In this document: piece after piece, positions 1 through 64,000 of the stretch
How positions within the stretch are numbered: position 1 is the stretch's first letter
Layout of the letters: each line of letters opens with the position of its first letter
Assembly (NCBI GenBank): GCA_903828455.1
Contig: CAIKMJ010000073.1
Coordinates: 1-64,000 of the forward strand
Source: an uncultured Acidobacteriia bacterium
Lineage (GTDB): Bacteria > Acidobacteriota > Terriglobia > Bryobacterales > Bryobacteraceae
DNA length: 64,000 nt
Reading direction: 5' to 3'
Notes under the pieces: generated by a model
What the model was told of the DNA's origin: nothing
The model's database searches: none
The model's input: only the letters and a program-made list of their open reading frames with translations
Translations under genes and position numbers: made by a program

Positions 1-377
1 AGGCCGACTGCGTTCCGGTGAAGAATCCGCCGCTGCCGGCAACCGACGGCGTGGTGATTCACGATCCCTCCATCAAAGTGGCGCTGGAAAATCCGTATGT
101 ACGGGTGCTGGAGCTGGAAGTAAAACCGGGGGAATCGGAACCGCCCCACACGCATACGTGGCCGACGGTGGTTTACTACTATCGCCTGCCCACATCGCGG
201 CGCGGCACGGCCGACGGTCAGCCGCCGGTGGACCGGCCGGAACTAAAACAGCAACAGGTGACGTTTGAGAATCATTCGCAGCCGATCCATACGCTGCTCA
301 ATACGGGGACGTACCTTTATCAGGCACACAGGATCGAGATCAAACCCGTGACGGGCGAAGCGGTCACCGGTAAGTAA
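1..377 (+). CDS. Cupin-like protein, C-terminal part (5' end outside window)
   Basis: The frame is open from the first bases of the window, so the true start lies upstream; the GTG at 18 is probably internal. The visible 125 or so residues contain 'GESEPPHTHTWPTVVYY', a cupin-like metal-binding stretch with two closely spaced histidines, followed by beta-rich sequence. Substrate and reaction cannot be read from this fragment. It may be the second half of a two-cupin protein. It converges on the NHL gene at 472-1764, with a 22-bp tandem repeat between them. Confidence 0.55.
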   Translation, partial: ADCVPVKNPPLPATDGVVIHDPSIKVALENPYVRVLELEVKPGESEPPHTHTWPTVVYYYRLPTSRRGTADGQPPVDRPELKQQQVTFENHSQPIHTLLNTGTYLYQAHRIEIKPVTGEAVTGK

Positions 378-410
378 CCGGTGACCGCCGCCCGCGCGCG
401 GGGCTTAACT

Positions 411-476
411 TACTAACTAAGCAGTTCCTGCTTACTAACTAAGCAGTTCCTTCTTACTAACTAAGCAGTTCCTACT
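411..476. repeat. Three tandem copies of a 22-bp repeat
   Basis: Three imperfect head-to-tail copies (411-432, 433-454, 455-476) share the core TAACTAAGCAGTTCCT and differ only in the last few bases of each unit. The array sits between two convergent genes, and its last copy overlaps the stop codon of the minus-strand NHL gene at 472. There are no spacers, so it is not a CRISPR array. A related core recurs at 3935-4046. Confidence 0.9.
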
Positions 477-1764
477 TCCAGGCAGAGTAGACAGGCTTGC
501 TGACGAGGAACGACTGCGTGGCGCCCTTGCGAGGCGTGAACTTCTGCACGCGGCCGTTATCTACTTCAGCTACGTAGAAATTGCCTTCCTGGTCCACCGT
601 GATGCCGTGGACGCCCCAGAATCCGCCAGGGTAATCGCCCCACGCGCCGAAGGCGTACAGAAGGTGACCCTCTGTGTCGTACTTCAGCATGCGGTTCGAG
701 TTGCGGTCGAAGCCCCAGATGGTGCGATCGGCGCCCATATAGATGAGGTGGATGTCCGACGGCGCCGGGCCCATGCTCCACGACGAAAGGTACTTGCCGT
801 TTTCGTCGAAGACCTGAATCCGGTGGTTGCCGCGGTCATTGACGTAAACCCGGTGAGTCTTCGGATCCACAGCGATGCCATGGACGTTGTTCCAGTAACC
901 GGGACGCGTCTCCTTGCCGCCTTCGTCGCCCTTCTTGCCCCAGTCCAACAGGAACTTGCCATCTTTGTCGAACTTGGCCACGCGAGTGCCGTTGTAGCCG
1001 TCGGCGACGAACATGGTGCTGTCGGGCAGCCAGCCGAGATACGTGGGCCGGTTGAAGTGCGTAGCGTCGGCGCCCTTCACCGTGGGAGTGCCAATGGTTT
1101 TCACCAGAGTCTTGCCGTCGTGGGTGAACTCATAGATGGCGTGCATGTGATCGTCGACCACCCACACGTGCTTTTCCGGATCGTAGGGGTTGACGGCCAC
1201 GAAGTGAGGACGCTTCATGATCTTGTCCCACTGGGTCCAGGTTTCGACAATGTTGCCGTTGCGGTCGATGACGCTCAGGCAGTGCTCCCACTTCGCGTCC
1301 ACGCCAACGGTACCCTTCCAGAGCTTCGGGCCGTCATCGGGATCCTGACCGCTGCCACCGGCGCCCGGCAGCGACGAAGACGTAGCGTCGCGAATCGGCA
1401 GCCGGCCTATGGGGAACTGAATGCTGGGGCCCATGTCGGTCAGCAGTTTGGTTGCCGGCCGCGGAATCTTCGGCAGTTCGCCGCGGAACAAAACGTAAAT
1501 GCGATCGGGGCTTTCGGCAAAGATGCCCTGCCCTGCGCCCCACGTCCACTTTTCGTTGCCGGGAAGCGTGCTGATGTCCTTGGGCCAGCCTTCGGCCACA
1601 TCGTAGGGCCCGAACAGATCCTGCCCACCCACTTGACCGGGAACGGCCGCGAAGCCCAGTCCCGGCTTCGCGTCGGCCAGAACCGGCGACGTCTTGAGTG
1701 AAAATACGGTGCCGACGACACAGCCAATGGCTATGCCGGTCACCACTAACGCAGCGTTGCGCAT
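472..1764 (-). CDS. Secreted NHL-repeat beta-propeller protein
   Basis: A 430-residue protein with an N-terminal hydrophobic segment (about residues 3-22) typical of a signal peptide or signal anchor, followed by NHL-type repeats such as 'VHGIAVDPKTHRVYVNDRGN' and 'VHGITVDQEGNFYVAEVDN'. NHL proteins form six-bladed propellers; some relatives are peptidyl-alpha-hydroxyglycine lyases, but no catalytic assignment can be made here. The start is supported by AGGAG just upstream. It is divergent from another NHL gene at 1855, with repeated operator-like sequences between them. Likely periplasmic or surface exposed. Confidence 0.8.
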   Translation of the reverse strand: MRNAALVVTGIAIGCVVGTVFSLKTSPVLADAKPGLGFAAVPGQVGGQDLFGPYDVAEGWPKDISTLPGNEKWTWGAGQGIFAESPDRIYVLFRGELPKIPRPATKLLTDMGPSIQFPIGRLPIRDATSSSLPGAGGSGQDPDDGPKLWKGTVGVDAKWEHCLSVIDRNGNIVETWTQWDKIMKRPHFVAVNPYDPEKHVWVVDDHMHAIYEFTHDGKTLVKTIGTPTVKGADATHFNRPTYLGWLPDSTMFVADGYNGTRVAKFDKDGKFLLDWGKKGDEGGKETRPGYWNNVHGIAVDPKTHRVYVNDRGNHRIQVFDENGKYLSSWSMGPAPSDIHLIYMGADRTIWGFDRNSNRMLKYDTEGHLLYAFGAWGDYPGGFWGVHGITVDQEGNFYVAEVDNGRVQKFTPRKGATQSFLVSKPVYSAWK

Positions 1765-1791
1765 AAATTCTCCTGGAAGTTTTTTCCGTGC

Positions 1792-1843
1792 TCAGATATC
1801 ATACATCCACAAAGCCGTTGTATGTTCAGCTATCATACATCCG
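1792..1843. promoter_or_regulatory. Repeated operator-like sites between divergent NHL genes
   Basis: Two near-identical 17-bp direct copies, TCAGATATCATACATCC at 1792-1808 and TCAGCTATCATACATCC at 1827-1843, flank an inverted TGTATG at 1819-1824. They lie in the 90-bp gap between divergent genes starting at 1764 and 1855, where a shared repressor or activator could act. The binding protein is unknown. Confidence 0.45.
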
Positions 1844-1854
1844 AAAAGGACCTC

Positions 1855-3084
1855 ATGACTCGTATGCGTAAAACCACCGTCGCCGGGCTTGCGGCGTGCT
1901 GCTTCGTGCTGGCCGCCATGTCGGCGACCGGCGCGGAAAAGAAGCCCGCCAAAGTTCCGCCTCAGGCTATCGATGCCAACGGCGCTCCCGTTTTCAAGGT
2001 CGATCCGTTCTGGCCCAAACCGCTGCCCAATCGCTGGAGCATGCAGCAGGTAACGGGGCTGTGGGTCGACGACAAGACCAACCACATCTGGTTTCTGAAT
2101 CGCGCGGCCGCAGCCGACGGCGATGAAATCGGCGGTGGTGGCAACCCGCCCCGCATCGATTGCTGTGTGCGCGGCCCCGAAGTCATCGAACTCGACCAGG
2201 AAGGCAACGTGGTCAGCTCGTGGGGCGGCCCCGGGCATCATCCGCTCTGGCCCACCGCGCTGCAGTCCATCATCGTGGACCCCGATGGCAGCATCTGGAT
2301 CGGCGGGACCGGCCGCAACGACAGCATCCTGAAGTTCACCCATGACGGCAAATTTCTGTGGGACTTCGGCCACCGCGCACCCAATGATCCTTCGTTTAAA
2401 GAGAACAACCAACAGACCGACGTCCTCGCCTCCAACCGTCGCTTCAACATCGACTTCGGCGCGCGCGAAATCTACCTGCTCAACCAGCGGCGCGTCCTGA
2501 TCTACGACATGGACACAGGCGCCTTCAAGCGCGGCTGGGGCGGACACGGCATGCCGCTGAGCGAAATCAGCAACGACCCGATTCCCGGCTACACCTGGAA
2601 CGGCGGCCCGCCGCCGGAAGAAAAGAACATGGTGCCCGACCTGCACTTCGTTGAGTTCGATAAAGACGGTCTCGTCTACATCGGCGAGCGCGGTCAGGAT
2701 CGCATCTCCATCTACACCAAGCAGGGCAAGTGGGTGAAGGACTACTACGTTTCTCCCAACACGCCGGCGCGCGGAGCGGACTGTGGCGGTCTCAACAAAA
2801 TGACCGCGCCGCCCTGTGGCACCACCTATAAGATGACCTTCTCCAAGGATCCCGAACAGAAGTACATGTACGTGGCCGACGGCACCAACAATCACGTCTG
2901 GATCCTGGACCGCAAGACCGGTAAAACGCTCGGCAACTTCGGCAGCAACGGCAAGTACGCTGGCCAGTTGCACTGGATCAACGCAATCGGCACCGACCGC
3001 TTCGGCAACATCTACACCGGTGAAGTGGAGCAGGCCAAGCGCATCCAGAAGTTTGCGCCCGTGCCCGCCAACGCCAAAAAGTAA
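1855..3084 (+). CDS. Secreted NHL-repeat beta-propeller protein
   Basis: A 409-residue protein. The ATG at 1855 follows AAAAGGA (1844-1850) at good spacing; an upstream in-frame ATG at 1822 lies inside the operator-like repeats and is less likely. A signal peptide ends near 'MSATGAE'. The mature part opens with 'FKVDPFWPKPLPNRW' and carries NHL blades such as 'WILDRKTGKTLGNFG'. The protein at 42845 has the same opening ('FEVDPSWPKQLPEGW'), so the two are paralogs. Role unknown; likely a periplasmic or extracellular propeller. The GlcG-like gene follows after 30 bp and may be co-transcribed. Confidence 0.8.
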   Translation: MTRMRKTTVAGLAACCFVLAAMSATGAEKKPAKVPPQAIDANGAPVFKVDPFWPKPLPNRWSMQQVTGLWVDDKTNHIWFLNRAAAADGDEIGGGGNPPRIDCCVRGPEVIELDQEGNVVSSWGGPGHHPLWPTALQSIIVDPDGSIWIGGTGRNDSILKFTHDGKFLWDFGHRAPNDPSFKENNQQTDVLASNRRFNIDFGAREIYLLNQRRVLIYDMDTGAFKRGWGGHGMPLSEISNDPIPGYTWNGGPPPEEKNMVPDLHFVEFDKDGLVYIGERGQDRISIYTKQGKWVKDYYVSPNTPARGADCGGLNKMTAPPCGTTYKMTFSKDPEQKYMYVADGTNNHVWILDRKTGKTLGNFGSNGKYAGQLHWINAIGTDRFGNIYTGEVEQAKRIQKFAPVPANAKK

Positions 3085-3114
3085 CGTGTGACCCGATCCG
3101 AGGCAGGAGAACAA

Positions 3115-3714
3115 ATGCAAAAAAAGCAGAATCAACGCTGGATGGCTCTCGCGGTATTCGCCGCGGCCTCATTCACGGGAGCAGCGTTCCCTGCCTCGGC
3201 TCAGAACACGGCGAGTCTCGATAAGTTCGTCATCACCGGCGACGCCGCGAAACGGGCGAAAACGCGGACCGAAATTTCCGGCGAGACCGCCGAGAAGCTG
3301 GCCAAAGCCTGCGAGGCCTACGCCAACGAGAAGCACGTCTCGGTGGCGATTTTCATCGTCAGTCCGTCCGGCGCCGTGGTGCATTCACACCGCATGGACG
3401 GCCTCGGCCCCATCAACGTGGAGACGGCGCAGCGCAAGGCGCTCACGGCACTCTACATCCGGGGCGCCACAAGTGTCTATGAAAAGCGCTATGACACCGA
3501 CCTGCAGGCCGAAGTCGCGCGCGTCATGCTCGATAAATACTGGGTTTCCGGCGGATTGCCCATCATTGTGGACGACCAGTTGATCGGTGCCATCGGCGTC
3601 GGCGGTTCGCGCGATGACGATGAGAACTGCGCCTACGCTGCGCTGACCAAGGTACTCGGGCCGCAACCGCCGCTCCCGACCACCGACAACGTGCCGCCGC
3701 GAAAGAAGCAGTAG
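3115..3714 (+). CDS. Secreted GlcG/HbpS-family (DUF336) protein
   Basis: A 199-residue protein from the ATG at 3115, which follows AGGCAGGAG; a GTG at 3088 lacks such a site. A signal peptide ends near 'FPASAQ'. The rest matches the GlcG/HbpS fold: 'VSVAIFIVSPSGAVVHSHRMDG', then 'AQRKALTALYIRG', then 'GGLPIIVDDQLIGAIGVGGS' (split here for length: the conserved glycine-rich 'IGAIGVGG' is the family hallmark). Family members bind heme or small molecules, and many are found beside oxidoreductases; the ligand here is unknown. It lies 30 bp after the NHL gene, probably in one operon. Confidence 0.75.
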   Translation: MQKKQNQRWMALAVFAAASFTGAAFPASAQNTASLDKFVITGDAAKRAKTRTEISGETAEKLAKACEAYANEKHVSVAIFIVSPSGAVVHSHRMDGLGPINVETAQRKALTALYIRGATSVYEKRYDTDLQAEVARVMLDKYWVSGGLPIIVDDQLIGAIGVGGSRDDDENCAYAALTKVLGPQPPLPTTDNVPPRKKQ

Positions 3715-3810
3715 CCGCATTCGTTGAGAAGCCCGGCGCGTCCCGGTCACACACGTGAAAGCTGAGTTTTTGATGGATTCGGCCCATCACGCGCCGACGA
3801 GCGCCCGGGA

Positions 3811-3890
3811 CGGGCGAACTCCAGCAGCACCCGTTCCACCATTGCGTTTCAGCACTTCCGCCGCGGCCCGGAACGATGAGAGTTCGCCCG
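3811..3890. repeat. Perfect 11-bp inverted repeat
   Basis: CGGGCGAACTC at 3811-3821 is the exact reverse complement of GAGTTCGCCCG at 3880-3890, enclosing 58 bp. It could be a stem in an RNA, or the ends of a small decayed element. No flanking target duplication was recognised. Confidence 0.6.
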
Positions 3891-3934
3891 GTACCGCTTC
3901 ATCACCGCACCCTGCCAACCCGGCCCGGCTCAGC

Positions 3935-4046
3935 TTTATAAACAAGCAACTTCATAAACAAGCAGCTTCATAAACAAGCAGCTTCATAAACAAGCAGCTT
4001 CCTAAACAAGCGGCTTCATAAACAAGCAGCTTCCTAAACAAGCAGC
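3935..4046. repeat. Seven tandem copies of a 16-bp repeat
   Basis: Seven head-to-tail copies of TTCATAAACAAGCAGC with minor changes (for example CCTAAA for CATAAA in copies 5 and 7). The period of 16 is not a multiple of three, and every unit contains TAA, so the array is not coding. It lies between the GlcG-like gene and the promoter of the Oar-like receptor. The core TAAACAAGCAGCTTC resembles the 22-bp array at 411-476. Confidence 0.92.
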
Positions 4047-4091
4047 TACCCCGCCTTCATTCACCAACCGCCGCGCCGGAAGAAAGCACCT

Positions 4092-4120
4092 TTGACACCG
4101 GCGCCAAAGCGTTATAGGAT
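4092..4120 (+). promoter_or_regulatory. Sigma-70-type promoter of the Oar-like receptor
   Basis: TTGACA at 4092-4097 and TAGGAT at 4115-4120 are 17 bp apart, a near-ideal vegetative promoter spacing, about 55 bp before the receptor start at 4174. Confidence 0.6.
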
Positions 4121-4173
4121 TGCCGCCAATGTGCCCGTCCCGACACCAGGGACGAATCTGCAAGGAGGCAACC

Positions 4174-7100
4174 ATGAAGCTCCGTTGTTCGCGAATCCGG
4201 CTCGTCGCCGCGCTGTCGCTCTCGATGCTCATTTTGAGCGCCCCGTTCCTGAAGGGCCAAACCAGCACGTCCACCATTTCCGGTACCGTCACGGACCAGA
4301 GCAGCGCAGTCGTTGCCGGCGCCAAGGTCACGGTCAGGAATGTCGACACCGGCGTGGCCGTGACGCTCACCAGCGATACGGAAGGGCGCTACCGGGTTCC
4401 GGAAGTCATCATCGGCAATTACGAAATTCGGGTTTCGGCAGCGGGTTTTGAAACTGTAGTCCGCTCCGGCGTTTCGACCGCGCTCGGGCTCGAGTCGATA
4501 GTCGATATTGCGCTGCCGGTCGGCCAGTCGCAGCAGGTCGTCACGATCGACGCGCAGGTCTCGCAGGTCGACACCACCAATACCGCCATTTCACTGAACC
4601 TCGACCAGCAGCAGATCAACGACCTCCCGATGGGGACCAGCCGCAACTTCACCGACCTGATCAATCTCGCGCCAGGCGTGGTGGCCGTACCCAACGGCGG
4701 TGGCAATCTCTACGGGCAGCAGGCGAGCTACACGGCTTCCGGTTCGCGCCCCACCGGGCTGGGCTTCCTGATCGACAACACGAACCTGACCACGTTCCAG
4801 AACAAATCGGCTGGTTCGGGCGGCACCGGATCTTCTCCCGGTATTGAGGCCATCACGCAGTATCAGGTTCTGACGAACACCTACAGCGCGCAGTTCGGAG
4901 GCAACGGAATTGTGGTCAACGCAGCCAGCAAGTCTGGCACGAACGGCTTTCACGGCAGCGTCTACACATTCCTCGGCAACAGCGCCCTGAACGCGCGCGC
5001 CATCTCCGATCTGGCGGTGGTTCCGCCCCATACGACGGCCGGGTTGCCGCCCAATCGGACCGTGGTCGGCGGGGCAGCGCTGGGCGGCCCCATCCGAAAG
5101 GACCGGATGTTCTTCTTCGTGAACTACGAGGCTCTGCGTAACGGGGGCAGCAACGCGACGCTGGTGCAGAATCTGCCCGATGCCCAGGCGCATCAGGGGT
5201 ACCTGCCCTGCAATGTCGCGGGCCCGACGTACGGTTGTAATTCAGCCACGAACCTGGCGTACGTCGGTTTTGCACCCGGCATCCAGCCGCTGATGAGTCT
5301 GCTGCCGGTCGGCACGATCCCTGCACTGGCCACCAACGGAACGGCCACCGGACTGGGCAATGAATACATCAGTAACGCGCAGGCGAACCATGACAACTAT
5401 CTGCTGTCCCGCATCGATTACACGTTCTCGACGACCGACAGCATTTTTGTCCGCGTCGTGAGCGAGCAGGCGTATCGCAGCGGCACCACTGGAATCGGAG
5501 TCTTTAACGAACGCGACGGAACGGGAAACTGGTACGCAACGCTCGAAGAGCGTCACATCATTTCCCCCACGATGATCAATCTGGCCCGCGTCAGCTTCCT
5601 TCGGCCGCAGGAGATCGGCAGCCAGAACAGCCCGGCGTTTCCGGCGCTGCAGATTATTCCGGGGGCGCCGGTGAGCGGAGTCGTCATCGTGCCTTCAGGC
5701 AACAAGATCCTGGGCCCCAACCAGTCGATCCCATTCAACACCACGCAGGACGGCTACCAGGCGATGGATGACGTGATCTGGACGCACGGCGCGCACAACC
5801 TGAGATTCGGCATCGGGACCACCATCACCCAGGACTTCACCGTCGCCGTAAATTCACCCGGAGGACAGCTTCAGTTCAACTCGATGCTCACCTTTCTCCA
5901 GGGATCTCCCGCGCAGATTCAGGGACCGCTGCCGGGCCTGAGCTACGCCAACCGTGACATGCTGGAGCGGCTCGTCACTCCCTACGTCCACGACGAATGG
6001 AAGGTCTCCCGCAAGCTCACGCTGAACATCGGCCTGCGCTACGAGTGGGCCTCGAACCCCACGGAGCGGCGAAACAACCTTTACACGTTCACCAGTCCCG
6101 CAACGAATACCACGTGGGTGAACATTCCCCACGCGTTTGCGAATAACCCGACGAATAAGAATTTTGCGCCGCGCTTCGGCTTCGCGTTCGATCCGTTCGG
6201 CGATCACAAGACGTCCATCCGCGGCGGTTTCGGCATTTTTTACGACGTGATGACCGGTCACATCATCCTGCCCGGTTACTGGGGATCCTTCCCCAACCAG
6301 TCCGCCAAGGTCACCAATCCGCCGTTCCCCAACCCGTCCTTGGCGCTGACGGCGGCGGCGCTTCCGGTGCCGCTTGTGACGGGAGGCCTGCTTTACGGCA
6401 ACGGCAAAACGAGCACTCCGTACGCCATGCAGTACAACTTCAATATCCAGCGCGAACTGGTGCAGCACATGCTGTTCCAGGTGGCCTACGTGGGATCCCG
6501 CGGCGTACACCTGCTCGGCACAATCGAGGAGAACCCACCGCAGCTGATCAACGGCCGTTTCGCTACGCTTGCAGCCAACGGAAACTCCACCGCGAATCCG
6601 GCGATCAACCCAAAGCTGGGGAGCCTGCAGATGCGCAGCACGTGGGGCAACTCGGTGTACAACGGGCTGCAGGTCAGCCTGACGCGCCGCTTCACCAATA
6701 ACTTCTCGCTCCAGACCTCCTACGCGTTTTCCAAATCGCTGGACTACGGCTCGTCGTTCTCTCAGGACACGGCGGTTGGAAACAACGTGATCACATCGGA
6801 TCCCTACGATACATCCATTGATCGCGGGCGCTCCACGTTCGACCGCACGCAGGTGCTGCGCATCAACGCCACGTACCAACTGCCGTTCAGCCGGAACGAG
6901 TTCGTCCACGGCTGGAGGCTTACCGGCATCTGGTCGCAAAACACGGGGGCGCCGGACACCATCAACGATGGCTTTTCGCGCTCCGGCATCGGCAGCAACC
7001 AGCCTTCGGCGGACCGGCCCAATCTGGCATCGGGCTGCAGCCAGAACCCCATCGTCAATCGCCCGCTCGCCAACGGCATACTCTGGTTCGACCCCACCTG

Positions 7101-7440
7101 CTTCGTCCTGCAACCCGCCGGAACCCTGGGCACGGTGGGACGCACCACCGTAACAGGGCCGCCTTTCAAAGGCATGAACTTCGGGCTGCTCAAGGACACA
7201 CGGCTCCCCAAGGTATCCGAACTGTTCACCGTGCAGTTCCGCGCCGAAGTGGCGAACCTGTTCAATCATCCCAGCCTCGCTCTCAACCAGACAGGCGGCG
7301 GGCAGCCGAATCAGATCTTCACCAACGGCAATGTCAATGCCGATGGTTCGGTGGGAACCCGCAATCCGAACGCCGGCATTATCACCGGCCAGATCGGCAG
7401 CGGCCGTACGATCACACTGGCCCTGAAAGCTACCTTCTGA
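4174..7440 (+). CDS. Oar-like TonB-dependent outer-membrane receptor
   Basis: A 1,088-residue protein. The ATG at 4174 follows AAGGAGG at good spacing. A signal peptide ends near 'FLKGQ'. It is followed by a carboxypeptidase-regulatory-like domain ('ISGTVTDQSSAVVAGAKVTV', about residues 28-110), a plug region around 'IVDIALPVGQSQQVV' and 'NDLPMGTSRNFTDLINLAPG', and a long beta-barrel with 'GLRYEWASNPTERRNN' and repeated aromatic, glycine-rich strands. The C-terminus ends in phenylalanine ('LALKATF'), as in outer-membrane barrels. Such receptors take up large substrates using TonB energy, or export/anchor surface proteins; the ligand here is unknown. It is closely similar along its whole length to the receptor at 43980-47252. 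Confidence 0.9.
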   Translation: MKLRCSRIRLVAALSLSMLILSAPFLKGQTSTSTISGTVTDQSSAVVAGAKVTVRNVDTGVAVTLTSDTEGRYRVPEVIIGNYEIRVSAAGFETVVRSGVSTALGLESIVDIALPVGQSQQVVTIDAQVSQVDTTNTAISLNLDQQQINDLPMGTSRNFTDLINLAPGVVAVPNGGGNLYGQQASYTASGSRPTGLGFLIDNTNLTTFQNKSAGSGGTGSSPGIEAITQYQVLTNTYSAQFGGNGIVVNAASKSGTNGFHGSVYTFLGNSALNARAISDLAVVPPHTTAGLPPNRTVVGGAALGGPIRKDRMFFFVNYEALRNGGSNATLVQNLPDAQAHQGYLPCNVAGPTYGCNSATNLAYVGFAPGIQPLMSLLPVGTIPALATNGTATGLGNEYISNAQANHDNYLLSRIDYTFSTTDSIFVRVVSEQAYRSGTTGIGVFNERDGTGNWYATLEERHIISPTMINLARVSFLRPQEIGSQNSPAFPALQIIPGAPVSGVVIVPSGNKILGPNQSIPFNTTQDGYQAMDDVIWTHGAHNLRFGIGTTITQDFTVAVNSPGGQLQFNSMLTFLQGSPAQIQGPLPGLSYANRDMLERLVTPYVHDEWKVSRKLTLNIGLRYEWASNPTERRNNLYTFTSPATNTTWVNIPHAFANNPTNKNFAPRFGFAFDPFGDHKTSIRGGFGIFYDVMTGHIILPGYWGSFPNQSAKVTNPPFPNPSLALTAAALPVPLVTGGLLYGNGKTSTPYAMQYNFNIQRELVQHMLFQVAYVGSRGVHLLGTIEENPPQLINGRFATLAANGNSTANPAINPKLGSLQMRSTWGNSVYNGLQVSLTRRFTNNFSLQTSYAFSKSLDYGSSFSQDTAVGNNVITSDPYDTSIDRGRSTFDRTQVLRINATYQLPFSRNEFVHGWRLTGIWSQNTGAPDTINDGFSRSGIGSNQPSADRPNLASGCSQNPIVNRPLANGILWFDPTCFVLQPAGTLGTVGRTTVTGPPFKGMNFGLLKDTRLPKVSELFTVQFRAEVANLFNHPSLALNQTGGGQPNQIFTNGNVNADGSVGTRNPNAGIITGQIGSGRTITLALKATF

Positions 7441-7447
7441 CGCTGAG

Positions 7448-7471
7448 TCGGGGGACGCCTCCGTCCCCCGA
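7448..7471. terminator. Perfect 10-bp GC hairpin between convergent genes
   Basis: TCGGGGGACG (7448-7457) and CGTCCCCCGA (7462-7471) pair perfectly across a 4-base loop, directly after the receptor stop codon. No U-run follows on either strand, so it may act as an mRNA-stabilising or weak bidirectional termination hairpin. Confidence 0.5.
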
Positions 7472-7504
7472 TCCACTCCGCGCCCGATGGCCCCAACACG
7501 GTGT

Positions 7505-8269
7505 CTAACGGGCGGGCATGTGCCTGGCCGAAGACTCGTTCTCGCAGGCGTACTCAATCAGTTCCGCGTCCGGAAAAAGGTCGAACTCCATGCGGGTTGT
7601 CCACGGAGCGCTGTAGGCTTTTGGGTCGTCGATGGTCAGGTCCAGTTCAAGATGGCCAAGGTCGGGACGACGATAGCGCTCGATCAGGTGCAGCGCATCT
7701 GTGTGGGGATGGTCGACGTTGTCAAGAACCACGTTCTCGCTGATGCCGACGGTATCGACAATGAACGTATTACCGTCCCAGCGTCCGATGGAGTAGCCGA
7801 AGCGGGTTGGTTCGCGGTTCACCGGCAGCGGACGACCGTCGGTGAAAACCTGGCGGAAATTGGTGAATTCCTCCATGAGCATCAGCGTCATCTCCGGAGC
7901 ATGCACGATCCGGAACGGATGATTGCCCGCCATCGCCTGGCGGGGAAAGCCGCGGGGCAGGCAGGTTAGGCCGTCATGCCACTCATCCGGCGACCGGTCC
8001 GCCTTGCGGAACGCTTCCTCCGCCCACGGCAGAAACGGCACATGCTCCACCCCGGCAGCCAGATCTGCCCAGTGCCGGTCATCGCGCCTCATCCAGACAC
8101 CGGTGAGGTCAGGCTTCCCGTTCGCCTGCTTCGGCGCGGGTGCTGTGAGGTCGGGCTTCCCATCGGCTGTCCGCGGGAGACCGGGCGTCGGGTAGTCGAG
8201 CCACTGGGCCGCGAGCGGGAGGCACATCATCGCCAGCGGAACGTACAATCGCAGCAGCTTCGTCGGCAT
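7505..8269 (-). CDS. Secreted protein of unknown function
   Basis: A 254-residue protein with a signal peptide (through 'MCLPLAAQ') and then two related short motifs, 'DGKPDLTAPAP' and 'NGKPDLTGVW'. The second opens a family of secreted proteins common in Acidobacteria and some Proteobacteria, often beside TonB receptors or dehydrogenases. Later conserved-looking parts are 'CLPRGFPRQAMAGNHPFRI' and 'RFGYSIGRWDGNTFIVDT'. No enzyme function is known to me. It converges on the Oar-like receptor. Confidence 0.65.
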   Translation of the reverse strand: MPTKLLRLYVPLAMMCLPLAAQWLDYPTPGLPRTADGKPDLTAPAPKQANGKPDLTGVWMRRDDRHWADLAAGVEHVPFLPWAEEAFRKADRSPDEWHDGLTCLPRGFPRQAMAGNHPFRIVHAPEMTLMLMEEFTNFRQVFTDGRPLPVNREPTRFGYSIGRWDGNTFIVDTVGISENVVLDNVDHPHTDALHLIERYRRPDLGHLELDLTIDDPKAYSAPWTTRMEFDLFPDAELIEYACENESSARHMPAR

Positions 8270-8410
8270 GGGTCTGATCTATTCCAACATATCTTTCGGC
8301 CGAATCGGGCAGCGCGTGCCGAGCTCGCCGCAAGTGGATCCGTCGCCGGAAACATGTATTTGAAACGCGCACCTCGCGGACGACACACCATTGCATTCGG
8401 CTGCCAACGC

Positions 8411-8436
8411 AAAAGGGGCCGGATCGCTCCGGCCCC
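8411..8436 (-). terminator. Rho-independent terminator of the sugar dehydrogenase gene
   Basis: A perfect 9-bp stem GGGGCCGGA / TCCGGCCCC (8415-8423, 8428-8436) with a 4-base loop. Read on the minus strand it is followed by four Us (AAAA at 8411-8414). It lies 30 bp after the stop codon of the gene at 8466. Confidence 0.65.
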
Positions 8437-8465
8437 GCTATAGTTCGTTCAACTATCCCAAAGGA

Positions 8466-9692
8466 TCACTTGGGCAAGACATGGATCAGCGCGCCGGGGT
8501 TGGCGTCTTCCAGCATCCAGAGCGAGCCGTCGGGGCCTTCCTCCACGTCGCGGATGCGGTGACCGACGTCCCAGCGTTCGGCGGTTTTGGCGCCACCGTG
8601 ACCGTCAAAAATGATTCGGGTGAGCGACATGCTGGCGAGGCCGCTGACAAACCCGTTGCCATTCCACTGCGGGAAGGTCCGGGTGCCGCGGTAGAACATC
8701 AGATTGCCCGGCGCGATCACGGGCACCCAGTAGAGCACGGGCTTGGCCAGGTCGGGACGCGTGTCGGGATGAGGAATCGGCACGCCGTTATAGTTCTTGC
8801 CATACGACACGAGGGGCCAGCCGTAATTCTTGCCGGGTTCGATCAGGTTGAGCTCGTCGCCGCCGCTCGGGCCGTGCTCCACCTCCCACAGTTCACCAGC
8901 GGGAGAAAACGCAAGGCCGTAGGGAGTGCGAAAGCCGCTGGCCCACGTTTCCGAAGGCGTCAGGTTGGGGCCGGTAAAGGTGTAGTTGCTGACGACCTTG
9001 GCGGTCTTGGCGGCTTCAGTATCCCGGGGCGGATCGATCAGCGAGATGGTGGACGCGCCGGTCTTGCCGGCGTTCGGATTGCCCGGAGCCGGCTTGCCGT
9101 CGAGAGTCAGGCGCAGGATCTTGCCCGCGGGCTGGTCGGGATCCTGGGCCGGAGTCATGCGCTGGCGGTCGCCAACTGCGAGGTAGAGGAACTGGCCATC
9201 CGCAGAGAAAGCGACCGCCGCTCCTTCCTGGCCGCCTTTGCCGCGCGGCAACTGGCGCCACAGCACCTCGAAGTTTTCGAGTTTTGCCGATGTGGCGGTG
9301 GCATTCAGTTTGGCGCGCGCGAGAGCCAGGCCCCCGCCGTAATCGCCGGGTTCGGCGTATGTGAGATAGATGCTTTGGTCGGTGGAGTAATGGGGGGAGA
9401 CAAAGACGCCGAGCATGCCGTTCTGTCCCTGCCAATAGACCGGCGGGGTGTTGGTGACCGGTATCTTCTGCCCCTGCTGGGTTACCAGCCAGACAGGTCC
9501 AACTTTTTCGGTGATGAGCATTCTGCCATCGGGCAGGAAGGCCAGCCGCCAGGGCAGCTCAAAAGTGGCCACCGTCGTCATGGTGAAGGGCAGAGTGGCT
9601 TCGGGCTTTTGTTCGCCCACATTGACCTGGGCCCAGAGCGCGGCCGACGCCAGAGTGAAGAGCAACGGCGCTTTTGCAAATTTCATCATCAT
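8466..9692 (-). CDS. PQQ-dependent sugar dehydrogenase (GSDH/sorbosone-dehydrogenase fold)
   Basis: A 408-residue secreted protein. The start is the first of three consecutive Met codons (9692), which follows AGGAGAGAAA; codons further upstream lack a site. A signal peptide ends near 'AALWAQ'. The rest follows the soluble aldose/glucose dehydrogenase propeller: 'LPWRLAFLPDGRMLITEKVG', 'NGMLGVFVSPHY', 'GYDEL'-type region here 'VEHGPSGGDELNLIEPGKNY', and 'GWPLVSYG'. This family oxidises sugars with PQQ and calcium in the periplasm. The substrate cannot be told from sequence alone. It is followed downstream by a terminator. Confidence 0.85.
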   Translation of the reverse strand: MMMKFAKAPLLFTLASAALWAQVNVGEQKPEATLPFTMTTVATFELPWRLAFLPDGRMLITEKVGPVWLVTQQGQKIPVTNTPPVYWQGQNGMLGVFVSPHYSTDQSIYLTYAEPGDYGGGLALARAKLNATATSAKLENFEVLWRQLPRGKGGQEGAAVAFSADGQFLYLAVGDRQRMTPAQDPDQPAGKILRLTLDGKPAPGNPNAGKTGASTISLIDPPRDTEAAKTAKVVSNYTFTGPNLTPSETWASGFRTPYGLAFSPAGELWEVEHGPSGGDELNLIEPGKNYGWPLVSYGKNYNGVPIPHPDTRPDLAKPVLYWVPVIAPGNLMFYRGTRTFPQWNGNGFVSGLASMSLTRIIFDGHGGAKTAERWDVGHRIRDVEEGPDGSLWMLEDANPGALIHVLPK

Positions 9693-9818
9693 TTTCTCTC
9701 CTGCTTTTCGAGCGCCCTGCGTGCCGCATCCGCCATGCATCGAACCAGTACGGGCGCCGTTGTTCATCGTACATCAGCATCGGCACCGACCGGGTACGCC
9801 GGTCTGCCCGTCCCGCGG

Positions 9819-11360
9819 CTACTCCGCGCTGAACGCCAGCAGAACGTTGCCGGGCTTGCCCGCCTGCACGGGAACGCCTGGGTAGCCGGCGCCCGCGAAG
9901 ACCATTCCGCCTGCGATCGTGGGCCCGGCAGCTCCCATGGAACCGCCCTCCGCCGGAACTCCGTTCACCGTTTTGAATTCCTGCGCCATATCGAACTGCC
10001 ACAGAATTTTGCCGTCGGACGCGGATAACGCGCGCAGCACGCCGTCCCATCCGCCGGAGAACACGACGCCGGAAATCACCGACGTTGCTCCGTCGTGTCC
10101 GCTCTTGCGTCCCGCGGCCGGTTCAATCGGCGTGAACCAGTTGCGCTCCCCGTTTTGAACAGACAGCGCCACAATGCCGCCGGTGCGCAGTCCGAAAAAT
10201 GCGTTGCGCTCGTCGGCGCTGCCGCCAAAGTTGAGCTGTCCAACAGCGGTGGGTACTTTCGATGCCAGCGAGGTCTTCCACACAACCGCACCCTTGCGGT
10301 CGGGGTCGTGCGCCCAGACGATGCCGCTCTTCTGCGGCGCGATCAGCACAGTCTTGCCGCTGGGCAGATCGCGGAGAATTGGCGAGGCGCCGAAGTCGTA
10401 GTCGGGGCCGGCGTTGTCCGGGCAGTTTTCTTTTGACTTCGCGTTTTCAAGGCAGCCGGTCACCCAGGCATCGTTCGCCAGATCCTGTGCGGCCCAGAGG
10501 ATCTTGCCGGTGTTCATATCGAGAGCCACGATCGCGTCGCTGTTGCCGGTGGCGGGCTCGGAGTAGGCGTCGCCGGTCCCGACATACAGGGCATGGCGCT
10601 TCGGGTCGAGCGTCGGCGCGCTCCACACGCCTGCGCCGGAAGGCGCCCAGCGTTGCGTGCCGAGGGAATTCCTGGTAGTCTTCTTCGCCACTTCAGGTAT
10701 CAGATATGTTTTCCAGATCTGTTTTCCCGTATAGGCGTCGAGTGCCAGAACACTGCCGCGGAACGTGCAGCACTCATATTGCGGATTGCCGGCAGCGGCC
10801 TCCTCGCCCGACGCCACGGGCACGTAAATGCGCCCCTGGTAGACCTGCGGCGCACCGGTCAGCTTTGCGTAAGGATGGCTTTCGACCTGGACTTTCCATA
10901 CTTCCGCCCCGGTCTGTGCATTGACCGCATAGGCAGTGCCCTTCTGATCGCCAAAGTACGCGAGATAGCCGTGCCCATCTTTGCCCGGACCAATACTGAT
11001 TGCCGTGCGAACGCCCGCGGCCGCCGTGTACGACCAGTATTGGCAACCTGTGGCCGCGTCCAGCGAATACACGGTGCCGGTATCGACAGCCACGAATACG
11101 CGTCCGCCGGCAACCGTAGGCTGACCGTAGACCGACTTCGCGCCGGGAAATCCGAACGCCCATTTGAGCTTCAGCTTTGCAGCCTGGGCGGCGTCGAGTT
11201 GCGCTCCGGCACCCTGGTACCTTGCATTGCCTGCCCCGTTTCCCCACCCGTTCCACGAAGGCCGGGAAGCGATATCCGGAACAGGAGGATTGGAAACGCA
11301 ACTGCCCGGCTCCTGCGCGAAAGCGGCGAGCGAAAGACAGAGAAACAGGAAAAATTTCAT
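9819..11360 (-). CDS. Secreted PQQ-type beta-propeller, polyvinyl-alcohol-dehydrogenase-like, no heme domain
   Basis: A 513-residue protein from the ATG at 11360 (an upstream in-frame ATG at 11411 would put 17 residues before the signal peptide). A signal peptide ends near 'LAAFAQ'. Propeller repeats include 'LKWAFGFPGAKSVYGQPTVA', 'VYSLDAATGCQYW' and 'GKILWAAQDLANDAWVTGC'. The protein at 57033 has the same order of motifs but begins with a cytochrome c domain, which is absent here. This suggests a quinoprotein that passes electrons to a separate cytochrome, or a non-enzymatic propeller. Substrate not known. Confidence 0.8.
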   Translation of the reverse strand: MKFFLFLCLSLAAFAQEPGSCVSNPPVPDIASRPSWNGWGNGAGNARYQGAGAQLDAAQAAKLKLKWAFGFPGAKSVYGQPTVAGGRVFVAVDTGTVYSLDAATGCQYWSYTAAAGVRTAISIGPGKDGHGYLAYFGDQKGTAYAVNAQTGAEVWKVQVESHPYAKLTGAPQVYQGRIYVPVASGEEAAAGNPQYECCTFRGSVLALDAYTGKQIWKTYLIPEVAKKTTRNSLGTQRWAPSGAGVWSAPTLDPKRHALYVGTGDAYSEPATGNSDAIVALDMNTGKILWAAQDLANDAWVTGCLENAKSKENCPDNAGPDYDFGASPILRDLPSGKTVLIAPQKSGIVWAHDPDRKGAVVWKTSLASKVPTAVGQLNFGGSADERNAFFGLRTGGIVALSVQNGERNWFTPIEPAAGRKSGHDGATSVISGVVFSGGWDGVLRALSASDGKILWQFDMAQEFKTVNGVPAEGGSMGAAGPTIAGGMVFAGAGYPGVPVQAGKPGNVLLAFSAE

Positions 11361-11476
11361 GGGTGGATTGTATCGCGCCGGAGCGGGCAGCGGATCGGAT
11401 TGCATCGCCACCGGCTCTGTCGTTGCCGCAAGCGTGGATCGAGGTCGCGCCGGACCAACGCCCCCTGCGCGGCTCG

Positions 11477-12193
11477 CTACATCTCCAGCTTGCCGTTAAA
11501 CACCATTTCCCGCAGATGGAACTTCTGCTTAATGGTGCTTCCGGCAAATTTGAATGCCACTTCCACGTCGCCGTCGTTGATCGTGAACGGATCGTTTCGA
11601 GGGAAAAAGAGAAACGCGTCGACGCCGCCGTTCACGCCCTCGCGCATCTGAACACTGGTCGGCGTACGGCTTCCTTTTTCTTTCGACGCCAGCGTGCATT
11701 CCGTCATGGCCTGTTTCAGCGCATCGGAAGACAGTGAGCTCTTCCCGTGCCCGCCGCCGCGTCCGGTGGACGATGCCGCGACTGAAACAACCACAATGTA
11801 CTCTTTTTCTTCCCGTTCAATCAGCGCCCGGGATTCAGCGGACGAGGCAGCCTCTTTACCCAGCCGAATTTTCTGCGCGCCCTGCTTCATTGGCACACCG
11901 GACATGAAATGGATGATGTAGGTCTGCGTGGCGGCTGCAGTTTGCCCACCACCTCCTCCGCCGCCCTTGCCACCGCCCTTGCCGCTGGACAGATCCCGAC
12001 TCGGCGGCGGTGCGTCGCCGCCCGCGGTAGGCAATACAATCGGCGTGATCGTGACCGTTTTGGCCCAGGGCGAATCGGTCATCAGTTTCTGCAGTTCCTT
12101 GTCGGACCACTCGGTGTAGGGCTTCGCCAGCCAGAAATCGGCGGCGGTCAGCAAGGACGCCGCGGCGAGCAGAAGCAGACTTAGTTTTTTCAT
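11477..12193 (-). CDS. Secreted hypothetical protein with glycine-rich linker
   Basis: A 238-residue protein with a clear signal peptide ('LLLLAAASLLTAADF'). The motif 'KPYTEWSDKELQKLMTDSPW' starts the mature part and recurs in secreted acidobacterial proteins, where it resembles the GWxTD-type region. A low-complexity 'GKGGGKGGGGGGGQ' linker follows, then a mixed alpha/beta C-terminal domain ending 'HLREMVFNGKLEM'. Function unknown. It is divergent from the NHL gene at 12439. Confidence 0.65.
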   Translation of the reverse strand: MKKLSLLLLAAASLLTAADFWLAKPYTEWSDKELQKLMTDSPWAKTVTITPIVLPTAGGDAPPPSRDLSSGKGGGKGGGGGGGQTAAATQTYIIHFMSGVPMKQGAQKIRLGKEAASSAESRALIEREEKEYIVVVSVAASSTGRGGGHGKSSLSSDALKQAMTECTLASKEKGSRTPTSVQMREGVNGGVDAFLFFPRNDPFTINDGDVEVAFKFAGSTIKQKFHLREMVFNGKLEM

Positions 12194-12438
12194 CAAAATA
12201 CCTTTTTATGGGGGCCAGGTTTGTGCAGGGCACGTCAGCTTATCGGGTAGTTCAGAAAACATTGGTTTTCCGAATGACGGTCGAATTTGCTTCTCGCTCG
12301 CTGACAGCAGCCAGACTATCATGAGCGCCTGTCGCTGTTTCCGAACCCCGTTGCGACCCCGTGGACGCGGCGGCCGCACGTAACTACAATAAGCTTGACT
12401 CGCGGCCACACAACACCCGGGGAACACCAGGAGGAACA

Positions 12439-13461
12439 ATGCTCGCAACCCAGATCAGACTCGCTGCAGCCGTTTGGGCCGCGACCGCATGGATCGCCGC
12501 GGCGCAGACGCAAACAGCCGCGTGCGGGAACGACGCGCCCAATCCGTATCGGCTCGTGAACGACTGGGTGCAAACCACGCGCCCGCTCGCGGGGACGAAC
12601 ACCGTCAGCGTCGACGCGAAGGACAACATCTGGGTGGCCGACCGCTGCGAGGACAAAGGCTGCGCCGGATCGGCCATGGCGCCGATCTGGGAAATTTCGC
12701 CCGAGGGCAAGGTGCTGCGCAATATCGGCGCCGGGATGTTCGTGCTGCCGCATCAGGGCGTACCGGACCGGGATGGCAACGTGTGGGTGGTCGATTACCA
12801 GGCGAAGGACGCCAAGGGAATGCAGGTCACAAAGCTTTCGCCGGAGGGCAAGGTTCTGATAACGCTCGGCAAGGCAGGCGAAACCGGCAAGGGGCTGGAT
12901 GTGTTCGATCAGCCAACTTCGGTAGCGATTGCGCCCAACGGCGATATTTTCGTGGCTGAGGGCCACGCGCCGGCGTATGGCAATTCGCGGATCATGAAGT
13001 TCGACCGCAGCGGCAAGTTCCTCATGACCTTCGGCCGCGTCGGCTCGGGAGATGGGGAATTCCGGAGTCCGCACGCGATTGCTTTCGATTCGCAGGGGCG
13101 GCTCTTTGTCGCCAATCGCAGCAACAGCCGGGTCGACATCTTCAGTCAGGATGGCAAGTTCCTGGCATCCTGGAAGCAGTTCGGCCGCCCCAGCGGAATC
13201 TGGATCGACCAGCACGACACGCTTTATGTCGCCGACTCGGAATCGGAAGAAATACCAGGTAAGGACACCTACAATCCAGGTTGCAGGAGGGGTCTGCGGA
13301 TCGGCAGCGCGAAGACGGGGAAGGTCGACTACTACATTCCGCCACCGCCGGTGTCGGACCCGAAATTCCCGCCGCCGGAAGGCGTTGCCGCGGATTCCCG
13401 GGGCAACATCTACGCCGCGGCGGTGCAGGCCAAAACGGTCTACAAATACGTAAAGGAATAG
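12439..13461 (+). CDS. Secreted NHL-repeat beta-propeller protein
   Basis: A 340-residue protein. The ATG at 12439 follows AGGAGG at good spacing. A signal peptide ends near 'TAWIAAAQT'. NHL blades include 'VSVDAKDNIWVADRCED', 'QPTSVAIAPNGDIFVAEGH', 'FRSPHAIAFDSQGRLFVANR' and 'EGVAADSRGNIYAAAVQ'. Two cysteine pairs ('DRCEDKGCAG') suggest a disulphide-stabilised loop. Same general class as the genes at 472, 1855 and 42845 but not the same subfamily. The ligand or reaction is unknown. Confidence 0.8.
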   Translation: MLATQIRLAAAVWAATAWIAAAQTQTAACGNDAPNPYRLVNDWVQTTRPLAGTNTVSVDAKDNIWVADRCEDKGCAGSAMAPIWEISPEGKVLRNIGAGMFVLPHQGVPDRDGNVWVVDYQAKDAKGMQVTKLSPEGKVLITLGKAGETGKGLDVFDQPTSVAIAPNGDIFVAEGHAPAYGNSRIMKFDRSGKFLMTFGRVGSGDGEFRSPHAIAFDSQGRLFVANRSNSRVDIFSQDGKFLASWKQFGRPSGIWIDQHDTLYVADSESEEIPGKDTYNPGCRRGLRIGSAKTGKVDYYIPPPPVSDPKFPPPEGVAADSRGNIYAAAVQAKTVYKYVKE

Positions 13462-13659
13462 ACGGCGTATTTTCGTCAAACGGACGCCGGACATCCCGCC
13501 ACTTTCGGGCTACTGCCGCCGCTCCACGGGTTGACTCACCGCGTGCCGAGGTTTTACCATGAGGCAGCGATCCCGCATGTCTGCAGGCAACCCCTCCCGA
13601 CGGGCGGCGATGGGCTGCAAGTAGTACCCTGAAACCGATCACCTGTTGTAAATCCTGAT

Positions 13660-15135
13660 ATGAACAAATCTCAGACTCAACCGTCGTCCGCCAGGCGCAT
13701 CACGCGCCGCACTTTCGTTGGCGCCACAGCCGCGGCCGCGCCACTCGCCATGCTGGCGCAGGGCCAGAATGCCCATCCCGCGCCCGCGGAAAAACCCAAC
13801 TTCGTCTTTCTGATGGCCGACGACATGGGTTACGCCGACGTCTCCTGCTACGGGCGGCGCGACTACACCACTCCCCACATCGATCGCCTCGCGGCCGAGG
13901 GGATGAAGCTCACGCACGCCTACGCGAATTCGCCGGTCTGCACAGCCAGCCGCACGGCGATCGTGACCGGCCGCTATCAATACAGAACCGATGTCGGCCT
14001 GTATGAGCCACTCGCCGGTTCGGAGAACGTGGGATTGCCGGAAGGGCACCCCACCATCGCTTCAACGCTGAAGAAGGCCGGCTACGGAACGGCGCTGATC
14101 GGTAAGTGGCACGTGGGCGATGTACCGCAATTCGGACCGCTGAAGTACGGCTACGACCATTTCTGGGGCTTTGGCGGCGGCAATCTCGATTACTTCACAC
14201 ATAAGGTAGGCGAACCGAACAGCGCCCTCGGGCTGTGGGATGGCGACATCAAAAAGGATGAGCACGGCTACCTCACCGACCTGATCGCCGAAAAGACGAT
14301 CGGGCTGATGCGCGACTACACGAAGACGAAGACGCCGTTTCTGCTCAGCGTCCACTTCAACGCCCCGCACTGGCCGTGGGAAGGGCCGGAGGATGAAGCC
14401 CTGGCGCAGATGGGCGGGCTGTCGAGCTACCAGGCGGGCAACCTTGCCACCTACGGCGCGATGGTCAAGCGGATGGACCTCAACATCGGCAAAATCCTGA
14501 CGGAAATGGACCGCCTCGGAATTTCCAAAAATACCGTGGTGGTGTTCACCAGCGACAATGGCGGCGAGCGTTTCTCCGATACGTGGCCGTTCACCGGCAA
14601 GAAGACCGAACTGCTCGAAGGCGGACTGCGCATTCCGGCGATCGTGCGCTGGCCGGCGCATATCCGTGCGGGAAGCACCAGCACGCAGGTCTGCATGAAC
14701 ATGGACTGGATGCCGACGTTCGTCTCCATGGCCGGCGGCCAGATCGACCCGGCGTTCCCCACCGACGGTATGGACCTCACGGCCGCACTCACCAAAAACG
14801 CGCCGCCGGTATCGCGCAAGGTCTACTGGCGCTACCGCGCGAATGCGCAGCGGGCCATGCGCGACGGCGACCTCAAGTGGCTCAAGATCAACGATAACCA
14901 GTTCCTGTTTAACGTGGTGGTGGATCCTTTGGAGCGCGCCAATCTGCGCTTCAAGCAGCCCGAAGTCTTCAAGCGGATGGCCGAGGAATTCGAGCAATGG
15001 AACGGCACGATGCTGGCGGAAAACAGGGTCAAGGCATCGTACAGCTTCGGGCCGGCGCAACTGGCCGATCACTATAACCCGATCGGCGTACCCCGCCAGG
15101 CAGCAGCGGCGGCAGCTGAAGCCCCTGAAGAGTAG
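13660..15135 (+). CDS. Tat-exported sulfatase (arylsulfatase family)
   Basis: A 491-residue protein. 'RRITRRTFVGATAAAAPLA' at residues 12-30 is a twin-arginine signal. The alkaline-phosphatase/sulfatase fold is shown by 'NFVFLMADDMGYADVSCYG' (metal-binding Asp54/Asp55) and the sulfatase signature 'CTASRTAIVTGR', in which Cys94 would be converted to formylglycine. 'TSDNGGE' supplies further metal ligands. It hydrolyses sulfate esters in the periplasm; substrate probably a carbohydrate or aryl sulfate. The maturase was not seen in the window. The gene is followed after 90 bp by an arylsulfotransferase-like gene and may be co-transcribed with it. Confidence 0.9.
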   Translation: MNKSQTQPSSARRITRRTFVGATAAAAPLAMLAQGQNAHPAPAEKPNFVFLMADDMGYADVSCYGRRDYTTPHIDRLAAEGMKLTHAYANSPVCTASRTAIVTGRYQYRTDVGLYEPLAGSENVGLPEGHPTIASTLKKAGYGTALIGKWHVGDVPQFGPLKYGYDHFWGFGGGNLDYFTHKVGEPNSALGLWDGDIKKDEHGYLTDLIAEKTIGLMRDYTKTKTPFLLSVHFNAPHWPWEGPEDEALAQMGGLSSYQAGNLATYGAMVKRMDLNIGKILTEMDRLGISKNTVVVFTSDNGGERFSDTWPFTGKKTELLEGGLRIPAIVRWPAHIRAGSTSTQVCMNMDWMPTFVSMAGGQIDPAFPTDGMDLTAALTKNAPPVSRKVYWRYRANAQRAMRDGDLKWLKINDNQFLFNVVVDPLERANLRFKQPEVFKRMAEEFEQWNGTMLAENRVKASYSFGPAQLADHYNPIGVPRQAAAAAAEAPEE

Positions 15136-15225
15136 TGGCCCGGCGCAACTGAAGCAATAGATATACAATTGGCGATGTTCCGGCGAGGAACGTCGCCGCC
15201 CAAACTTTTCAGGAGAGCAGAGCAA

Positions 15226-16476
15226 ATGACATCTCAACCCAGCCGCCGCAAAATGTTCGCGGGCGCGGCTATTATTTCGCTGGCCGTGGCCGGAGCGTTC
15301 GCCGCGCCGTCGGTCTTCCCCACCGGTCTCACCATTTCCAAAGCGGGCGTGCAGCCCGGTTACGTGGTCTTCGCGTCGCCCGATGGCTTTGCTTATGCCA
15401 TCGATGTGAAGGGCCAGATTGCGGCCAAGTGGGCGGCTCCGGAACCGAACTCGGTGATGGGCTACACGCGGCCCATGGCGAACGGCAACCTGCTGGCTCG
15501 CACCGGTCCGCTGAAACTGCCCACGGCGGCGGCCGAAGCGGGTGGCGGATATGGCGAGAGCACCGCGGTCCCCAGCGTTGTGGAATTCAACCAGGAAGGA
15601 AAGCTGGTCTGGAAATACACCGACGACGTGCGCGGACTGCATCACGATGAAGAACGCATGGCGAATGGCAACACGATTCTCGTCTGCAGCCAGGACATCA
15701 AGCGGCCGGAGATCTCAAAGCGGGCACTGAAGGACGATTGCCTGATTGAAGTCGACCCGAAGGGCAAAGTGGTTTGGGAGTGGCAGACCGCCGACCATTT
15801 CAACGAGCTGAATCTGGACGAAACGGCCAAAGCGGAAATCATGAACGCGTACGGAACAGCCGTCAAGACGGTTCCCGACAGCGCCTTCGACTGGGCCCAC
15901 ATGAACGCCGCCAGCCCGATTCCGGAAAATACAGGCAACACGGATCCGCGCTTCAAGGCCGGCAACATCGTTGTGAGCTATCGCCACCTCAGCACGATTG
16001 CGGTAGTGGACAAAGAGTCGAAGAAGATTGTGTGGACGGCCATCGGCACTACGCTGGGCCAGCACAACACGCATATGATCGCGGGCGGACTGCCGGGCGC
16101 CGGTCACATTCTGGTATTCGACAACGGCAACAACGACGTCAACCGGAATCCGCGCCACATGCAGAGCCGCCCGAATTCGCGCGTGGTGGAGATCAACCCG
16201 CTCGACAACAAGATCGTGTGGGAATACAACGCCGAGAAGAGCGACCGCCCCATGTGGACGTTCGTCAGCCACTACATCAGCAGCGCCGAGCGCCAGCCGA
16301 ACGGCAACACACTGATCTGCGAAGGCTCCAACGGACGCATCTTCGAAGTCACGCCGGCCGGACAGATCGTGTGGGAGTTCATCAATCCCTATTCGAAGCT
16401 GAACGGGAAGATCACGGACAACACCGTGTTCCGCGCCTCGAAAGTAGCGGAAAGCTGGCTGAAGGCGAAGAAGTAA
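15226..16476 (+). CDS. Secreted arylsulfotransferase (ASST)-like beta-propeller protein
   Basis: A 416-residue protein. The ATG at 15226 follows AGGAGAG at 15211; an upstream in-frame start at 15169 adds 19 residues before the signal sequence. The N-terminus 'SRRKMFAGAAIISLAVAGAF' is a signal peptide with paired arginines. The body has propeller repeats of the ASST/PQQ-like type: 'ASPDGFAYAIDVKGQIAAKW', 'HHDEERMANGNTILVC', 'GKVVWEWQTADHF', 'QPNGNTLICEGSNGRIFEV'. ASST moves sulfate between phenols in the periplasm; the active-site histidine could not be pinned down here, so the reaction is inferred. Position behind a sulfatase supports a sulfate-ester link. Confidence 0.65.
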   Translation: MTSQPSRRKMFAGAAIISLAVAGAFAAPSVFPTGLTISKAGVQPGYVVFASPDGFAYAIDVKGQIAAKWAAPEPNSVMGYTRPMANGNLLARTGPLKLPTAAAEAGGGYGESTAVPSVVEFNQEGKLVWKYTDDVRGLHHDEERMANGNTILVCSQDIKRPEISKRALKDDCLIEVDPKGKVVWEWQTADHFNELNLDETAKAEIMNAYGTAVKTVPDSAFDWAHMNAASPIPENTGNTDPRFKAGNIVVSYRHLSTIAVVDKESKKIVWTAIGTTLGQHNTHMIAGGLPGAGHILVFDNGNNDVNRNPRHMQSRPNSRVVEINPLDNKIVWEYNAEKSDRPMWTFVSHYISSAERQPNGNTLICEGSNGRIFEVTPAGQIVWEFINPYSKLNGKITDNTVFRASKVAESWLKAKK

Positions 16477-16846
16477 AGCGGCGATACAGCGGTTCGCGGC
16501 AGCAAACAGGGACGGGGGCAAGATGCCTCCGTCCTTTTTTTTTGTTCCCGCTTCCGGGCTGTCTGGTGGCGGCCCTGGCCAACGGAAAATCCAGCCCGGC
16601 GGCCAAACGCTGTACCACGTCGCTGCCATGCACACAAGGGATTACGTACCAGGGCGGCCCAAAACCAGGGTCCGGTACCGGAACCACTGAAGTTCAGCGT
16701 CCTCGTATTGTGTAAGCCGCTCTCGTACAACTAAGCTGAAAATTCGATATACACCGATGGTTAACATCGGGTTCCCGAAGCTCCGGACGATTTCGTCCCT
16801 TAACGTCCGCAAGTGACACCGCGGGTTCTGGAAAGGGAGTCAGCAT
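16477..16846. other. Intergenic stretch with a terminator and no gene
   Basis: After the terminator at 16510-16543 nothing coding is seen up to the PEP-CTERM gene at 16847. The sequence becomes AT-richer just before it, around 16736-16770, which may hold its promoter, but no clear -35/-10 pair stood out. Confidence 0.6.
16510..16543 (+). terminator. Rho-independent terminator after the arylsulfotransferase-like gene
   Basis: GGACGGGGGCA (16510-16520) pairs with TGCCTCCGTCC (16524-16534) with one G-U pair and a 3-base loop, followed by nine Ts (16535-16543). A textbook intrinsic terminator 33 bp after the stop codon. Confidence 0.9.
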
Positions 16847-17599
16847 TTGAAAATCAGGGCGAGACGTTTCGCATCGCTGGGTCTGTTCATCGCGTGCGTC
16901 AACTCGCTGTGCCGGGGCGGTCCAATCACGGTCCCCGGCGGACTGGCCTCGGGATCTCAGTACAGGCTGGTGTTTGTCACCGCTGACGTTTACACCGCGA
17001 CCGACGGCCTCAGCAGCGACTACAACACGTACGTCAACAACGAAGCCAATAACCTCGCCGGCAACACCGGCTCCCCGATCGCCGGGCTGAGCACCTGGGA
17101 CGCCATCGTTTCCACACCCGGACTGGACGCGATCGACAACGTCGGCGCAGATCCTGGAGTCCCCTTGTACGATCTGAACGGCAACCTGGTGGCGCTGGAC
17201 GCCAGCACGGCTCCCTTCGGGCTCTTCGGCCCCACCACGGGCAGTCCCCTGCCCCATCAGGACCAGATTGTCTTCGATGAATTCGGCAGCGTCGCGCCCG
17301 CCGACTCGGGCTATCTCTCTGTCGCGTGGACCGGAACCAATCCGGACGGTACGGGCGCGGCCGGCTTTCAACTCGGCACAACGCTTCACACGTCGTCGAT
17401 CGCCGGACTGACGCAGGGCATCACGAGCAACTGGATCTACTGGACAAGTCCGTTGCAAACGACCCGGCTGGAGTTGTACGCCATCTCCCACGTTCTGACG
17501 GTCCCGTTTGCCAGCGTCCCGGAACCGGCTGCCGGGGGGCTGCTGGCAGTGGGACTTGGGTTCGTTTTTGCGGTGCGGCGAAAACGGGGAATCCGGTAA
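16847..17599 (+). CDS. PEP-CTERM sorted surface/exported protein
   Basis: A 250-residue protein from a TTG at 16847, placed about 8 bases after GGGAG. A short signal peptide is followed by a beta-rich secreted domain. The C-terminus 'VPEPAAGGLLAVGLGFVFA' then 'VRRKRG' is a PEP-CTERM signal: the VPEP motif, a membrane segment and a basic tail. Such proteins are cut and anchored or released by an exosortase, often in exopolysaccharide- or biofilm-forming bacteria. No exosortase is present in the window. The function of the secreted domain is unknown. Confidence 0.8.
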   Translation: MKIRARRFASLGLFIACVNSLCRGGPITVPGGLASGSQYRLVFVTADVYTATDGLSSDYNTYVNNEANNLAGNTGSPIAGLSTWDAIVSTPGLDAIDNVGADPGVPLYDLNGNLVALDASTAPFGLFGPTTGSPLPHQDQIVFDEFGSVAPADSGYLSVAWTGTNPDGTGAAGFQLGTTLHTSSIAGLTQGITSNWIYWTSPLQTTRLELYAISHVLTVPFASVPEPAAGGLLAVGLGFVFAVRRKRGIR

Positions 17600-17822
17600 G
17601 CCCGCAGATCGGGCTACGGAAATTCCGGGGATCGCAGCGCCGGGGATCGCACGCCCTGGTTCCCGGGCGGAACATAACAAAATTCCGCCATGGTACTATA
17701 AGGTTGTAGTTTGCGCGCCTGCCCTCCACGTCGTAGCATCACGCAGCATCCGACGCCTTTTCGCGTTGAGCTTTTTCACGCGCGTGGGCGCATTAGTCAT
17801 CAAGGAGTGACCCAACAACAAC

Positions 17823-18056
17823 ATGGCCAACTATAGTCAGGGAGCTCAGGTCGAGCATCTGAAGTACGGGCTCGGAACCGTGCTTTCCAGTTCGGATGAG
17901 CGGATCGTGATCAAGTTCGACGATCACGGCGAAAAGAAGTTTGTCACCACGATGGTGATCGCGTCACTGAAGAAGAGCGATCGGCAGCCCCCCGCGGAAA
18001 AGCGAGCCTCGCGCGCCCGCAAGCCCAAAGTCGCAGCCGCGCCGGCGCAGGCGTAG
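17823..18056 (+). CDS. Small stand-alone Tudor-like (PcrA/UvrD C-terminal type) protein
   Basis: A 77-residue protein. Residues 4-50 ('YSQGAQVEHLKYGLGTVLSS', then 'IVIKFDDHGEKKFVTT') match the small beta-barrel found at the C-terminus of PcrA/UvrD helicases, where it contacts RNA polymerase. Here it stands alone, with a basic, alanine/proline-rich tail ('EKRASRARKPKVAAAPAQA'). Likely a cytoplasmic nucleic-acid or RNA-polymerase associated factor. The cold-shock-domain gene follows after 86 bp and may share a transcript. AAGGAG lies upstream at about 17800. Confidence 0.6.
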   Translation: MANYSQGAQVEHLKYGLGTVLSSSDERIVIKFDDHGEKKFVTTMVIASLKKSDRQPPAEKRASRARKPKVAAAPAQA

Positions 18057-18142
18057 GCCAGTACGGAACAACAAGCAGCAATGCAGCAAGCCTCCATGGA
18101 CCCGGCCGCAGCGCCCACACAAAAGACGAAAAGGATCCCCGC

Positions 18143-18574
18143 TTGAACGCTCGACAGAAACGGCTTTTTGAAGAGTCTCTCAAGAAGAATCCCAACCTCA
18201 AGATGCCCACTGAGACGCAGCGGGCCGAACTCACCGAGGACGACCTGGCGCTTCTGAAGCAGGGCGTGGGCGATAAGAGCGGGCGGCCTGCCGCTTCCGC
18301 CGCAGCCCCGGCAGCGGGCGAAAACGGCGAAGAAATCGGCAACGAGCCGCAGATCGCCACGGTGATGACCTATTTCGAAGAGAAGGGATTCGGCTTCCTG
18401 CGGCCCGACGGCGGCGGAAAAGATATCTTTTTCCACATTTCGCGTCTGCATCAGGGGCAGTCGACCGAACTGGTTCCCGGCGCGAAGGTTGCCTATGAAC
18501 TGGGCATGGACCGCAACGGCAAGATCGCCGCCAGCAGCGTCCGGATCGTGCCGCCGGCTGAAACACCGGCGTAG
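18143..18574 (+). CDS. Cold-shock-domain protein with N-terminal extension
   Basis: A 143-residue protein from a TTG at 18143, 8 bases after AAGGA; no other in-frame start with a site was found. The C-terminal part, from about residue 70, is a cold-shock domain: 'ATVMTYFEEKGFGFLRPDGG' includes RNP1 (KGFGFL), and 'DIFFHIS' is RNP2. These bind single-stranded RNA or DNA. The 65 or so residues before it ('QKRLFEESLKKNPNLKMPTE' and an alanine-rich linker) are unusual; classical Csp proteins are about 70 residues in total. Together with the Tudor-like gene upstream it may form an RNA-acting pair. Confidence 0.8.
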   Translation: MNARQKRLFEESLKKNPNLKMPTETQRAELTEDDLALLKQGVGDKSGRPAASAAAPAAGENGEEIGNEPQIATVMTYFEEKGFGFLRPDGGGKDIFFHISRLHQGQSTELVPGAKVAYELGMDRNGKIAASSVRIVPPAETPA

Positions 18575-18600
18575 TCGGCCAGCAGCTTCACCAACAAAAA

Positions 18601-18632
18601 GGCGCTCAGCTTCACAGCGAGCGCCTTTTTTT
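18601..18632 (+). terminator. Rho-independent terminator of the cold-shock gene
   Basis: GGCGCTC (18601-18607) pairs with GAGCGCC (18619-18625), 11-base loop, followed by seven Ts. It lies 27 bp after the stop codon of the cold-shock-domain gene. Confidence 0.85.
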
Positions 18633-18824
18633 ATTGCTTCCGGAAAACTTGGAGCGCACCACTCAGCCGTTTCGACCCGGCTTTTGACCCCCTTGTGTAA
18701 AGGGTGGGAATCAACCGGACGCCTTTAGGGGCCATCCACCGGCCGAAGCCGGCAGGGACCAGCGCACCAGCGCCGCTTTGGCCGACTCCCTCATTCTTGA
18801 GTGTTGGATCAAAAATGATAGGCC

Positions 18825-18878
18825 GTCACCTGCCTCGCAGGAACGCTCCAAGTAGTAATTCTAGCGTTTTCAGGTGAC
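18825..18878. ncRNA. Candidate structured RNA or regulatory stem-loop with alternative pairings
   Basis: GTCACCTG (18825-18832) pairs perfectly with CAGGTGAC (18871-18878), and inside it AACGCT (18842-18847) pairs with AGCGTT (18863-18868). A competing 5-bp hairpin CCTGC/GCAGG (18829-18833, 18837-18841) would break the outer stem. Mutually exclusive pairings are typical of regulatory RNA, but the promoter and strand are not known and no known family was recognised. Confidence 0.35.
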
Positions 18879-18926
18879 ATTTCGATACTACCTTTTCGCG
18901 CCGGACCGGGTTATACTCTTTAGGTT

Positions 18927-18943
18927 CCGCTGACTTACAGCGG
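18927..18943 (+). promoter_or_regulatory. Leader hairpin before the small membrane-protein gene
   Basis: CCGCTG (18927-18932) and CAGCGG (18938-18943) form a perfect 6-bp hairpin ending 20 bases before the ATG at 18964, and just ahead of the CGGAGA ribosome site. A TATACT -10-like box at 18912-18917 would place the transcript start near 18924, so the hairpin would be at the very 5' end and could stabilise the mRNA. Confidence 0.4.
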
Positions 18944-18963
18944 GGAAAACGGAGAATCACCGA

Positions 18964-19131
18964 ATGCTTCTTACGCCCTTCATGGCATTGCTCCAGGACG
19001 CCGCCCCGGCGGCCGCCGATAACACCGGTATGGTCAAAATCATCGCCGGAGTGCTGGCTTTGGTGCTGGTCGGAATTATCATCATGCGCCGCAAAAGCAG
19101 CAGCAAGAAGGGCGACGACGAGGAATTCTGA
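18964..19131 (+). CDS. Small single-span membrane protein (55 residues)
   Basis: A short open frame with ATG at 18964 after CGGAGA. The product is 55 residues: an N-terminal part with 'LLQDAAPAAADNTG', a hydrophobic span ('IIAGVLALVLVGIII', about residues 24-38), then a strongly charged tail 'RRKSSSKKGDDEEF'. The positive residues directly after the span predict an N-out, C-in arrangement. No family recognised. It sits 152 bp before the PhoR-type kinase on the same strand, so it may be co-regulated with it; a role is not inferable. Confidence 0.55.
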   Translation: MLLTPFMALLQDAAPAAADNTGMVKIIAGVLALVLVGIIIMRRKSSSKKGDDEEF

Positions 19132-19283
19132 GCGGCTCCGGCTCAGCCTGCCGAATCGGCGGTCTCGGCCATTCCCGGACCTTTTACAAGCGCCCCATGC
19201 CCCTGAGCAGCCCCGGCGTGCCCTTCTGAAACTCCCGTGTCACAATTGGCGGGTAAACTGAAGGAACACGGCAACGTTCATCC

Positions 19284-20660
19284 ATGGGTTCCTCCATCCG
19301 ATTCCGGCTGTTCGTTACCTGCGCCCTGCTGGTGGCTGCTATCGTTCTGGTGGCACGCCTTGCGCCCGGTGCTGGCAGCCCTGTGCGAATCGGATTTGAG
19401 ATCGTCCTGATTTTCGCCGGTGCCTTCGGCCTGACGTGGGTTCTGTCCTCAGCGATCGAGTGGCATATCCAGCAGTTGAGCAGTTTCGCCGAAGGCGTTC
19501 TGCGAACGAGCCGCCCCGATGCCCCGCTGCCCGCCGGCGGAGAGCAGATTTCGCTCCTGCACAATTCGTTCCGCCGTATGGCCGAGCGCATCCGTGAACT
19601 GGTGGACCGGCTGAGCCTCGAATCGAGCCGCCGTGACGTGATCCTCAAGAGTATGGTCGAAGGCGTTCTTGCCGTCGACCACCAGATGAGGGTGCTGTTT
19701 TGCAACCAGGCCTTATCCAACGTGCTGGGCTTCGATCTCCCGGTGCCCGAAAACACGCCACTGGTGGGGCTGATCCGGGATCCGCAGATGCTGAGTCTGC
19801 TTTCCGGCGTCATCGCTTCCGGCGAGCCGGTACGGGTGCGGCTGCAGTTCGCCTCTGGCGAAGCACCGGTCTTCGAGGCTCACGCCGCCCCGCTTGAAAT
19901 GCCGCCGCACCGGGGCGCCGTCGTCCTTTTGCACGACATCACGGGACTCGAAAGACTGGAACGAGTGCGCCGCGATTTTGTGGCCAACGTATCGCACGAA
20001 CTGCGGACGCCACTCACCGCCATCCGCGGTTACGCCGAAACGCTGCTGGCCGGCGCCCTCGAAGATGCGGATAACAACCGGCGTTTCGTGGAGATCATCG
20101 AAGCCCACGCGATCCGGCTGAACAATATCGCCTCGGATCTGTTGACGCTTTCCGACCTTGAATCGGGCCGGAAGGAAGCTGGCCCGGGGCCGGTCTCGGT
20201 GGTAGACGCGATCGACACCGCCGTGCTCACCGTAGGCCCGGAAGCCACCATGCGCGGCGTAAAGCTGATCCGCGGCAGCGTTCCGGACGCGCAGGTCAGC
20301 GGACACGCCATCCGCCTCGAACAGGTACTGGTTAATCTTCTGGACAATGCCGTGAAGTTCAACAAAGATGGCGGCGAGGCCCGGGTGGAAGCGAGCATCG
20401 ATCCGGAGGGCCGCGTCGTTATCACCGTATCCGATACCGGCAGCGGCATTCCTTCTGCCGACCTGCCGCGCATTTTCGAACGCTTCTATCGCGTGGACCG
20501 CGCCCGTTCCCGCGAAGTGGGCGGCACCGGACTCGGCCTGTCCATCGTGAAGCACGTAGTGGAGCGAATGGAAGGCACCATTAAAGTGGAAAGCCGGCTC
20601 GGAAAGGGATCCACCTTCATCATTTCGCTGCCGCAACGTGCCAATGCACTGGCCGCCTGA
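19284..20660 (+). CDS. phoR: PhoR-type sensor histidine kinase
   Basis: A 458-residue kinase. Two N-terminal membrane segments (about 8-25 and 38-56) have almost no periplasmic loop, as in PhoR. A HAMP-like linker (57-108) and a PAS domain (about 112-220) follow, then the HisKA domain with 'FVANVSHELRTPL', His238 being the phospho-acceptor. The ATPase domain has an N-box ('NLLDNAVKFN', 351-360), 'DTGSGIP' (384-390) and 'GGTGLGLS' (413-420). The adjacent polyphosphate kinase and convergent pst genes support phosphate sensing. The partner response regulator PhoB is not next to it. The assignment as PhoR rests on architecture plus context. Confidence 0.8.
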   Translation: MGSSIRFRLFVTCALLVAAIVLVARLAPGAGSPVRIGFEIVLIFAGAFGLTWVLSSAIEWHIQQLSSFAEGVLRTSRPDAPLPAGGEQISLLHNSFRRMAERIRELVDRLSLESSRRDVILKSMVEGVLAVDHQMRVLFCNQALSNVLGFDLPVPENTPLVGLIRDPQMLSLLSGVIASGEPVRVRLQFASGEAPVFEAHAAPLEMPPHRGAVVLLHDITGLERLERVRRDFVANVSHELRTPLTAIRGYAETLLAGALEDADNNRRFVEIIEAHAIRLNNIASDLLTLSDLESGRKEAGPGPVSVVDAIDTAVLTVGPEATMRGVKLIRGSVPDAQVSGHAIRLEQVLVNLLDNAVKFNKDGGEARVEASIDPEGRVVITVSDTGSGIPSADLPRIFERFYRVDRARSREVGGTGLGLSIVKHVVERMEGTIKVESRLGKGSTFIISLPQRANALAA

Positions 20661-20703
20661 GAGAAGACTCGCCAATCTGAATCCAGTTGCTCCGAATCCG
20701 ATT

Positions 20704-22890
20704 ATGACTTCAACCTCACGCCCCCGAGCTCCACGAAAGCGCCCCGGCTCGGCTTCGCAGCAGGCGGCACCCGCCCCCGTAGCGGAGACAGAGGCACAGG
20801 CTCCCGTGGCGTTGTCACTCGACGATCCGGCCCTGTATATGAACCGCGAACTCAGTCTGCTCGAGTTCCAGCGCCGTGTTCTCGAAGAAGCCCGAGACCC
20901 CCGCAACCGCCTGTTTGAACGCGTTAAGTTCCTCTCCATCGTCAGCTCGAATCTGGATGAATTCTTCATGGTGCGCGTGGCCGCCATGAAACAGAAGCTC
21001 GCCTCCGGCACCCCGAAGCTGAGCATTGACGGACGCACAGTGACGCAGCAACTGGAAGCGGTGCGTACTTCAGTGGATCAACTGGCCGGCGAAATCTACG
21101 CCTGTCTGCGCGATGAACTCCTCCCCGCGCTGGAACAGGAGCGGATCACCATCGCCGATTACTCCGCGCTCACCGAAGGCGAGCGGGCCGCTGCAGATCG
21201 TTACTACACCGAGACCATCTATCCCGTTCTCACACCGCTCGCCTTCGATCCAGGCAGGCCGTTCCCGCACATCTCAAACCTCAGCCTGAACCTCGCCATT
21301 GTGCTGCGCGGCGACGAAGGCAGGACCCACTTCGCCCGGCTGAAGGTGCCGGATTCGCTGCCGCAGCTGGTCGCGGTGCCGGTCGCCGGCGCACCTGGTG
21401 CAGCCGGGGCGGAGCCGCACAAATTTGTCTGGATCGAGCAGGTCATCGCGGCGAATCTGCAGTCGCTGTTCCCGGGTATCGAGATTGTTGAATCGCACGC
21501 CTTCCATGTGACCCGCGACGCGGAAGTCGCCATCAAGGAACTGGAAAGCGACGACCTGCTGGAGAGCGTGGAAGAAGCGGTCTGGCGCCGCCGCTTCCGC
21601 AAACCCGTCCGCCTGCAGACCGGCGCGGAAATTTCCGCGGACGTTCTCGAGATCCTGGTGGAGAACCTCCGGATTACCGCCGCCGATGTTTATCGCGTGG
21701 ACGGCCCGCTGGATCTGACGCGACTCCGGCAGATTCCGCAACTGGACCGCCCCGACCTCCGCGACGAGCCCTTCGACCCCTGCGTGCCGGCGGAGTTCTC
21801 CACGCGCGCCGAAGAGGACATCTTCTCGGTGATCCGCCGTAAGGATCATTTTCTGCATCATCCGTACCAGTCCTTCCAGCCCGTGGTGGATCTGCTGCGC
21901 AAGGCTGCGCACGATCCCGAGGTGCTGGCCATCAAGATGACCCTGTACCGGGTGGGCCGCAATTCACCCGTAGTTCAGGCACTGCTGGAAGCCGTGGAGA
22001 ACGGCAAGCAGGTTTCGGTGCTGGTGGAACTCAAGGCCCGCTTCGACGAAGAGAGCAACATCGAATGGGCGCGCGCGCTGGAACGAGAAGGCGTCCATGT
22101 GGTGTATGGACTGGTGGGCCTGAAGGTTCACTGCAAGATTGCGCTGATTGTGCGGCGCGAACAGGATGGCATCCGGCGCTACCTGCATCTGGGCACGGGG
22201 AATTACAACGCCACCACGGCCCGTCTCTACACGGATTTCAGCCTCTTCACCTGCGACCCGCTGTTGGGGGCGGACGCCACCGATCTGTTCAACTACCTGA
22301 CCGGCTATTCGCGCAAGTCGGATTTCCGCAAACTGTTTGTGGCGCCGGTCACATTGCGGCAGAAGGTTTCTGAGCTCATCCGCCGCGAGATTGAACACGG
22401 CCCGCGAGGTCACCTGATTTTCAAGATGAACGCGCTGGAAGATGCGGACATGATCCGGCTGCTGTATGAAGCCTCCCGCGCCGGCGTGCGCTGCGATCTG
22501 ATCGTGCGCGGCCTGTGCTGCCTGCGGCCTGGCATTGCCGGGGTGAGCGAAAACATCCGTGTGCGCAGCATCGTGGGCCGCTTCCTCGAACACAGCCGCC
22601 TCTACTATTTTGCCAACGGCGGCGAAGAGGAAATCTATTGCGGCAGCGCTGACCTCATGCCGCGCAATCTGGACCGCCGGGTGGAACTGCTGTTCCCTAT
22701 CCTGAACCGAAAGATCGTGCGCGGATTGCGGGACGTGTTGCTGGAGAAATGCCTCGCCGACTCCCGCAAGGCGAGGACCGGACTGCCGGACGGCACTTAC
22801 GAAGCCGCCCCGCATGCGCAAAAAGGCGCGGGCTTCGACAGCCAGGCCTGGTTCATCCGTCACCGGACAAAGGCCATCGATAAAGCCTGA
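20704..22890 (+). CDS. ppk1: Polyphosphate kinase 1
   Basis: A 728-residue form from the ATG at 20704 (starts at 20638 or 20644 overlap the kinase gene; none has a clear ribosome site). The core begins 'MNRELSLLEFQRRVLEEARD'. Typical Ppk motifs follow: 'HPYQSFQPVVDLLR', 'AIKMTLYRVG', 'KVHCKIALIV' with the phospho-acceptor histidine (His476 in this numbering), 'LHLGTGNYNATTARLYTDFS' and 'FLEHSRLYYF' with the second catalytic histidine (His630). It makes polyphosphate from ATP. The first 45 or so residues are proline/alanine rich and poorly conserved. Tight linkage to phoR points to control by phosphate. Confidence 0.95.
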   Translation: MTSTSRPRAPRKRPGSASQQAAPAPVAETEAQAPVALSLDDPALYMNRELSLLEFQRRVLEEARDPRNRLFERVKFLSIVSSNLDEFFMVRVAAMKQKLASGTPKLSIDGRTVTQQLEAVRTSVDQLAGEIYACLRDELLPALEQERITIADYSALTEGERAAADRYYTETIYPVLTPLAFDPGRPFPHISNLSLNLAIVLRGDEGRTHFARLKVPDSLPQLVAVPVAGAPGAAGAEPHKFVWIEQVIAANLQSLFPGIEIVESHAFHVTRDAEVAIKELESDDLLESVEEAVWRRRFRKPVRLQTGAEISADVLEILVENLRITAADVYRVDGPLDLTRLRQIPQLDRPDLRDEPFDPCVPAEFSTRAEEDIFSVIRRKDHFLHHPYQSFQPVVDLLRKAAHDPEVLAIKMTLYRVGRNSPVVQALLEAVENGKQVSVLVELKARFDEESNIEWARALEREGVHVVYGLVGLKVHCKIALIVRREQDGIRRYLHLGTGNYNATTARLYTDFSLFTCDPLLGADATDLFNYLTGYSRKSDFRKLFVAPVTLRQKVSELIRREIEHGPRGHLIFKMNALEDADMIRLLYEASRAGVRCDLIVRGLCCLRPGIAGVSENIRVRSIVGRFLEHSRLYYFANGGEEEIYCGSADLMPRNLDRRVELLFPILNRKIVRGLRDVLLEKCLADSRKARTGLPDGTYEAAPHAQKGAGFDSQAWFIRHRTKAIDKA

Positions 22891-22945
22891 TTCCGGCCGG
22901 CTCGGCCCACGTAAGCCTGAGCGGGATGCTTATGGCCGGGAAAGG

Positions 22946-23617
22946 CTAGTTCGCTGCAGTGCCTTCCAGTTGGCGGTGCCGCACGTCGACGCCCTGAGCG
23001 AGGAAGATGACATCCTCGGCGATGTTGGTCGCGTGGTCGGCAATCCGTTCGAGGCTGCGGGCGATGGTCAGGTAGTCCTGCGCGCGGGGAATACAGGAAG
23101 GCTCGCGCTGCATCTGCTCGATCACGCGATGGGAGATTTCGGCGCGCATCTGATCCACGGCATCGTCGGCCACCACAATTTCACGAGCCAGCGCCGCGTC
23201 GCGACGGGAGAAGGCCGAGAGGCTCCCCAGCACCATCGATTCGACCGTACTGGTCAGCGGACTGAAGTCGAGCGGTTCGGGCAGCAGGGGCTGGCTCATC
23301 AGGGAAAGCGAGCGTTCGGCGATATGCACTGCGAGGTCGCCCATGCGCTCCAGATCCGTCGAAATCTTGATCGCGACAACGATGAGACGCATATCGCTGG
23401 CCACGGGCTGATCGCGTACGATCAGGCTGGTGGCGAGGTCATCGATCTGGATCTCGAGCTGGTCGATCCTCGCCTCGTCGCGTATCACCTGATGGGCGAA
23501 ATCTTCGTTCTTCTCAATGAAGGCGTAAACGCTGCGGCGGATAGAGCGCGCCACAAGGGCACCCATTTCCTGCAGCGAGCCGTCCAGCAGTTTGAAATCT
23601 TCTTCGAATGGGCGCAC
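22946..23617 (-). CDS. phoU: Phosphate transport regulator PhoU
   Basis: A 223-residue all-helical protein with two PhoU repeats: 'MRLIVVAIKISTDLERMGDL' in the first and 'DYLTIARSLERIADHATNIA' in the second. The acidic/aspartate clusters (DLERMGD, ERIADH) bind metal. It links the Pst transporter to the PhoR kinase and lowers Pho signalling when phosphate is plentiful. It is the last gene of the pst block, 48 bp after pstB. A second PhoU is encoded at 29422-30078. Confidence 0.95.
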   Translation of the reverse strand: MRPFEEDFKLLDGSLQEMGALVARSIRRSVYAFIEKNEDFAHQVIRDEARIDQLEIQIDDLATSLIVRDQPVASDMRLIVVAIKISTDLERMGDLAVHIAERSLSLMSQPLLPEPLDFSPLTSTVESMVLGSLSAFSRRDAALAREIVVADDAVDQMRAEISHRVIEQMQREPSCIPRAQDYLTIARSLERIADHATNIAEDVIFLAQGVDVRHRQLEGTAAN

Positions 23618-23665
23618 GACTGTTCTCCCTTGATCCGTCTGTAGTTTCGCGGAGTGGCTACGGGT

Positions 23666-24535
23666 CTAGCCGAACCGGCCCGTGATGTAATCTTCCGTCT
23701 CCTTGCAGGCCGGATTCTTGAAGATCATGTCGGTCTTGGCATGTTCGATCAGCCGGCCCATCAGGAAGAAACCGGTGGTGTCGGCGACGCGGGCCGCCTG
23801 CTGCATGTTGTGCGTCACGATGACGATGGTGCACTGATCTTTGAGACTCACCAGCAGATCTTCGATCTTGGCGGTCGCAATGGGATCGAGCGCCGAGCAG
23901 GGCTCATCGAGAAGCAGCACTTCGGGATTAACCGCGAGAGCGCGCGCGATGCAAAGGCGCTGCTGCTGGCCGCCGGAAAGCGCATACGCCGATTCATGCA
24001 GCTTGTCCTTGGCTTCTTCCCAAAGCGCGGCGCGCCGCAGGCTCTTTTCCACGATCTCCGCGGCCGACGTGCCCTTCAGCATCCCGTTGATCTTCGGCCC
24101 GTAAATGATGTTCTCGAAAATCGACTTGGGAAACGGATTGGGCCGCTGGAAGACCATGCCGACGCGGCGCCGGACTTCGGTGATGTCGAAGTCCATGATG
24201 TTCTGCCCGTCCAGTGTGATCTCGCCTTCGAGACGCGTATCGCGCAGCGTTTCGTTGATGCGGTTCAGATTGCGCAGGAAGGTCGACTTGCCGCAGCCCG
24301 ACGGGCCGATCAGTGCCGTGACCTTATTCTCCTGGAACTCCATCGAAACATCGTGGAGCGCATGGAAACTGCCGTAATGGAAGTTGACGTTGGCCGCGCG
24401 CAGCTTGGCGGTTGCCGTAGCGGACTTCGTTCCCTCAGTGGATGTCGGACTCATCTTATTCTCCGGCGCGTAAGCCGTTGTCTCCGGCGGGTAAGCCATT
24501 TTCGTTTCGGAAGTACTGACCATTTTCGGACTCAT
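23666..24535 (-). CDS. pstB: Phosphate ABC transporter ATP-binding protein PstB
   Basis: A 289-residue ATPase with Walker A 'GPSGCGKST', Q-loop '[12 protein letters not shown]', signature 'LSGGQQQR' and Walker B '[13 protein letters not shown]', then the H-loop in '[14 protein letters not shown]'. The length up to '[14 protein letters not shown]' includes an unusual N-terminal extension of about 45 residues rich in S, T, P and E, with two similar 'YPPET'/'YAPEN' pieces. The ATG at 24535 follows AAGGCAGG, so the extension is probably translated. It drives phosphate import with PstA and PstC. Confidence 0.95.
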
Positions 24536-24546
24536 GGTTGCCTGCC

Positions 24547-25390
24547 TTACTTGGGAAGCGACGCTCCCCGCGAAATTACCGTCCGGGCCAGGATATTAGC
24601 GACGAGCACCATCGTCAGCAGGACAAGTCCCGCCGCCCAGGCCTGCCTGTGCCAGTCGTCGTAGGGAGCAACGGCGTGAGTGAAAATCATCACCGGCAGC
24701 GTTGCGGTCGGCGAGGAAAATCCGGTGCTCCAGAATTCGTTGTTGAGGGCGGTAAACAGCAGCGGCGCCGTCTCGCCGGAGATGCGGGCGACGCCCAGAA
24801 TCATGCCGGTCATGATGCCGCGCCGCGGGTACGATCACTGTGGCGATCGTCTTCCACTTGGTGGCGCCCAGAGCGAGCGCGCCCTCTCGCATCGAACGCG
24901 GCACTTCCAGCAGGAACTGCTCCGTGCTGCGCGCGGTGATGGGGATCAGCATCAGGCTGAGGGCCATGCCGCCGGCCAGCGCCGAGAAGTGATGCATCGG
25001 GACAACCAAAACTGTCCAGGCAAAAATTCCGATTACGATCGACGGCACGCCGTTCAGCAGATCGGCCATGTAGCGCACAAGCATACAAAACTTCTTGCCG
25101 CCGAACTCCGCCAGATAGATGCCGGCGAAGAATCCAATGGGAAGGCCGAAACACGACGCGATCAGCACAACCTGAGCGCTGCCCAGAATGGCGTTGGCCA
25201 TGCCGCCCCCCACCTGCCCGGTCGGTTTGGGAAGCTGAGTAAAGAAATCGAGGTTGAGCGACGAAAAACCGTTATAGACCAGATACGCCAGAATGACGAA
25301 CAGCATGGAAACCGTGACGGCCGCACAGATTCCCGACAACGTCAGCATGACGTTATTCACAGCGTTGCGATATTTGTTTCGCCCGGTCAT
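24547..25390 (-). pseudogene. pstA: Phosphate permease PstA, interrupted by a frameshift
   Basis: The N-terminal 190 codons (25390 down to 24821) encode three or four membrane spans and 'GALALGATKWKTIATVIVPAA'-type sequence up to the end of the EAA loop. The remaining 90 codons, starting 'GIMTGMILGVARISGETAPL' (24819 down to 24550), lie in another frame. One extra base (or a two-base loss) at about 24820, inside a CG-rich run (CCGCGCCGCGGG), joins the two. The combined length, about 280 residues, is normal for PstA. Without correction the product would lose the last spans. It may be a real mutation or a sequencing/assembly error; intact pstC, pstB and pstS argue for the latter. Its start overlaps pstC by 4 bp. 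Confidence 0.85.
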
Positions 25391-26355
25391 CCGCGCGCCG
25401 TACCTTTCCCTGTAGTCAGAACAATGAGCAGTTGCGCGGCTGCGTTGAGAATCATGGTCAGCGCGAACAGAACCAGGCCCAGTTCGATCAGGCTGGAGAG
25501 ATAAACTTTGCCCGTGGCCTCGGTAAATTCGTTGGCGATCACGGCTGCAATTGTATAACCGGGCGCGAAGAGCGAGGCGTGAATGGCGGGATCGTTACCG
25601 ATCACCAGCGTGACGGCCATCGTTTCCCCAATGGCGCGCGCAAGCGCCAGAAACACCGAGCCCAGGATGCCGAGGCGCGCATAAGGCACCACCACCTGCC
25701 AGGTGGATTCCCACTTTGTGGCGCCGAGCGCCAGAGCGGCTTCACGCTGGTCCCGCGGCACCGACATCAGCGCTTCGCGTGAAACCGAAATGATGTAGGG
25801 GAAGATCATGATCGCCAGAATCAGCGCCGCTGTCAGGTAACCGACGCCGTAGACGTGCCCCGCGAAGAATGGCAACTTGCCGGCTACAGCCTGCACCGCG
25901 GGCCCGATGTAATCCCGCATCAGGGGCACCAGGGTGAATATGGCCATCAGGCCGTAAATCACCGAGGGGACCGCGGCTAGTAATTCCACCAGAAACGTGA
26001 GGGCGTTGGATAGTTTGGTGGGCGCCAGTTCGGAGAGATATATCGCGGCTCCGACCCCGACGGGCACGGAAATCAGCAGGGCCAGAACCGATGTCAGCAC
26101 GGTGCCGTAGATAAAAGGCAGCGCGCCGAATTCATCGGTCACCGGATTCCACAGCTTAGTCGTCAGAAAGTGGAATCCGAATTTCGAAATCGACTCCGAA
26201 CTATGCGTCCAGAGCTCAAATACCACCCAGAGAGTTAGACCCAGAATCAGAGTGGCGAAAAACCAGGTAACTGCGTAGGCCACCTCATCGCCAAATGGCT
26301 GGCGGCGTGAAGCGGACTTCCCGGCGGGCCCTATAGCGGCGGATGAGGTGGCCAT
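25387..26355 (-). CDS. pstC: Phosphate permease PstC
   Basis: A 322-residue membrane protein with six or so spans. The EAA loop is 'EAALALGATKWESTWQVVVP'. 'LSELAPTKLSNALTFLVELL' and 'AAVPSVIYGLMAIF' are typical of PstC. It forms the inner-membrane channel with PstA and uses PstB for energy. It starts 18 bp after pstS and overlaps pstA by 4 bp, as expected for a co-translated pair. Confidence 0.95.
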   Translation of the reverse strand: MATSSAAIGPAGKSASRRQPFGDEVAYAVTWFFATLILGLTLWVVFELWTHSSESISKFGFHFLTTKLWNPVTDEFGALPFIYGTVLTSVLALLISVPVGVGAAIYLSELAPTKLSNALTFLVELLAAVPSVIYGLMAIFTLVPLMRDYIGPAVQAVAGKLPFFAGHVYGVGYLTAALILAIMIFPYIISVSREALMSVPRDQREAALALGATKWESTWQVVVPYARLGILGSVFLALARAIGETMAVTLVIGNDPAIHASLFAPGYTIAAVIANEFTEATGKVYLSSLIELGLVLFALTMILNAAAQLLIVLTTGKGTARG

Positions 26356-26373
26356 ATGCGTTTTACCCGGAGA

Positions 26374-27378
26374 CTACTTAATCATCGCGATCTGTTTCTG
26401 CACTTTTGCAGCCACAGCCTTGGGCAGCGGAGCATAGCTCATGCCCGTCGCCTCGGCCTGACCCTTGGTGAGCATCCAGCTGAGGAAGTCGGTGATGGCC
26501 TTTTTCTTGCCGGCATCGGCAATCTGGCTGGGCACCAGCATCCAGGTGAACGAGGAGATCGGGTAGGTCTTCGCGCCCGGGGCGTTGGTGATGGAGACGC
26601 GGAAGTCGTCCGGCATTTCCTTGGAGTTGGCAGCGGCTTCGGTCACGCCTTCAAAGCTGGGCGTAACGAACTTGCCGGCGGCATTCTGCACGTCGGCATA
26701 AGCCATCTTGTTCTGCACGGCGTAGATCAGTTCCACATAACCGATGGAGTTCGGCGTCTGCTTCACGAGACCTTCCACGCCGTCGTTGCCCTTGCCGCCC
26801 AGGCCCACCGGCCAGTTGACCGACGTGTTGGCACCGACCTTAGTCTTCCATTCCGGGCTGACCTTGGAGAGATAGTCGACGAAGATGAACGTCGTGCCGG
26901 ACCCGTCCGAACGGTGCACAACTTCAATGTTGTTGGCAGGCAGTGTCACGCCGGCATTCGCCTTGGCGATCTTTTCGTCGTTCCACTTGGTGATGGTGCC
27001 CAGATAGATACCGGCAATAACATCCGGCGTCAGCTTCAGTTTCGCCGTAACGCCCGGGATGTTGTAGCTGAGCACAACCGCGCCCATCACCGTCGGGAAG
27101 TGGAGCGCCTTCACCTTGAGGGCCTTCAGCTGTTCGTCCGTCATCGGCATGTCGGAAGCGCCAAAGTCCACAGTGCCTTCGGTCAGCTGACGGATGCCGC
27201 CGCCCGAGCCGATGGCCTGATAATTAATCTGCGTGCCGGTCGCGGTTTTGAATTCCTGGAACCACTTCTGGTAGATCGGCGCCGGGAAGGTCGCCCCCGC
27301 GGCGTTAATCGTGTCTGCCGCCATGGCGCCACTCGCAACCAGTGCGGCGAGGCCAATCATCGAAATCATTTTCTTCAT
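26374..27378 (-). CDS. pstS: Phosphate-binding periplasmic protein PstS
   Basis: A 334-residue protein with signal peptide ending 'ASGAMAA' and the PstS start 'INAAGATFPAPIYQKWFQEF'. The phosphate site is seen in 'YQAIGSGGGIRQLTEG', 'DFGASDMPM' and 'VHRSDGSGTTFIFVDYLS'. It captures phosphate in the periplasm and hands it to PstCA. The ATG follows AAGGGGA. It is separated from the porin gene upstream by a terminator-like hairpin ending only about 30 bp before its start, so it may depend on read-through from there. Confidence 0.97.
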   Translation of the reverse strand: MKKMISMIGLAALVASGAMAADTINAAGATFPAPIYQKWFQEFKTATGTQINYQAIGSGGGIRQLTEGTVDFGASDMPMTDEQLKALKVKALHFPTVMGAVVLSYNIPGVTAKLKLTPDVIAGIYLGTITKWNDEKIAKANAGVTLPANNIEVVHRSDGSGTTFIFVDYLSKVSPEWKTKVGANTSVNWPVGLGGKGNDGVEGLVKQTPNSIGYVELIYAVQNKMAYADVQNAAGKFVTPSFEGVTEAAANSKEMPDDFRVSITNAPGAKTYPISSFTWMLVPSQIADAGKKKAITDFLSWMLTKGQAEATGMSYAPLPKAVAAKVQKQIAMIK

Positions 27379-27407
27379 TGCTGTTTATCCCCTTTTCGGC
27401 AAGTCTC

Positions 27408-27440
27408 AAAAAAGGGCGGGAAACCTGAGTTTCCCACCCT
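27408..27440 (-). terminator. Terminator-like hairpin between porin and pstS
   Basis: On the minus strand, a stem AGGGTGGGAAAC / GTTTCCCGCCCT (27429-27440 with 27414-27424, one mismatch) is followed by six Us (27408-27413). It lies just after the porin stop and about 30 bp before pstS, suggesting partial termination that would make porin mRNA more abundant than pst mRNA. Confidence 0.8.
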
Positions 27441-27467
27441 AATGTTTCAGTCAGGTTACAGGCCCGT

Positions 27468-29177
27468 TTAGAATTTGGGCATTCCACCCGGCAGCGAGTA
27501 CCGGATGTTGACGTAGATGGTGTTGTCGTGGGTATTCTTGGGTGCACCCGCCGCAACGTACCACGGATCACGCATCAGCCATTCGTACTGACCCATCACG
27601 TTGATGGCGCCATACCGCGGATTGCTCCACATGGTCTGGTTGAAGCCGAACGTGATTTCGTTGATCGAGCGGTTCTGGCTGTTGGCCGAACCACGGTAAC
27701 CGTAGCCGACCAGCGAACCGCTGGCGTCGACCGCAACATTGCGGCCAACGTAGACGCCGCCGTAGTAGGCATAGAGCAGGGTCTTCGGCATGAAGCGGGC
27801 TTCAAAACCGTCGATCGTGCCGCCGGAGTGAACCAGGCTCAGGTTGCCGTTGGCGCGAACGATGAGATCCGGAGCCTGACCGAACAGGTACCGACCGCCG
27901 CCATCGCTCCAGTAGTTGGAGGAGATCAGGCGGAGGTTCTTGATGATTTCCGCGTTCATGCCAAACAGGCCGGCGCCGCCGGTGGCCGAAAAGTGCTGGC
28001 CGAGGGAAGCCGGGTTGACCGTCTTGAATTCGCTCACCAGACCGCCGATTTCAAAGTGCAGACGCGAGCTGGGATCGAAGGCAACCTTGGCGATGAGGTC
28101 GGGCATCACGGTCGGCTGGTTCAGGATGTTCTGACCGGCGCTGACATTCTGGGAGACATCGAGCTGGGCGTTACCAAGCGCCGAATAAGCAGCGGGCAGC
28201 GTGATGCCGGATCCGCCCGCCGAACCGCCGGCGTACTGATCGGGCTGTTCGAGCGAGACGCCGAACGTCACTTTGTTATTCGGGTGGTAGAGGATACGCA
28301 TGCCAGGCTGACGAGTCCAGGTCAGACCCGCCACGTAATTGATGTCGGTTGCCTGGGAGAAGAACAGGTCGCCCGGAAGCGCCGAGAGGCCGCTGCGGTT
28401 GGGTGTCAGCATGCTCCAGCTCTGGCCGGCGAGGAATTCGACCTTGCCCTTGCGGACATCGGCCCAGAAGAGGCGAAGGCGGGGCACGAAGGCGCCGTTG
28501 GAAACCACGATGCCGTTCGAACCGCTGGTCCCGTTGAAGTCGAATTCGTTGTAGCCGATGAAGTGCGCACCCTTCCAGTCACCATCGACGCGGAAGCCGA
28601 GGCGCGAGTTCTGCGGCGAGAAGCGGAATTCGGAAAGGTTGCCGTTGACGGTGTTGTTGTACGGCACGCTGCCGAAGTTGGAACCCATGCTCGATCCCGC
28701 GTTCTTATCGCGCCACACGGACGTGAGATCCATGAAGCCGACGGGAATCACGCAGGTGCTGCCGATCTGCAGGTAGGCCGGAGCCGGCTTGCTGCCGTCG
28801 GGATTGGCTTCGCACGGATTGGAAGCCGGCTTCGCCGCCGCGGCCTGCGCGGTCGGGATGGCAACGGCCGGGATCGGCGCGGCCGGGATGACCGGCGTCA
28901 GGCTGGCAACGGTGCCGAGATTATTCGGACGGGTCGCCGCCTGGTCGATCATCTGCTGCTGTCTGTCAATCGCCTGCTGCAGCGACTGCAGCTGTTTCTG
29001 CTGCTCCGCCAGAGCAGCTTTCAGGCGCGCGATTTCGTCGTTCTGAGAAGCAGCGTTGTTGGTTGTCGCCACGCCCGTCGCGTTGCTGTTCTCGGCAGCG
29101 CCCAGCAGGCTTGAGCCTGCCAGCGCGCACGCCATGAACCGAACGGCCCACGGGCTGCGCAGTTTGTTCAATTTCAT
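27468..29177 (-). CDS. Outer-membrane porin of the phosphate block
   Basis: A 569-residue protein with signal peptide (through 'GSSLLGAAE'), a short coiled coil ('EIARLKAALAEQQKQLQSLQ', about residues 48-75), an alanine/proline-rich linker, then a beta-barrel of alternating aromatic strands ending in 'LPGGMPKF' (C-terminal Phe). 'GFRVDGDWKGAHFIGYNEFD' and 'RLFWADVRKGKVEFLAGQSW' are typical of trimeric or polyphosphate/phosphate porins. The linked pst genes suggest it admits phosphate or organophosphate; this is inference from position. A periplasmic coiled coil that contacts peptidoglycan is also common in such porins. Confidence 0.75.
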   Translation of the reverse strand: MKLNKLRSPWAVRFMACALAGSSLLGAAENSNATGVATTNNAASQNDEIARLKAALAEQQKQLQSLQQAIDRQQQMIDQAATRPNNLGTVASLTPVIPAAPIPAVAIPTAQAAAAKPASNPCEANPDGSKPAPAYLQIGSTCVIPVGFMDLTSVWRDKNAGSSMGSNFGSVPYNNTVNGNLSEFRFSPQNSRLGFRVDGDWKGAHFIGYNEFDFNGTSGSNGIVVSNGAFVPRLRLFWADVRKGKVEFLAGQSWSMLTPNRSGLSALPGDLFFSQATDINYVAGLTWTRQPGMRILYHPNNKVTFGVSLEQPDQYAGGSAGGSGITLPAAYSALGNAQLDVSQNVSAGQNILNQPTVMPDLIAKVAFDPSSRLHFEIGGLVSEFKTVNPASLGQHFSATGGAGLFGMNAEIIKNLRLISSNYWSDGGGRYLFGQAPDLIVRANGNLSLVHSGGTIDGFEARFMPKTLLYAYYGGVYVGRNVAVDASGSLVGYGYRGSANSQNRSINEITFGFNQTMWSNPRYGAINVMGQYEWLMRDPWYVAAGAPKNTHDNTIYVNIRYSLPGGMPKF

Positions 29178-29317
29178 CTATATCTCCCCATTCAAAATCC
29201 CGGTTTCAAATCCGGGTGAAGCGTTGACGCGGTGGATTTCCCGGCCTTCGGCGTACGCGGAAGCTGACATAGCTTCGGGCACACCACAAGCGTCTGGATT
29301 GAAAGCGTCAGTTTAGT

Positions 29318-29361
29318 TTATGAAGAGAACAGCGGAAACTTGATGACTGAAGTATGAAGAG
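29318..29361 (-). promoter_or_regulatory. Possible Pho-box array before the porin
   Basis: On the minus strand this part reads as roughly 11-bp-spaced TTCAT/GTCAT-like elements, such as CTTCATACTTCAGTCATC and CTTCATAAACTAAACTGA, which resemble PhoB half-sites spaced by four bases. The match is loose, and the gap between phoU2 and the porin is 244 bp. Weak evidence. Confidence 0.3.
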
Positions 29362-29421
29362 ATGATTACAAAGACGTGCGGTTATCCACAGCTCCGGCCG
29401 AGCGGGAAAGTACCGTTACGC

Positions 29422-30078
29422 CTAGGCCATGTGATGATGCCGGATGTCCACGCCTTTTATCATGAAGAGGACGTCTTCGGCGACATTTGTCGCGTGATCG
29501 GCGATCCGTTCGAGGTTGTGGGCGATGAATATGAGGTCGAAGGCCGCCCCTGCGTTCGCCTGCCCCTGCTCGACCATCGTCATCAGATCCTGATAAACAG
29601 CGCGCTTCATGTCGTCGACTTCGTCGTCGGCCAGCAGCACGCTGCGCGCCATCGCTTCGTCGCGCTGCACCAGCGCATCGAGGCTCCGGCGGACCATCGA
29701 TTCCACGATCTTCGACATTTCCGGAATATCAACTACGGGCTTTACGACAGGCTTGCCCAGCAATGAAAGCACGCGCTGCGCAATGTTGACCGCAAGATCG
29801 CCCATCCGCTCCAGATCGCTGTTCATCTTGAGCGTGGCGGTGAGGAACCGCAGATCCTTGGCCACCGGCTGATGGAGGGCAATCATCCGCAGGGCGAATC
29901 CGTCGACTTCGATATCGAGCTGATTGATGCGCTCTTCGATGCGCCAGATGTTGGAAATGGGCGCGTCGCTGCGCTCCGCCAGACCGCGGATGCTCTCGTG
30001 GATGGCGGTCTCGACCAGTCCGCCCATCTCAAGTATTTTGTTCTGGAGTTCGTCCAGCTCGGCTACAAATGGCCTCAT
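29422..30078 (-). CDS. phoU: Second PhoU-family protein
   Basis: A 218-residue protein from the ATG at 30078 (a TTG at 30093 is possible but leaves no better ribosome site). It has the two PhoU repeats with 'DLRFLTATLKMNSDLERMGD' and 'FIAHNLERIADHATNVAEDV'. It is clearly related to the PhoU at 22946 but differs in many residues, so it is an old duplicate. It is the first gene of the minus-strand phosphate block, on the other side of the porin. Two PhoU proteins may answer to different PhoR or Pst complexes. Confidence 0.9.
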   Translation of the reverse strand: MRPFVAELDELQNKILEMGGLVETAIHESIRGLAERSDAPISNIWRIEERINQLDIEVDGFALRMIALHQPVAKDLRFLTATLKMNSDLERMGDLAVNIAQRVLSLLGKPVVKPVVDIPEMSKIVESMVRRSLDALVQRDEAMARSVLLADDEVDDMKRAVYQDLMTMVEQGQANAGAAFDLIFIAHNLERIADHATNVAEDVLFMIKGVDIRHHHMA

Positions 30079-30151
30079 GCCCACTGAATACAAAAGTAGC
30101 AGTTTCGGCCTTGCAGGAACAGAAAAAATATCGTATGAAGGTGATAAATCC

Positions 30152-30179
30152 GGGGCCGCGCAAAAAACAGCGCCGCCCC
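30152..30179 (-). terminator. Possible terminator after leuD
   Basis: GGGGCCGCGC (30152-30161) and GCGCCGCCCC (30170-30179) form a 10-bp stem with one mismatch around an A-rich loop, 10 bp after the leuD stop codon. There is no U-run behind it, so termination would be weak. Confidence 0.4.
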
Positions 30180-30189
30180 GCAGACTCCG

Positions 30190-30789
30190 TTATGCCAGCG
30201 TGTTGAGCGTGCCGATCCGGCTGGCTTCGTATGCCGCGATCGAAGACTCCTGCTTCAGAATCCAGCCCAGTTCATCCACGCCTTCGAGAAGGCAGTTCTT
30301 CGCAAACGGATCGACCGGAAATTCCACCGCCGTGCCGTCGGGAAGGATGAGCTTCTGCGCCTTCAGGTCAACCTGGACTTTGGCATCTTCGGGCAACGTA
30401 AAAAGCTTCGCATGCACGTCGGCCGGAACCACGATCGGCAGCAGCGAATTCTTCAGGGCGTTGTTTTTGAAGATGTCGGCAAAGCTGGTGCTGATCACGG
30501 CGCGGAAACCGAACTGCGTCAGCGCCCACGGCGCATGCTCGCGCGAGCTGCCGCAGCCGAAGTTATCGCCGGCCAGCAGAATCTCGGCTCCCTTGCCGCG
30601 CGGCGTATTCAGGATGAAATCCGGCTTCTCGCTGCCATCGGCGTTATAGCGCCAGTCGCAGAACAGCTGCTTATCGAGGCCTTCCTTCGACGTCGTTTTG
30701 AGAAACCGCGCCGGAATGATCTGGTCGGTATCGATGTCGTTGGTAGGCAGCGGCACCAGCCGCGATTCGAGTGCGATGAAGGGTTTCAC
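30190..30789 (-). CDS. leuD: 3-isopropylmalate dehydratase small subunit
   Basis: A 199-residue protein from a GTG at 30789, overlapping the leuC stop codon by GTGA. '[18 protein letters not shown]', '[20 protein letters not shown]' and '[18 protein letters not shown]' are the conserved LeuD motifs. With LeuC it isomerises 2- to 3-isopropylmalate in leucine biosynthesis. It is the last gene of the leuABCD operon. Confidence 0.95.
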
Positions 30790-32210
30790 AGTAATGTCCT
30801 CACGTCGGCCACAGCGCCGGCAATGGCGCTGGCCGCGGCAGTCTGCGGCGAAGCGAGGAACGTCCGCCCGCCCTTGCCCTGCCGTCCTTCGAAATTCCGG
30901 TTGCTTGTGGAAACGCTGTACTCGCCCGGCGACAGCTGATCGCCGTTCATAGCGATGCACATGGAGCAGCCCGGTTCGCGCCAGTCGCAGCCGGCAGCAC
31001 GGAAGATTTCGGGCAGGCCTTCAGCAATCGCCTGCCGCTTTACTTCCTGCGAGCCCGGCACAACCATGGTCCGCACCTTCGGATTCACTTTCCGGCCCTT
31101 GAGTACCGCGGCAGCAGCGCGCAGATCGGAGATCCGCGAATTCGTGCAGCTACCGATGAAAACGACGTCGATGGGGTGACCGAGTACCGGCTTGCCACCT
31201 TCGAGACCCATATACGCCAGCGCCTTGGCCAGCGATTCGCGCGCCATGGCATCGGCGCCGCTCGAAGCATCGGGAATCACGCCCGTAATCGGAATCCCCA
31301 TGCCGGGGTTCGTGCCCCAGGTGATCATCGGTTCGAGTGTGTTGGCGTCGATATCGATGTCGCGGTCGAACGCCGCGCCTTCATCGGTCGGCAGCTGTTT
31401 CCAGCGCGCCACCGCCGCATCCCACGCCTCGCCCTTCGGGGCGAACGGCCGGCCGTTCAGATACTGGAACGTCGTGTCGTCGGGGGCAATCATACCCGCC
31501 CGTGCTCCGCCTTCGATCGCCATGTTGCAGACCGTCATGCGGCCTTCCATGTCGAGCGCGCGGATGGCCGAGCCGGCGTATTCCATAACCGTGCCTGTGC
31601 CACCGCCGATGCCGATCTTCGCGATCAGCGCCAGAATAATGTCCTTCGCCGTGACACCGTTGCGCAGCACGCCATTCACGTTCACGCGGAAGGTCTTCGA
31701 CGGGCGCTGCAGCAGGCACTGCGAGGCCAGCACGTTTTCCACTTCGCTGGTCCCGATGCCGAAGGCCAGCGCGCCGAACGCGCCGTGCGTTGCCGTGTGG
31801 CTGTCCCCGCACACCACGGTCATGCCCGGCTGCGTGAAGCCGAGTTCCGGCCCGATCACGTGCACAATTCCCTGATGGCTGGAATGCAATCCGTAGCAGG
31901 GAATACCGAACTCTTTGCAGTTCTCTTCCAGCTTGGCGACCTGTGCCGCCGCGACCTTATCCAGGATCGGCAGCGAACGATCGGTAGTGGGGATGCTGTG
32001 ATCCGCGGTGGCGACCGTCAGATCCGGCCGGCGCACCTTGAGACCACGCGCGCGCAGGCCGGAAAAGGCCTGGGGCGAGGTGACTTCATGCACGAGGTGC
32101 AGATCGATGAAAAGCAGGCTGGGAGCGCCCGGCTCCTCATGAACGATGTGGCCGTCCCACACCTTCTGGCTGAGGGTTCTTAAAGCGCCGCTTTTTACAG
32201 AGCCTGACAC
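30786..32210 (-). CDS. leuC: 3-isopropylmalate dehydratase large subunit
   Basis: A 474-residue aconitase-family protein. The cluster ligands are the cysteines of '[14 protein letters not shown]' and '[12 protein letters not shown]'. '[20 protein letters not shown]' and '[15 protein letters not shown]' mark the substrate loops. It holds a 4Fe-4S cluster and works with LeuD in leucine biosynthesis. A GTG at 32210 is the most upstream start and overlaps the 3' end of leuB by 16 bp, consistent with translational coupling. Confidence 0.95.
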
Positions 32211-33277
32211 ACCGATTCTCCCATCTGTTCCGTCGTCGCCGGCGTGCCCGAAGGCCGCAGATCCGCCGTTACCTTGCCGCTGTTCAGCACCTGTTCCATG
32301 GCACGCGTCACGGCCGCCGCTTCTTCGCCAAGGCCGAAGCTGTATTCGAGCATCGCGGCCACCGAGCCGATCGCACCGAACGGATTTGCCTTGCCCTGGC
32401 CCGCAATGTCCGGAGCCGAGCCATGCACAGGCTCATAGAGACCCGTCCACACGCCCGAAGCCTTCTTCGCGCCGAGCGAAGCCGAAGGCAGCATACCGAT
32501 CGACCCGGCCAGCACCGCGCCTTCGTCGCTCAGAATGTCGCCGAACATGTTGTCCATCACGAGCACGTCGAACCGCTTCGGATTCAGCACCAACTGCATC
32601 GCCGTCGTATCGACGATCAGATGCTCCAGCGTCACGTCGCTGTAGTCCGGCGCGATTTCAAGAACCACTTTGCGCCACAGCTGCGAGGTTTCGAGCACGT
32701 TCGACTTATCCACCGACGTGAGCTTCTTGCGCCGCTTGCGGGCCAGTTCGAAGCCCATCCGCACCACGCGATCGATCTCCGCGCGGGTGTAGGTCATGGT
32801 GTTGGTGCCGCGCTCTTCCGGGCCGCTGCCGGTGATGCCGCGCGGCGTACCGTAATAGAGGCCGCCCAGCAGTTCGCGCACGATGATGAAATCGACGCCG
32901 TCCACCAGTTCGTTCTTCAGCGGCGAGGCATCGAGAAGCGCTTTGTAGCTGCGCACCGGACGCAGGTTGGCGAACACGCCCATCGCGCGGCGAATCCCCA
33001 GCAGACCGCGCTCCGGCCGCTTTTCCGGGGCCACGTTATCGAATTCCGGCAGCCCGACCGCGCCCATCAGAACGGCGTCGGCATCCATCACCAGCTTTTC
33101 GGTCTCAGCCGGAAACGGCGTGCCCGTCTTGTGAATGGCGATGCCGCCCAGCAGCCCTTCGCGGATGGTGAGCTGATGCCCCCATTTTTCCGCCACCACG
33201 CGCAGAACTTTTACCGCTTCGCGCGTGACTTCGGTGCCGATCCCGTCGCCGGGCAGAACAAGAACATTCAGATTCAA
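32195..33277 (-). CDS. leuB: 3-isopropylmalate dehydrogenase
   Basis: A 360-residue NAD-dependent decarboxylating dehydrogenase. '[20 protein letters not shown]' begins the fold, '[19 protein letters not shown]' carries the substrate loop, and '[20 protein letters not shown]' holds the metal-binding aspartates. '[19 protein letters not shown]' is the NAD-binding end. It converts 3-isopropylmalate to the precursor of leucine. It lies between leuA and leuC, 110 bp after leuA, with a hairpin (33333-33361) in the gap. Confidence 0.95.
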
Positions 33278-33332
33278 AGCTTCTCCTTAAAAAACCAGTG
33301 TGGATATTGCGGGGCAGACCCGTCAGGAACAA

Positions 33333-33361
33333 GGCCGCCGGCAAGCCGCCGTCAGGCGGCC
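33333..33361. other. Hairpin between leuA and leuB
   Basis: GGCCGCC (33333-33339) and GGCGGCC (33355-33361) form a perfect 7-bp stem in the 110-bp leuA-leuB gap. There is no U-run, so it may be a processing or stabilising hairpin of the operon mRNA. Confidence 0.4.
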
Positions 33362-33386
33362 AAGTAGCCAGTATATAAGCCGGACT

Positions 33387-34556
33387 TTACTGAGCCGCCG
33401 GAGCCATCGCCTGCTGCGCTTTCCGCGCCAGCGCCGCGATCTCCTCGTCCATCAGACCCTTTTTGTTGTCGGCCAGCGCGGTCACTTCGCCGTATACGAA
33501 ATCCAGCTCTTCCGGCGCCAGCGCAAAGCCCAGCGTCTCCAGCCGGTCCTTCAGCGCGTGGCGGCCGCTGTGCTTGCCGAGCACCAAGCGGCTTTCCGGC
33601 ACACCCACCGATTTCGGGTCGATAATCTCGTACGTCGTCCGGTCCTTCAGCATGCCGTCCTGATGAATGCCGGCTTCGTGCGCGAACGCGTTCCGGCCCA
33701 CAATCGCCTTGTTCGGCTGCGGCCCGAAGCTGATGATGGAACTCAGCATCTGACTGGCCGGGAACAACTGTTCGGCGTGGATGCCCGTCTGGTACGGATA
33801 CCGGTCATTCCGCGTCTTCAGGATCATGACCAGCTCTTCCAGCGAACAATTCCCCGCCCGTTCACCAATGCCGTTCACCGTGCACTCCACCTGCCGCGCG
33901 CCGGCTTCAATGGCCGCCAGCGAATTGGCCACGGCCAGACCCAGATCGTCATGGCAATGTACGCTCACGATCGCCGTATCGCCCAGCGCCTTCACCACCC
34001 GGCCGATGATGTCCGCGTATTCCGAAGGCGTCGAATACCCCACCGTATCGGGGATGTTCACCGTCCGTGCGCCCGCCGCAACTACGGCTTTCGAGACTTC
34101 CACCAGGTAGTCCGGGTCGGTCCGCGCACCGTCTTCGGCGGAAAATTCCACGTCGTCGGTAAACGTCCGGGCCAGTTCCACCGCCCGCGCGGCGGCTTCC
34201 AGCACTTCCGCCCGGCTCTTCTTGAGCTTGTACTTCAGATGGATGTCGCTGGTGGCAAGGAACGTATGGATGCGCGGCCGTTTGGCATGCTTCAGCGCCT
34301 CCGCGGCACGTTCCACGTCCAGCCGGACGCAGCGCGCCAGCGCCGCAACCTGGACCCACGGATACTCACGGCTCACCGCGTCCACCGCTTCAAAATCCCC
34401 CTGAGAGGCGATGGGGAAGCCGGCTTCGAGGATATCTACGCCAAGCTCCACCAGTTTTCCCGCCATGCGCAGCTTCTCGGGTACGTTCATGCTGCAGCCG
34501 GGCGACTGTTCGCCGTCCCGTAAGGTCGTGTCAAAGATGTAGACGCGATTGTTCAT
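33387..34556 (-). CDS. leuA: 2-isopropylmalate synthase, short form without regulatory domain
   Basis: A 389-residue protein. The catalytic barrel has '[17 protein letters not shown]' (residues 8-24) and the metal-binding histidines His200 and His202 in '[15 protein letters not shown]', with '[18 protein letters not shown]'. It condenses 2-ketoisovalerate and acetyl-CoA, the first committed step of leucine synthesis. Typical bacterial LeuA is about 510 residues, the last 120 or so being the leucine-binding regulatory domain. That domain is missing here, and no frame in the 110 bp before leuB could encode it. Such short forms also occur in homocitrate or citramalate synthases, but the leuBCD neighbours favour LeuA. 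Confidence 0.85.
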
Positions 34557-34598
34557 ATGGTTTTGGAAGGTACTCCATAGCCATTATGCGGAGGAGGA

Positions 34599-34622
34599 TC
34601 GAAATAAAGCAAATTTATTCGA
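34599..34622. promoter_or_regulatory. Palindromic operator-like site between leuA and lysR-type gene
   Basis: AATAAA and TTTATT form a perfect 6-bp inverted repeat within a near-palindrome flanked by TCGA on both sides (34599-34602 and 34619-34622), in the 100-bp gap between divergent leuA and the LysR-type gene. LysR regulators often bind such sites next to their own gene. On the minus strand, TTGATG and TAAATT nearby could form the leuA promoter. Confidence 0.45.
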
Positions 34623-34657
34623 TTAGACCAAGCCATCAAATATTATTATAATGGGTT

Positions 34658-35530
34658 TTGGAACTCAGCCTCCTCCGCGTCTTCGTGACGATCGCCACCG
34701 AGCGCAGCTTCTCCCGCGCCGCGGAAAAACTGGGCCGCACCCAGCCAGCCGTATCGCTCGCCCTGCAGAGGCTCGAAACAGAACTGGGCGAAAAGCTCCT
34801 CGATCGTTCGGCCAAGGACGTTCTGCTCACCGACGCCGGCCGCACCGTCCTCGAATATGCCCGGCGCTTCCAGAATCTGGAAGGCGAACTGGAAAACTCC
34901 ATCGCCGAACTGCGCGATCATTCGGCGGGCAAGCTCGTCATCGGCGCCAACGAATCCACCGGACTCTACCTGCTGCACCACCTCGAACGCTACCGCGCGC
35001 TTTATCCGAAAGTGAAAGTGCAAATGCGCCGCAGCTTTTCCAGCCGAATTCCCGGCGAGATCGTCGACGGCAATCTTGAACTTGGCGTCATCAGCTACGA
35101 ACCGCGCGACGAGCGGCTTTCCTCGCGCGTCATTTATACCGACTCGCTGGCCTTCGTGGTCGACCCGAAGCACCGCCTGGCCAAACGCCGCGAAGTGCCG
35201 CTTTCCGAGCTGAGCGACGAAACATTTATCGCCCACAACGTGCTCTCGCCCTACCGCGAGATCGTGATTCGCAATTTCCGTGAACGCGGCGTGCGGCTGA
35301 ACATGGATATCGAGATGCCCACCGTGGAACTGATCCGCCGCATGGTGGAATCGGGCCACGGCGTGGCGTTCCTGCCGCGCATGTGCGTGGAAGAAGAGAT
35401 CACGGAAAAGCGCCTCGTGGCCGTGCGGGTACCGGAAATGCAGGTGGAGCGGAAGATCTATCTGGTTCAGCCCGCCCGGCGCGCGGTCAGTTATGCAGCT
35501 GAGGCGTTTTTGAAGTTAGTAGCGGAATAA
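34658..35530 (+). CDS. LysR-type transcriptional regulator, probably of the leu operon
   Basis: A 290-residue protein. Residues 1-60 hold the winged HTH ('FSRAAEKLGRTQPAVSLALQ'), and residues 88-290 the periplasmic-binding-like sensor fold. The TTG at 34658 is needed to include the first helix of the HTH. A TATAAT at 34647-34652 sits so close that the transcript may start at or near the TTG, giving a leaderless mRNA. Position back-to-back with leuA suggests control of leucine synthesis; the effector is not known. Confidence 0.8.
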   Translation: MELSLLRVFVTIATERSFSRAAEKLGRTQPAVSLALQRLETELGEKLLDRSAKDVLLTDAGRTVLEYARRFQNLEGELENSIAELRDHSAGKLVIGANESTGLYLLHHLERYRALYPKVKVQMRRSFSSRIPGEIVDGNLELGVISYEPRDERLSSRVIYTDSLAFVVDPKHRLAKRREVPLSELSDETFIAHNVLSPYREIVIRNFRERGVRLNMDIEMPTVELIRRMVESGHGVAFLPRMCVEEEITEKRLVAVRVPEMQVERKIYLVQPARRAVSYAAEAFLKLVAE

Positions 35531-35546
35531 ACCGGCAGCGCCGCCG

Positions 35547-37883
35547 CTACGCCCGGGTCGCCAGCGCCTCTTTGATCCGCTCGGGCGTGAACGGGATCTG
35601 CCTCAGCCGGGCGCCCGTGGCGTCGAAGATCGCATTTCCCAGCGCCGCCGCGGCAATTGTGACAGACGTCTCCCCTGCCCCCGTGGCCTCTTCCTCGGGC
35701 CGGTTCACCAGCACGCATTCGATCGTCGGCACCTCGATCCCCACCGGCAGCGAATGGTATGTGCGCCAGTCGACCGAAGTCACTTTCTGATCGTCCCAGG
35801 TGACCTCCTCGCCGAGCGCGCGGCTGATGCCCTGCAGCGCTCCGCCTTCGAGTTGGTTGCGCAGGCCGTCGGGATTGGAAATCGGACCGCAGTCGTTGCT
35901 GACGACAATCCGCCTCACCGCAATTTTCCCCGTGTCCTGATTGACTTCGACCTCCAGCACCATCGCCGCATAGCCGTTGTCACGTTCGTATGCCACGCAA
36001 GCCATACCTCGGCCGCTCGCTACGTCCGTCGGCTTCCGCTTCGGATTCGGCGAGGGGCGCGCATCCCATTTCGCCGCCTTCGCCGCCTCCTGCACCATGT
36101 CGCGCAGCCGGGGGTTGCTCAGATGCCGCAACCGATACTCCACGGGGTCTGCTTTCAGCTTCGCCGCGATCTCATCCAGAAACGACTCATGCGCGAAGGT
36201 ATTCTGCAGCCGCGCCGGCGAGCGCAGCGGCCCCGTCCACAGCGGGGATGCGACGGTGTGCACAAGCACGCGCTCGCTCGCCACTGTGCCGGTATTCCTG
36301 TTGACGCCGCCGATCCGACCCGCCACGTACGACGGCATGCCGTTGCTGTTGTTATTGAAATTACCTGGCGGCGGCGCGGGCGAGCGGGGCGTAAACGCAT
36401 CGGGCGAAAAGCCGAGTAACTTGCCGGTGATGACATTCCCTGGCGTTCCCGTTCCAGGGCGGTTGCCGAGGTTCGGAGTCCATACTTCGTGATCCCACGC
36501 CACGATGTTGCCACCGGCATCGAGCGCGACACGCTCGTCCATCAGATACGCGTTGCCGTAGTTTTCCCACGCCATTTCGTCTTTGCGGCTCAACTGCACC
36601 CGCACCGGCTTGCCGACTGCCTGCGACAACACGGCGGCGTCGTAAGTCACGGTATCCGCTCCGTTGAGGCCGTAACAACCGGAGCCGCGCCGGAAGATGA
36701 CGCGAACGTTCTCCGGCTTCATCCCGAGCACCATCGCGCATGTCGTCTTCTGATACCAGACCGCCTGCGTGGAGCACCAGAGAGTCGCGCCGTCGCTTCG
36801 CACATCGGCCACCGCGCAGGAACTGCCCACCGAACCATGCATCTGATACGGATGAAAGTAGGTCGCTTTCATCACCGATGCGGCCGACTTCAGTTGCTGA
36901 TCTACATCACCCGAATCGAGCAGGAACTGATCGCGAACCGGTTGCTGCCGAAGCTGTTCGGCGAAGCCGGCTTGTTTCGGCAATCCGGTGCCGGCGCTCC
37001 ACTCGACTTTCAGCTTCGCCGCCGCCTGCACCGCCTGCCATGGCTTCGCGGCAACCACGCCGACGAAGTCCTTCTTCACCACGACCTTCACATTGCCGGG
37101 CAGATCCCGGACAGACGCTTCATCGACGCTCAGCACCCGCGCGCCCACCGCTGGTGGCCGCACGACCCGCCCATGCAGCATTTCCGGCACCCGAACGTTA
37201 TGCACAAACTCAAAGCGGCCGGTCATGATATCCGGAAGGTCCGGCCGCTTCACCGGCGTACCCAAAATCTTCCATTCGCCCGGATCTTTGCGTTTGGCTT
37301 TCGGATCCAGAGCGAGCTGAAACTTCCTTCCGCCGACCAGTTCACCGTACGTGACCCGCTTCGACCGGTCGGCTCGCACCGCGATGACGCCATCGGCAGC
37401 GTCCAGCGCAGTGACCGGCGCACCGAGCTTTTCCGACGCCATGCGGAACAGCGCTTCCCTCGCCGTCGCGGCCGCCTGCCCGAGGTTGGACTTATTGAAA
37501 TTGGCCGGATGCGACTGGCTGCCGGACGTATACGCCTGATCCGGCGTATAAGCGGTGTCGCAGTAAATCAGATTCACTTTACTGAACGGAACTGAAAGCT
37601 CTTCCGCCACCAATTGCATCTGCGCCGTCGAAATGCCTTGCCCGAGTTCTTCCTTGCCGCTGTAAGCCGTGATAGAGCCATCCGCCGCAATCGCAATCCA
37701 GGAATCGAGCTGAGCCAGTGACGGCGAGAGCGCTACCGGCCCGGGAAACTGCGCCTGGGCCACTTCGACGCCATCGAAGATACTGAAACCCACCACGAGC
37801 GCGCCCGAAGCTTTCAGGAAACCGCGCCGGGAGAGTGCCGCGCGGGCATCGCCCGTGAAGGCTTTGTTCATTGGCGCTCTCAT
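35547..37883 (-). CDS. Molybdenum hydroxylase large subunit (xanthine dehydrogenase/isoquinoline oxidoreductase family)
   Basis: A 778-residue Tat-exported protein ('ALSRRGFLKASGALVVGFSI'). It matches the molybdopterin-binding subunit of the IorB/aldehyde-oxidase type: 'QLDSWIAIAADGSITAYSGK', 'GQGISTAQMQLVAEELSVPF', and near the end 'ATGAGETSVTIAAAALGNAI', where the conserved glutamate (about residue 738) is the catalytic base. It hydroxylates aromatic or aldehyde substrates; the exact one is unknown. It starts 4 bp inside the small-subunit gene, so the two are translated together. Exported by the Tat route, since cofactor must be inserted before transport. Confidence 0.85.
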   Translation of the reverse strand: MRAPMNKAFTGDARAALSRRGFLKASGALVVGFSIFDGVEVAQAQFPGPVALSPSLAQLDSWIAIAADGSITAYSGKEELGQGISTAQMQLVAEELSVPFSKVNLIYCDTAYTPDQAYTSGSQSHPANFNKSNLGQAAATAREALFRMASEKLGAPVTALDAADGVIAVRADRSKRVTYGELVGGRKFQLALDPKAKRKDPGEWKILGTPVKRPDLPDIMTGRFEFVHNVRVPEMLHGRVVRPPAVGARVLSVDEASVRDLPGNVKVVVKKDFVGVVAAKPWQAVQAAAKLKVEWSAGTGLPKQAGFAEQLRQQPVRDQFLLDSGDVDQQLKSAASVMKATYFHPYQMHGSVGSSCAVADVRSDGATLWCSTQAVWYQKTTCAMVLGMKPENVRVIFRRGSGCYGLNGADTVTYDAAVLSQAVGKPVRVQLSRKDEMAWENYGNAYLMDERVALDAGGNIVAWDHEVWTPNLGNRPGTGTPGNVITGKLLGFSPDAFTPRSPAPPPGNFNNNSNGMPSYVAGRIGGVNRNTGTVASERVLVHTVASPLWTGPLRSPARLQNTFAHESFLDEIAAKLKADPVEYRLRHLSNPRLRDMVQEAAKAAKWDARPSPNPKRKPTDVASGRGMACVAYERDNGYAAMVLEVEVNQDTGKIAVRRIVVSNDCGPISNPDGLRNQLEGGALQGISRALGEEVTWDDQKVTSVDWRTYHSLPVGIEVPTIECVLVNRPEEEATGAGETSVTIAAAALGNAIFDATGARLRQIPFTPERIKEALATRA

Positions 37884-38347
37884 TTCGCCACCCCCGCCGC
37901 ATAGCGCCGGATCGCCGCCATCATGCGCGCGTGCGTGAAGCAGCGGCAGAGCACTCCGGCGAGCGATTGTTCGATCAGTTGTTCGCTCGGATGCGGCACT
38001 TTATCGACCAGCGCCTTTGCCGTCAGCATCACGCCGCTCATGCAGAAACCGCACTGCGCCGCGCCTTCGTCGATGAACGCCTGCTGGATCGGATGCGGCC
38101 GTTCCGGAGTTCCTATCCCTTCGAGCGTGGTGATCTCCGTATTCTGCACCGTGCTCACCGGCGTGATGCAGGAGCGGATCGCCTGGCCTTTCACTATCAC
38201 AGTGCATGCGCCGCACTGGCCGAGCCCGCAGCCGAATTTCGGACCGCGCAGCGCGAGATCGTCGCTCAGAGCGTAAAGGAGCGGCGTGGCCGGATCAAGG
38301 TCAAGAGTGTGACTCTCTCCGTTCACCTTCAGATGGATGGTGCTCAT
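37880..38347 (-). CDS. Molybdenum hydroxylase 2Fe-2S small subunit
   Basis: A 155-residue protein from the ATG at 38347. The plant-type 2Fe-2S site is 'GCGLGQCGACTVIVKG' followed by 'RSC'; the second cluster is 'AAQCGFCMSGVMLTAKALVD' with 'LCRCFTHARM'. It passes electrons from the molybdenum subunit. It overlaps the large subunit by ATGA. It has no signal peptide and is presumably carried across the membrane with its Tat-tagged partner. The fused FAD domain found in xanthine dehydrogenases is absent, as in the isoquinoline oxidoreductase type. Confidence 0.9.
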   Translation of the reverse strand: MSTIHLKVNGESHTLDLDPATPLLYALSDDLALRGPKFGCGLGQCGACTVIVKGQAIRSCITPVSTVQNTEITTLEGIGTPERPHPIQQAFIDEGAAQCGFCMSGVMLTAKALVDKVPHPSEQLIEQSLAGVLCRCFTHARMMAAIRRYAAGVAK

Positions 38348-38422
38348 ATGGCTAAGGCTCAGGTTACGGCGCGCCACCGGGCGGGGTCAAGGCCGTCCGA
38401 TATATTCGGAGGTGACTCGCGC

Positions 38423-38707
38423 ATGCGCAAAATCCGCCTCATCGCTTTGAAAGTCACGGCCGCCCTGGCGGCGCTGAGCGCGCTTCTTTACGTGGCGGAT
38501 GATGTGTCGGCGCGTCTGCGCGGCAAACCAACCGAGCAGATGAAAGTAGACCGGATCTACTCTGCCGTAAACCACTGGAATGAGGTCGAATATTCGATCG
38601 GATCGCCGGAGGTGCAGACCTGCGTGGATGCGCTTCTGCCCCACTTCGGATACGTGCCCTGCTGGTATCTGCACAAACATCCCATCCAGCAGGTCAGCAG
38701 CCCGTAG
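38423..38707 (+). CDS. Small exported hypothetical protein
   Basis: A 94-residue protein whose ATG at 38423 follows GGAGG at 38408-38412. The first 30 or so residues ('LIALKVTAALAALSALLYVA') form a signal peptide or anchor. The rest, 'VDRIYSAVNHWNEVEYSIG' and 'VQTCVDALLPHFGYVPCWYL', has two cysteines and several aromatic residues, and I believe relatives exist in other Acidobacteria, but I cannot name a function. It is divergent from the molybdenum-hydroxylase operon and 41 bp before the regulator gene, with which it may be co-transcribed. Confidence 0.6.
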   Translation: MRKIRLIALKVTAALAALSALLYVADDVSARLRGKPTEQMKVDRIYSAVNHWNEVEYSIGSPEVQTCVDALLPHFGYVPCWYLHKHPIQQVSSP

Positions 38708-38748
38708 CGCGGCATGCAATCCGCAACACAGTCCTTTATAGTGGTCAC

Positions 38749-39810
38749 ATGATCAACCGGCTGGCCGAGCTGCGCAAAGCCCGCGGCATTCCGGCCGCGG
38801 AACTGGCGACACAGGCGGGGGTAACGCGGCAGGCCATCTACGCCATCGAAGCCGGCACCTACATGCCGAACACCGTGGTGGCGTTGCGGCTGGCCAAAGC
38901 GCTGCAGACGCCTTTTACCGAATTGTTTGCGCTCGATGACGAAGAGGCGGCAGCACCATCGGAGGTCTCGTTCGAAGCGCTCGACGATAATTCACCGCTC
39001 CTGCCTGGCGAGCCCATCCAGCTTTGCAAGGTTGGACGCCAAACCATCGGGGTGACGCCCGCATTGTTTCCGGCGTACCTGCCGGTGGCCGACGGCATTG
39101 TCACCGATGCGCGTCATGCGGCCGTGCCGGCCGCTCCGGTACACAACCGGCTTCTGGTGGCCGGATGCGACCCGGCGCTCTCACTGCTGGCAGCCCACTC
39201 CGCCGATGCCGGAGTTGAACTTGTACTTGCCAGTGTCAACAGCGCGCGCGCCCTCGAGTGGCTCAAGGCGGGGAAGATCGACATCGCAGGCACGCATCTG
39301 GGCACGTATCCCGATCAGCCCCATACGCGAGGACGAGGTCTGACGGCGGTGACTTTCGCTGTCTGGGAAGAAGGCTTCGTCGTGGCACGCGGAAATCCGA
39401 AAGGCATTCGGGGAGCAGAAGATCTGCTGCATCCGGGCGTACGCTTCGTGAACCGTGAGTCAGGTTCGGGCAGCCGCCGGTTATTCGACGACCTGCTGAA
39501 ACGCGCGGGAATCGCGGCCGGGCGGGTCAAGCCGGTGGCCGAAATCGCTCCAGGCCATCTTGCTGCGGCATGGGCAGTTGCGTCCGGCGCAGCGGACTGC
39601 TGCATCGCCGCCCGCTCGGCGGCGCGGCGCTTTGGCCTCGACTTCATTCCGCTCGCCGAGGAGCGCTTCGAACTCGTTCTGCAGCGCAGCGATCTGGAGC
39701 GGAAGGCAGTGGCAACGCTGTTCGACGTTCTCAGCCGCCAGCGCTTCCGTCGCCAGCTCGAAACCATTGCCGGCTACGACGTGGCACATTCCGGCGAGTC
39801 GTCCTCCTGA
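38749..39810 (+). CDS. HTH (XRE) regulator fused to a periplasmic-binding-like domain
   Basis: A 353-residue protein. Residues 1-60 form an XRE HTH ('AELATQAGVTRQAIYAIEAG'). From about residue 120 to 340 is a PBP-like ligand-binding domain ('GCDPALSLLAAHSADAGVEL', 'LKAGKIDIAGTHLGTYPDQP', 'VRFVNRESGSGSRRLFDDLL'). This combination is found in proteins that sense oxyanions such as molybdate, and the same domain occurs at the end of some MoeA proteins. The nearby molybdenum hydroxylase makes molybdate or cofactor sensing plausible. The ligand and targets are not shown by the sequence. Confidence 0.75.
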   Translation: MINRLAELRKARGIPAAELATQAGVTRQAIYAIEAGTYMPNTVVALRLAKALQTPFTELFALDDEEAAAPSEVSFEALDDNSPLLPGEPIQLCKVGRQTIGVTPALFPAYLPVADGIVTDARHAAVPAAPVHNRLLVAGCDPALSLLAAHSADAGVELVLASVNSARALEWLKAGKIDIAGTHLGTYPDQPHTRGRGLTAVTFAVWEEGFVVARGNPKGIRGAEDLLHPGVRFVNRESGSGSRRLFDDLLKRAGIAAGRVKPVAEIAPGHLAAAWAVASGAADCCIAARSAARRFGLDFIPLAEERFELVLQRSDLERKAVATLFDVLSRQRFRRQLETIAGYDVAHSGESSS

Positions 39811-39863
39811 ATCCCGGCCGATGAATGAATCAGCCCCGCGCCGCGTGGGAGACTGAAGGTTTC

Positions 39864-40703
39864 ATGTCCACCGCATTCCGTTACGCGATGTGCAATGAGG
39901 CATTTAAAGCACGCTCCTTCGCGCTGCAGTGCCGGGCCTTGCGCTCGGCGGGCTATGAAGGAATCGAGATCGCGCCATACACGCTGGCGGACGATCCGCT
40001 GGACATCAGCGCTGGACAGCGGCGTGAATTCCGCGGCATCCTCGCCGGCGAGGGCCTTGAATTCGTGGGCCTGCACCGCGTGCTGGTCACACCACTGAAA
40101 GTCCACATCACAACGCCGGATGCAGCCCTGCGCGAGCGAAGCTGGCAATATGTCTGGAACCTCGTGGACCTCTGCGCCGACCTCGGCGAGGGTTCTGTCA
40201 TGGTCTTCGGCTCGCCGGATCAGCGCAAAACCACCGGCGGCGCAACCGTCGCCGAAGCTACGCGTTATTTCATGGACGGCCTCGCACGGATCGCCCCCCA
40301 CGCGGCCGATTGCCGGGTGACGCTGCTGGTGGAACCGCTTCCGCGCAAACTGGCAGACGTGATCAATACGCTGGCCGAGGCGAGCCGGTTGATTGGTCAG
40401 ATTGCGAGTCCGGCAGTCCAGACCATGTTCGACGTGCACAACACCGCCGATGAAACCGACCCGCACAAAGACCTCATTCTGCGGTATGGCCCGCAGATTC
40501 ACCATATCCACGTCAACGAGTTGGACGGCGACTGTCCGGGCCGCGGCAATTACGATTTCGCACGGCTTTTCCGGGCACTGGGCCACATCGGCTATCAGGG
40601 CTGGGTATCGCTCGAAATGTTCGACTTTCTAAGCGATCCGGACACGATAGCACGGGAATCCATTGCATACTTAAAAAAGAAAGCGGAGGAAGCACGGGCG
40701 TGA
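39864..40703 (+). CDS. Sugar isomerase/epimerase, TIM-barrel family
   Basis: A 279-residue protein from the ATG at 39864 (GAAGG five bases upstream; a start at 39825 lacks a site). It has the xylose-isomerase-like/endonuclease-IV TIM-barrel: 'GYEGIEIAPYTLADDP', 'VGLHRVLVTPLK', 'MVFGSPDQRKTTGGATVAEA', 'LLVEPLPRKLADVINTLAEA', 'MFDVHNTADETDPHKDL' and 'IHHIHVNELDGDCPGRGNYD'. The conserved His, Glu and Asp suggest a divalent metal site. The sugar is unknown. Its stop codon overlaps the start of the epimerase gene, so the two are translated together. Confidence 0.75.
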   Translation: MSTAFRYAMCNEAFKARSFALQCRALRSAGYEGIEIAPYTLADDPLDISAGQRREFRGILAGEGLEFVGLHRVLVTPLKVHITTPDAALRERSWQYVWNLVDLCADLGEGSVMVFGSPDQRKTTGGATVAEATRYFMDGLARIAPHAADCRVTLLVEPLPRKLADVINTLAEASRLIGQIASPAVQTMFDVHNTADETDPHKDLILRYGPQIHHIHVNELDGDCPGRGNYDFARLFRALGHIGYQGWVSLEMFDFLSDPDTIARESIAYLKKKAEEARA

Positions 40704-41644
40704 AGTATCTGGTTACGGGAGGCGCCGGTTTTATAGGCTCAGCACTGGTGCGCGGTTTACTGAACGAGGGCGCGGGCCGGGTGACGGTCGTCGATAATCT
40801 GCTGACCGGACACGAAAGCAATCTGGACGAAGTCAAAGCCGGCGTCGATTTTCGCCGCGTGGATGTACGCGATTACGCCGATGTTCTGAGCGCGATGCAG
40901 GGCCACGACGTGGTTTTCCACGAGGCCGCCATCCCGTCGGTACCGCGCTCGATCGATGATCCGATTCCATCGCACGAGGTCAACATCAACGGCACCTTCA
41001 ACGAGCTGCGTGCGGCGAAGCAAGCAGGCGTGCGTCGCGTCATTTACGCGGCGTCGTCATCGGCCTATGGCGACACAGAAGTGCTGCCGAAGGTGGAGTC
41101 GATGCAGACGAATCCGCGATCTCCGTACGCGGCGCAAAAGCTGATGGGCGAGTATTACATGTCCGTGTGGGCTTCGTGCTTCGGCGTCGAAACCATCAGC
41201 CTGCGGTACTTCAACGTTTTCGGCCCGCGGCAGGATCCGACGAGTGCCTACTCGGGCGTGCTGTCCCTGTTCATGAAGGCAATCCTCGAGCAAAAGGCGC
41301 CGACCATCTTCGGCGACGGAGAACAGTCGCGCGACTTCACTTTTGTGGAAGATGTAGTGGCGCTCAATCTGAAGGCGGCGCGCGCGCCGGCAAGCGCGTC
41401 GGGCCGTACATATAACGCGGGCAACGGCGGGCGAATCACGCTGAACGAAGCCTGGGCGCTGCTGCAGAAGATTACCGGCGTCACGCTCGAGGCGAAGTAC
41501 GGGCCTCCGCGCGCGGGCGACGTGCGGGACTCGCAGGCGGACACAAAAGATGCGACGGAGGTGCTTGGACATGCGCCGCAGTATACGTTCGAGCAGGGCA
41601 TGCGCGTGACGTTCGACTGGTACCGCAACAGCCTCCGCCGCTAG
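40700..41644 (+). CDS. NAD-dependent epimerase/dehydratase (UDP-sugar 4-epimerase type)
   Basis: A 314-residue extended SDR protein from a GTG at 40700, overlapping the isomerase gene by GTGA. 'TGGAGFIGSALVRGLL' is the NAD-binding glycine motif, 'SSSAYGDTE' with 'SPYAAQKLMGEYY' supplies the S-Y-x3-K catalytic set, and 'RYFNVFGPRQDPTSAYSGVL' and 'DGEQSRDFTFVEDVV' are typical of UDP-GlcNAc/GalNAc 4-epimerases. It acts on nucleotide sugars for surface polysaccharide, or on a sugar handled by the upstream isomerase. Confidence 0.8.
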   Translation: MKYLVTGGAGFIGSALVRGLLNEGAGRVTVVDNLLTGHESNLDEVKAGVDFRRVDVRDYADVLSAMQGHDVVFHEAAIPSVPRSIDDPIPSHEVNINGTFNELRAAKQAGVRRVIYAASSSAYGDTEVLPKVESMQTNPRSPYAAQKLMGEYYMSVWASCFGVETISLRYFNVFGPRQDPTSAYSGVLSLFMKAILEQKAPTIFGDGEQSRDFTFVEDVVALNLKAARAPASASGRTYNAGNGGRITLNEAWALLQKITGVTLEAKYGPPRAGDVRDSQADTKDATEVLGHAPQYTFEQGMRVTFDWYRNSLRR

Positions 41645-41681
41645 CGGCACGTATTCTGCAGGATGAAATCGAGGTCAGTCA

Positions 41682-42101
41682 ATGGCTACTGAATTTCGCA
41701 TTCCGATTCGTCAGTTGAGCGAGACCGCCTCCGAGGCCACAATGCGCACCCACCGCGTCATTGTGGATCGCCCCGTCACCGGTGGTGGCACCGATACCGG
41801 CCCGATGGGCGGCGAACTGTTTCTCACCGCCATCGGCGGCTGCTTCATGAGCAATCTGCTCGCCGCCATGCGCGCCCGTGAAGCCGCGGTCACGAACGTG
41901 CGCACTGAAGTAATCGGGACTGCCGAGGGCACCCCGCCACGCTTCTCTTCCGTGGACCTGATTGTCACGGCCGATACAGACGACCCTGCCGCGCTGGCGA
42001 AACTGGTCGAAATCGCCGATCGCGGCTGCATCATGCTGAACACACTGCGAGGCAAGCTCGATGTGAAGATCAGCATCACCGAGCCGTGCCCGCCTCAGTG
42101 A
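41682..42101 (+). CDS. OsmC-family peroxide-resistance or thiol protein
   Basis: A 139-residue protein. 'TAIGGCFMSNLLAAMRAREA' and 'EIADRGCIMLNTLRGK' each carry one of the two conserved cysteines of the OsmC fold, which reduce organic hydroperoxides. It acts in the cytoplasm. The ATG follows a GAGG site. The last residues and stop are copied in a 13-bp tandem duplication (42089-42114). Confidence 0.85.
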   Translation: MATEFRIPIRQLSETASEATMRTHRVIVDRPVTGGGTDTGPMGGELFLTAIGGCFMSNLLAAMRAREAAVTNVRTEVIGTAEGTPPRFSSVDLIVTADTDDPAALAKLVEIADRGCIMLNTLRGKLDVKISITEPCPPQ

Positions 42102-42114
42102 CCCGCCTCAGTGA
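42089..42114. repeat. Exact 13-bp tandem duplication at the end of the OsmC gene
   Basis: CCCGCCTCAGTGA occurs at 42089-42101 and again at 42102-42114. The first copy includes the stop codon. Probably a recent slippage event with no effect on the protein. Confidence 0.9.
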
Positions 42115-42138
42115 TAAAAATGCCGTGCGCGCGCAGAC

Positions 42139-42639
42139 TCAGTTGAAAGCCGGATGCGCATGCGTCCAGCCCTGCGGCGGCCACCAGCCGGCCTGAACGT
42201 CGCGCGCGCCGTGTTCTTCGAGCGCGTGCATGACCTTCTCTTCCATCGGCTCATCGACTTCAATCGCGGCGATCACCGCACCTGTCGCCAGCGCTTCCTC
42301 GTAAAGCAGCGCCTCGTCATGAGAGACGCCCATGTTCCAGAACGCGAGTACAGCCGCGCCGCCGACCGTGTAGAGCGCTACTCCGATCGCGTAGAGCACG
42401 AACAACTGTACGCCGGTAATCCACAGAAGAGTGCCGAAGACCACCACCCCCGCCACAAAGCCGCCAAGGGCTCCCTGCCGAAGTGCCACCCGCGTGGGCT
42501 TATGCTGGCGCGCAAAGCCCGCTCTGTCATCGGGTTCTATGACGTGCATGCTGGCTGGCGCAATGCCCTGCATGTTGAGGTCGCGGAACGCTTCGTCCGC
42601 GTCCGTCCGCGACTGGAATCTGCCTGCAACGATATGCAT
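42139..42639 (-). CDS. Membrane protein of the general-stress (GSP17M-like) type
   Basis: A 166-residue protein. The first 30 residues, 'MHIVAGRFQSRTDADEAFRD', form a GSP17M-like alpha/beta domain that often senses metabolites or stress. Two hydrophobic spans follow ('LGGFVAGVVVFGTLLWITGV' and 'LYAIGVALYTVGGAAVLAF'), then a second small domain with 'ALATGAVIAAIEVDEPMEEK' and 'EEHGARDVQAGWW'. It is probably an inner-membrane stress-related protein; the function is unknown. It converges on the OsmC gene. Confidence 0.55.
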   Translation of the reverse strand: MHIVAGRFQSRTDADEAFRDLNMQGIAPASMHVIEPDDRAGFARQHKPTRVALRQGALGGFVAGVVVFGTLLWITGVQLFVLYAIGVALYTVGGAAVLAFWNMGVSHDEALLYEEALATGAVIAAIEVDEPMEEKVMHALEEHGARDVQAGWWPPQGWTHAHPAFN

Positions 42640-42844
42640 ATCCGACCTCCGGCTGCATTATAAGCACTTTTGATCCCCGGGCGCGATGGGGGTCACGGCG
42701 GATTCGTCGTGGTGGCAGACACAGCGAATTTCCGGTTTGCCCACGGCGCGGCCAGGGAACGCCCACGGAACGGCCCCCTCGATGCGCCGATGAATGTCAT
42801 AGAATGAGGCGGTCGGCGAAACACACGCCGGCTGGAGAAGACCC

Positions 42845-43897
42845 ATGACACAGCGACAAATCCGCTTGATGAGTTCCATCGCCTGCCTGACCATTCTGAC
42901 GGGCCTCGCCTGGTCGCAAAGCGTGCCCCGCTTCGAAGTGGACCCGTCCTGGCCGAAGCAGTTGCCCGAGGGTTGGGTCATGGGCGGTCTTGGCGGCGTC
43001 TGCGTGGACGCACATGATCACGTTTTTATTCTCAACCGTCAGGACGTCATCGAAGGCGACCTGAATGCGGGAAAACTGGCGCCGCCGGTCATTGAATTCG
43101 ACCAGGCGGGCAACGTGGTGAACTCCTGGGGCGATAACAAATTTCTCGATCCGCGGCTGCACAGCTGCGCCTTCGATAAAGCCACCAACATCTGGCTCGA
43201 CAGCTCGCCTTCCGGGATGTTGCTGCAGTATTCGCACGATGGCTCGAAACTTCTGCGCCAAATCGGTCAAAAAGGAGTGCTCGATTCCTCTGACGGTACC
43301 GAAAAAGGGAAGCCTCTCAATTCGAACGCAGCAAAATTCTTTCTTCCGTCCAGCATCTTCATCGATGCCACTGACGGCAACGTGTGGGTGGCCGACGGCG
43401 AAGGTTCCAACGGCAACCGCCGAATCATGGTGCTGGATAAGGACGGCAACTTCATACGCCAGTGGCAACCGGAAGGCACGCTGAGCACGCACTGCATGGC
43501 GATCTCCAATGACGGACTGGTTTACGTGACTGACCGCGAAGGAGGCCACGTTCAGGTGTACGACAAGATGGGCAAACTGCTGAAGTCGATCCCGGTGCCA
43601 TGGACGCCGTACACGCCCCCTGCCGACGGCAAACCGAAGGCCAACGGCGGCGCCAGCGTGGCATTCGCATTCTCCAGCGATGCGAAGCAGAAGTACATGT
43701 ACGTCATCAATCAGAACAACGCGCGCATCGAAATCCTGGAGCGCGAAAGCGGAAAGAACCTGGGCCACTTCGGCCGGGCCGGAAACTTCCCCGGCCAGTT
43801 GGCGCAGCCACACGGCATTGCGGTGGATTCCAAAGGGAATGTCTACGTTGCCGAAAACCGCGGCAAGCGGATCCAGCGATTCAAGGTAGTGCGCTGA
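42845..43897 (+). CDS. Secreted NHL-repeat beta-propeller protein
   Basis: A 350-residue protein with signal peptide ending near 'TGLAWSQ'. The mature part starts 'FEVDPSWPKQLPEGWVMGG', the same opening as the protein at 1855, and has NHL blades such as 'PHGIAVDSKGNVYVAENRGK' and 'LVYVTDREGGHVQVYDKMGK'. The ATG follows a GGAGA site. It converges on the second Oar-like receptor, as the 1855 gene lies upstream of the first. Ligand unknown. Confidence 0.8.
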   Translation: MTQRQIRLMSSIACLTILTGLAWSQSVPRFEVDPSWPKQLPEGWVMGGLGGVCVDAHDHVFILNRQDVIEGDLNAGKLAPPVIEFDQAGNVVNSWGDNKFLDPRLHSCAFDKATNIWLDSSPSGMLLQYSHDGSKLLRQIGQKGVLDSSDGTEKGKPLNSNAAKFFLPSSIFIDATDGNVWVADGEGSNGNRRIMVLDKDGNFIRQWQPEGTLSTHCMAISNDGLVYVTDREGGHVQVYDKMGKLLKSIPVPWTPYTPPADGKPKANGGASVAFAFSSDAKQKYMYVINQNNARIEILERESGKNLGHFGRAGNFPGQLAQPHGIAVDSKGNVYVAENRGKRIQRFKVVR

Positions 43898-43904
43898 ACG
43901 ACGC

Positions 43905-43943
43905 AAAAAATGATGGTGCGGTTCTTTGCAGAGCCGCACCATC
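43905..43943 (-). terminator. Rho-independent terminator of the second Oar-like receptor
   Basis: GATGGTGCGG (43912-43921) and CCGCACCATC (43934-43943) pair perfectly, extended by weaker pairs near the loop. On the minus strand the stem is followed by six Us (43905-43910). It is 37 bp after the receptor stop, between convergent genes. Confidence 0.9.
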
Positions 43944-43979
43944 GGGGGAAATGCGCCGCTGAACTGAGCAGCCTTCCGG

Positions 43980-46900
43980 TTAGAAGATCACCTTCAGCGC
44001 AAGTGTAATGGACCGGGCAGGGCCAATCTGGTTGGCACCGAGACTTCCTGCGATCGGATTCAGCGTGGGAGTGAAGTTACTGGCAGCCGTCCCGCCATTT
44101 TGGAAGATCTGGGTCCCGTTGGTGGGCCCGGCGCTATTGATCTGCAGGTTCGGATGATTCGCCAGGTTGGCGACTTCCGCCCGGAACTGCAGGTCGAACA
44201 ACTCGGAAATCTTCGATATCCGGGTGTCCTTCAATATGCCCAGAGACACGTTCTGGAAGGACGGACCGACAACCGAGGTCCGGCCAAGATTACCGAACGT
44301 ACCGACGGCTTGCAGCGAGTAGCAGGCCGGGTTAAACCATTGAGCGGAGGTTTGCACCGCCGGATACACCTGGCAGCCAACGACCGCATTCGGGCGATCC
44401 GCACCACCCGAATTAGCGGCCAGCCCGGACCGCGCGAACCCGGCGTAGACCGTGTTGGGGGCGCCGGTATTGAATTGATACACGGCGGTCAGCTTCCAGC
44501 CCTTGACGAACTGGTTCTTGGTGAACGGGAGCTCATAAACGGTATTGGTCCGGAAAACGTGGGTGCGGTCAAAGGTGGAGCGACCGTAATCCAGCCTGGT
44601 GTTGTACGGATCCTCCACCGACAGGTTGTTGCCAATCGCAGTATCCATGGAGAAGGCCGAACCGTAATCCAGCGACTTCGAATAGGCATACGAAATCTGG
44701 CTGGAAAGGTGGTTGGCGAACCGGCGGGTGACGCCAACCTGCAGCGCATTGTAGTTGGAACTTCCCACCGTGGCCCGCATGGTGAGCTGGCCCAGCTTCG
44801 GATTGAGCAGCGGATTCGGAGTCGTGTTTCCATTGGCAGCCAGTGTGCCGAAGGCGCCGTTGATGTTCTGCGAGGGATTCTGATTGAGCGCCTCCAGCAG
44901 GTGGACGCCGCGCGACCCCACGTACGCCACTGTCATGATGGTGCCCTTGTAAATATCGCGCTGAATATTGGTGTTGTACTGCATGGCATAAGGCGTGCTG
45001 ATCTTGCCGCTGCCATACAGCAGGCCCGACGCGATGGAGGGCGGCGGAATATTCACCGGGTTCTGGAAAACCTGATAAGGATTCGGCCACGGCGGATTAC
45101 TCACGGTAGCCGTAACGTTTGGATAGTTGCTGTAATACGAAGGCAGAACAATGTGGCCCGTCATCTCGTCGTAGAAGATGCCAAAGCCGCCGCGGATGGA
45201 AGTCTTGTGATCGTTAAACGGATCGAAGGCGTAACCGAAGCGGGGCGCAAAGTTCTTGTTGGTCGGATTGTTGGCGAACGCGTTCGGAACGTTCACCCAT
45301 GTGCTGTTGGTGGTGGGGCTCGGGAAGGTGTAGAAGTTGTTCCTTCTTTCGCTGGGATTGTTCATCCATTCGTACCGCAAGCCGATATTCAGCGTCAGCC
45401 GGCGCGACACTTTCCATTCGTCATGGATGTACGGCGTGACCAGTTTCTCCGCCATGTCTCGATTCGGGTAGCCGAGGCCCGGCACCACAGCCTGGATCTG
45501 GCTGGGCAAACCCTGAAGGAACGTCAGCAACGTCTGGAACGTTACGCCGCCACCAATGGCAGTCGGCTGCGAGGTGAAATCCAGCGTGTAGGTGTAGGCA
45601 ACGCCAAACTTGAAGCTGTGCGAACCGTGCGTCCAGATCACGTCGTTCATGCCTTGAAAACCATCCTGCGTCTGGCTGAACGGAACGCCCTGGTTGGGCC
45701 CGAGTTCGCCGCGCGGGCCGCCCGCAATCTGAAACTGACCGCTGACAGCCGAGCCGGGAACGACCTGCAGTGCCGGGTAATTCGGGTTGTTCTGGCTGCC
45801 CTTCTCCTGCGGACGCAAGAAACTGATGCGGGCCAGATTGATCATGCTGGGCGAAATCGTGTGCCGCTCTTCCAAAGTGGCGTAGAAGTTGGCGGTCGCG
45901 TCATTCTCGAAATACACGCCCGGGCCGGCCGTGGACATCCGGTGCGCCTGCTCGTTGACCATCCGAAGAAAGATCGTGTCGCGGTCGGAGATCGTGTAGT
46001 CGAGACGCCCCAGTGTGTAGTTGTCGTAGTTGGCCGTGGGGTTCAGCTGAATTTCAGTACCCAGTCCGGTGGGCTGGCCGTTCGGCTGAAAAGATTGCGT
46101 CTGGACCAGCGGCAGCAGGTTCATGATGGGCTGGATCTGCGGCGCAAAGCCAACATACGCGAGGTTGGTGGTGTTGTTACAGGCATACGTCGGCGATACG
46201 CCGGGAAGACTGCATGGAACGTAGCCCTGATGGGCGTTGTTATCGGGCAGGTTCTGATTGATCGTGCTGGCTTCGGCCTGCGAGCGCAACGCCTCGAAGT
46301 TAACGAAGAAGAACAGTTTATTTTTCTTGATCGGTCCGCCCAGGCTGGCTCCCGCAACGAAGGTGTGCGACGGGGCCACATGGCCGACTTTCTGGCCGGG
46401 CAGTACGGTCAGATCGGAAATTTGCCGGGCATTCAGGGCGCTGTTTCCGAAGAAGCTGTAAGCGGATCCATGATAAGCGTTGGTGCCGGATTTGCTGGCC
46501 GCGTTGACCACAATTCCATTGCCGCCGAACTGCGCGCTATACGTGTTCGTCAAAACCTGAAACTGCGAGAGAGCCTCAACGCCCGCCGAGGTACCTGTAC
46601 CGCCGGAGCCGGCGGACTTGCCGGTGAACGTCGTCAGGTTGGTGCTGTCGATCAGGAAGCCCAGACCAGTGGGGCGCGATCCCGATACCGTATAGTTGGC
46701 CTGGTAGCCATAGACGTTGCCGCCATTCCCGCCGGGAATAGCTGCAACTCCCGGCGCGAAATTGATAATATCCACGAAATTGCGGGCCGTGCCCATCGGC
46801 AGATCCGAGATCTCCTGTTGATCAAATATGACGCTCAGCGCCGCGGTGGAGGTGTCCACCTGCGTGACTTCCGTATCGACGGTTACTACCGAGCTGGCCT

Positions 46901-47252
46901 GACCGACCGGGAGAGTAACATCGGCGACCGATTCCTCGCCGACCACTGTTTTGATGCCGGAGCGCACCACGGTCTCAAAACCCGGATGCTCGACGCGAAC
47001 TTCGTAATTGCCTAAGACCACTTCCGAGGCGCGATACAAGCCTGCAGCGTTGCTCGTCAGGTTCGCGGTCACACCGGTGTCGAGGTTCTTTACCGCAACC
47101 TTCGCGCCAACGACCGCCGCGCCCGAGCTATCGGTCACGGTACCTGAAATGGTGGAAGAGCTGGTCTGCGCGAATAGTGATTGCACAGCAAGAGCAATCA
47201 GCAACGCGGCCACTGGGAAACAATGCTGGATCCTGGTCACGATACGTTTCAT
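43980..47252 (-). CDS. Oar-like TonB-dependent outer-membrane receptor
   Basis: A 1,090-residue protein from the ATG at 47252, which follows GGGAGG (an upstream start at 47336 adds residues before the signal peptide). Signal peptide through 'LAVQSLFAQ'. The carboxypeptidase-regulatory-like domain ('ISGTVTDSSGAAVVGAKVAV'), plug ('QEISDLPMGTARNFVDIINF') and barrel ('NIGLRYEWMNNPSERRNNFY') closely match the receptor at 4174, and it ends in Phe ('LALKVIF'). Ligand unknown. Upstream (47325-47344) is a partly palindromic sequence, AATACTAT-AGTAGTGTT-like, that could be an operator. Confidence 0.9.
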   Translation of the reverse strand: MKRIVTRIQHCFPVAALLIALAVQSLFAQTSSSTISGTVTDSSGAAVVGAKVAVKNLDTGVTANLTSNAAGLYRASEVVLGNYEVRVEHPGFETVVRSGIKTVVGEESVADVTLPVGQASSVVTVDTEVTQVDTSTAALSVIFDQQEISDLPMGTARNFVDIINFAPGVAAIPGGNGGNVYGYQANYTVSGSRPTGLGFLIDSTNLTTFTGKSAGSGGTGTSAGVEALSQFQVLTNTYSAQFGGNGIVVNAASKSGTNAYHGSAYSFFGNSALNARQISDLTVLPGQKVGHVAPSHTFVAGASLGGPIKKNKLFFFVNFEALRSQAEASTINQNLPDNNAHQGYVPCSLPGVSPTYACNNTTNLAYVGFAPQIQPIMNLLPLVQTQSFQPNGQPTGLGTEIQLNPTANYDNYTLGRLDYTISDRDTIFLRMVNEQAHRMSTAGPGVYFENDATANFYATLEERHTISPSMINLARISFLRPQEKGSQNNPNYPALQVVPGSAVSGQFQIAGGPRGELGPNQGVPFSQTQDGFQGMNDVIWTHGSHSFKFGVAYTYTLDFTSQPTAIGGGVTFQTLLTFLQGLPSQIQAVVPGLGYPNRDMAEKLVTPYIHDEWKVSRRLTLNIGLRYEWMNNPSERRNNFYTFPSPTTNSTWVNVPNAFANNPTNKNFAPRFGYAFDPFNDHKTSIRGGFGIFYDEMTGHIVLPSYYSNYPNVTATVSNPPWPNPYQVFQNPVNIPPPSIASGLLYGSGKISTPYAMQYNTNIQRDIYKGTIMTVAYVGSRGVHLLEALNQNPSQNINGAFGTLAANGNTTPNPLLNPKLGQLTMRATVGSSNYNALQVGVTRRFANHLSSQISYAYSKSLDYGSAFSMDTAIGNNLSVEDPYNTRLDYGRSTFDRTHVFRTNTVYELPFTKNQFVKGWKLTAVYQFNTGAPNTVYAGFARSGLAANSGGADRPNAVVGCQVYPAVQTSAQWFNPACYSLQAVGTFGNLGRTSVVGPSFQNVSLGILKDTRISKISELFDLQFRAEVANLANHPNLQINSAGPTNGTQIFQNGGTAASNFTPTLNPIAGSLGANQIGPARSITLALKVIF

Positions 47253-47324
47253 CCGAAGGAACCTCCCTGATCTGCCCCGTGGGTGTGCTGTTGCCAGCTC
47301 AGGTGCAGAATAGAAACCCGGACC

Positions 47325-47344
47325 AATACTATTCAAGTAGTGTT
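47325..47344 (-). promoter_or_regulatory. Partly palindromic operator-like site before the second receptor
   Basis: On the minus strand AACACTAC and ATAGTATT face each other around 4 bases (6 of 8 positions match as an inverted repeat). It is 73-92 bp before the receptor start in an AT-rich stretch. Possible repressor site; no regulator is known. Confidence 0.3.
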
Positions 47345-47528
47345 AGGATTTGTTGAGGTTTTTGTGGATTTGTCAGCAATTGTAAAAATATTTTCCGGCG
47401 CGGGCACTGCCAATGGAGCCGGAGAAAACTGCGGGTGGGCCGTACTATATGCCTGTTAACTTAAAGCGAATCTTAGACTTAACGACACGCAGACGTAAGG
47501 AGCTACTGAAGCACGCGGCGCATTACCA

Positions 47529-47903
47529 TCAGTTCGCCTGGCTGGCCACAAACGTCTGGCCCTTTTTTCGCCCTTCCCGTGTGACCGTCCCGCTGAGCCG
47601 GGTGCCATCCAGCGCCATCGTCCAGTAAAGTTTCACATCAGCCTGCCTGGCAGCGGTAGTGAAGTGCAGGATTTCGCCATCCAGTTGCGCCTCCAGGATC
47701 TGCCCGGGCACCGATTTCCTGCCGCCTCCCAGCGTGACCGTCCCGGCTGGTGTTCCTTCCTTTGTAGTCAGGTCCATGGTGAATGAGAGCTTTTTTGCGT
47801 CGGGCTTCTTCCTGCGGGTCGCAGTCTCCGCCGCCCAGTGCCCGTCGAATCCAGCCCCCTGGCAAGCCAGAGCAAGTAAAAAAAGGGCAACCAGCAGTCT
47901 CAT
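47529..47903 (-). CDS. Small secreted protein of unknown function
   Basis: A 124-residue protein with signal peptide ('LLVALFLLALACQGAG'). The mature part is 'FDGHWAAETATRRKKPDAKK' and then beta-strands ending 'DGTRLSGTVTREGRKKGQTF'. It resembles small secreted acidobacterial proteins with a beta-barrel-like pattern. Function unknown. The 276 bp between its start and the second receptor contain no gene that I can see. Confidence 0.55.
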   Translation of the reverse strand: MRLLVALFLLALACQGAGFDGHWAAETATRRKKPDAKKLSFTMDLTTKEGTPAGTVTLGGGRKSVPGQILEAQLDGEILHFTTAARQADVKLYWTMALDGTRLSGTVTREGRKKGQTFVASQAN

Positions 47904-48149
47904 GAATCAGCAAACACCGCCGCGCGCCGAAAGTTCCAGCGGACGCCGCATTTTATCGTTCCGGCTCGCGTTGCGGCAGCCGGCGGCACCGCCCGGAACG
48001 ATTAACACCCCGAATGATCGGCAACCGGTTTCCGGATTCAAAGGATCGACCTGCGAGCAGGCCTCCCTGTCGGCACCGCCGTTCACCGGTCTCGATCGCC
48101 CCCCCGGCACGCCGGGGCCGCCAGCGTGCGTTAGAGTTGCTGGTAGACC

Positions 48150-48929
48150 GTGAGAGCGTTATTTGAACTCCGCAAGCTTGCCGAAACCATCCTCACCCCG
48201 TTGAATCTTTCGCTGATGCTGCTCGCCATTGGTCTGTTACGGCGACGGCGCGCCATCGTCCTTTGCGGGTTCCTCCTGCTCGTGACAGCGGCATCGCCGC
48301 CAGTCTCTAATTCACTTGCTGCTTTTCTCGAAAGGCAATATCCGCATTTGCGGCCCGAGCAATGTCCTGCAGCCGACGCCGTCGTGGCGCTCGGAGGGTT
48401 CGCCGGAGAAAAGAAGCAGTTTCCCGGCGAACTCCAGTGGTACGACGCCACCGATCGTTTCGAAGCAGCCGTGAAGCTCTTCCGGGCCGGCAAAGCGCCG
48501 GTCCTGATTCTTCCCGATGTGGAGCCCTGGTCTGGCGAGGCGCACACGATCGGCGCTCTTTTGCGTCAGGCTGCCGTGGATCACGGGGTTCCCGCCGACG
48601 CCATTCGCCTGACGCGACTGGTCCACACAACCGCCGACGAAGCCGAGGACGTCCGCGATTACCTGCGGCGAACCGGAGGTCATCGCATCATCCTGGTCAC
48701 GTCAGCGGTGCACATGGGCCGCGCAGCCTTCCTGTTTCAACAAGCCGGCATCGATATCGTTCCGTTCCCGGTGGATTACCAGTCCAATACCTGGGAGTGG
48801 CGCTGGGAAAATTTTGTGCCTTCTGCCTCGGGGCTGGAGCAGGTCGAAGCGTATCTTCACGAAATTCTCGGAGACGCCGTCTACCACGTCCTGTCTGTCG
48901 TCACTCCCCGTGCTCCGGCTTCCCGGTAG
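48150..48929 (+). CDS. ElyC/SanA-like DUF218 membrane protein
   Basis: A 259-residue protein from a GTG at 48150. Two N-terminal spans ('TPLNLSLMLLAIGLLRRRR' and 'FLLLVTAASPPVSN') anchor a DUF218 domain with 'ADAVVALGGF', 'RFEAAVKLFRAGKAPVLILP', 'DEAEDVRDYL' and 'ILVTSAVHMGRAAFLFQQAG'. E. coli members (ElyC, SanA) act in envelope integrity. Likely in the inner membrane with the domain outside. Confidence 0.7.
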   Translation: MRALFELRKLAETILTPLNLSLMLLAIGLLRRRRAIVLCGFLLLVTAASPPVSNSLAAFLERQYPHLRPEQCPAADAVVALGGFAGEKKQFPGELQWYDATDRFEAAVKLFRAGKAPVLILPDVEPWSGEAHTIGALLRQAAVDHGVPADAIRLTRLVHTTADEAEDVRDYLRRTGGHRIILVTSAVHMGRAAFLFQQAGIDIVPFPVDYQSNTWEWRWENFVPSASGLEQVEAYLHEILGDAVYHVLSVVTPRAPASR

Positions 48930-48953
48930 CCCGTTGTCGCCGGAACCCGGGTC

Positions 48954-51900
48954 TTACTGAACCGTGATCACCGGACCCGGTTGCGTTTGGACGCCATTCA
49001 CTGTCGCCTGGATCGACCTGTCGCCGCTGCCCACACTCGGCACTGTCAGATTGAACTGATACAGCCCCGCGCCGGTGATCCCCGCAAAGCTAACGTTCGC
49101 CGGCACGCCGCCGACTGTAATAGTCACCGGATTCACCGTCGGCGCGGCGCCGCTGAACGGTTGCCCCGCAGGAACCGGCGGATTCGTCGGACCGAAGCCC
49201 ACCCCGAACAACTCAAGCACTTCGCCCGCTTTCACAGCCCGCGTGCTGAAGGGGAACGCCCCTGCCGGTCCCAACAGATCGTATGTGCCGCCACCGTAAG
49301 CTCCCGTACCCGCCGGGGTAAGGATCACCGCTGCCGCGTGCTTGCCATCCAGCAGGCTGAACGAGGGACTAGCCGGCGCCAGCGTCACCGTCGATGAAAA
49401 ACTTCCGTGCAGCGTTGTCACGACTACTGTCACCACGCCGGTCGCCGTATCGTCCGGCGCCTGGACGTTAATCTGCGTCGGGCTCACGTACCAGAGGTAC
49501 GCTGCCTTACCATTGATCGTCACACTGACGCCGCCCAGCGTCGTCGGGAAATCGCCGTTCCATGTGGCCGTCGAATCAGAGAGATTCGTTCCGTAGATTG
49601 AGATCCACGAACCCGCCTCGATCGAAGTGAGCGTGCTGTAAACCGGCACAATACCACTGGCGCTGATTACCGGCGCGTTCGAGGCCAGTATCGTCAGCGT
49701 CACCGGAACCTTGGCCGAAGCAACTCCGTCCACCAGCGTTACTGTGCCCGAATAAGTTCCGGGCCCCAGGTTCGCCACGTTCACAGTAACCGGCACGGAA
49801 CCCGGCGTCTGCCCTCCTGCTGATGACACCGACAGCCAGTTCCCGCCGCTCACGGTAGAGGCCGCGGCCGTGTAGGTCAGCCCGCTGATGTTGCCCGTGA
49901 CCGCGATCGACTGCGGAGCTGGTTTGCTCGTGCTGCCCTGCTGATACGTGAAGCTCAGTGACTGCGGCGCTGCCGTCAGCTTCGGCGGGTCAGCCACCGT
50001 CATCGTGATCGATGCGGAAGCGGATGGCGGCGGCACAGAGCCATCTACCGCCGTGAAGCTAACCGTTCCGGTCAGAACATTACCGGACCCGAAGCGTGAG
50101 GCATCCGTGGTAATTGTCACCGTTCCCGTATAAGTAAACGTAGTTCCATCGAACCCGGTCTGCTTCATGTTGACCGATGCCGGCGACACCGTCAGCCAGG
50201 TGATTCCGCTGTTGCTCGTAGCGGTGACCGCGGCCTGCAACTGCGGACCGGTCGCAAGTAAGTTCTGGTATGTCACGGTGACGGTCTGCGAACTGGTTGT
50301 TCCTACCGGCACGCTGAAATTCAGGCTGGTTGGTGCAGCCGCCAGCGTGCCGACGATAGATCCCACTCCGCCCCCGCCGCCACCGCCGCCCCCACCGCCG
50401 CTGGTGGACGCCGGGTTAATCACAAACGTCTGCGTCACAGGTGTAGCCGCGGCGTAGTTCGCGTTGCCTGCCTGGCTGGCGGTGATCGAACACGTGCCAG
50501 CCGTGAGCGGCGTCACCGAGGAACCGCTGACCGTGCAAACACTGGTGGAGTTCGACGCGAAGCTCACCGTCAATCCCGAACTCGCGGTCGCGGTCAGTGA
50601 AAGCGCCGAGGCCGGCAGGGTAACTGTTCCCGGCGCATTGAACGTAATCGTCTGCGTTCCCTGCGTCACACTGAACGTCTGCGTGACCGGTGTCGCCGCT
50701 GCATAGTTTGCATTGCCAGCCTGGCTCGCCGTGATCGAACAAGTGCCAATAGCCACAAGTGTGACTGTCGATCCCGACACCGTACAGATGCCCGTGCTGT
50801 TCGATGCAAACGTCACCGTCAGCCCCGAGGTCGCCGTCGCGCTGATCGAAAACGGCGCAGTCCCGAACGACTGTCCGCTCTGCGTTCCGAAAGTAATCGT
50901 CTGCGAACCCTGCGTCACGCTGAACGTCTGCGTGACCGGTGTCGCCGCTGCATAGTTTGCATTGCCAGCCTGGCTCGCCGTGATCGAACAAGTGCCAATA
51001 GCCACAAGTGTGACTGTCGATCCCGACACCGTACAGACGCCCGTGCTGTTCGACGCAAACGTCACCGTCAGTCCCGACGTCGAAGTTGCGCTGATCGAAA
51101 ACGGCGCAGTCCCGAACGACTGTCCGCTCAACGCTCCGAACGTAATCGTCTGCGAACCCTGCGTCACGCTGAACGTCTGCGTCACCGGTGTGGCAGCGGC
51201 GTAGTTCGTGTTACCCGCCTGGCTCGCCGTGATCGAACAAGTGCCCGTAGCCACAAGTGTGACTGTCGATCCCGACACCGTACAGATGCCCGTGCTGTTC
51301 GACGCAAACGTCACCGTCAGTCCCGAGGTCGCCGTTGCGCTGATCGAAAACGGCGCCGTCCCGAACGACTGTCCGCTCAGCGTTCCGAAAGTGATGGTCT
51401 GCGAACCCTGCGTCACGCTGAACGTCTGCGTCACCGGTGTGGCCGCGGCATAGTTCGTGTTACCAGCCTGGCTCGCTGTGATCGAGCAGGTCCCCAGTGC
51501 CACCAGCGTGACCGTCGTCCCCGACACGGTACAGATGCCCGTGCTGTTCGATGCAAACGTCACCGTCAGCCCCGAGGTCGCCGTTGCGCTGATCGAAAAC
51601 GGCGTCGTCCCGAACAGCTGACTGCTCAGCGTTCCGAAAGTGATAGTCTGCGAACCCTGCGTCACGCTGAAAGTCTGCGTCACCGGCGTCGCCGCCGCGT
51701 AGTTCGTATTACCCGCCTGGCTCGCTGTAATTGAGCACGTGCCGACAGCAACCAGCGTCACCGTCGTCCCCGACACCGTGCAGATACCGGTGCTGTTCGA
51801 CGCAAACGTCACGGTCAGACCCGAGGTCGCCGTCGCGCTGATCGAAAACGGAGCAGTCCCCAACGGCTGACTGCTCAACGTTCCGAACGTAATCGTCTGC

Positions 51901-54900
51901 GACGTCGGAGTGACTGTAAAAGTTTGCGTCACGGATGTGGCCGCAGCGTAGCTCGTATTGCCAGCCTGGCTCGCTGTGATCGAACACGTCCCGAGCGCCA
52001 CCAGCGTTACCGTCGTCCCCGACACGGTGCAGATGCCGGTGCTGTTCGACGCAAACGCCACCGTCAGGCCGGAAGTCGCCGTCGCGCTGATCGAAAACGG
52101 AGCACTACCCAGCGCCTGGTTGCTCAAAGTTCCAAAGGTGATGGTCTGCGTTGCCAGAACCTGAATCGACAAACTCTTCGGGGCTGATACGACGGCCGCG
52201 CTGTCCTTCGCCGTGACAGAGAAACTGTACGGACTCCCTGCCGCCGATGTCGGAGTACCGCTGATCAGGCCAGTCGAAGTATTCAGCGTCAGTCCCGGCG
52301 GCAACGCTCCGGTCGTCACCGACCATGTATAGGGCGCCGTGCCGCCGTCCGCGGTCAGCGACTCCGAATAGCCTGTCCCTGCCGTGGCCGTTGCGAGAGT
52401 CGTGCTGGTTACCGCCACCCCCGCGCCGGACTGCGTGATGTTAAATGCCGTAAGGTTTCCCAGCGAAAAACCGAGCGTCCGCGACACACCGGAGAGGTTC
52501 GCCGCAATGGTCAGACTGATCGTGCCGTTGCCGGTTCCGGACGCCCCGGAATTGACCGTGACCGTCCCTGGAAAGTTGTTCGTCAGCACCCACGGACATC
52601 CCGCCGTGACAGTCAGAGGCACCGTGACGGGCCCGCCGGCCGCGCTCACCGTATAACCGCTGCTGCCCGCCGAATAGGTACATGAACTGCCAGGCTGGGT
52701 AATCAGAATGTTCTGGCTGCCGATCGTCAGATTCGCGGTTTGCGAACCAGTGTCTGGCCTCGGTGTCGTCTGCACAAAAACGTAGCCCGAGCCGGTCCCC
52801 GAAGCCCCGTTGGAAACAACCGCCCAGGACTGATTCGTCGAAGCTGTCCACGCACAACCGCTCGGCGCGGTTACGCTGAAAATCAGCTGTCCTCCGGTGG
52901 TCGGTCCGAGCATGCTTCCGGGGCTGGCCGTAACGGAACACGAAGCCGTTGCATCGGAAATCTTTGCCAGAAACACGCTTCCGGACTGAAATGGCGCGGA
53001 CGTGACCGGCACGCTTCCATAGCCGACGACAAAGGCATTCCCCGCCCCGTCGGTCGCAACAGAATAGGGCTGAGCAATGCCAGAGCCCCCCAGGTAGGTC
53101 GACCAGAGCAACGCGGAGCCAGTGCTGTTTAGTTTCGCGGCAAACCCCGTCGGAATCACTGCACCGGTGAACGTGATGTGAGCATTGTTGGAAGGATCAA
53201 CCGCAAGCTGCGCGGATTGGTCCCAGTTCGCCAGTTCGGGCGTCCAGGTTTGTGCGCTCCACGTTGCGCCTCCGTCGACTGAATGCTGAACCGCTCCGGA
53301 TTTCCCGCTGAAAACATAGACTACCGACGGATTCCCCGGGGCCACTGCCACGGACCCGGCTCCGGTCACTCCCGAAAGCGTCGGCCACGTGCTGCCGCCA
53401 TCGGTCGACTTGTACATCGCGTAATAAGCCGCATAGTAGACCGTGGTCCCTGCAGCCGCTAATCCGAAAGGTTGCTGGTACGGAGCCTGCGCCAAAACCT
53501 GAGTCCAGGCTGTTCCCTGATTCGTGCTCTTGTAGATGCCGCCGCCGTTGACAGCCGCATACACCGCGCCATCGGTCGTAACGGCCACGGAATTCACACC
53601 CGTGGTCCAGGTGTTTCCGGCCACCGACGTCCAGGTCGCGCCTCCGTCCGTCGACCGATACATTGAATTCGCAGCCGAACTGGAAAAGTTGGCGTAGTAG
53701 GCGTAAACCGTATTCGCGGTCGATGGGTCGCCCGCGAGCCCCGAAACGAGCTGCGAGGGAACGCTGCCCATCAGCGTCCACGTTGCGCCGTCGTCCGTGG
53801 AACGGTAGACAGAACCGCTCTGCGTCGCTGCGTAAATCGTCGTTGCGGTCACCGGACTGCGGCCGATATACGAGGGCGTCTGGGAGCTTTGCTGTGTCCA
53901 CGAAGTCCCTCCGTTCGTCGTCCGGTAAATACCGCCGTTGGTGAGGACCACGGCCGAACTCCCCGACGGGTTGAACGATATCTGGGACACGGCGGCCGGG
54001 AGGTTCAAATCGAAGGCGGACCAGGTGGCCCCGGAGTCCGGGCTCTGAAACAAAGAAGTTGTGATCGCGTTCTGACTCTGCACCGCTCCCACGGTCGGAA
54101 AGTTGTCCGAACTCGTCGAGCCCGCCACGTAGACATTGCCCGAGCCGTCGATGGCCAGGCCGGAAGCGGCGCTCCCGTGATTGCCGCCAAGATACGAAAT
54201 GTAGCTGAACACACTCCCGGCTGCGTTCAGTTTGGCCACGAACGCGCTCTGTGCGCCAGCGTAAGTTGTCTGCGCAGCGCCGGCAGTCGCAAGACCGGAC
54301 GAGCTTGTGGTACCGGCGATGTATGCATTTCCTCCCGTATCCACTGCGATCGTGGCCCCGGAATCGGCGTTTGCGCCGCCGAGAAACGTGAAGTACAAAA
54401 GCGCCGTCCCCGTGGGGTTGAGCCGGGCAACAAACGCGTCTCCCGAACCGCCATATGTTGCCTGCGCGCCGCCGCCGGGAGCGCCGGTGAAGGTCGCGGA
54501 ATTGGCCGATCCCGTCACGTAAGCCGTTCCGGACGTATCCACCGCGATTCCCGCGCCGGAGTCTGTGCCGCTGCCTCCGAGCAGGGTCGAATACTGCAAC
54601 GCCCCGGTCGGGCTGTATTTGGCGACAAACGCATTCTGCGATGCCGAGGTGGACTTCAGGACGCCCGCTGTCGTGGGAAATCCGGAAGACGCGGAACCGG
54701 TGACGTATCCATTGCCCGAACCATCTATTGCGATCCCGGCGCCCGCATCGTACCCGCTGCCGCCAAGAAATGTGGAAAACTGCAGTGCGCCTGTCGAACT
54801 CAGCCGTGCCACAAACGCGTCGCCGCTTCCGCCGCTTAGCGACTGCGCCGCATTCAGCATCGGGAAATCTGCCGAACTCGTGCTGCCCGTTATCCAGGCC

Positions 54901-55949
54901 GAACCGCTCGAATCGACTGCCATCCCGGCCACCTGATCGCCACCCGATCCGCCGAGATATGTCGAATAGATCAACGTCGTACCGGCAGCGTTGATTTTTG
55001 TCACGAACGCGTTGTATGCGCCGGAACCGGACAGACCGCTTTGCACCGCATTTGCCACGGATAAGTCGGTTGCCTGCGTGGCTCCGGCTATCAGAATGTT
55101 GCCCGAGGAGTCGAGAGCAACAGCGCTGCCTGTCGCATAGCCCGTTGCGCCCCCGAAAGCAAACGCATTTACAATCGTCGGGTCGATCACAAGTGCCCGC
55201 GTCCTGTCCCAATGCTCCACGCGAAAGGCAACCTCATCCTGTCCCGTGATCGCAAACCGCCCCGGCACGCTCTCCCGCGCTCCGTTCACTTCCTGATAGA
55301 TCCGCGGCAGCGTGATCCGCAACCCACCCGCCGCCTCGCCCAATTCGAGCGCGCCGTCTGCTCCAAGGCGCACCCCGTCCGCGCCGCTCACCTTCATCCG
55401 GATCAATCCCGGGTCGGCGCCGGCCTTCACCACCAGGTCGAACTCGATTTGGCGCTGCGTCCCGTAATAGACGACGTCGATCCCTGGGTACACGTCCGCC
55501 CACGACACTTTGTCATACGTCGGCAGCCCGATCTGCCACGTCTTCGGATCGTTACCGCGAATGTAATTGATCTTGCCCGGCAGTTCCGTTCCGGGTCGGG
55601 CGTGCCCCGCGTGCCCACCGGCAAACTCGAGGGCAACCACGCTGCCGTCTTTACCGGACTGCGTACGCGCCATCGCAACCGTGGCCTTTGCCTTCTCCAG
55701 CGCAACGGTATAACCCTGGCTGCGCGCGACAAAGCGGTCGCCTCCGCCCGGCGCCCGTTCGAAGGCCAGCGGTAACCGCGCGAAGGTCTCCCGCGCCCGT
55801 TCCCGCAGCTCTTGTTGGGCCGCCGGCTCGATCGGTCCGCCCTGAATCCGGGATGACGCAACCTGTGCAGCCGCAACGCTTTCCAGCATTCCGACCGAAA
55901 CGAGAATGGAAAGAAGCAAGAACGAAAAACGCCGACGCCGTTGTGGCAA
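48954..55949 (-). CDS. Giant exported repeat protein: SBBP and Asp-box propellers, BACON/Ig-like domains, 83-residue repeats
   Basis: A 2,331-residue protein. The TTG at 55949 follows GGAGG and opens a signal peptide ('MPQRRRRFSFLLLSILVSVG'); an upstream GTG at 56012 is less likely. In order: an N-terminal domain before SBBP repeats (about 30-265), SBBP beta-propeller repeats (about 280-616; 'STYLGGSGGDQVAGMAVDSS'), seven Asp-box motifs (such as 'STDGGATW', about 620-890), two BACON-like domains (about 1000-1165), an Ig-like domain ('APYTWSVTTGALPPGLTLNT'), seven 83-residue repeats (about 1264-1846), an 11-glycine linker, two more BACON-like domains, and a Solibacter-type C-terminal domain ('ISIYGTNLSDSTATWNGDFP', 'LELFGVGFGPTNPPVPAGQP'). 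Likely a cell-surface or extracellular adhesin/binding protein. Confidence 0.85.
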   Translation of the reverse strand: MPQRRRRFSFLLLSILVSVGMLESVAAAQVASSRIQGGPIEPAAQQELRERARETFARLPLAFERAPGGGDRFVARSQGYTVALEKAKATVAMARTQSGKDGSVVALEFAGGHAGHARPGTELPGKINYIRGNDPKTWQIGLPTYDKVSWADVYPGIDVVYYGTQRQIEFDLVVKAGADPGLIRMKVSGADGVRLGADGALELGEAAGGLRITLPRIYQEVNGARESVPGRFAITGQDEVAFRVEHWDRTRALVIDPTIVNAFAFGGATGYATGSAVALDSSGNILIAGATQATDLSVANAVQSGLSGSGAYNAFVTKINAAGTTLIYSTYLGGSGGDQVAGMAVDSSGSAWITGSTSSADFPMLNAAQSLSGGSGDAFVARLSSTGALQFSTFLGGSGYDAGAGIAIDGSGNGYVTGSASSGFPTTAGVLKSTSASQNAFVAKYSPTGALQYSTLLGGSGTDSGAGIAVDTSGTAYVTGSANSATFTGAPGGGAQATYGGSGDAFVARLNPTGTALLYFTFLGGANADSGATIAVDTGGNAYIAGTTSSSGLATAGAAQTTYAGAQSAFVAKLNAAGSVFSYISYLGGNHGSAASGLAIDGSGNVYVAGSTSSDNFPTVGAVQSQNAITTSLFQSPDSGATWSAFDLNLPAAVSQISFNPSGSSAVVLTNGGIYRTTNGGTSWTQQSSQTPSYIGRSPVTATTIYAATQSGSVYRSTDDGATWTLMGSVPSQLVSGLAGDPSTANTVYAYYANFSSSAANSMYRSTDGGATWTSVAGNTWTTGVNSVAVTTDGAVYAAVNGGGIYKSTNQGTAWTQVLAQAPYQQPFGLAAAGTTVYYAAYYAMYKSTDGGSTWPTLSGVTGAGSVAVAPGNPSVVYVFSGKSGAVQHSVDGGATWSAQTWTPELANWDQSAQLAVDPSNNAHITFTGAVIPTGFAAKLNSTGSALLWSTYLGGSGIAQPYSVATDGAGNAFVVGYGSVPVTSAPFQSGSVFLAKISDATASCSVTASPGSMLGPTTGGQLIFSVTAPSGCAWTASTNQSWAVVSNGASGTGSGYVFVQTTPRPDTGSQTANLTIGSQNILITQPGSSCTYSAGSSGYTVSAAGGPVTVPLTVTAGCPWVLTNNFPGTVTVNSGASGTGNGTISLTIAANLSGVSRTLGFSLGNLTAFNITQSGAGVAVTSTTLATATAGTGYSESLTADGGTAPYTWSVTTGALPPGLTLNTSTGLISGTPTSAAGSPYSFSVTAKDSAAVVSAPKSLSIQVLATQTITFGTLSNQALGSAPFSISATATSGLTVAFASNSTGICTVSGTTVTLVALGTCSITASQAGNTSYAAATSVTQTFTVTPTSQTITFGTLSSQPLGTAPFSISATATSGLTVTFASNSTGICTVSGTTVTLVAVGTCSITASQAGNTNYAAATPVTQTFSVTQGSQTITFGTLSSQLFGTTPFSISATATSGLTVTFASNSTGICTVSGTTVTLVALGTCSITASQAGNTNYAAATPVTQTFSVTQGSQTITFGTLSGQSFGTAPFSISATATSGLTVTFASNSTGICTVSGSTVTLVATGTCSITASQAGNTNYAAATPVTQTFSVTQGSQTITFGALSGQSFGTAPFSISATSTSGLTVTFASNSTGVCTVSGSTVTLVAIGTCSITASQAGNANYAAATPVTQTFSVTQGSQTITFGTQSGQSFGTAPFSISATATSGLTVTFASNSTGICTVSGSTVTLVAIGTCSITASQAGNANYAAATPVTQTFSVTQGTQTITFNAPGTVTLPASALSLTATASSGLTVSFASNSTSVCTVSGSSVTPLTAGTCSITASQAGNANYAAATPVTQTFVINPASTSGGGGGGGGGGGVGSIVGTLAAAPTSLNFSVPVGTTSSQTVTVTYQNLLATGPQLQAAVTATSNSGITWLTVSPASVNMKQTGFDGTTFTYTGTVTITTDASRFGSGNVLTGTVSFTAVDGSVPPPSASASITMTVADPPKLTAAPQSLSFTYQQGSTSKPAPQSIAVTGNISGLTYTAAASTVSGGNWLSVSSAGGQTPGSVPVTVNVANLGPGTYSGTVTLVDGVASAKVPVTLTILASNAPVISASGIVPVYSTLTSIEAGSWISIYGTNLSDSTATWNGDFPTTLGGVSVTINGKAAYLWYVSPTQINVQAPDDTATGVVTVVVTTLHGSFSSTVTLAPASPSFSLLDGKHAAAVILTPAGTGAYGGGTYDLLGPAGAFPFSTRAVKAGEVLELFGVGFGPTNPPVPAGQPFSGAAPTVNPVTITVGGVPANVSFAGITGAGLYQFNLTVPSVGSGDRSIQATVNGVQTQPGPVITVQ
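50413..52156. repeat. Seven tandem 249-bp repeats inside the giant protein gene
   Basis: Each unit encodes 83 residues beginning 'QTITFG' and containing 'CTVSG' and 'GTCSITASQAGN'. Units 2 to 6 are nearly identical at the DNA level, unit 1 and unit 7 (beginning 'QTITFNAPGTVTLPASALS') are more diverged, so the middle copies arose by recent duplication or gene conversion. The first unit in the coding direction ends near 52156 and the last near 50413. Confidence 0.9.
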
Positions 55950-56121
55950 ATGAATCCTCCGCTGGCGGGAACGGCACGCCAGTCCTACGGTCAGTATAAG
56001 CCCCGGAGGCACGTATTGTCCCCCAAATTACCGACTCGCGCGGGCGGATAAATCTGAGACCGCAAACTATTTCTTACTCTTGCTGTCAGCTACTTCAGCA
56101 ATGAACCCAACGGTAAAAAAA

Positions 56122-56886
56122 TCAGCGACCCGGCTGCATGCCGAGCGCCTTATATACCCCCGCCGCCTCGGGCGACGACAGATAATCGAGCAGCGCCTTC
56201 GCGCCTGCCGGATCTTTGGCGTGGGCGGAAACAAAGCCCACCAGAGTCGTCGGTGTCGAAACCTCCCGCGGCAGCGTGCCCACCTTATCGATTCCCGGGT
56301 CGTCCATCTCACTCAAAAACGTCAAGCCAATCTCCACTTCCCCCTTCGCCGCCATCGCCATCGCACCGGCACCGCCCTGCGCGCGTTTGATCTTCGGCTC
56401 CATCTGATCGGCAATCCCCAGCTTTCGCAGCGTCTCTTCAAAGCTGACGCCCGCCGCCGCCCCTGCCTTCGGATCCGGATAGGCGATGGACTTCGCCGCC
56501 AACAGCATCCGCTTAACCGCCTCGGGCGTCGAAATGTCCGGCCTCGGTGCGCCTTTCCGCACCGCGACTCCGACCGCCACGCTCGCCAGCGGCGTCGCGC
56601 TGCCGGCCACCACGTTGCCCGACGCCAACACCTCGGGGTACGGAGGCTGCACGACCGGCACGTCGAAAGCCTCGCCGGCCGTGACCTGCCGCTTCGTCCC
56701 GAGGCCTGACCCGAAGGTCGCATTCACCTTGCGGCCCGTACTCCTCTCAAACCCGGGGAGGAGTTGCTCGATGGCCGCTTTGATGCCGCCGGGAGCAATC
56801 AGAGTGATCTCATTGCTTTGAGCACTGGCACCCGGCAGACTGCCGAGAGCGACGGCGACAAGAACAGACAGAGGCAGATATTTCAT
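56122..56886 (-). CDS. Molybdate-binding periplasmic protein ModA-like
   Basis: A 254-residue protein with signal peptide through 'SLPGASAQ'. 'ITLIAPGGIKAAIEQLLPGF', 'GSGLGTKRQVTAGEAFDVPV' and 'GEVEIGLTFLSEMDD' fit the ModA/bacterial extracellular solute-binding family 11. It would bind molybdate or another oxyanion in the periplasm. The membrane and ATPase genes (modB, modC) are not next to it, so either they lie elsewhere or this one has another role. It is divergent from the cytochrome-PQQ gene at 57033. A molybdenum enzyme is encoded at 35547-38347. Confidence 0.7.
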   Translation of the reverse strand: MKYLPLSVLVAVALGSLPGASAQSNEITLIAPGGIKAAIEQLLPGFERSTGRKVNATFGSGLGTKRQVTAGEAFDVPVVQPPYPEVLASGNVVAGSATPLASVAVGVAVRKGAPRPDISTPEAVKRMLLAAKSIAYPDPKAGAAAGVSFEETLRKLGIADQMEPKIKRAQGGAGAMAMAAKGEVEIGLTFLSEMDDPGIDKVGTLPREVSTPTTLVGFVSAHAKDPAGAKALLDYLSSPEAAGVYKALGMQPGR

Positions 56887-57032
56887 AGATTTGGCCGCGG
56901 GAATTGCACTTAAGGGAACGGGCGAATTATATCGTAGTTGCGCCGCCGTACGCTCCGAAACTCAAGCCACAGGCCCGCGACAGCTCCCCTTTTCCCTTGA
57001 CTCTGGGTCATACTATTCGCGAGGCAGATCCG

Positions 57033-58817
57033 ATGACGACGCGAACTCTTCTTGCAGGCATCACCGTGGCGCTTTGTGCCGCCCCTTTGACGATGGCGCA
57101 ATTGCCGAAGTCCGCAAAGCTGTTCGATCAGCATTGCGTAACCTGTCACGCCAACGTGCCCGGCAGCGCCGGTCCGGAAGCAGGGGTGCTGCGCAGGCTC
57201 ACGCCCGAGTCGATCGTCGCAAAGCTCGGCAGCCACGGTGCCGTCAGCGCACTCCCGCCAGCCGACAAAATTGCCATCGCCGAATATCTGTCGGCCCGCA
57301 GCTATACGCCGGACGGTCTGGGTCAGGCCGCGAAGATGTCGAACCCGTGCCAGTCCGCGGCCCCCATCTCGTCCATTTCCGATGCGCCCGCCTGGAACGG
57401 CTGGGGCGTAGACCCCACCAATGCACGCTTTCAATCCGCCCGGTCAGCTGGACTTCCAGCCGACCGGGTTTCGGGCCTGAAGCTCAAATGGGCCTTCGGA
57501 TTTCCCGCCGGCTCGTCGCTGTATGGCCAGCCAACGGTAGCCGCCGGACGCGTCTTCATCGGACTCAACAGCGGCTACGTCTATTCCATTGACGCCGCGT
57601 CCGGCTGCGTCTACTGGTCGTTCCAGGCCAGATCCGGCGTGCGCAACGCCATCAGCATCGGCGAGATCAAAGGCCGCGGCGGCTCCCGGTTCGCGCTGTA
57701 CTTTGGCGACGTTCGCGCGAATGTCTACGCCATAGATGCCACCACGGGAACGCTGCTTTGGGAAAATCGCGTAGATGATAACGCCGCCGCCGGCATCACC
57801 GGCGCACCGGCGCTGTACGAAGGCCGACTGTATGTTCCGGTTTCCTCGCGCGAAGAGGCCAACGGCCCGAATCCTCTTTATCCCTGTTGCACCTTTCGAG
57901 GCAGCGTCGTGGCCCTCGATGCCGGCACGGGAAAGACAATCTGGAAATCTTACGTAATTCAGCAGGAGCCAAAAGCCACGCACAAAAACTCCATCGGCAC
58001 GCAGATGTACGGACCGGCCGGCGGAGCGGTGTGGAACACCCCCACCATCGACCCGAAGAACAAAGCCCTCTACATCGGCACCGGCAACACCTACACCGAA
58101 CCCGCCGCCGCGGGAACCGATGCCATCATGGCCCTGGATCTCGCCACCGGCAAACATCTGTGGAGCGTGCAGGATACACTGAACGACGCCTGGATGGCCT
58201 GCGGCGAGGCCTGGGGCACCGCGAACTGCCCCCGGGAAATGGGGCCCGATTATGACTTCGGTGCCTCGCCGGTCTTACGCACCCTCCCGAGCGGCAAACG
58301 CCTGCTGATTGCAGGTCAAAAAAGCGGCATGATCTGGGCGCACGACCCCGATCAGAAGGGTGCCGTCGTCTGGAAGACGCAGATCCCCGAAAATCTGGCC
58401 CTCGGCGAAATCACCTTCGGCGGCGCTGCCGACGATCAATACGCCTATTTCGGTGTTAGCAGCGTCGGCGTGGCGGCCGTGCGTCTGTCGAACGGGGAGC
58501 GCGCGTGGACTACGCCCATCAAAGCGGCCGGCCCCCGCCTCGGAATCGGCGCGGCGCTGACCGTCATCCCCGGTGCCGTTTTCGGCGGCGGCTACGACGG
58601 GGTGGTGCGCGCTCTGTCCACGAAGGACGGCGAACTCCTCTGGCAGTTCAACATGTTGCAGGAGTTCAAAACCGTCAACGGCGTCCCGGCGAAAGGCGGC
58701 TCCATGGGTTCGGCCGGCCCGGTCATCGCAGGAGGAACGGTATTCGTTCCGTCCGGCTACACGTTCGGTGAGCGCGGCACTCCAGGAAACGCGCTGCTGG
58801 CTTTCTCGCCGGAATAA
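57033..58817 (+). CDS. Secreted cytochrome c-fused PQQ-type propeller (polyvinyl-alcohol-dehydrogenase-like)
   Basis: A 594-residue protein from the ATG at 57033. Signal peptide near 'CAAPLTMAQ'. A cytochrome c domain with the heme motif 'CVTCH' (residues 35-39) covers about residues 28-90, followed by a PQQ propeller: 'LKWAFGFPAGSSLYGQPTVA', 'YVYSIDAASGCVYW', 'GKHLWSVQDTLNDAW' and 'GGVVWKTQI'-type strands (here 'KGAVVWKTQIPENL'). Such quinohemoproteins oxidise alcohols in the periplasm. The paralog at 9819 lacks the heme domain. Alcohol or polymer substrate unknown. Confidence 0.85.
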   Translation: MTTRTLLAGITVALCAAPLTMAQLPKSAKLFDQHCVTCHANVPGSAGPEAGVLRRLTPESIVAKLGSHGAVSALPPADKIAIAEYLSARSYTPDGLGQAAKMSNPCQSAAPISSISDAPAWNGWGVDPTNARFQSARSAGLPADRVSGLKLKWAFGFPAGSSLYGQPTVAAGRVFIGLNSGYVYSIDAASGCVYWSFQARSGVRNAISIGEIKGRGGSRFALYFGDVRANVYAIDATTGTLLWENRVDDNAAAGITGAPALYEGRLYVPVSSREEANGPNPLYPCCTFRGSVVALDAGTGKTIWKSYVIQQEPKATHKNSIGTQMYGPAGGAVWNTPTIDPKNKALYIGTGNTYTEPAAAGTDAIMALDLATGKHLWSVQDTLNDAWMACGEAWGTANCPREMGPDYDFGASPVLRTLPSGKRLLIAGQKSGMIWAHDPDQKGAVVWKTQIPENLALGEITFGGAADDQYAYFGVSSVGVAAVRLSNGERAWTTPIKAAGPRLGIGAALTVIPGAVFGGGYDGVVRALSTKDGELLWQFNMLQEFKTVNGVPAKGGSMGSAGPVIAGGTVFVPSGYTFGERGTPGNALLAFSPE

Positions 58818-58980
58818 TGCGATTTGCCGTGCCGATGGCGGGCGCGATCCCGGAATCGGGCGCTTGCCGGTGCCGGTCGCCGCGCGGGCCAGTTCGTCGG
58901 TTTACATGCGGCGACGCAGCTTCGCCCGCACGGGCTATCCGTGGCCTTGCCGGATACGATGACGAAAGTTCTGAAGCGGG

Positions 58981-60021
58981 TTACGGACGGAATTCGCGGA
59001 CCATCTGGACGACGGCCTTTACGTGATCCACCGGAGTCTCCGGCAGAATGCCGTGCCCCAAATTGAAGATATGGCCAGGCCGCGTGCCCGTGCGTCGCAG
59101 CAGGTCGTGGACCTTGTTGCGCAACTCGGGAAGCGGCGCGAACAGCGCCACGGGATCGAGGTTGCCCTGAATCGCTGAGCGGTAGGAGATATCCATCCAC
59201 GCCTGATCGATATTAATCCGCCAGTCGCAGCCCATCACGTCGCCGCCGGCCGCGTGCAGTTCGCGGAAGTAACCGGAAGCGCCGGTGCCGAAGTGGATGA
59301 CAGGCACACCGCTCGACTTAATGCGCTCAATCAGTGCCCGCGAGTACGGCTGGGCGAAGCGGACGTAATCATCGCCAGCCAGCGCGCCGACCCAGCTGTC
59401 GAACACCTGAATGGCTCGCGCACCGGAAGCAACCTGCATGATGGCGAACGGCGCCAGCACGTCGACGATCTTGCCCATCAGGCGGCGCCAGAGGGTTTCA
59501 TCGGAGTACATCATACGCTTGGTGCGAATGAAGTTGCGCGACGCCCCGCCTTCGATCATGTAACTGGCGAGAGTGAACGGCGCGGCGCAGAAGCCAATCA
59601 CCGGCACCCGGCCGGCAAGGGCACGGACCGTCTGCTGGATGGCCTCGCCCACGTAGCCAAGGTCGTCGGTATTCGACGTAGAAATCGCGTCCACATCCTC
59701 GCTGCTGAGGATCGGGTTGTGGATGACGGGGCCTTCGCCCTGCGCATAGGTGAGCTTGAGGCCCATCGGCTCCACGGGCAGGAGAAGGTCGGCAAAAATG
59801 ATGGCGGCATCGACGTCGAGCGCTTCCACCGGTTGGAGCGTAACCGCGGCAGCAAGGTCGGGACGTTTGCAGATTTCGAGCAGCGAGTGCCGGGCCCGGA
59901 TGTCGCGATAGGACTTCATGTACCGGCCAGCCTGACGCATGAACCACACAGGCCGGACATCGGTGGGCCGGCGCCGGCAGGCATCGAGGAATCGGCTGGT
60001 CATGGGGGCAACGCGCATCAT
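58981..60021 (-). CDS. hemE: Uroporphyrinogen decarboxylase
   Basis: A 346-residue protein. The start is uncertain: ATG at 60021 is chosen over a TTG at 60051 and an ATG at 60003; none has a strong ribosome site. 'VRPVWFMRQAGRYMKSYRDI' is the signature substrate-binding region, and 'GFCAAPFTLASYMIEGGASR' and 'HFGTGASGYFRELH' are other conserved parts. It converts uroporphyrinogen III to coproporphyrinogen III in heme and related tetrapyrrole synthesis. Cytoplasmic. Confidence 0.95.
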   Translation of the reverse strand: MMRVAPMTSRFLDACRRRPTDVRPVWFMRQAGRYMKSYRDIRARHSLLEICKRPDLAAAVTLQPVEALDVDAAIIFADLLLPVEPMGLKLTYAQGEGPVIHNPILSSEDVDAISTSNTDDLGYVGEAIQQTVRALAGRVPVIGFCAAPFTLASYMIEGGASRNFIRTKRMMYSDETLWRRLMGKIVDVLAPFAIMQVASGARAIQVFDSWVGALAGDDYVRFAQPYSRALIERIKSSGVPVIHFGTGASGYFRELHAAGGDVMGCDWRINIDQAWMDISYRSAIQGNLDPVALFAPLPELRNKVHDLLRRTGTRPGHIFNLGHGILPETPVDHVKAVVQMVREFRP

Positions 60022-60280
60022 TTCGGTAAAACCACTTTCTGTCCGCCGCAAAAACGCGGGCGGGAACCGGAACCGGGTCCGGGGTGAATCTGGCCGCCGG
60101 GGCGGCTAAAACTTAATAGCCCCTTTTATTTTCAGCGTCTTGCAGCTAAAAACCGAGCAGCACAAGTCGGGGCGCGCCACCATCGGGCGCCACGGGGCAA
60201 CAAAAACAAAACTATCACAAAGTGTTTGGTTTCGGGGGGATTTTTTGCGCAAATCGGCAGAGCTGTGGAAAAATCGGCGA

Positions 60281-60631
60281 TTACTCCCGGGCCTTCATTC
60301 TCTTTGTCCGGCGGAGCAGGAAATCGATGCGGCTTTCGGCGTCCGGGTGGGTGTCAGGGGCAAAGTGCAGGTCCGGAACCCGCCGGAGATTGAGGCGCGT
60401 GGCGAGTTCATGCTTGAGAAAGCCCTTGGCGTGTTCGAGAGCGGCCTGGGCTGCTTTTTCCGCTCCGGCGTCGGCACTGAACTTCACATGGGCGTGGCGC
60501 ATGTCGGGAGAGACTTCGGCAAGGGTGACATTCACCGAGAGCAGGCGCGGGTCGTCCATCTCGAAGCCGATGATTTCCGCGAGTTCCTCTTTGACCGCAA
60601 GGGAGACGCGCTGGGAGCGATGCTCTTCCAT
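60281..60631 (-). CDS. rbfA: Ribosome-binding factor A
   Basis: A 116-residue KH-like protein. 'EEHRSQRVSLAVKEELAEII', 'VTLAEVSPDMRHAHVKFSAD' and 'FLKHELATRLNLRRVPDLHF' are the standard RbfA motifs. It helps mature the 16S rRNA end of the 30S subunit, needed especially in the cold. It lies downstream of infB and ylxP on the same strand, but a large ASPIC/UnbV gene comes between. Confidence 0.95.
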   Translation of the reverse strand: MEEHRSQRVSLAVKEELAEIIGFEMDDPRLLSVNVTLAEVSPDMRHAHVKFSADAGAEKAAQAALEHAKGFLKHELATRLNLRRVPDLHFAPDTHPDAESRIDFLLRRTKRMKARE

Positions 60632-60707
60632 ACTCTTCCTATGATGCCAGCCGCGCTCCGTTCGCGCGGCGGCGCGCGGGCCGGATCCGGCCAGGTTCGC
60701 GAACGAA

Positions 60708-62906
60708 CTACGGGGCCGCGGTTTCGCGGATCGTCAAAAAGCGGTCCGCCGCCACTCCGGCCAGCTTCTGTTTTGTGCCGGAGGGCCACTCGATCTCAAT
60801 CGTCCGAACCTCCGCATCGCCGCCGAGACCGAAGTGCAAAATGGGATCGCTGGACGAAGCGTACCCGACCGCGGTGGTGACACGGTTCCACTGCTCGCCC
60901 GACGAGGTGACAATATGCACGCGCGCACCAATGCCGTCACGATTGCTCCGCGTGCCGACGAGCCGCAGCTGGATCCAGTGGCCCGCCGTGGCCGTCGTGT
61001 TGGTCAGGATGAGCGGACGCTCGTTGAGCCTCGAAACGACGACGTCGATCTTCCCGTCATGGTTAAAGTCGCCAAACCCGGAGCCCCGGTAAAAGCCGTC
61101 ACCGGGCAGGGCTTCCGCTTTGAATGTTCCGCCGCCGTGATTGACGAAGACGACGTTGGGCAGCCGGGATTTGCGGCCGGAATTGAATTCGGCGTTATCG
61201 AGCACGTGGCCGCCGGCGACGAAGATGTCCTTGTAGCCATCGTTATTCAGATCGTAGAAGCCGGTGCCCCAGCCTGAGTAGGGGCGGCTTTCACGCGCCA
61301 TGCCGCTCGGCGAGGTCGTATTGGCGAAGAGATTGGGACCGATCCCGCGGTAAAGCGAAAACAGTTCGTCGGGCAATGCGGTGACGAACAGATCCTCGCG
61401 GCCATCGTTGTCGTAATCACGGAAATCGGTTCCCATGGAGGAGATCACGGCCCCGTCGTCGTTATAAGCAACACCGGCTTCGAGGGCAATTTCGCGGAAC
61501 CTGCCGTTGCCGTCATTGTGAAAGAAGGAATTGGGCAGATTGTCGTTGGTGACGAAGGCCTCAAGCCGGCCGTCGCCATCGGAATCGCCGAACGCCACGC
61601 TCATTCCTTTTCCTGGATGGGCTTCCAGCCCCGCTTCCTTCGAGACGTTCCGAAAGTGCCCTCCTCCCTCGTTGTGGTACAGCAGATTCGTCATGGGCCC
61701 GTACGAAAGCGGATGGCAGTACTGCCGCACCCCGGGCGCAACAGCGCTGCAGGTCGCGTCACGCGCCGGGTCCCAGTTGACGTAGCGCACCACGAACAAA
61801 TCGAGGCGGCCGTCGTTATCGTAATCGAACCAGCCGGCGGCGGCGGTGAAACCCAGTTCCCCGCCGAGTCCCGATGCGGTCGTGATGTCTTCGAACGTTC
61901 CGTCCCCCCGGTTGCGATACAGCGTGTTCGACTTCACACCCGTGACGAACAGATCTTCGTGCCCGTCGTTGTCAAAATCGCCGACCGCCACGCCCATGGA
62001 GTAGCCTTCGCCGGCGACTCCCGCACGTGCGGTGACATCGGTAAAGGTGCCGTTATGGTTGTTGCGAAACAGACGATTGCCGTAGGAGGGGTCGGTCTTG
62101 CGCAGCGTGGGGAAGGTGGCGCCGTTCGCGATGAAAATATCGGGCCAGCCGTCACCATCGTAATCGAATACGGCCACACCGCCCAGCATGGTCTCCGGCA
62201 GGTGCTTATCCCCTGTCGCGCCATTGCGCACGATCATGTCGAGTGTGGATTCGCGGAACCGTATGGCGGCCGATGCCACATCTGCCGCCGGATGCGCCGG
62301 GGTCGCCGGAACCATGCGCTGCTCGCGGGCGAGTTCGGTCCTCGCACCGGGCACGCCTGCGGCGGCCGCTTTGGTAAGAAGGGCGATGCTGTCCTGGACG
62401 CGCCCCTGCCGCAGCATGGAGCGGGCTAAGTCGATCTGCGCGACGGTTTCGCCTGCGTCAACGGCCTGGCGAAAGCGCTGTTCCGCTTCCTTCGTGCGGC
62501 CAAGTGCATCGAGGGTCCGGGCGAGACCGGCCAGAGAAGCACCGCGGCCATCCGGGATCTCGATGGCCTTCTGGTAGGCGGCCAGAGCTTCCGGGAAAAG
62601 TGCGCGGCGGAAGGCTATCTTGCCGAGCATGAAGCAGGCTTCCGGTTCGCGGGGATCGAGCGTGCAGGCCCGGCGCAGCGGATCGATGGCCTTCCAGCTT
62701 CCGCTCTGCTCCTGATACACCTGCCCGAGCATCTTCTGGTAATGGGCGTTCGCCGGTTGTTCCTTCACCGCCATCTCAAACTCGCGGATAGCGGCGGCGT
62801 AGTTGCGGGCGCGGTAAGCCTCCATCCCGAGATCGAAGGCAGATGCCGCGCACAACAGCGCAGCAGCGCAGCCGGCCAGCAGGGTCGATCGCTTCCAATG
62901 TTTCAT
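60708..62906 (-). CDS. Secreted TPR-FG-GAP-ASPIC/UnbV protein
   Basis: A 732-residue protein from the ATG at 62906. Signal peptide through 'AALLCAASAF'. Residues 25-180 have TPR-like repeats ('MEAYRARNYAAAIREFEMAV'). Then come FG-GAP/VCBS calcium-binding blades of a seven-bladed propeller ('VAVFDYDGDGWPDIFIANGA', 'VAVGDFDNDGHEDLFVTGV', 'FRDYDNDGREDLFVTALPD'). The end ('GIGARVHIVTSSGEQWNRVT', 'GDAEVRTIEIEWPSGTKQKL') is an ASPIC/UnbV domain. Such proteins are exported and surface-associated; function unknown. It lies between ylxP and rbfA. Confidence 0.85.
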   Translation of the reverse strand: MKHWKRSTLLAGCAAALLCAASAFDLGMEAYRARNYAAAIREFEMAVKEQPANAHYQKMLGQVYQEQSGSWKAIDPLRRACTLDPREPEACFMLGKIAFRRALFPEALAAYQKAIEIPDGRGASLAGLARTLDALGRTKEAEQRFRQAVDAGETVAQIDLARSMLRQGRVQDSIALLTKAAAAGVPGARTELAREQRMVPATPAHPAADVASAAIRFRESTLDMIVRNGATGDKHLPETMLGGVAVFDYDGDGWPDIFIANGATFPTLRKTDPSYGNRLFRNNHNGTFTDVTARAGVAGEGYSMGVAVGDFDNDGHEDLFVTGVKSNTLYRNRGDGTFEDITTASGLGGELGFTAAAGWFDYDNDGRLDLFVVRYVNWDPARDATCSAVAPGVRQYCHPLSYGPMTNLLYHNEGGGHFRNVSKEAGLEAHPGKGMSVAFGDSDGDGRLEAFVTNDNLPNSFFHNDGNGRFREIALEAGVAYNDDGAVISSMGTDFRDYDNDGREDLFVTALPDELFSLYRGIGPNLFANTTSPSGMARESRPYSGWGTGFYDLNNDGYKDIFVAGGHVLDNAEFNSGRKSRLPNVVFVNHGGGTFKAEALPGDGFYRGSGFGDFNHDGKIDVVVSRLNERPLILTNTTATAGHWIQLRLVGTRSNRDGIGARVHIVTSSGEQWNRVTTAVGYASSSDPILHFGLGGDAEVRTIEIEWPSGTKQKLAGVAADRFLTIRETAAP

Positions 62907-63025
62907 GCGACTAACAATTCTGCCCGTGGCCGGGCTGAAAGTCAAACTGAAATAAGCAGAATTAATGGAAAAGCAAGCCGGATTTCCGCAAACAAACCGG
63001 AATTAACTGAAGAAGGACGGGCTGG

Positions 63026-63310
63026 TCACAGCCACTCCAGGTCGGCGCGAATGAGCATGGGGCCAAGCAGATCGGCGGCTTCTTCTTCGGCCGCGCGGAG
63101 CATTTTCCCGGCGAAATCGCGGCTTGAAGAGACTGCCGCCGCGGCGACCACCGCACTGTTGTGAAGTTCCTGATCGTCGATCTCCGCGACCGAAAGATTG
63201 AATTTATTGCGCAGCCGTTCGCACAGGCCCTTGACGACGCTGCGCTTATCTTTCAGCGAGCGCGCGTGATCGATGCGCAGCTCAAGAGTGAGAACGCCGA
63301 CAACGGGCAT
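63026..63310 (-). CDS. YlxP-like DUF503 protein
   Basis: A 94-residue DUF503 protein ('VVGVLTLELRIDHARSLKDK', 'RSVVKGLCERLRNKFNLSVA'). In most bacteria it sits between infB and rbfA in the nusA-infB-rbfA operon. Here infB is 36 bp upstream but the next gene downstream is the ASPIC/UnbV gene, not rbfA. It is small and cytoplasmic; exact role not known. Confidence 0.9.
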   Translation of the reverse strand: MPVVGVLTLELRIDHARSLKDKRSVVKGLCERLRNKFNLSVAEIDDQELHNSAVVAAAAVSSSRDFAGKMLRAAEEEAADLLGPMLIRADLEWL

Positions 63311-63346
63311 GGCAGATCCTGCGGCCGATTTCGCGCGGGCCCGCGT

Positions 63347-64000
63347 CTACGCGGCTTCGTTGGCCACGCGCTGCATCACGAAGGCTTCGATCACGTCGCC
63401 CTGTTTCACGTCGTTGAAGTTGTCCAGCGTAATACCGCACTCCATACCCGCGCGGACTTCGCTGACGTCGTCCTTGAAACGCCGCAGCGAGCCGATTTTT
63501 CCGGTATGGATCACGATATTGTCGCGAACGATGCGCATTTGCGAATCGCGCGTGATATTGCCGTCCATGACCAGACAACCGGCCACGGTTCCGACCTTGG
63601 AAACGCGGAAGACTTCGCGGATCTCGGCCTTGCCCTTATAGAGTTCCTTGAACACCGGGGCAAGCAGACCAGCCATGGCCTTCTTCATTTCGTCGATCAC
63701 TTCGTAGATGATGGTGTGCATCCGGACGTCCACCTTTTCCTGCTCGGCGGCGGCTGCCGCGTTGCGCTCGGGGCGAACGTTAAAGCCAATGATGATGGCG
63801 TTGGATGCTGCGGCCAGCGCGACGTCGGATTCGTTGATCGCGCCGACGCCTGCGTGGATCACGCGGATCGTGACCTTGTCGGTGGAAAGCTTCTCGAGCG
63901 TGTCGCGCAGCACTTCGGCCGAACCGCTGACGTCCGCTTTGAGGATGAGCGGCAATTCCTTGATCTCGCCGGCGGCCATCTGCTTCTGGAACTGCTCGAG
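63347..64000 (-). CDS. infB: Translation initiation factor IF-2, C-terminal part (continues outside window)
   Basis: The last 217 residues, open to the window end. 'LPLILKADVSGSAEVLRDTL', 'VIHAGVGAINESDVALAAAS', 'IIGFNVRPERNAAAAAEQEK' and 'VGTVAGCLVMDGNITRDSQM' are the third and fourth domains of IF-2. IF-2 brings initiator tRNA to the ribosome. The GTPase domain and N-terminus lie beyond the window. Confidence 0.97.
   Translation of the reverse strand, partial: LEQFQKQMAAGEIKELPLILKADVSGSAEVLRDTLEKLSTDKVTIRVIHAGVGAINESDVALAAASNAIIIGFNVRPERNAAAAAEQEKVDVRMHTIIYEVIDEMKKAMAGLLAPVFKELYKGKAEIREVFRVSKVGTVAGCLVMDGNITRDSQMRIVRDNIVIHTGKIGSLRRFKDDVSEVRAGMECGITLDNFNDVKQGDVIEAFVMQRVANEAA

Follow-up and report, generated by a model that had tools for sequence, protein, structure and literature searches.

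What do tandem 249-bp repeats inside a 7-kb acidobacterial gene encode, how did they multiply, and can their number in a draft assembly be trusted? These questions were addressed for a repeat array in a 64,000-nucleotide stretch of DNA (hereafter, the window), in which a first-pass annotation had described seven in-frame units of 83 residues in a gene of about 7 kb. We place a probability of about 80% on the reading that, judged from sequence and a predicted model, the locus encodes bacterial Ig-like (Big) domains arranged in tandem, an array that may serve as stalk or spacer of a large, probably exported, modular protein and that grew within the gene. The array is an ordinary tandem Ig-like array of the stalk type, a kind already known.

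Organization of the gene and its repeat array

Both the gene and the seven in-frame units of 83 residues were borne out, the former by its reading frame (Table 1) and the latter by unit alignment and TRF. Seven head-to-tail units of 83 codons each occupied 50406-52148 on the minus strand (7 x 249 = 1743 bp) without an indel. TRF reported the array at 50640-52104 with a period of 249 and a score of 2013, and identity at lag 249 peaked at 0.956 in the window, a value to which none of 50 shuffles with approximately preserved dinucleotides came closer than 0.394. On these two results, a chance origin of the array was rejected. The boundaries proposed earlier (50413-52156) lay 7-8 bp off the unit phase chosen here, a phase that is itself arbitrary. 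The middle five units had also been called almost identical in DNA, a description that did not hold: pairwise identities among u2-u6 were 0.839-0.944 for DNA (84-94%) and 0.892-0.952 for amino acids. All seven units differed from one another, and the longest exact repeat within 50301-52300, shared by u5 and u6, was 118 bp.

Table 1. Features of the array-bearing gene (positions in the window).
Feature	Position	Strand	Remarks
Gene, 2331 aa from likely TTG start	48954..55949	-	ORF list, direct reading
Signal-peptide-like N-terminus MPQRRRRFSFLLLSILVSVGMLESVAAAQ	55863..55949	-	judged by eye
DUF7948 (PF25778)	55176..55736	-	154.3 bits, cut-off 27
SBBP beta-propeller repeat (PF06739), best of six	54861..54971	-	152.3 bits for whole protein, cut-off 20.5
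BNR-type stretch (Sortilin-Vps10, PF15902)	53616..53930	-	63.1 bits, cut-off 33
Ig-like unit u1	51900..52148	-	most diverged of u1-u6; DNA identity 0.767-0.823 to u2-u6
Ig-like unit u2	51651..51899	-	
Ig-like unit u3	51402..51650	-	
Ig-like unit u4	51153..51401	-	
Ig-like unit u5	50904..51152	-	DNA identity 0.944 to u6, dS 0.138
Ig-like unit u6	50655..50903	-	
Ig-like unit u7, probably older terminal unit	50406..50654	-	DNA identity 0.639-0.667 to u1-u6
Poly-glycine linker after array	50367..50399	-	
Soli_cterm C-terminal domain (TIGR03437)	48957..49625	-	168.3 bits, cut-off 29.05; residues 2130-2352

The mechanical ORF began at a GTG (48954-56012, 2352 aa); direct reading showed a GGAGG at 55956-55960, six bases upstream of the in-frame TTG. 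Scans of the whole protein against Pfam and NCBIfam placed the array between an N-terminal head (SBBP/BNR) and the C-terminal region, with the poly-glycine linker following the array. The C-terminus belonged to the Solibacter C-terminal domain, as TIGR03437 scored above its cut-off there. A role of the array as part of the beta-propeller was rejected, since the best SBBP and BNR matches lay N-terminal to it.

That the product is a surface protein, as the first-pass annotation had assumed, is plausible from its sequence. The signal-peptide-like start and domain types that are usual outside the cell agree with this location; on the other side, no anchor was found, and the Pfam and NCBIfam scans of the protein returned no anchor, barrel, lectin, or domain recognised as adhesive.

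Predicted Ig-like fold of the repeat unit

Scored together against Big_3_5 (PF16640), u2-u6 reached 39.8 bits and thereby exceeded the cut-off of 35.5 for membership of this profile. Two single units stayed under the same cut-off, at 18.4 and 19.8 bits, and Big_3_5 was absent from the whole-protein Pfam scan at E 0.001. Among 43 two-unit rows, taken from the window and the named genomes, Big_3_5 matched 23 at E 0.01, while Big_2 matched six and GBD_ATRN and HL_N-beta seven each. A search of the PDB with the profile of these 43 rows retrieved intimin at E 0.0008; querying the PDB by sequence with only the seven units gave a single weak match (E 0.49).

Modelled with AlphaFold, u4-u5 reached pLDDT 97.0 on average, with pTM 0.75. 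Structure matches to this model were led by LigA (Z 11.3, rmsd 6.2, 150 residues aligned) and included Big_2-CBM56 (7r3t; Z 10.1, rmsd 1.7, 76 aligned) and intimin (2zqk; Z 8.3, rmsd 2.2, 74 aligned). Foldseek ranked internalin K, the SraP binding region and cadherins first, with modest TM-scores. An Ig-like beta-sandwich was thus found in the predicted model, both by AlphaFold and by structure matches, and each unit is, on profile and model evidence, a bacterial Ig-like domain. Phage Ig-like domains and cadherins likewise matched at Z 8-10; such folds are common, and the fold therefore says little on function. The longest two-domain superpositions mostly had high rmsd, and because of this, together with the pTM of 0.75, a rigid inter-domain arrangement was not supported. 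Exactly two cysteines occurred in 288 of the 350 units collected, a count that suggests one disulphide per unit. Judged only by its fold and arrangement, the array may act as a rigid stalk or spacer that separates the beta-propeller/BNR head on its N-terminal side from the Soli_cterm region.

Sister genes and distribution of related arrays

Further array genes were present in the same genome, on contigs C72 and C28. Both encode the same Ig-like unit as the window gene, and C28 also shares its terminal-unit type, glycine-rich linker and C-terminal region, the last at 82% DNA identity. The domains around the units differ from those of the window gene, being by eye FG-GAP-like (C72) and NHL-like (C28), and mean identity of adjacent units was 0.58-0.78 in C72/C28 as against 0.85 in the window array.

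The best N-terminal homologue among 41 genomes, in genome G005, was 52% identical in amino acids over residues 31-1264, and the similarity stopped where the window array starts (residue 1268). In this 4154-aa ORF, no QTITF-like motif was found and the unit profile gave no match. Nine window genes were compared with its surroundings (L058), and no conserved gene order was seen on the side covered, the contig starting about 0.7 kb before the homologue; the sole match apart from the gene itself came from an ASPIC gene and was weak (27-30%) and within the homologue's own ORF.

Eight regions with homologues of the C-terminal part were inspected in other genomes. In G005, G002, G015 and G007, this part had an ORF of its own, about 800 aa long and adjoining a unit-bearing ORF; the latter came first in G005, G002 and G015 and second in G007. 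A single ORF held both the units and the C-terminal part in G009 and G003, as in the window gene, although the G003 match crossed one TAG. No units were seen in the region of G016 that holds a C-terminal homologue, and the region of G017 showed no clear arrangement.

The unit profile matched 22 of the 61 genomes searched, the genome of origin included, and left 39 without a match. By rank, the matching genomes comprised 18 of the 19 members of its genus (again counting its own), a further three of the family and one more of the class. Related arrays were also present in named records of Bacteroidota, Verrucomicrobia, proteobacteria and others. With a maximum adjacent identity of 0.944, the window array ranked second among 68 sampled arrays of at least two units.

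Probable growth of the array by duplication and exchange

Mean DNA identity between units fell steadily with their distance, from 0.850 at lag 1 through 0.818, 0.788, 0.748 and 0.719 to 0.647 at lag 6, the pattern expected from repeated single-unit duplication. The most alike pair, u5/u6, adjoins u7. In a Sawyer-type permutation test on the 43 silent polymorphic sites of u1-u6, the summed squares gave p = 0.0005, the floor for 2000 permutations, and the longest tract p = 0.0015; shared silent tracts covered 31 of the 43 sites in u5/u6 and 21 in u4/u5. Silent tracts beyond those found by permutation indicated exchange between units.

It is improbable that similarity was kept solely by selection on the protein, with no exchange of DNA among units. 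Among u2-u6, dS was 0.138-0.714, dN 0.022-0.060 and dN/dS 0.036-0.224; the low dN beside drifted silent sites indicated a conserved protein, as such selection would leave. However, the silent tracts common to u4, u5 and u6 exceeded permutation and silent identity dropped with lag, neither of which fits this explanation, and 49 of the 68 sampled arrays had a median dS of at least 1 between adjacent units, with the domain nonetheless kept. Duplication with exchange inside the array, under purifying selection that preserved the protein sequence as silent sites diverged, is preferred.

The relative age of the units was assessed with 350 units. These remained from 366 after removal of two duplicate loci (L098 and L111) and derived from 67 loci chosen among the matches listed, 59 of which had units and were kept; unit matches that covered at most 65 profile positions or had E > 1e-5 were dropped. 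For each of u1-u6, the best DNA match among the 350 units lay inside its own array, whereas the best match of u7 (0.751) was the unit that closes the C28 array, and not one of its own neighbours. Probably, u7 is an older terminal unit that predates the split of the window gene and the C28 gene, and u1-u6 expanded after these two genes had parted.

Most likely, then, the array lengthened inside the gene through duplications of single units, the latest of them next to the older terminal unit at the C-terminal side, and neighbouring units swapped sequence within the array. The array may still change length in 83-residue steps by recombination between units, presumably slowly now because the units have diverged. 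In-frame duplication as a source of past copy-number growth, as envisaged in the first-pass annotation, is well supported by the decay with lag, the silent tracts and the N-terminal homologue without an array. The locus offers a snapshot of the growth and decay of a stalk array, with units graded from 94% to 65% identical, exchange tracts, and related arrays at other stages.

Among related arrays, 34 runs of at least four units had their most alike pair at any position, and a general polarity of growth (a one-end rule) was rejected on that basis. Clustered silent identity could partly stem from mutation or codon constraint that varies between parts of the unit.

Copy number and assembly

A further concern raised at the outset was that collapse of identical copies might have made the copy number in the assembly wrong. 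The concern was justified for related arrays, since these often stop at contig ends. The C72 and C28 arrays both reach contig ends, and these ends have 123 identical bp in common; on both grounds, the two probably represent a single gene split by a gap inside its array. In the scan of named genomes, nine of 31 matches were 100 bp or less from a contig end, compared with 0.47 expected at random. All nine overlapped the array part of the query, which four of the 31 matches did not. Contig position was known for 68 arrays, of which 11 were within 250 bp of a contig end. The longest exact repeat had a median of 32 bp at contig ends and 12 bp elsewhere (one-sided Mann-Whitney p = 4.6e-5, a value that is only a guide, as arrays were picked by similarity to the window, several came from one gene or genome, and arrays at edges are partly visible). 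In the 57 sampled arrays that do not lie at contig ends, exact internal repeats never exceeded 119 bp, which fits a k-mer ceiling, and three of these arrays, the window array included, reached 102-119 bp.

For the window array itself, silent collapse is unlikely given its divergence: no two units are the same and no exact repeat exceeds 118 bp. Moreover, its contig of 122421 bases extends past the array by 50 kb in one direction and 70 kb in the other, and an extra identical copy would more likely break a contig than disappear silently. The excess of related arrays at contig ends nevertheless means that, for proteins of this kind, copy numbers and even gene ends in draft genomes are untrustworthy without long reads.

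Comparison with known repeat proteins

A search of the literature found no account of this array in the titles and abstract openings returned, and the literature retrieved for TIGR03437 did not mention that name. Ilm, an inverse autotransporter with a barrel, is similar to the window protein in its tandem Ig-like domains in a large protein; no barrel was listed in the domain scans of the latter. Ilm of Yersinia ruckeri (yrIlm) is described as a surface adhesin with more than 20 DNA-identical Ig-like units, a repeat of about 300 bp and a C-type lectin cap, and its repeats break or shorten short-read assemblies (PMC6868369). The window units, in contrast, are not DNA-identical, and a lectin domain was not listed for their protein. 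Fibrillar adhesins combine an adhesive domain with stalk domains, according to PMC8286594, and of these the window protein has stalk-type Ig-like domains and, in the Pfam and NCBIfam scans, no domain recognised as adhesive.

Periscope Proteins are characterized by in-frame tandem domains, each exceeding 50 residues and folding on its own, with changes in number proposed to occur via homologous recombination (PMC8201768, PMC9704523). The window units exceed 50 residues and are predicted to fold individually. An actively length-variable surface stalk of this type, with copy number differing between isolates today, is possible, if on balance doubtful. In its favour are the Ig-like fold of in-frame units of this length, the 118 bp identical between u5 and u6, the exchange tracts, and the repeat-number variation documented for such proteins (PMC8201768). 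Periscope repeats are, however, called "highly identical", in passages that give no numeric cut-off, and the five window units, at 84-94%, are far from 100%; their dS of 0.14-0.71 argues against very recent expansion. Strain length variation and cell attachment are described as traits of Periscope Proteins; among the genomes searched, no second isolate of the species that carries the window array was recognised. A stalk array grown in the past and now changing slowly remains the preferred reading.

It is rather unlikely, though worth stating, that array, older terminal unit and Soli_cterm domain form an exchangeable module common to exported proteins in this acidobacterial genus. In such a scheme, the stalk would grow separately in each gene, and the youngest, most length-variable arrays would break contigs and be missing from short-read genomes, so that a Periscope-like set in free-living bacteria would have gone unrecognised.

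The top fold match of the window units, to the Ig-like domains of Leptospira LigA, came with 24% sequence identity, and LigA is a host-interacting protein of another phylum.

Related Ig-like arrays

In the array at locus L092, DNA identity between units was 0.69-0.73 at even lags (every second unit) versus 0.59-0.60 at odd lags (intervening units). The higher even-lag identity indicates that this array was probably formed by duplication of two-unit blocks. In the run of Candidatus Symbiothrix dinenymphae, identity between neighbouring units reached as much as 0.923, and cysteine occurred in none of the 24 Ig-like units found at L096 and L104, both loci of this organism.

Ends of two other contigs in the window's own genome, C72 (L055) and C28 (L054), have 123 identical bp in common and contain open frames of 954 and 2222 aa, respectively. 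These ends are probably the halves of a single very large gene, with the break probably falling within its own Ig-like array.

Other features of the window

The outer-membrane barrel protein, encoded at some distance downstream of the studied gene, also carries a carboxypeptidase-regulatory-like domain. Near the window start, an apparently intergenic 16-bp tandem array was the sole site in the window's own genome with adjacent pairs of its unit (≤3 mismatches). The 22-bp unit was, by eye, similar to this 16-bp unit.

Coordinates of arrays, repeats and genes
Feature	Sequence	Position	Strand	Description
Alternating array	L092 (CAIRSA010000376.1)	140-3118		12 Ig-like units, two types in alternation
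Candidatus Symbiothrix dinenymphae run	L096	7488-11480		17 related Ig-like units
Studied gene	Window	48954-55949 (from the likely TTG start)	-	
Barrel protein	Window	43980-47336	-	OMP_b-brl_4, 1118 aa
16-bp tandem repeat	Window	3931-4047		CAGCTTCATAAACAAG, 7.3 copies
22-bp repeat	Window	408-477		ACTTACTAACTAAGCAGTTCCT, 3 copies
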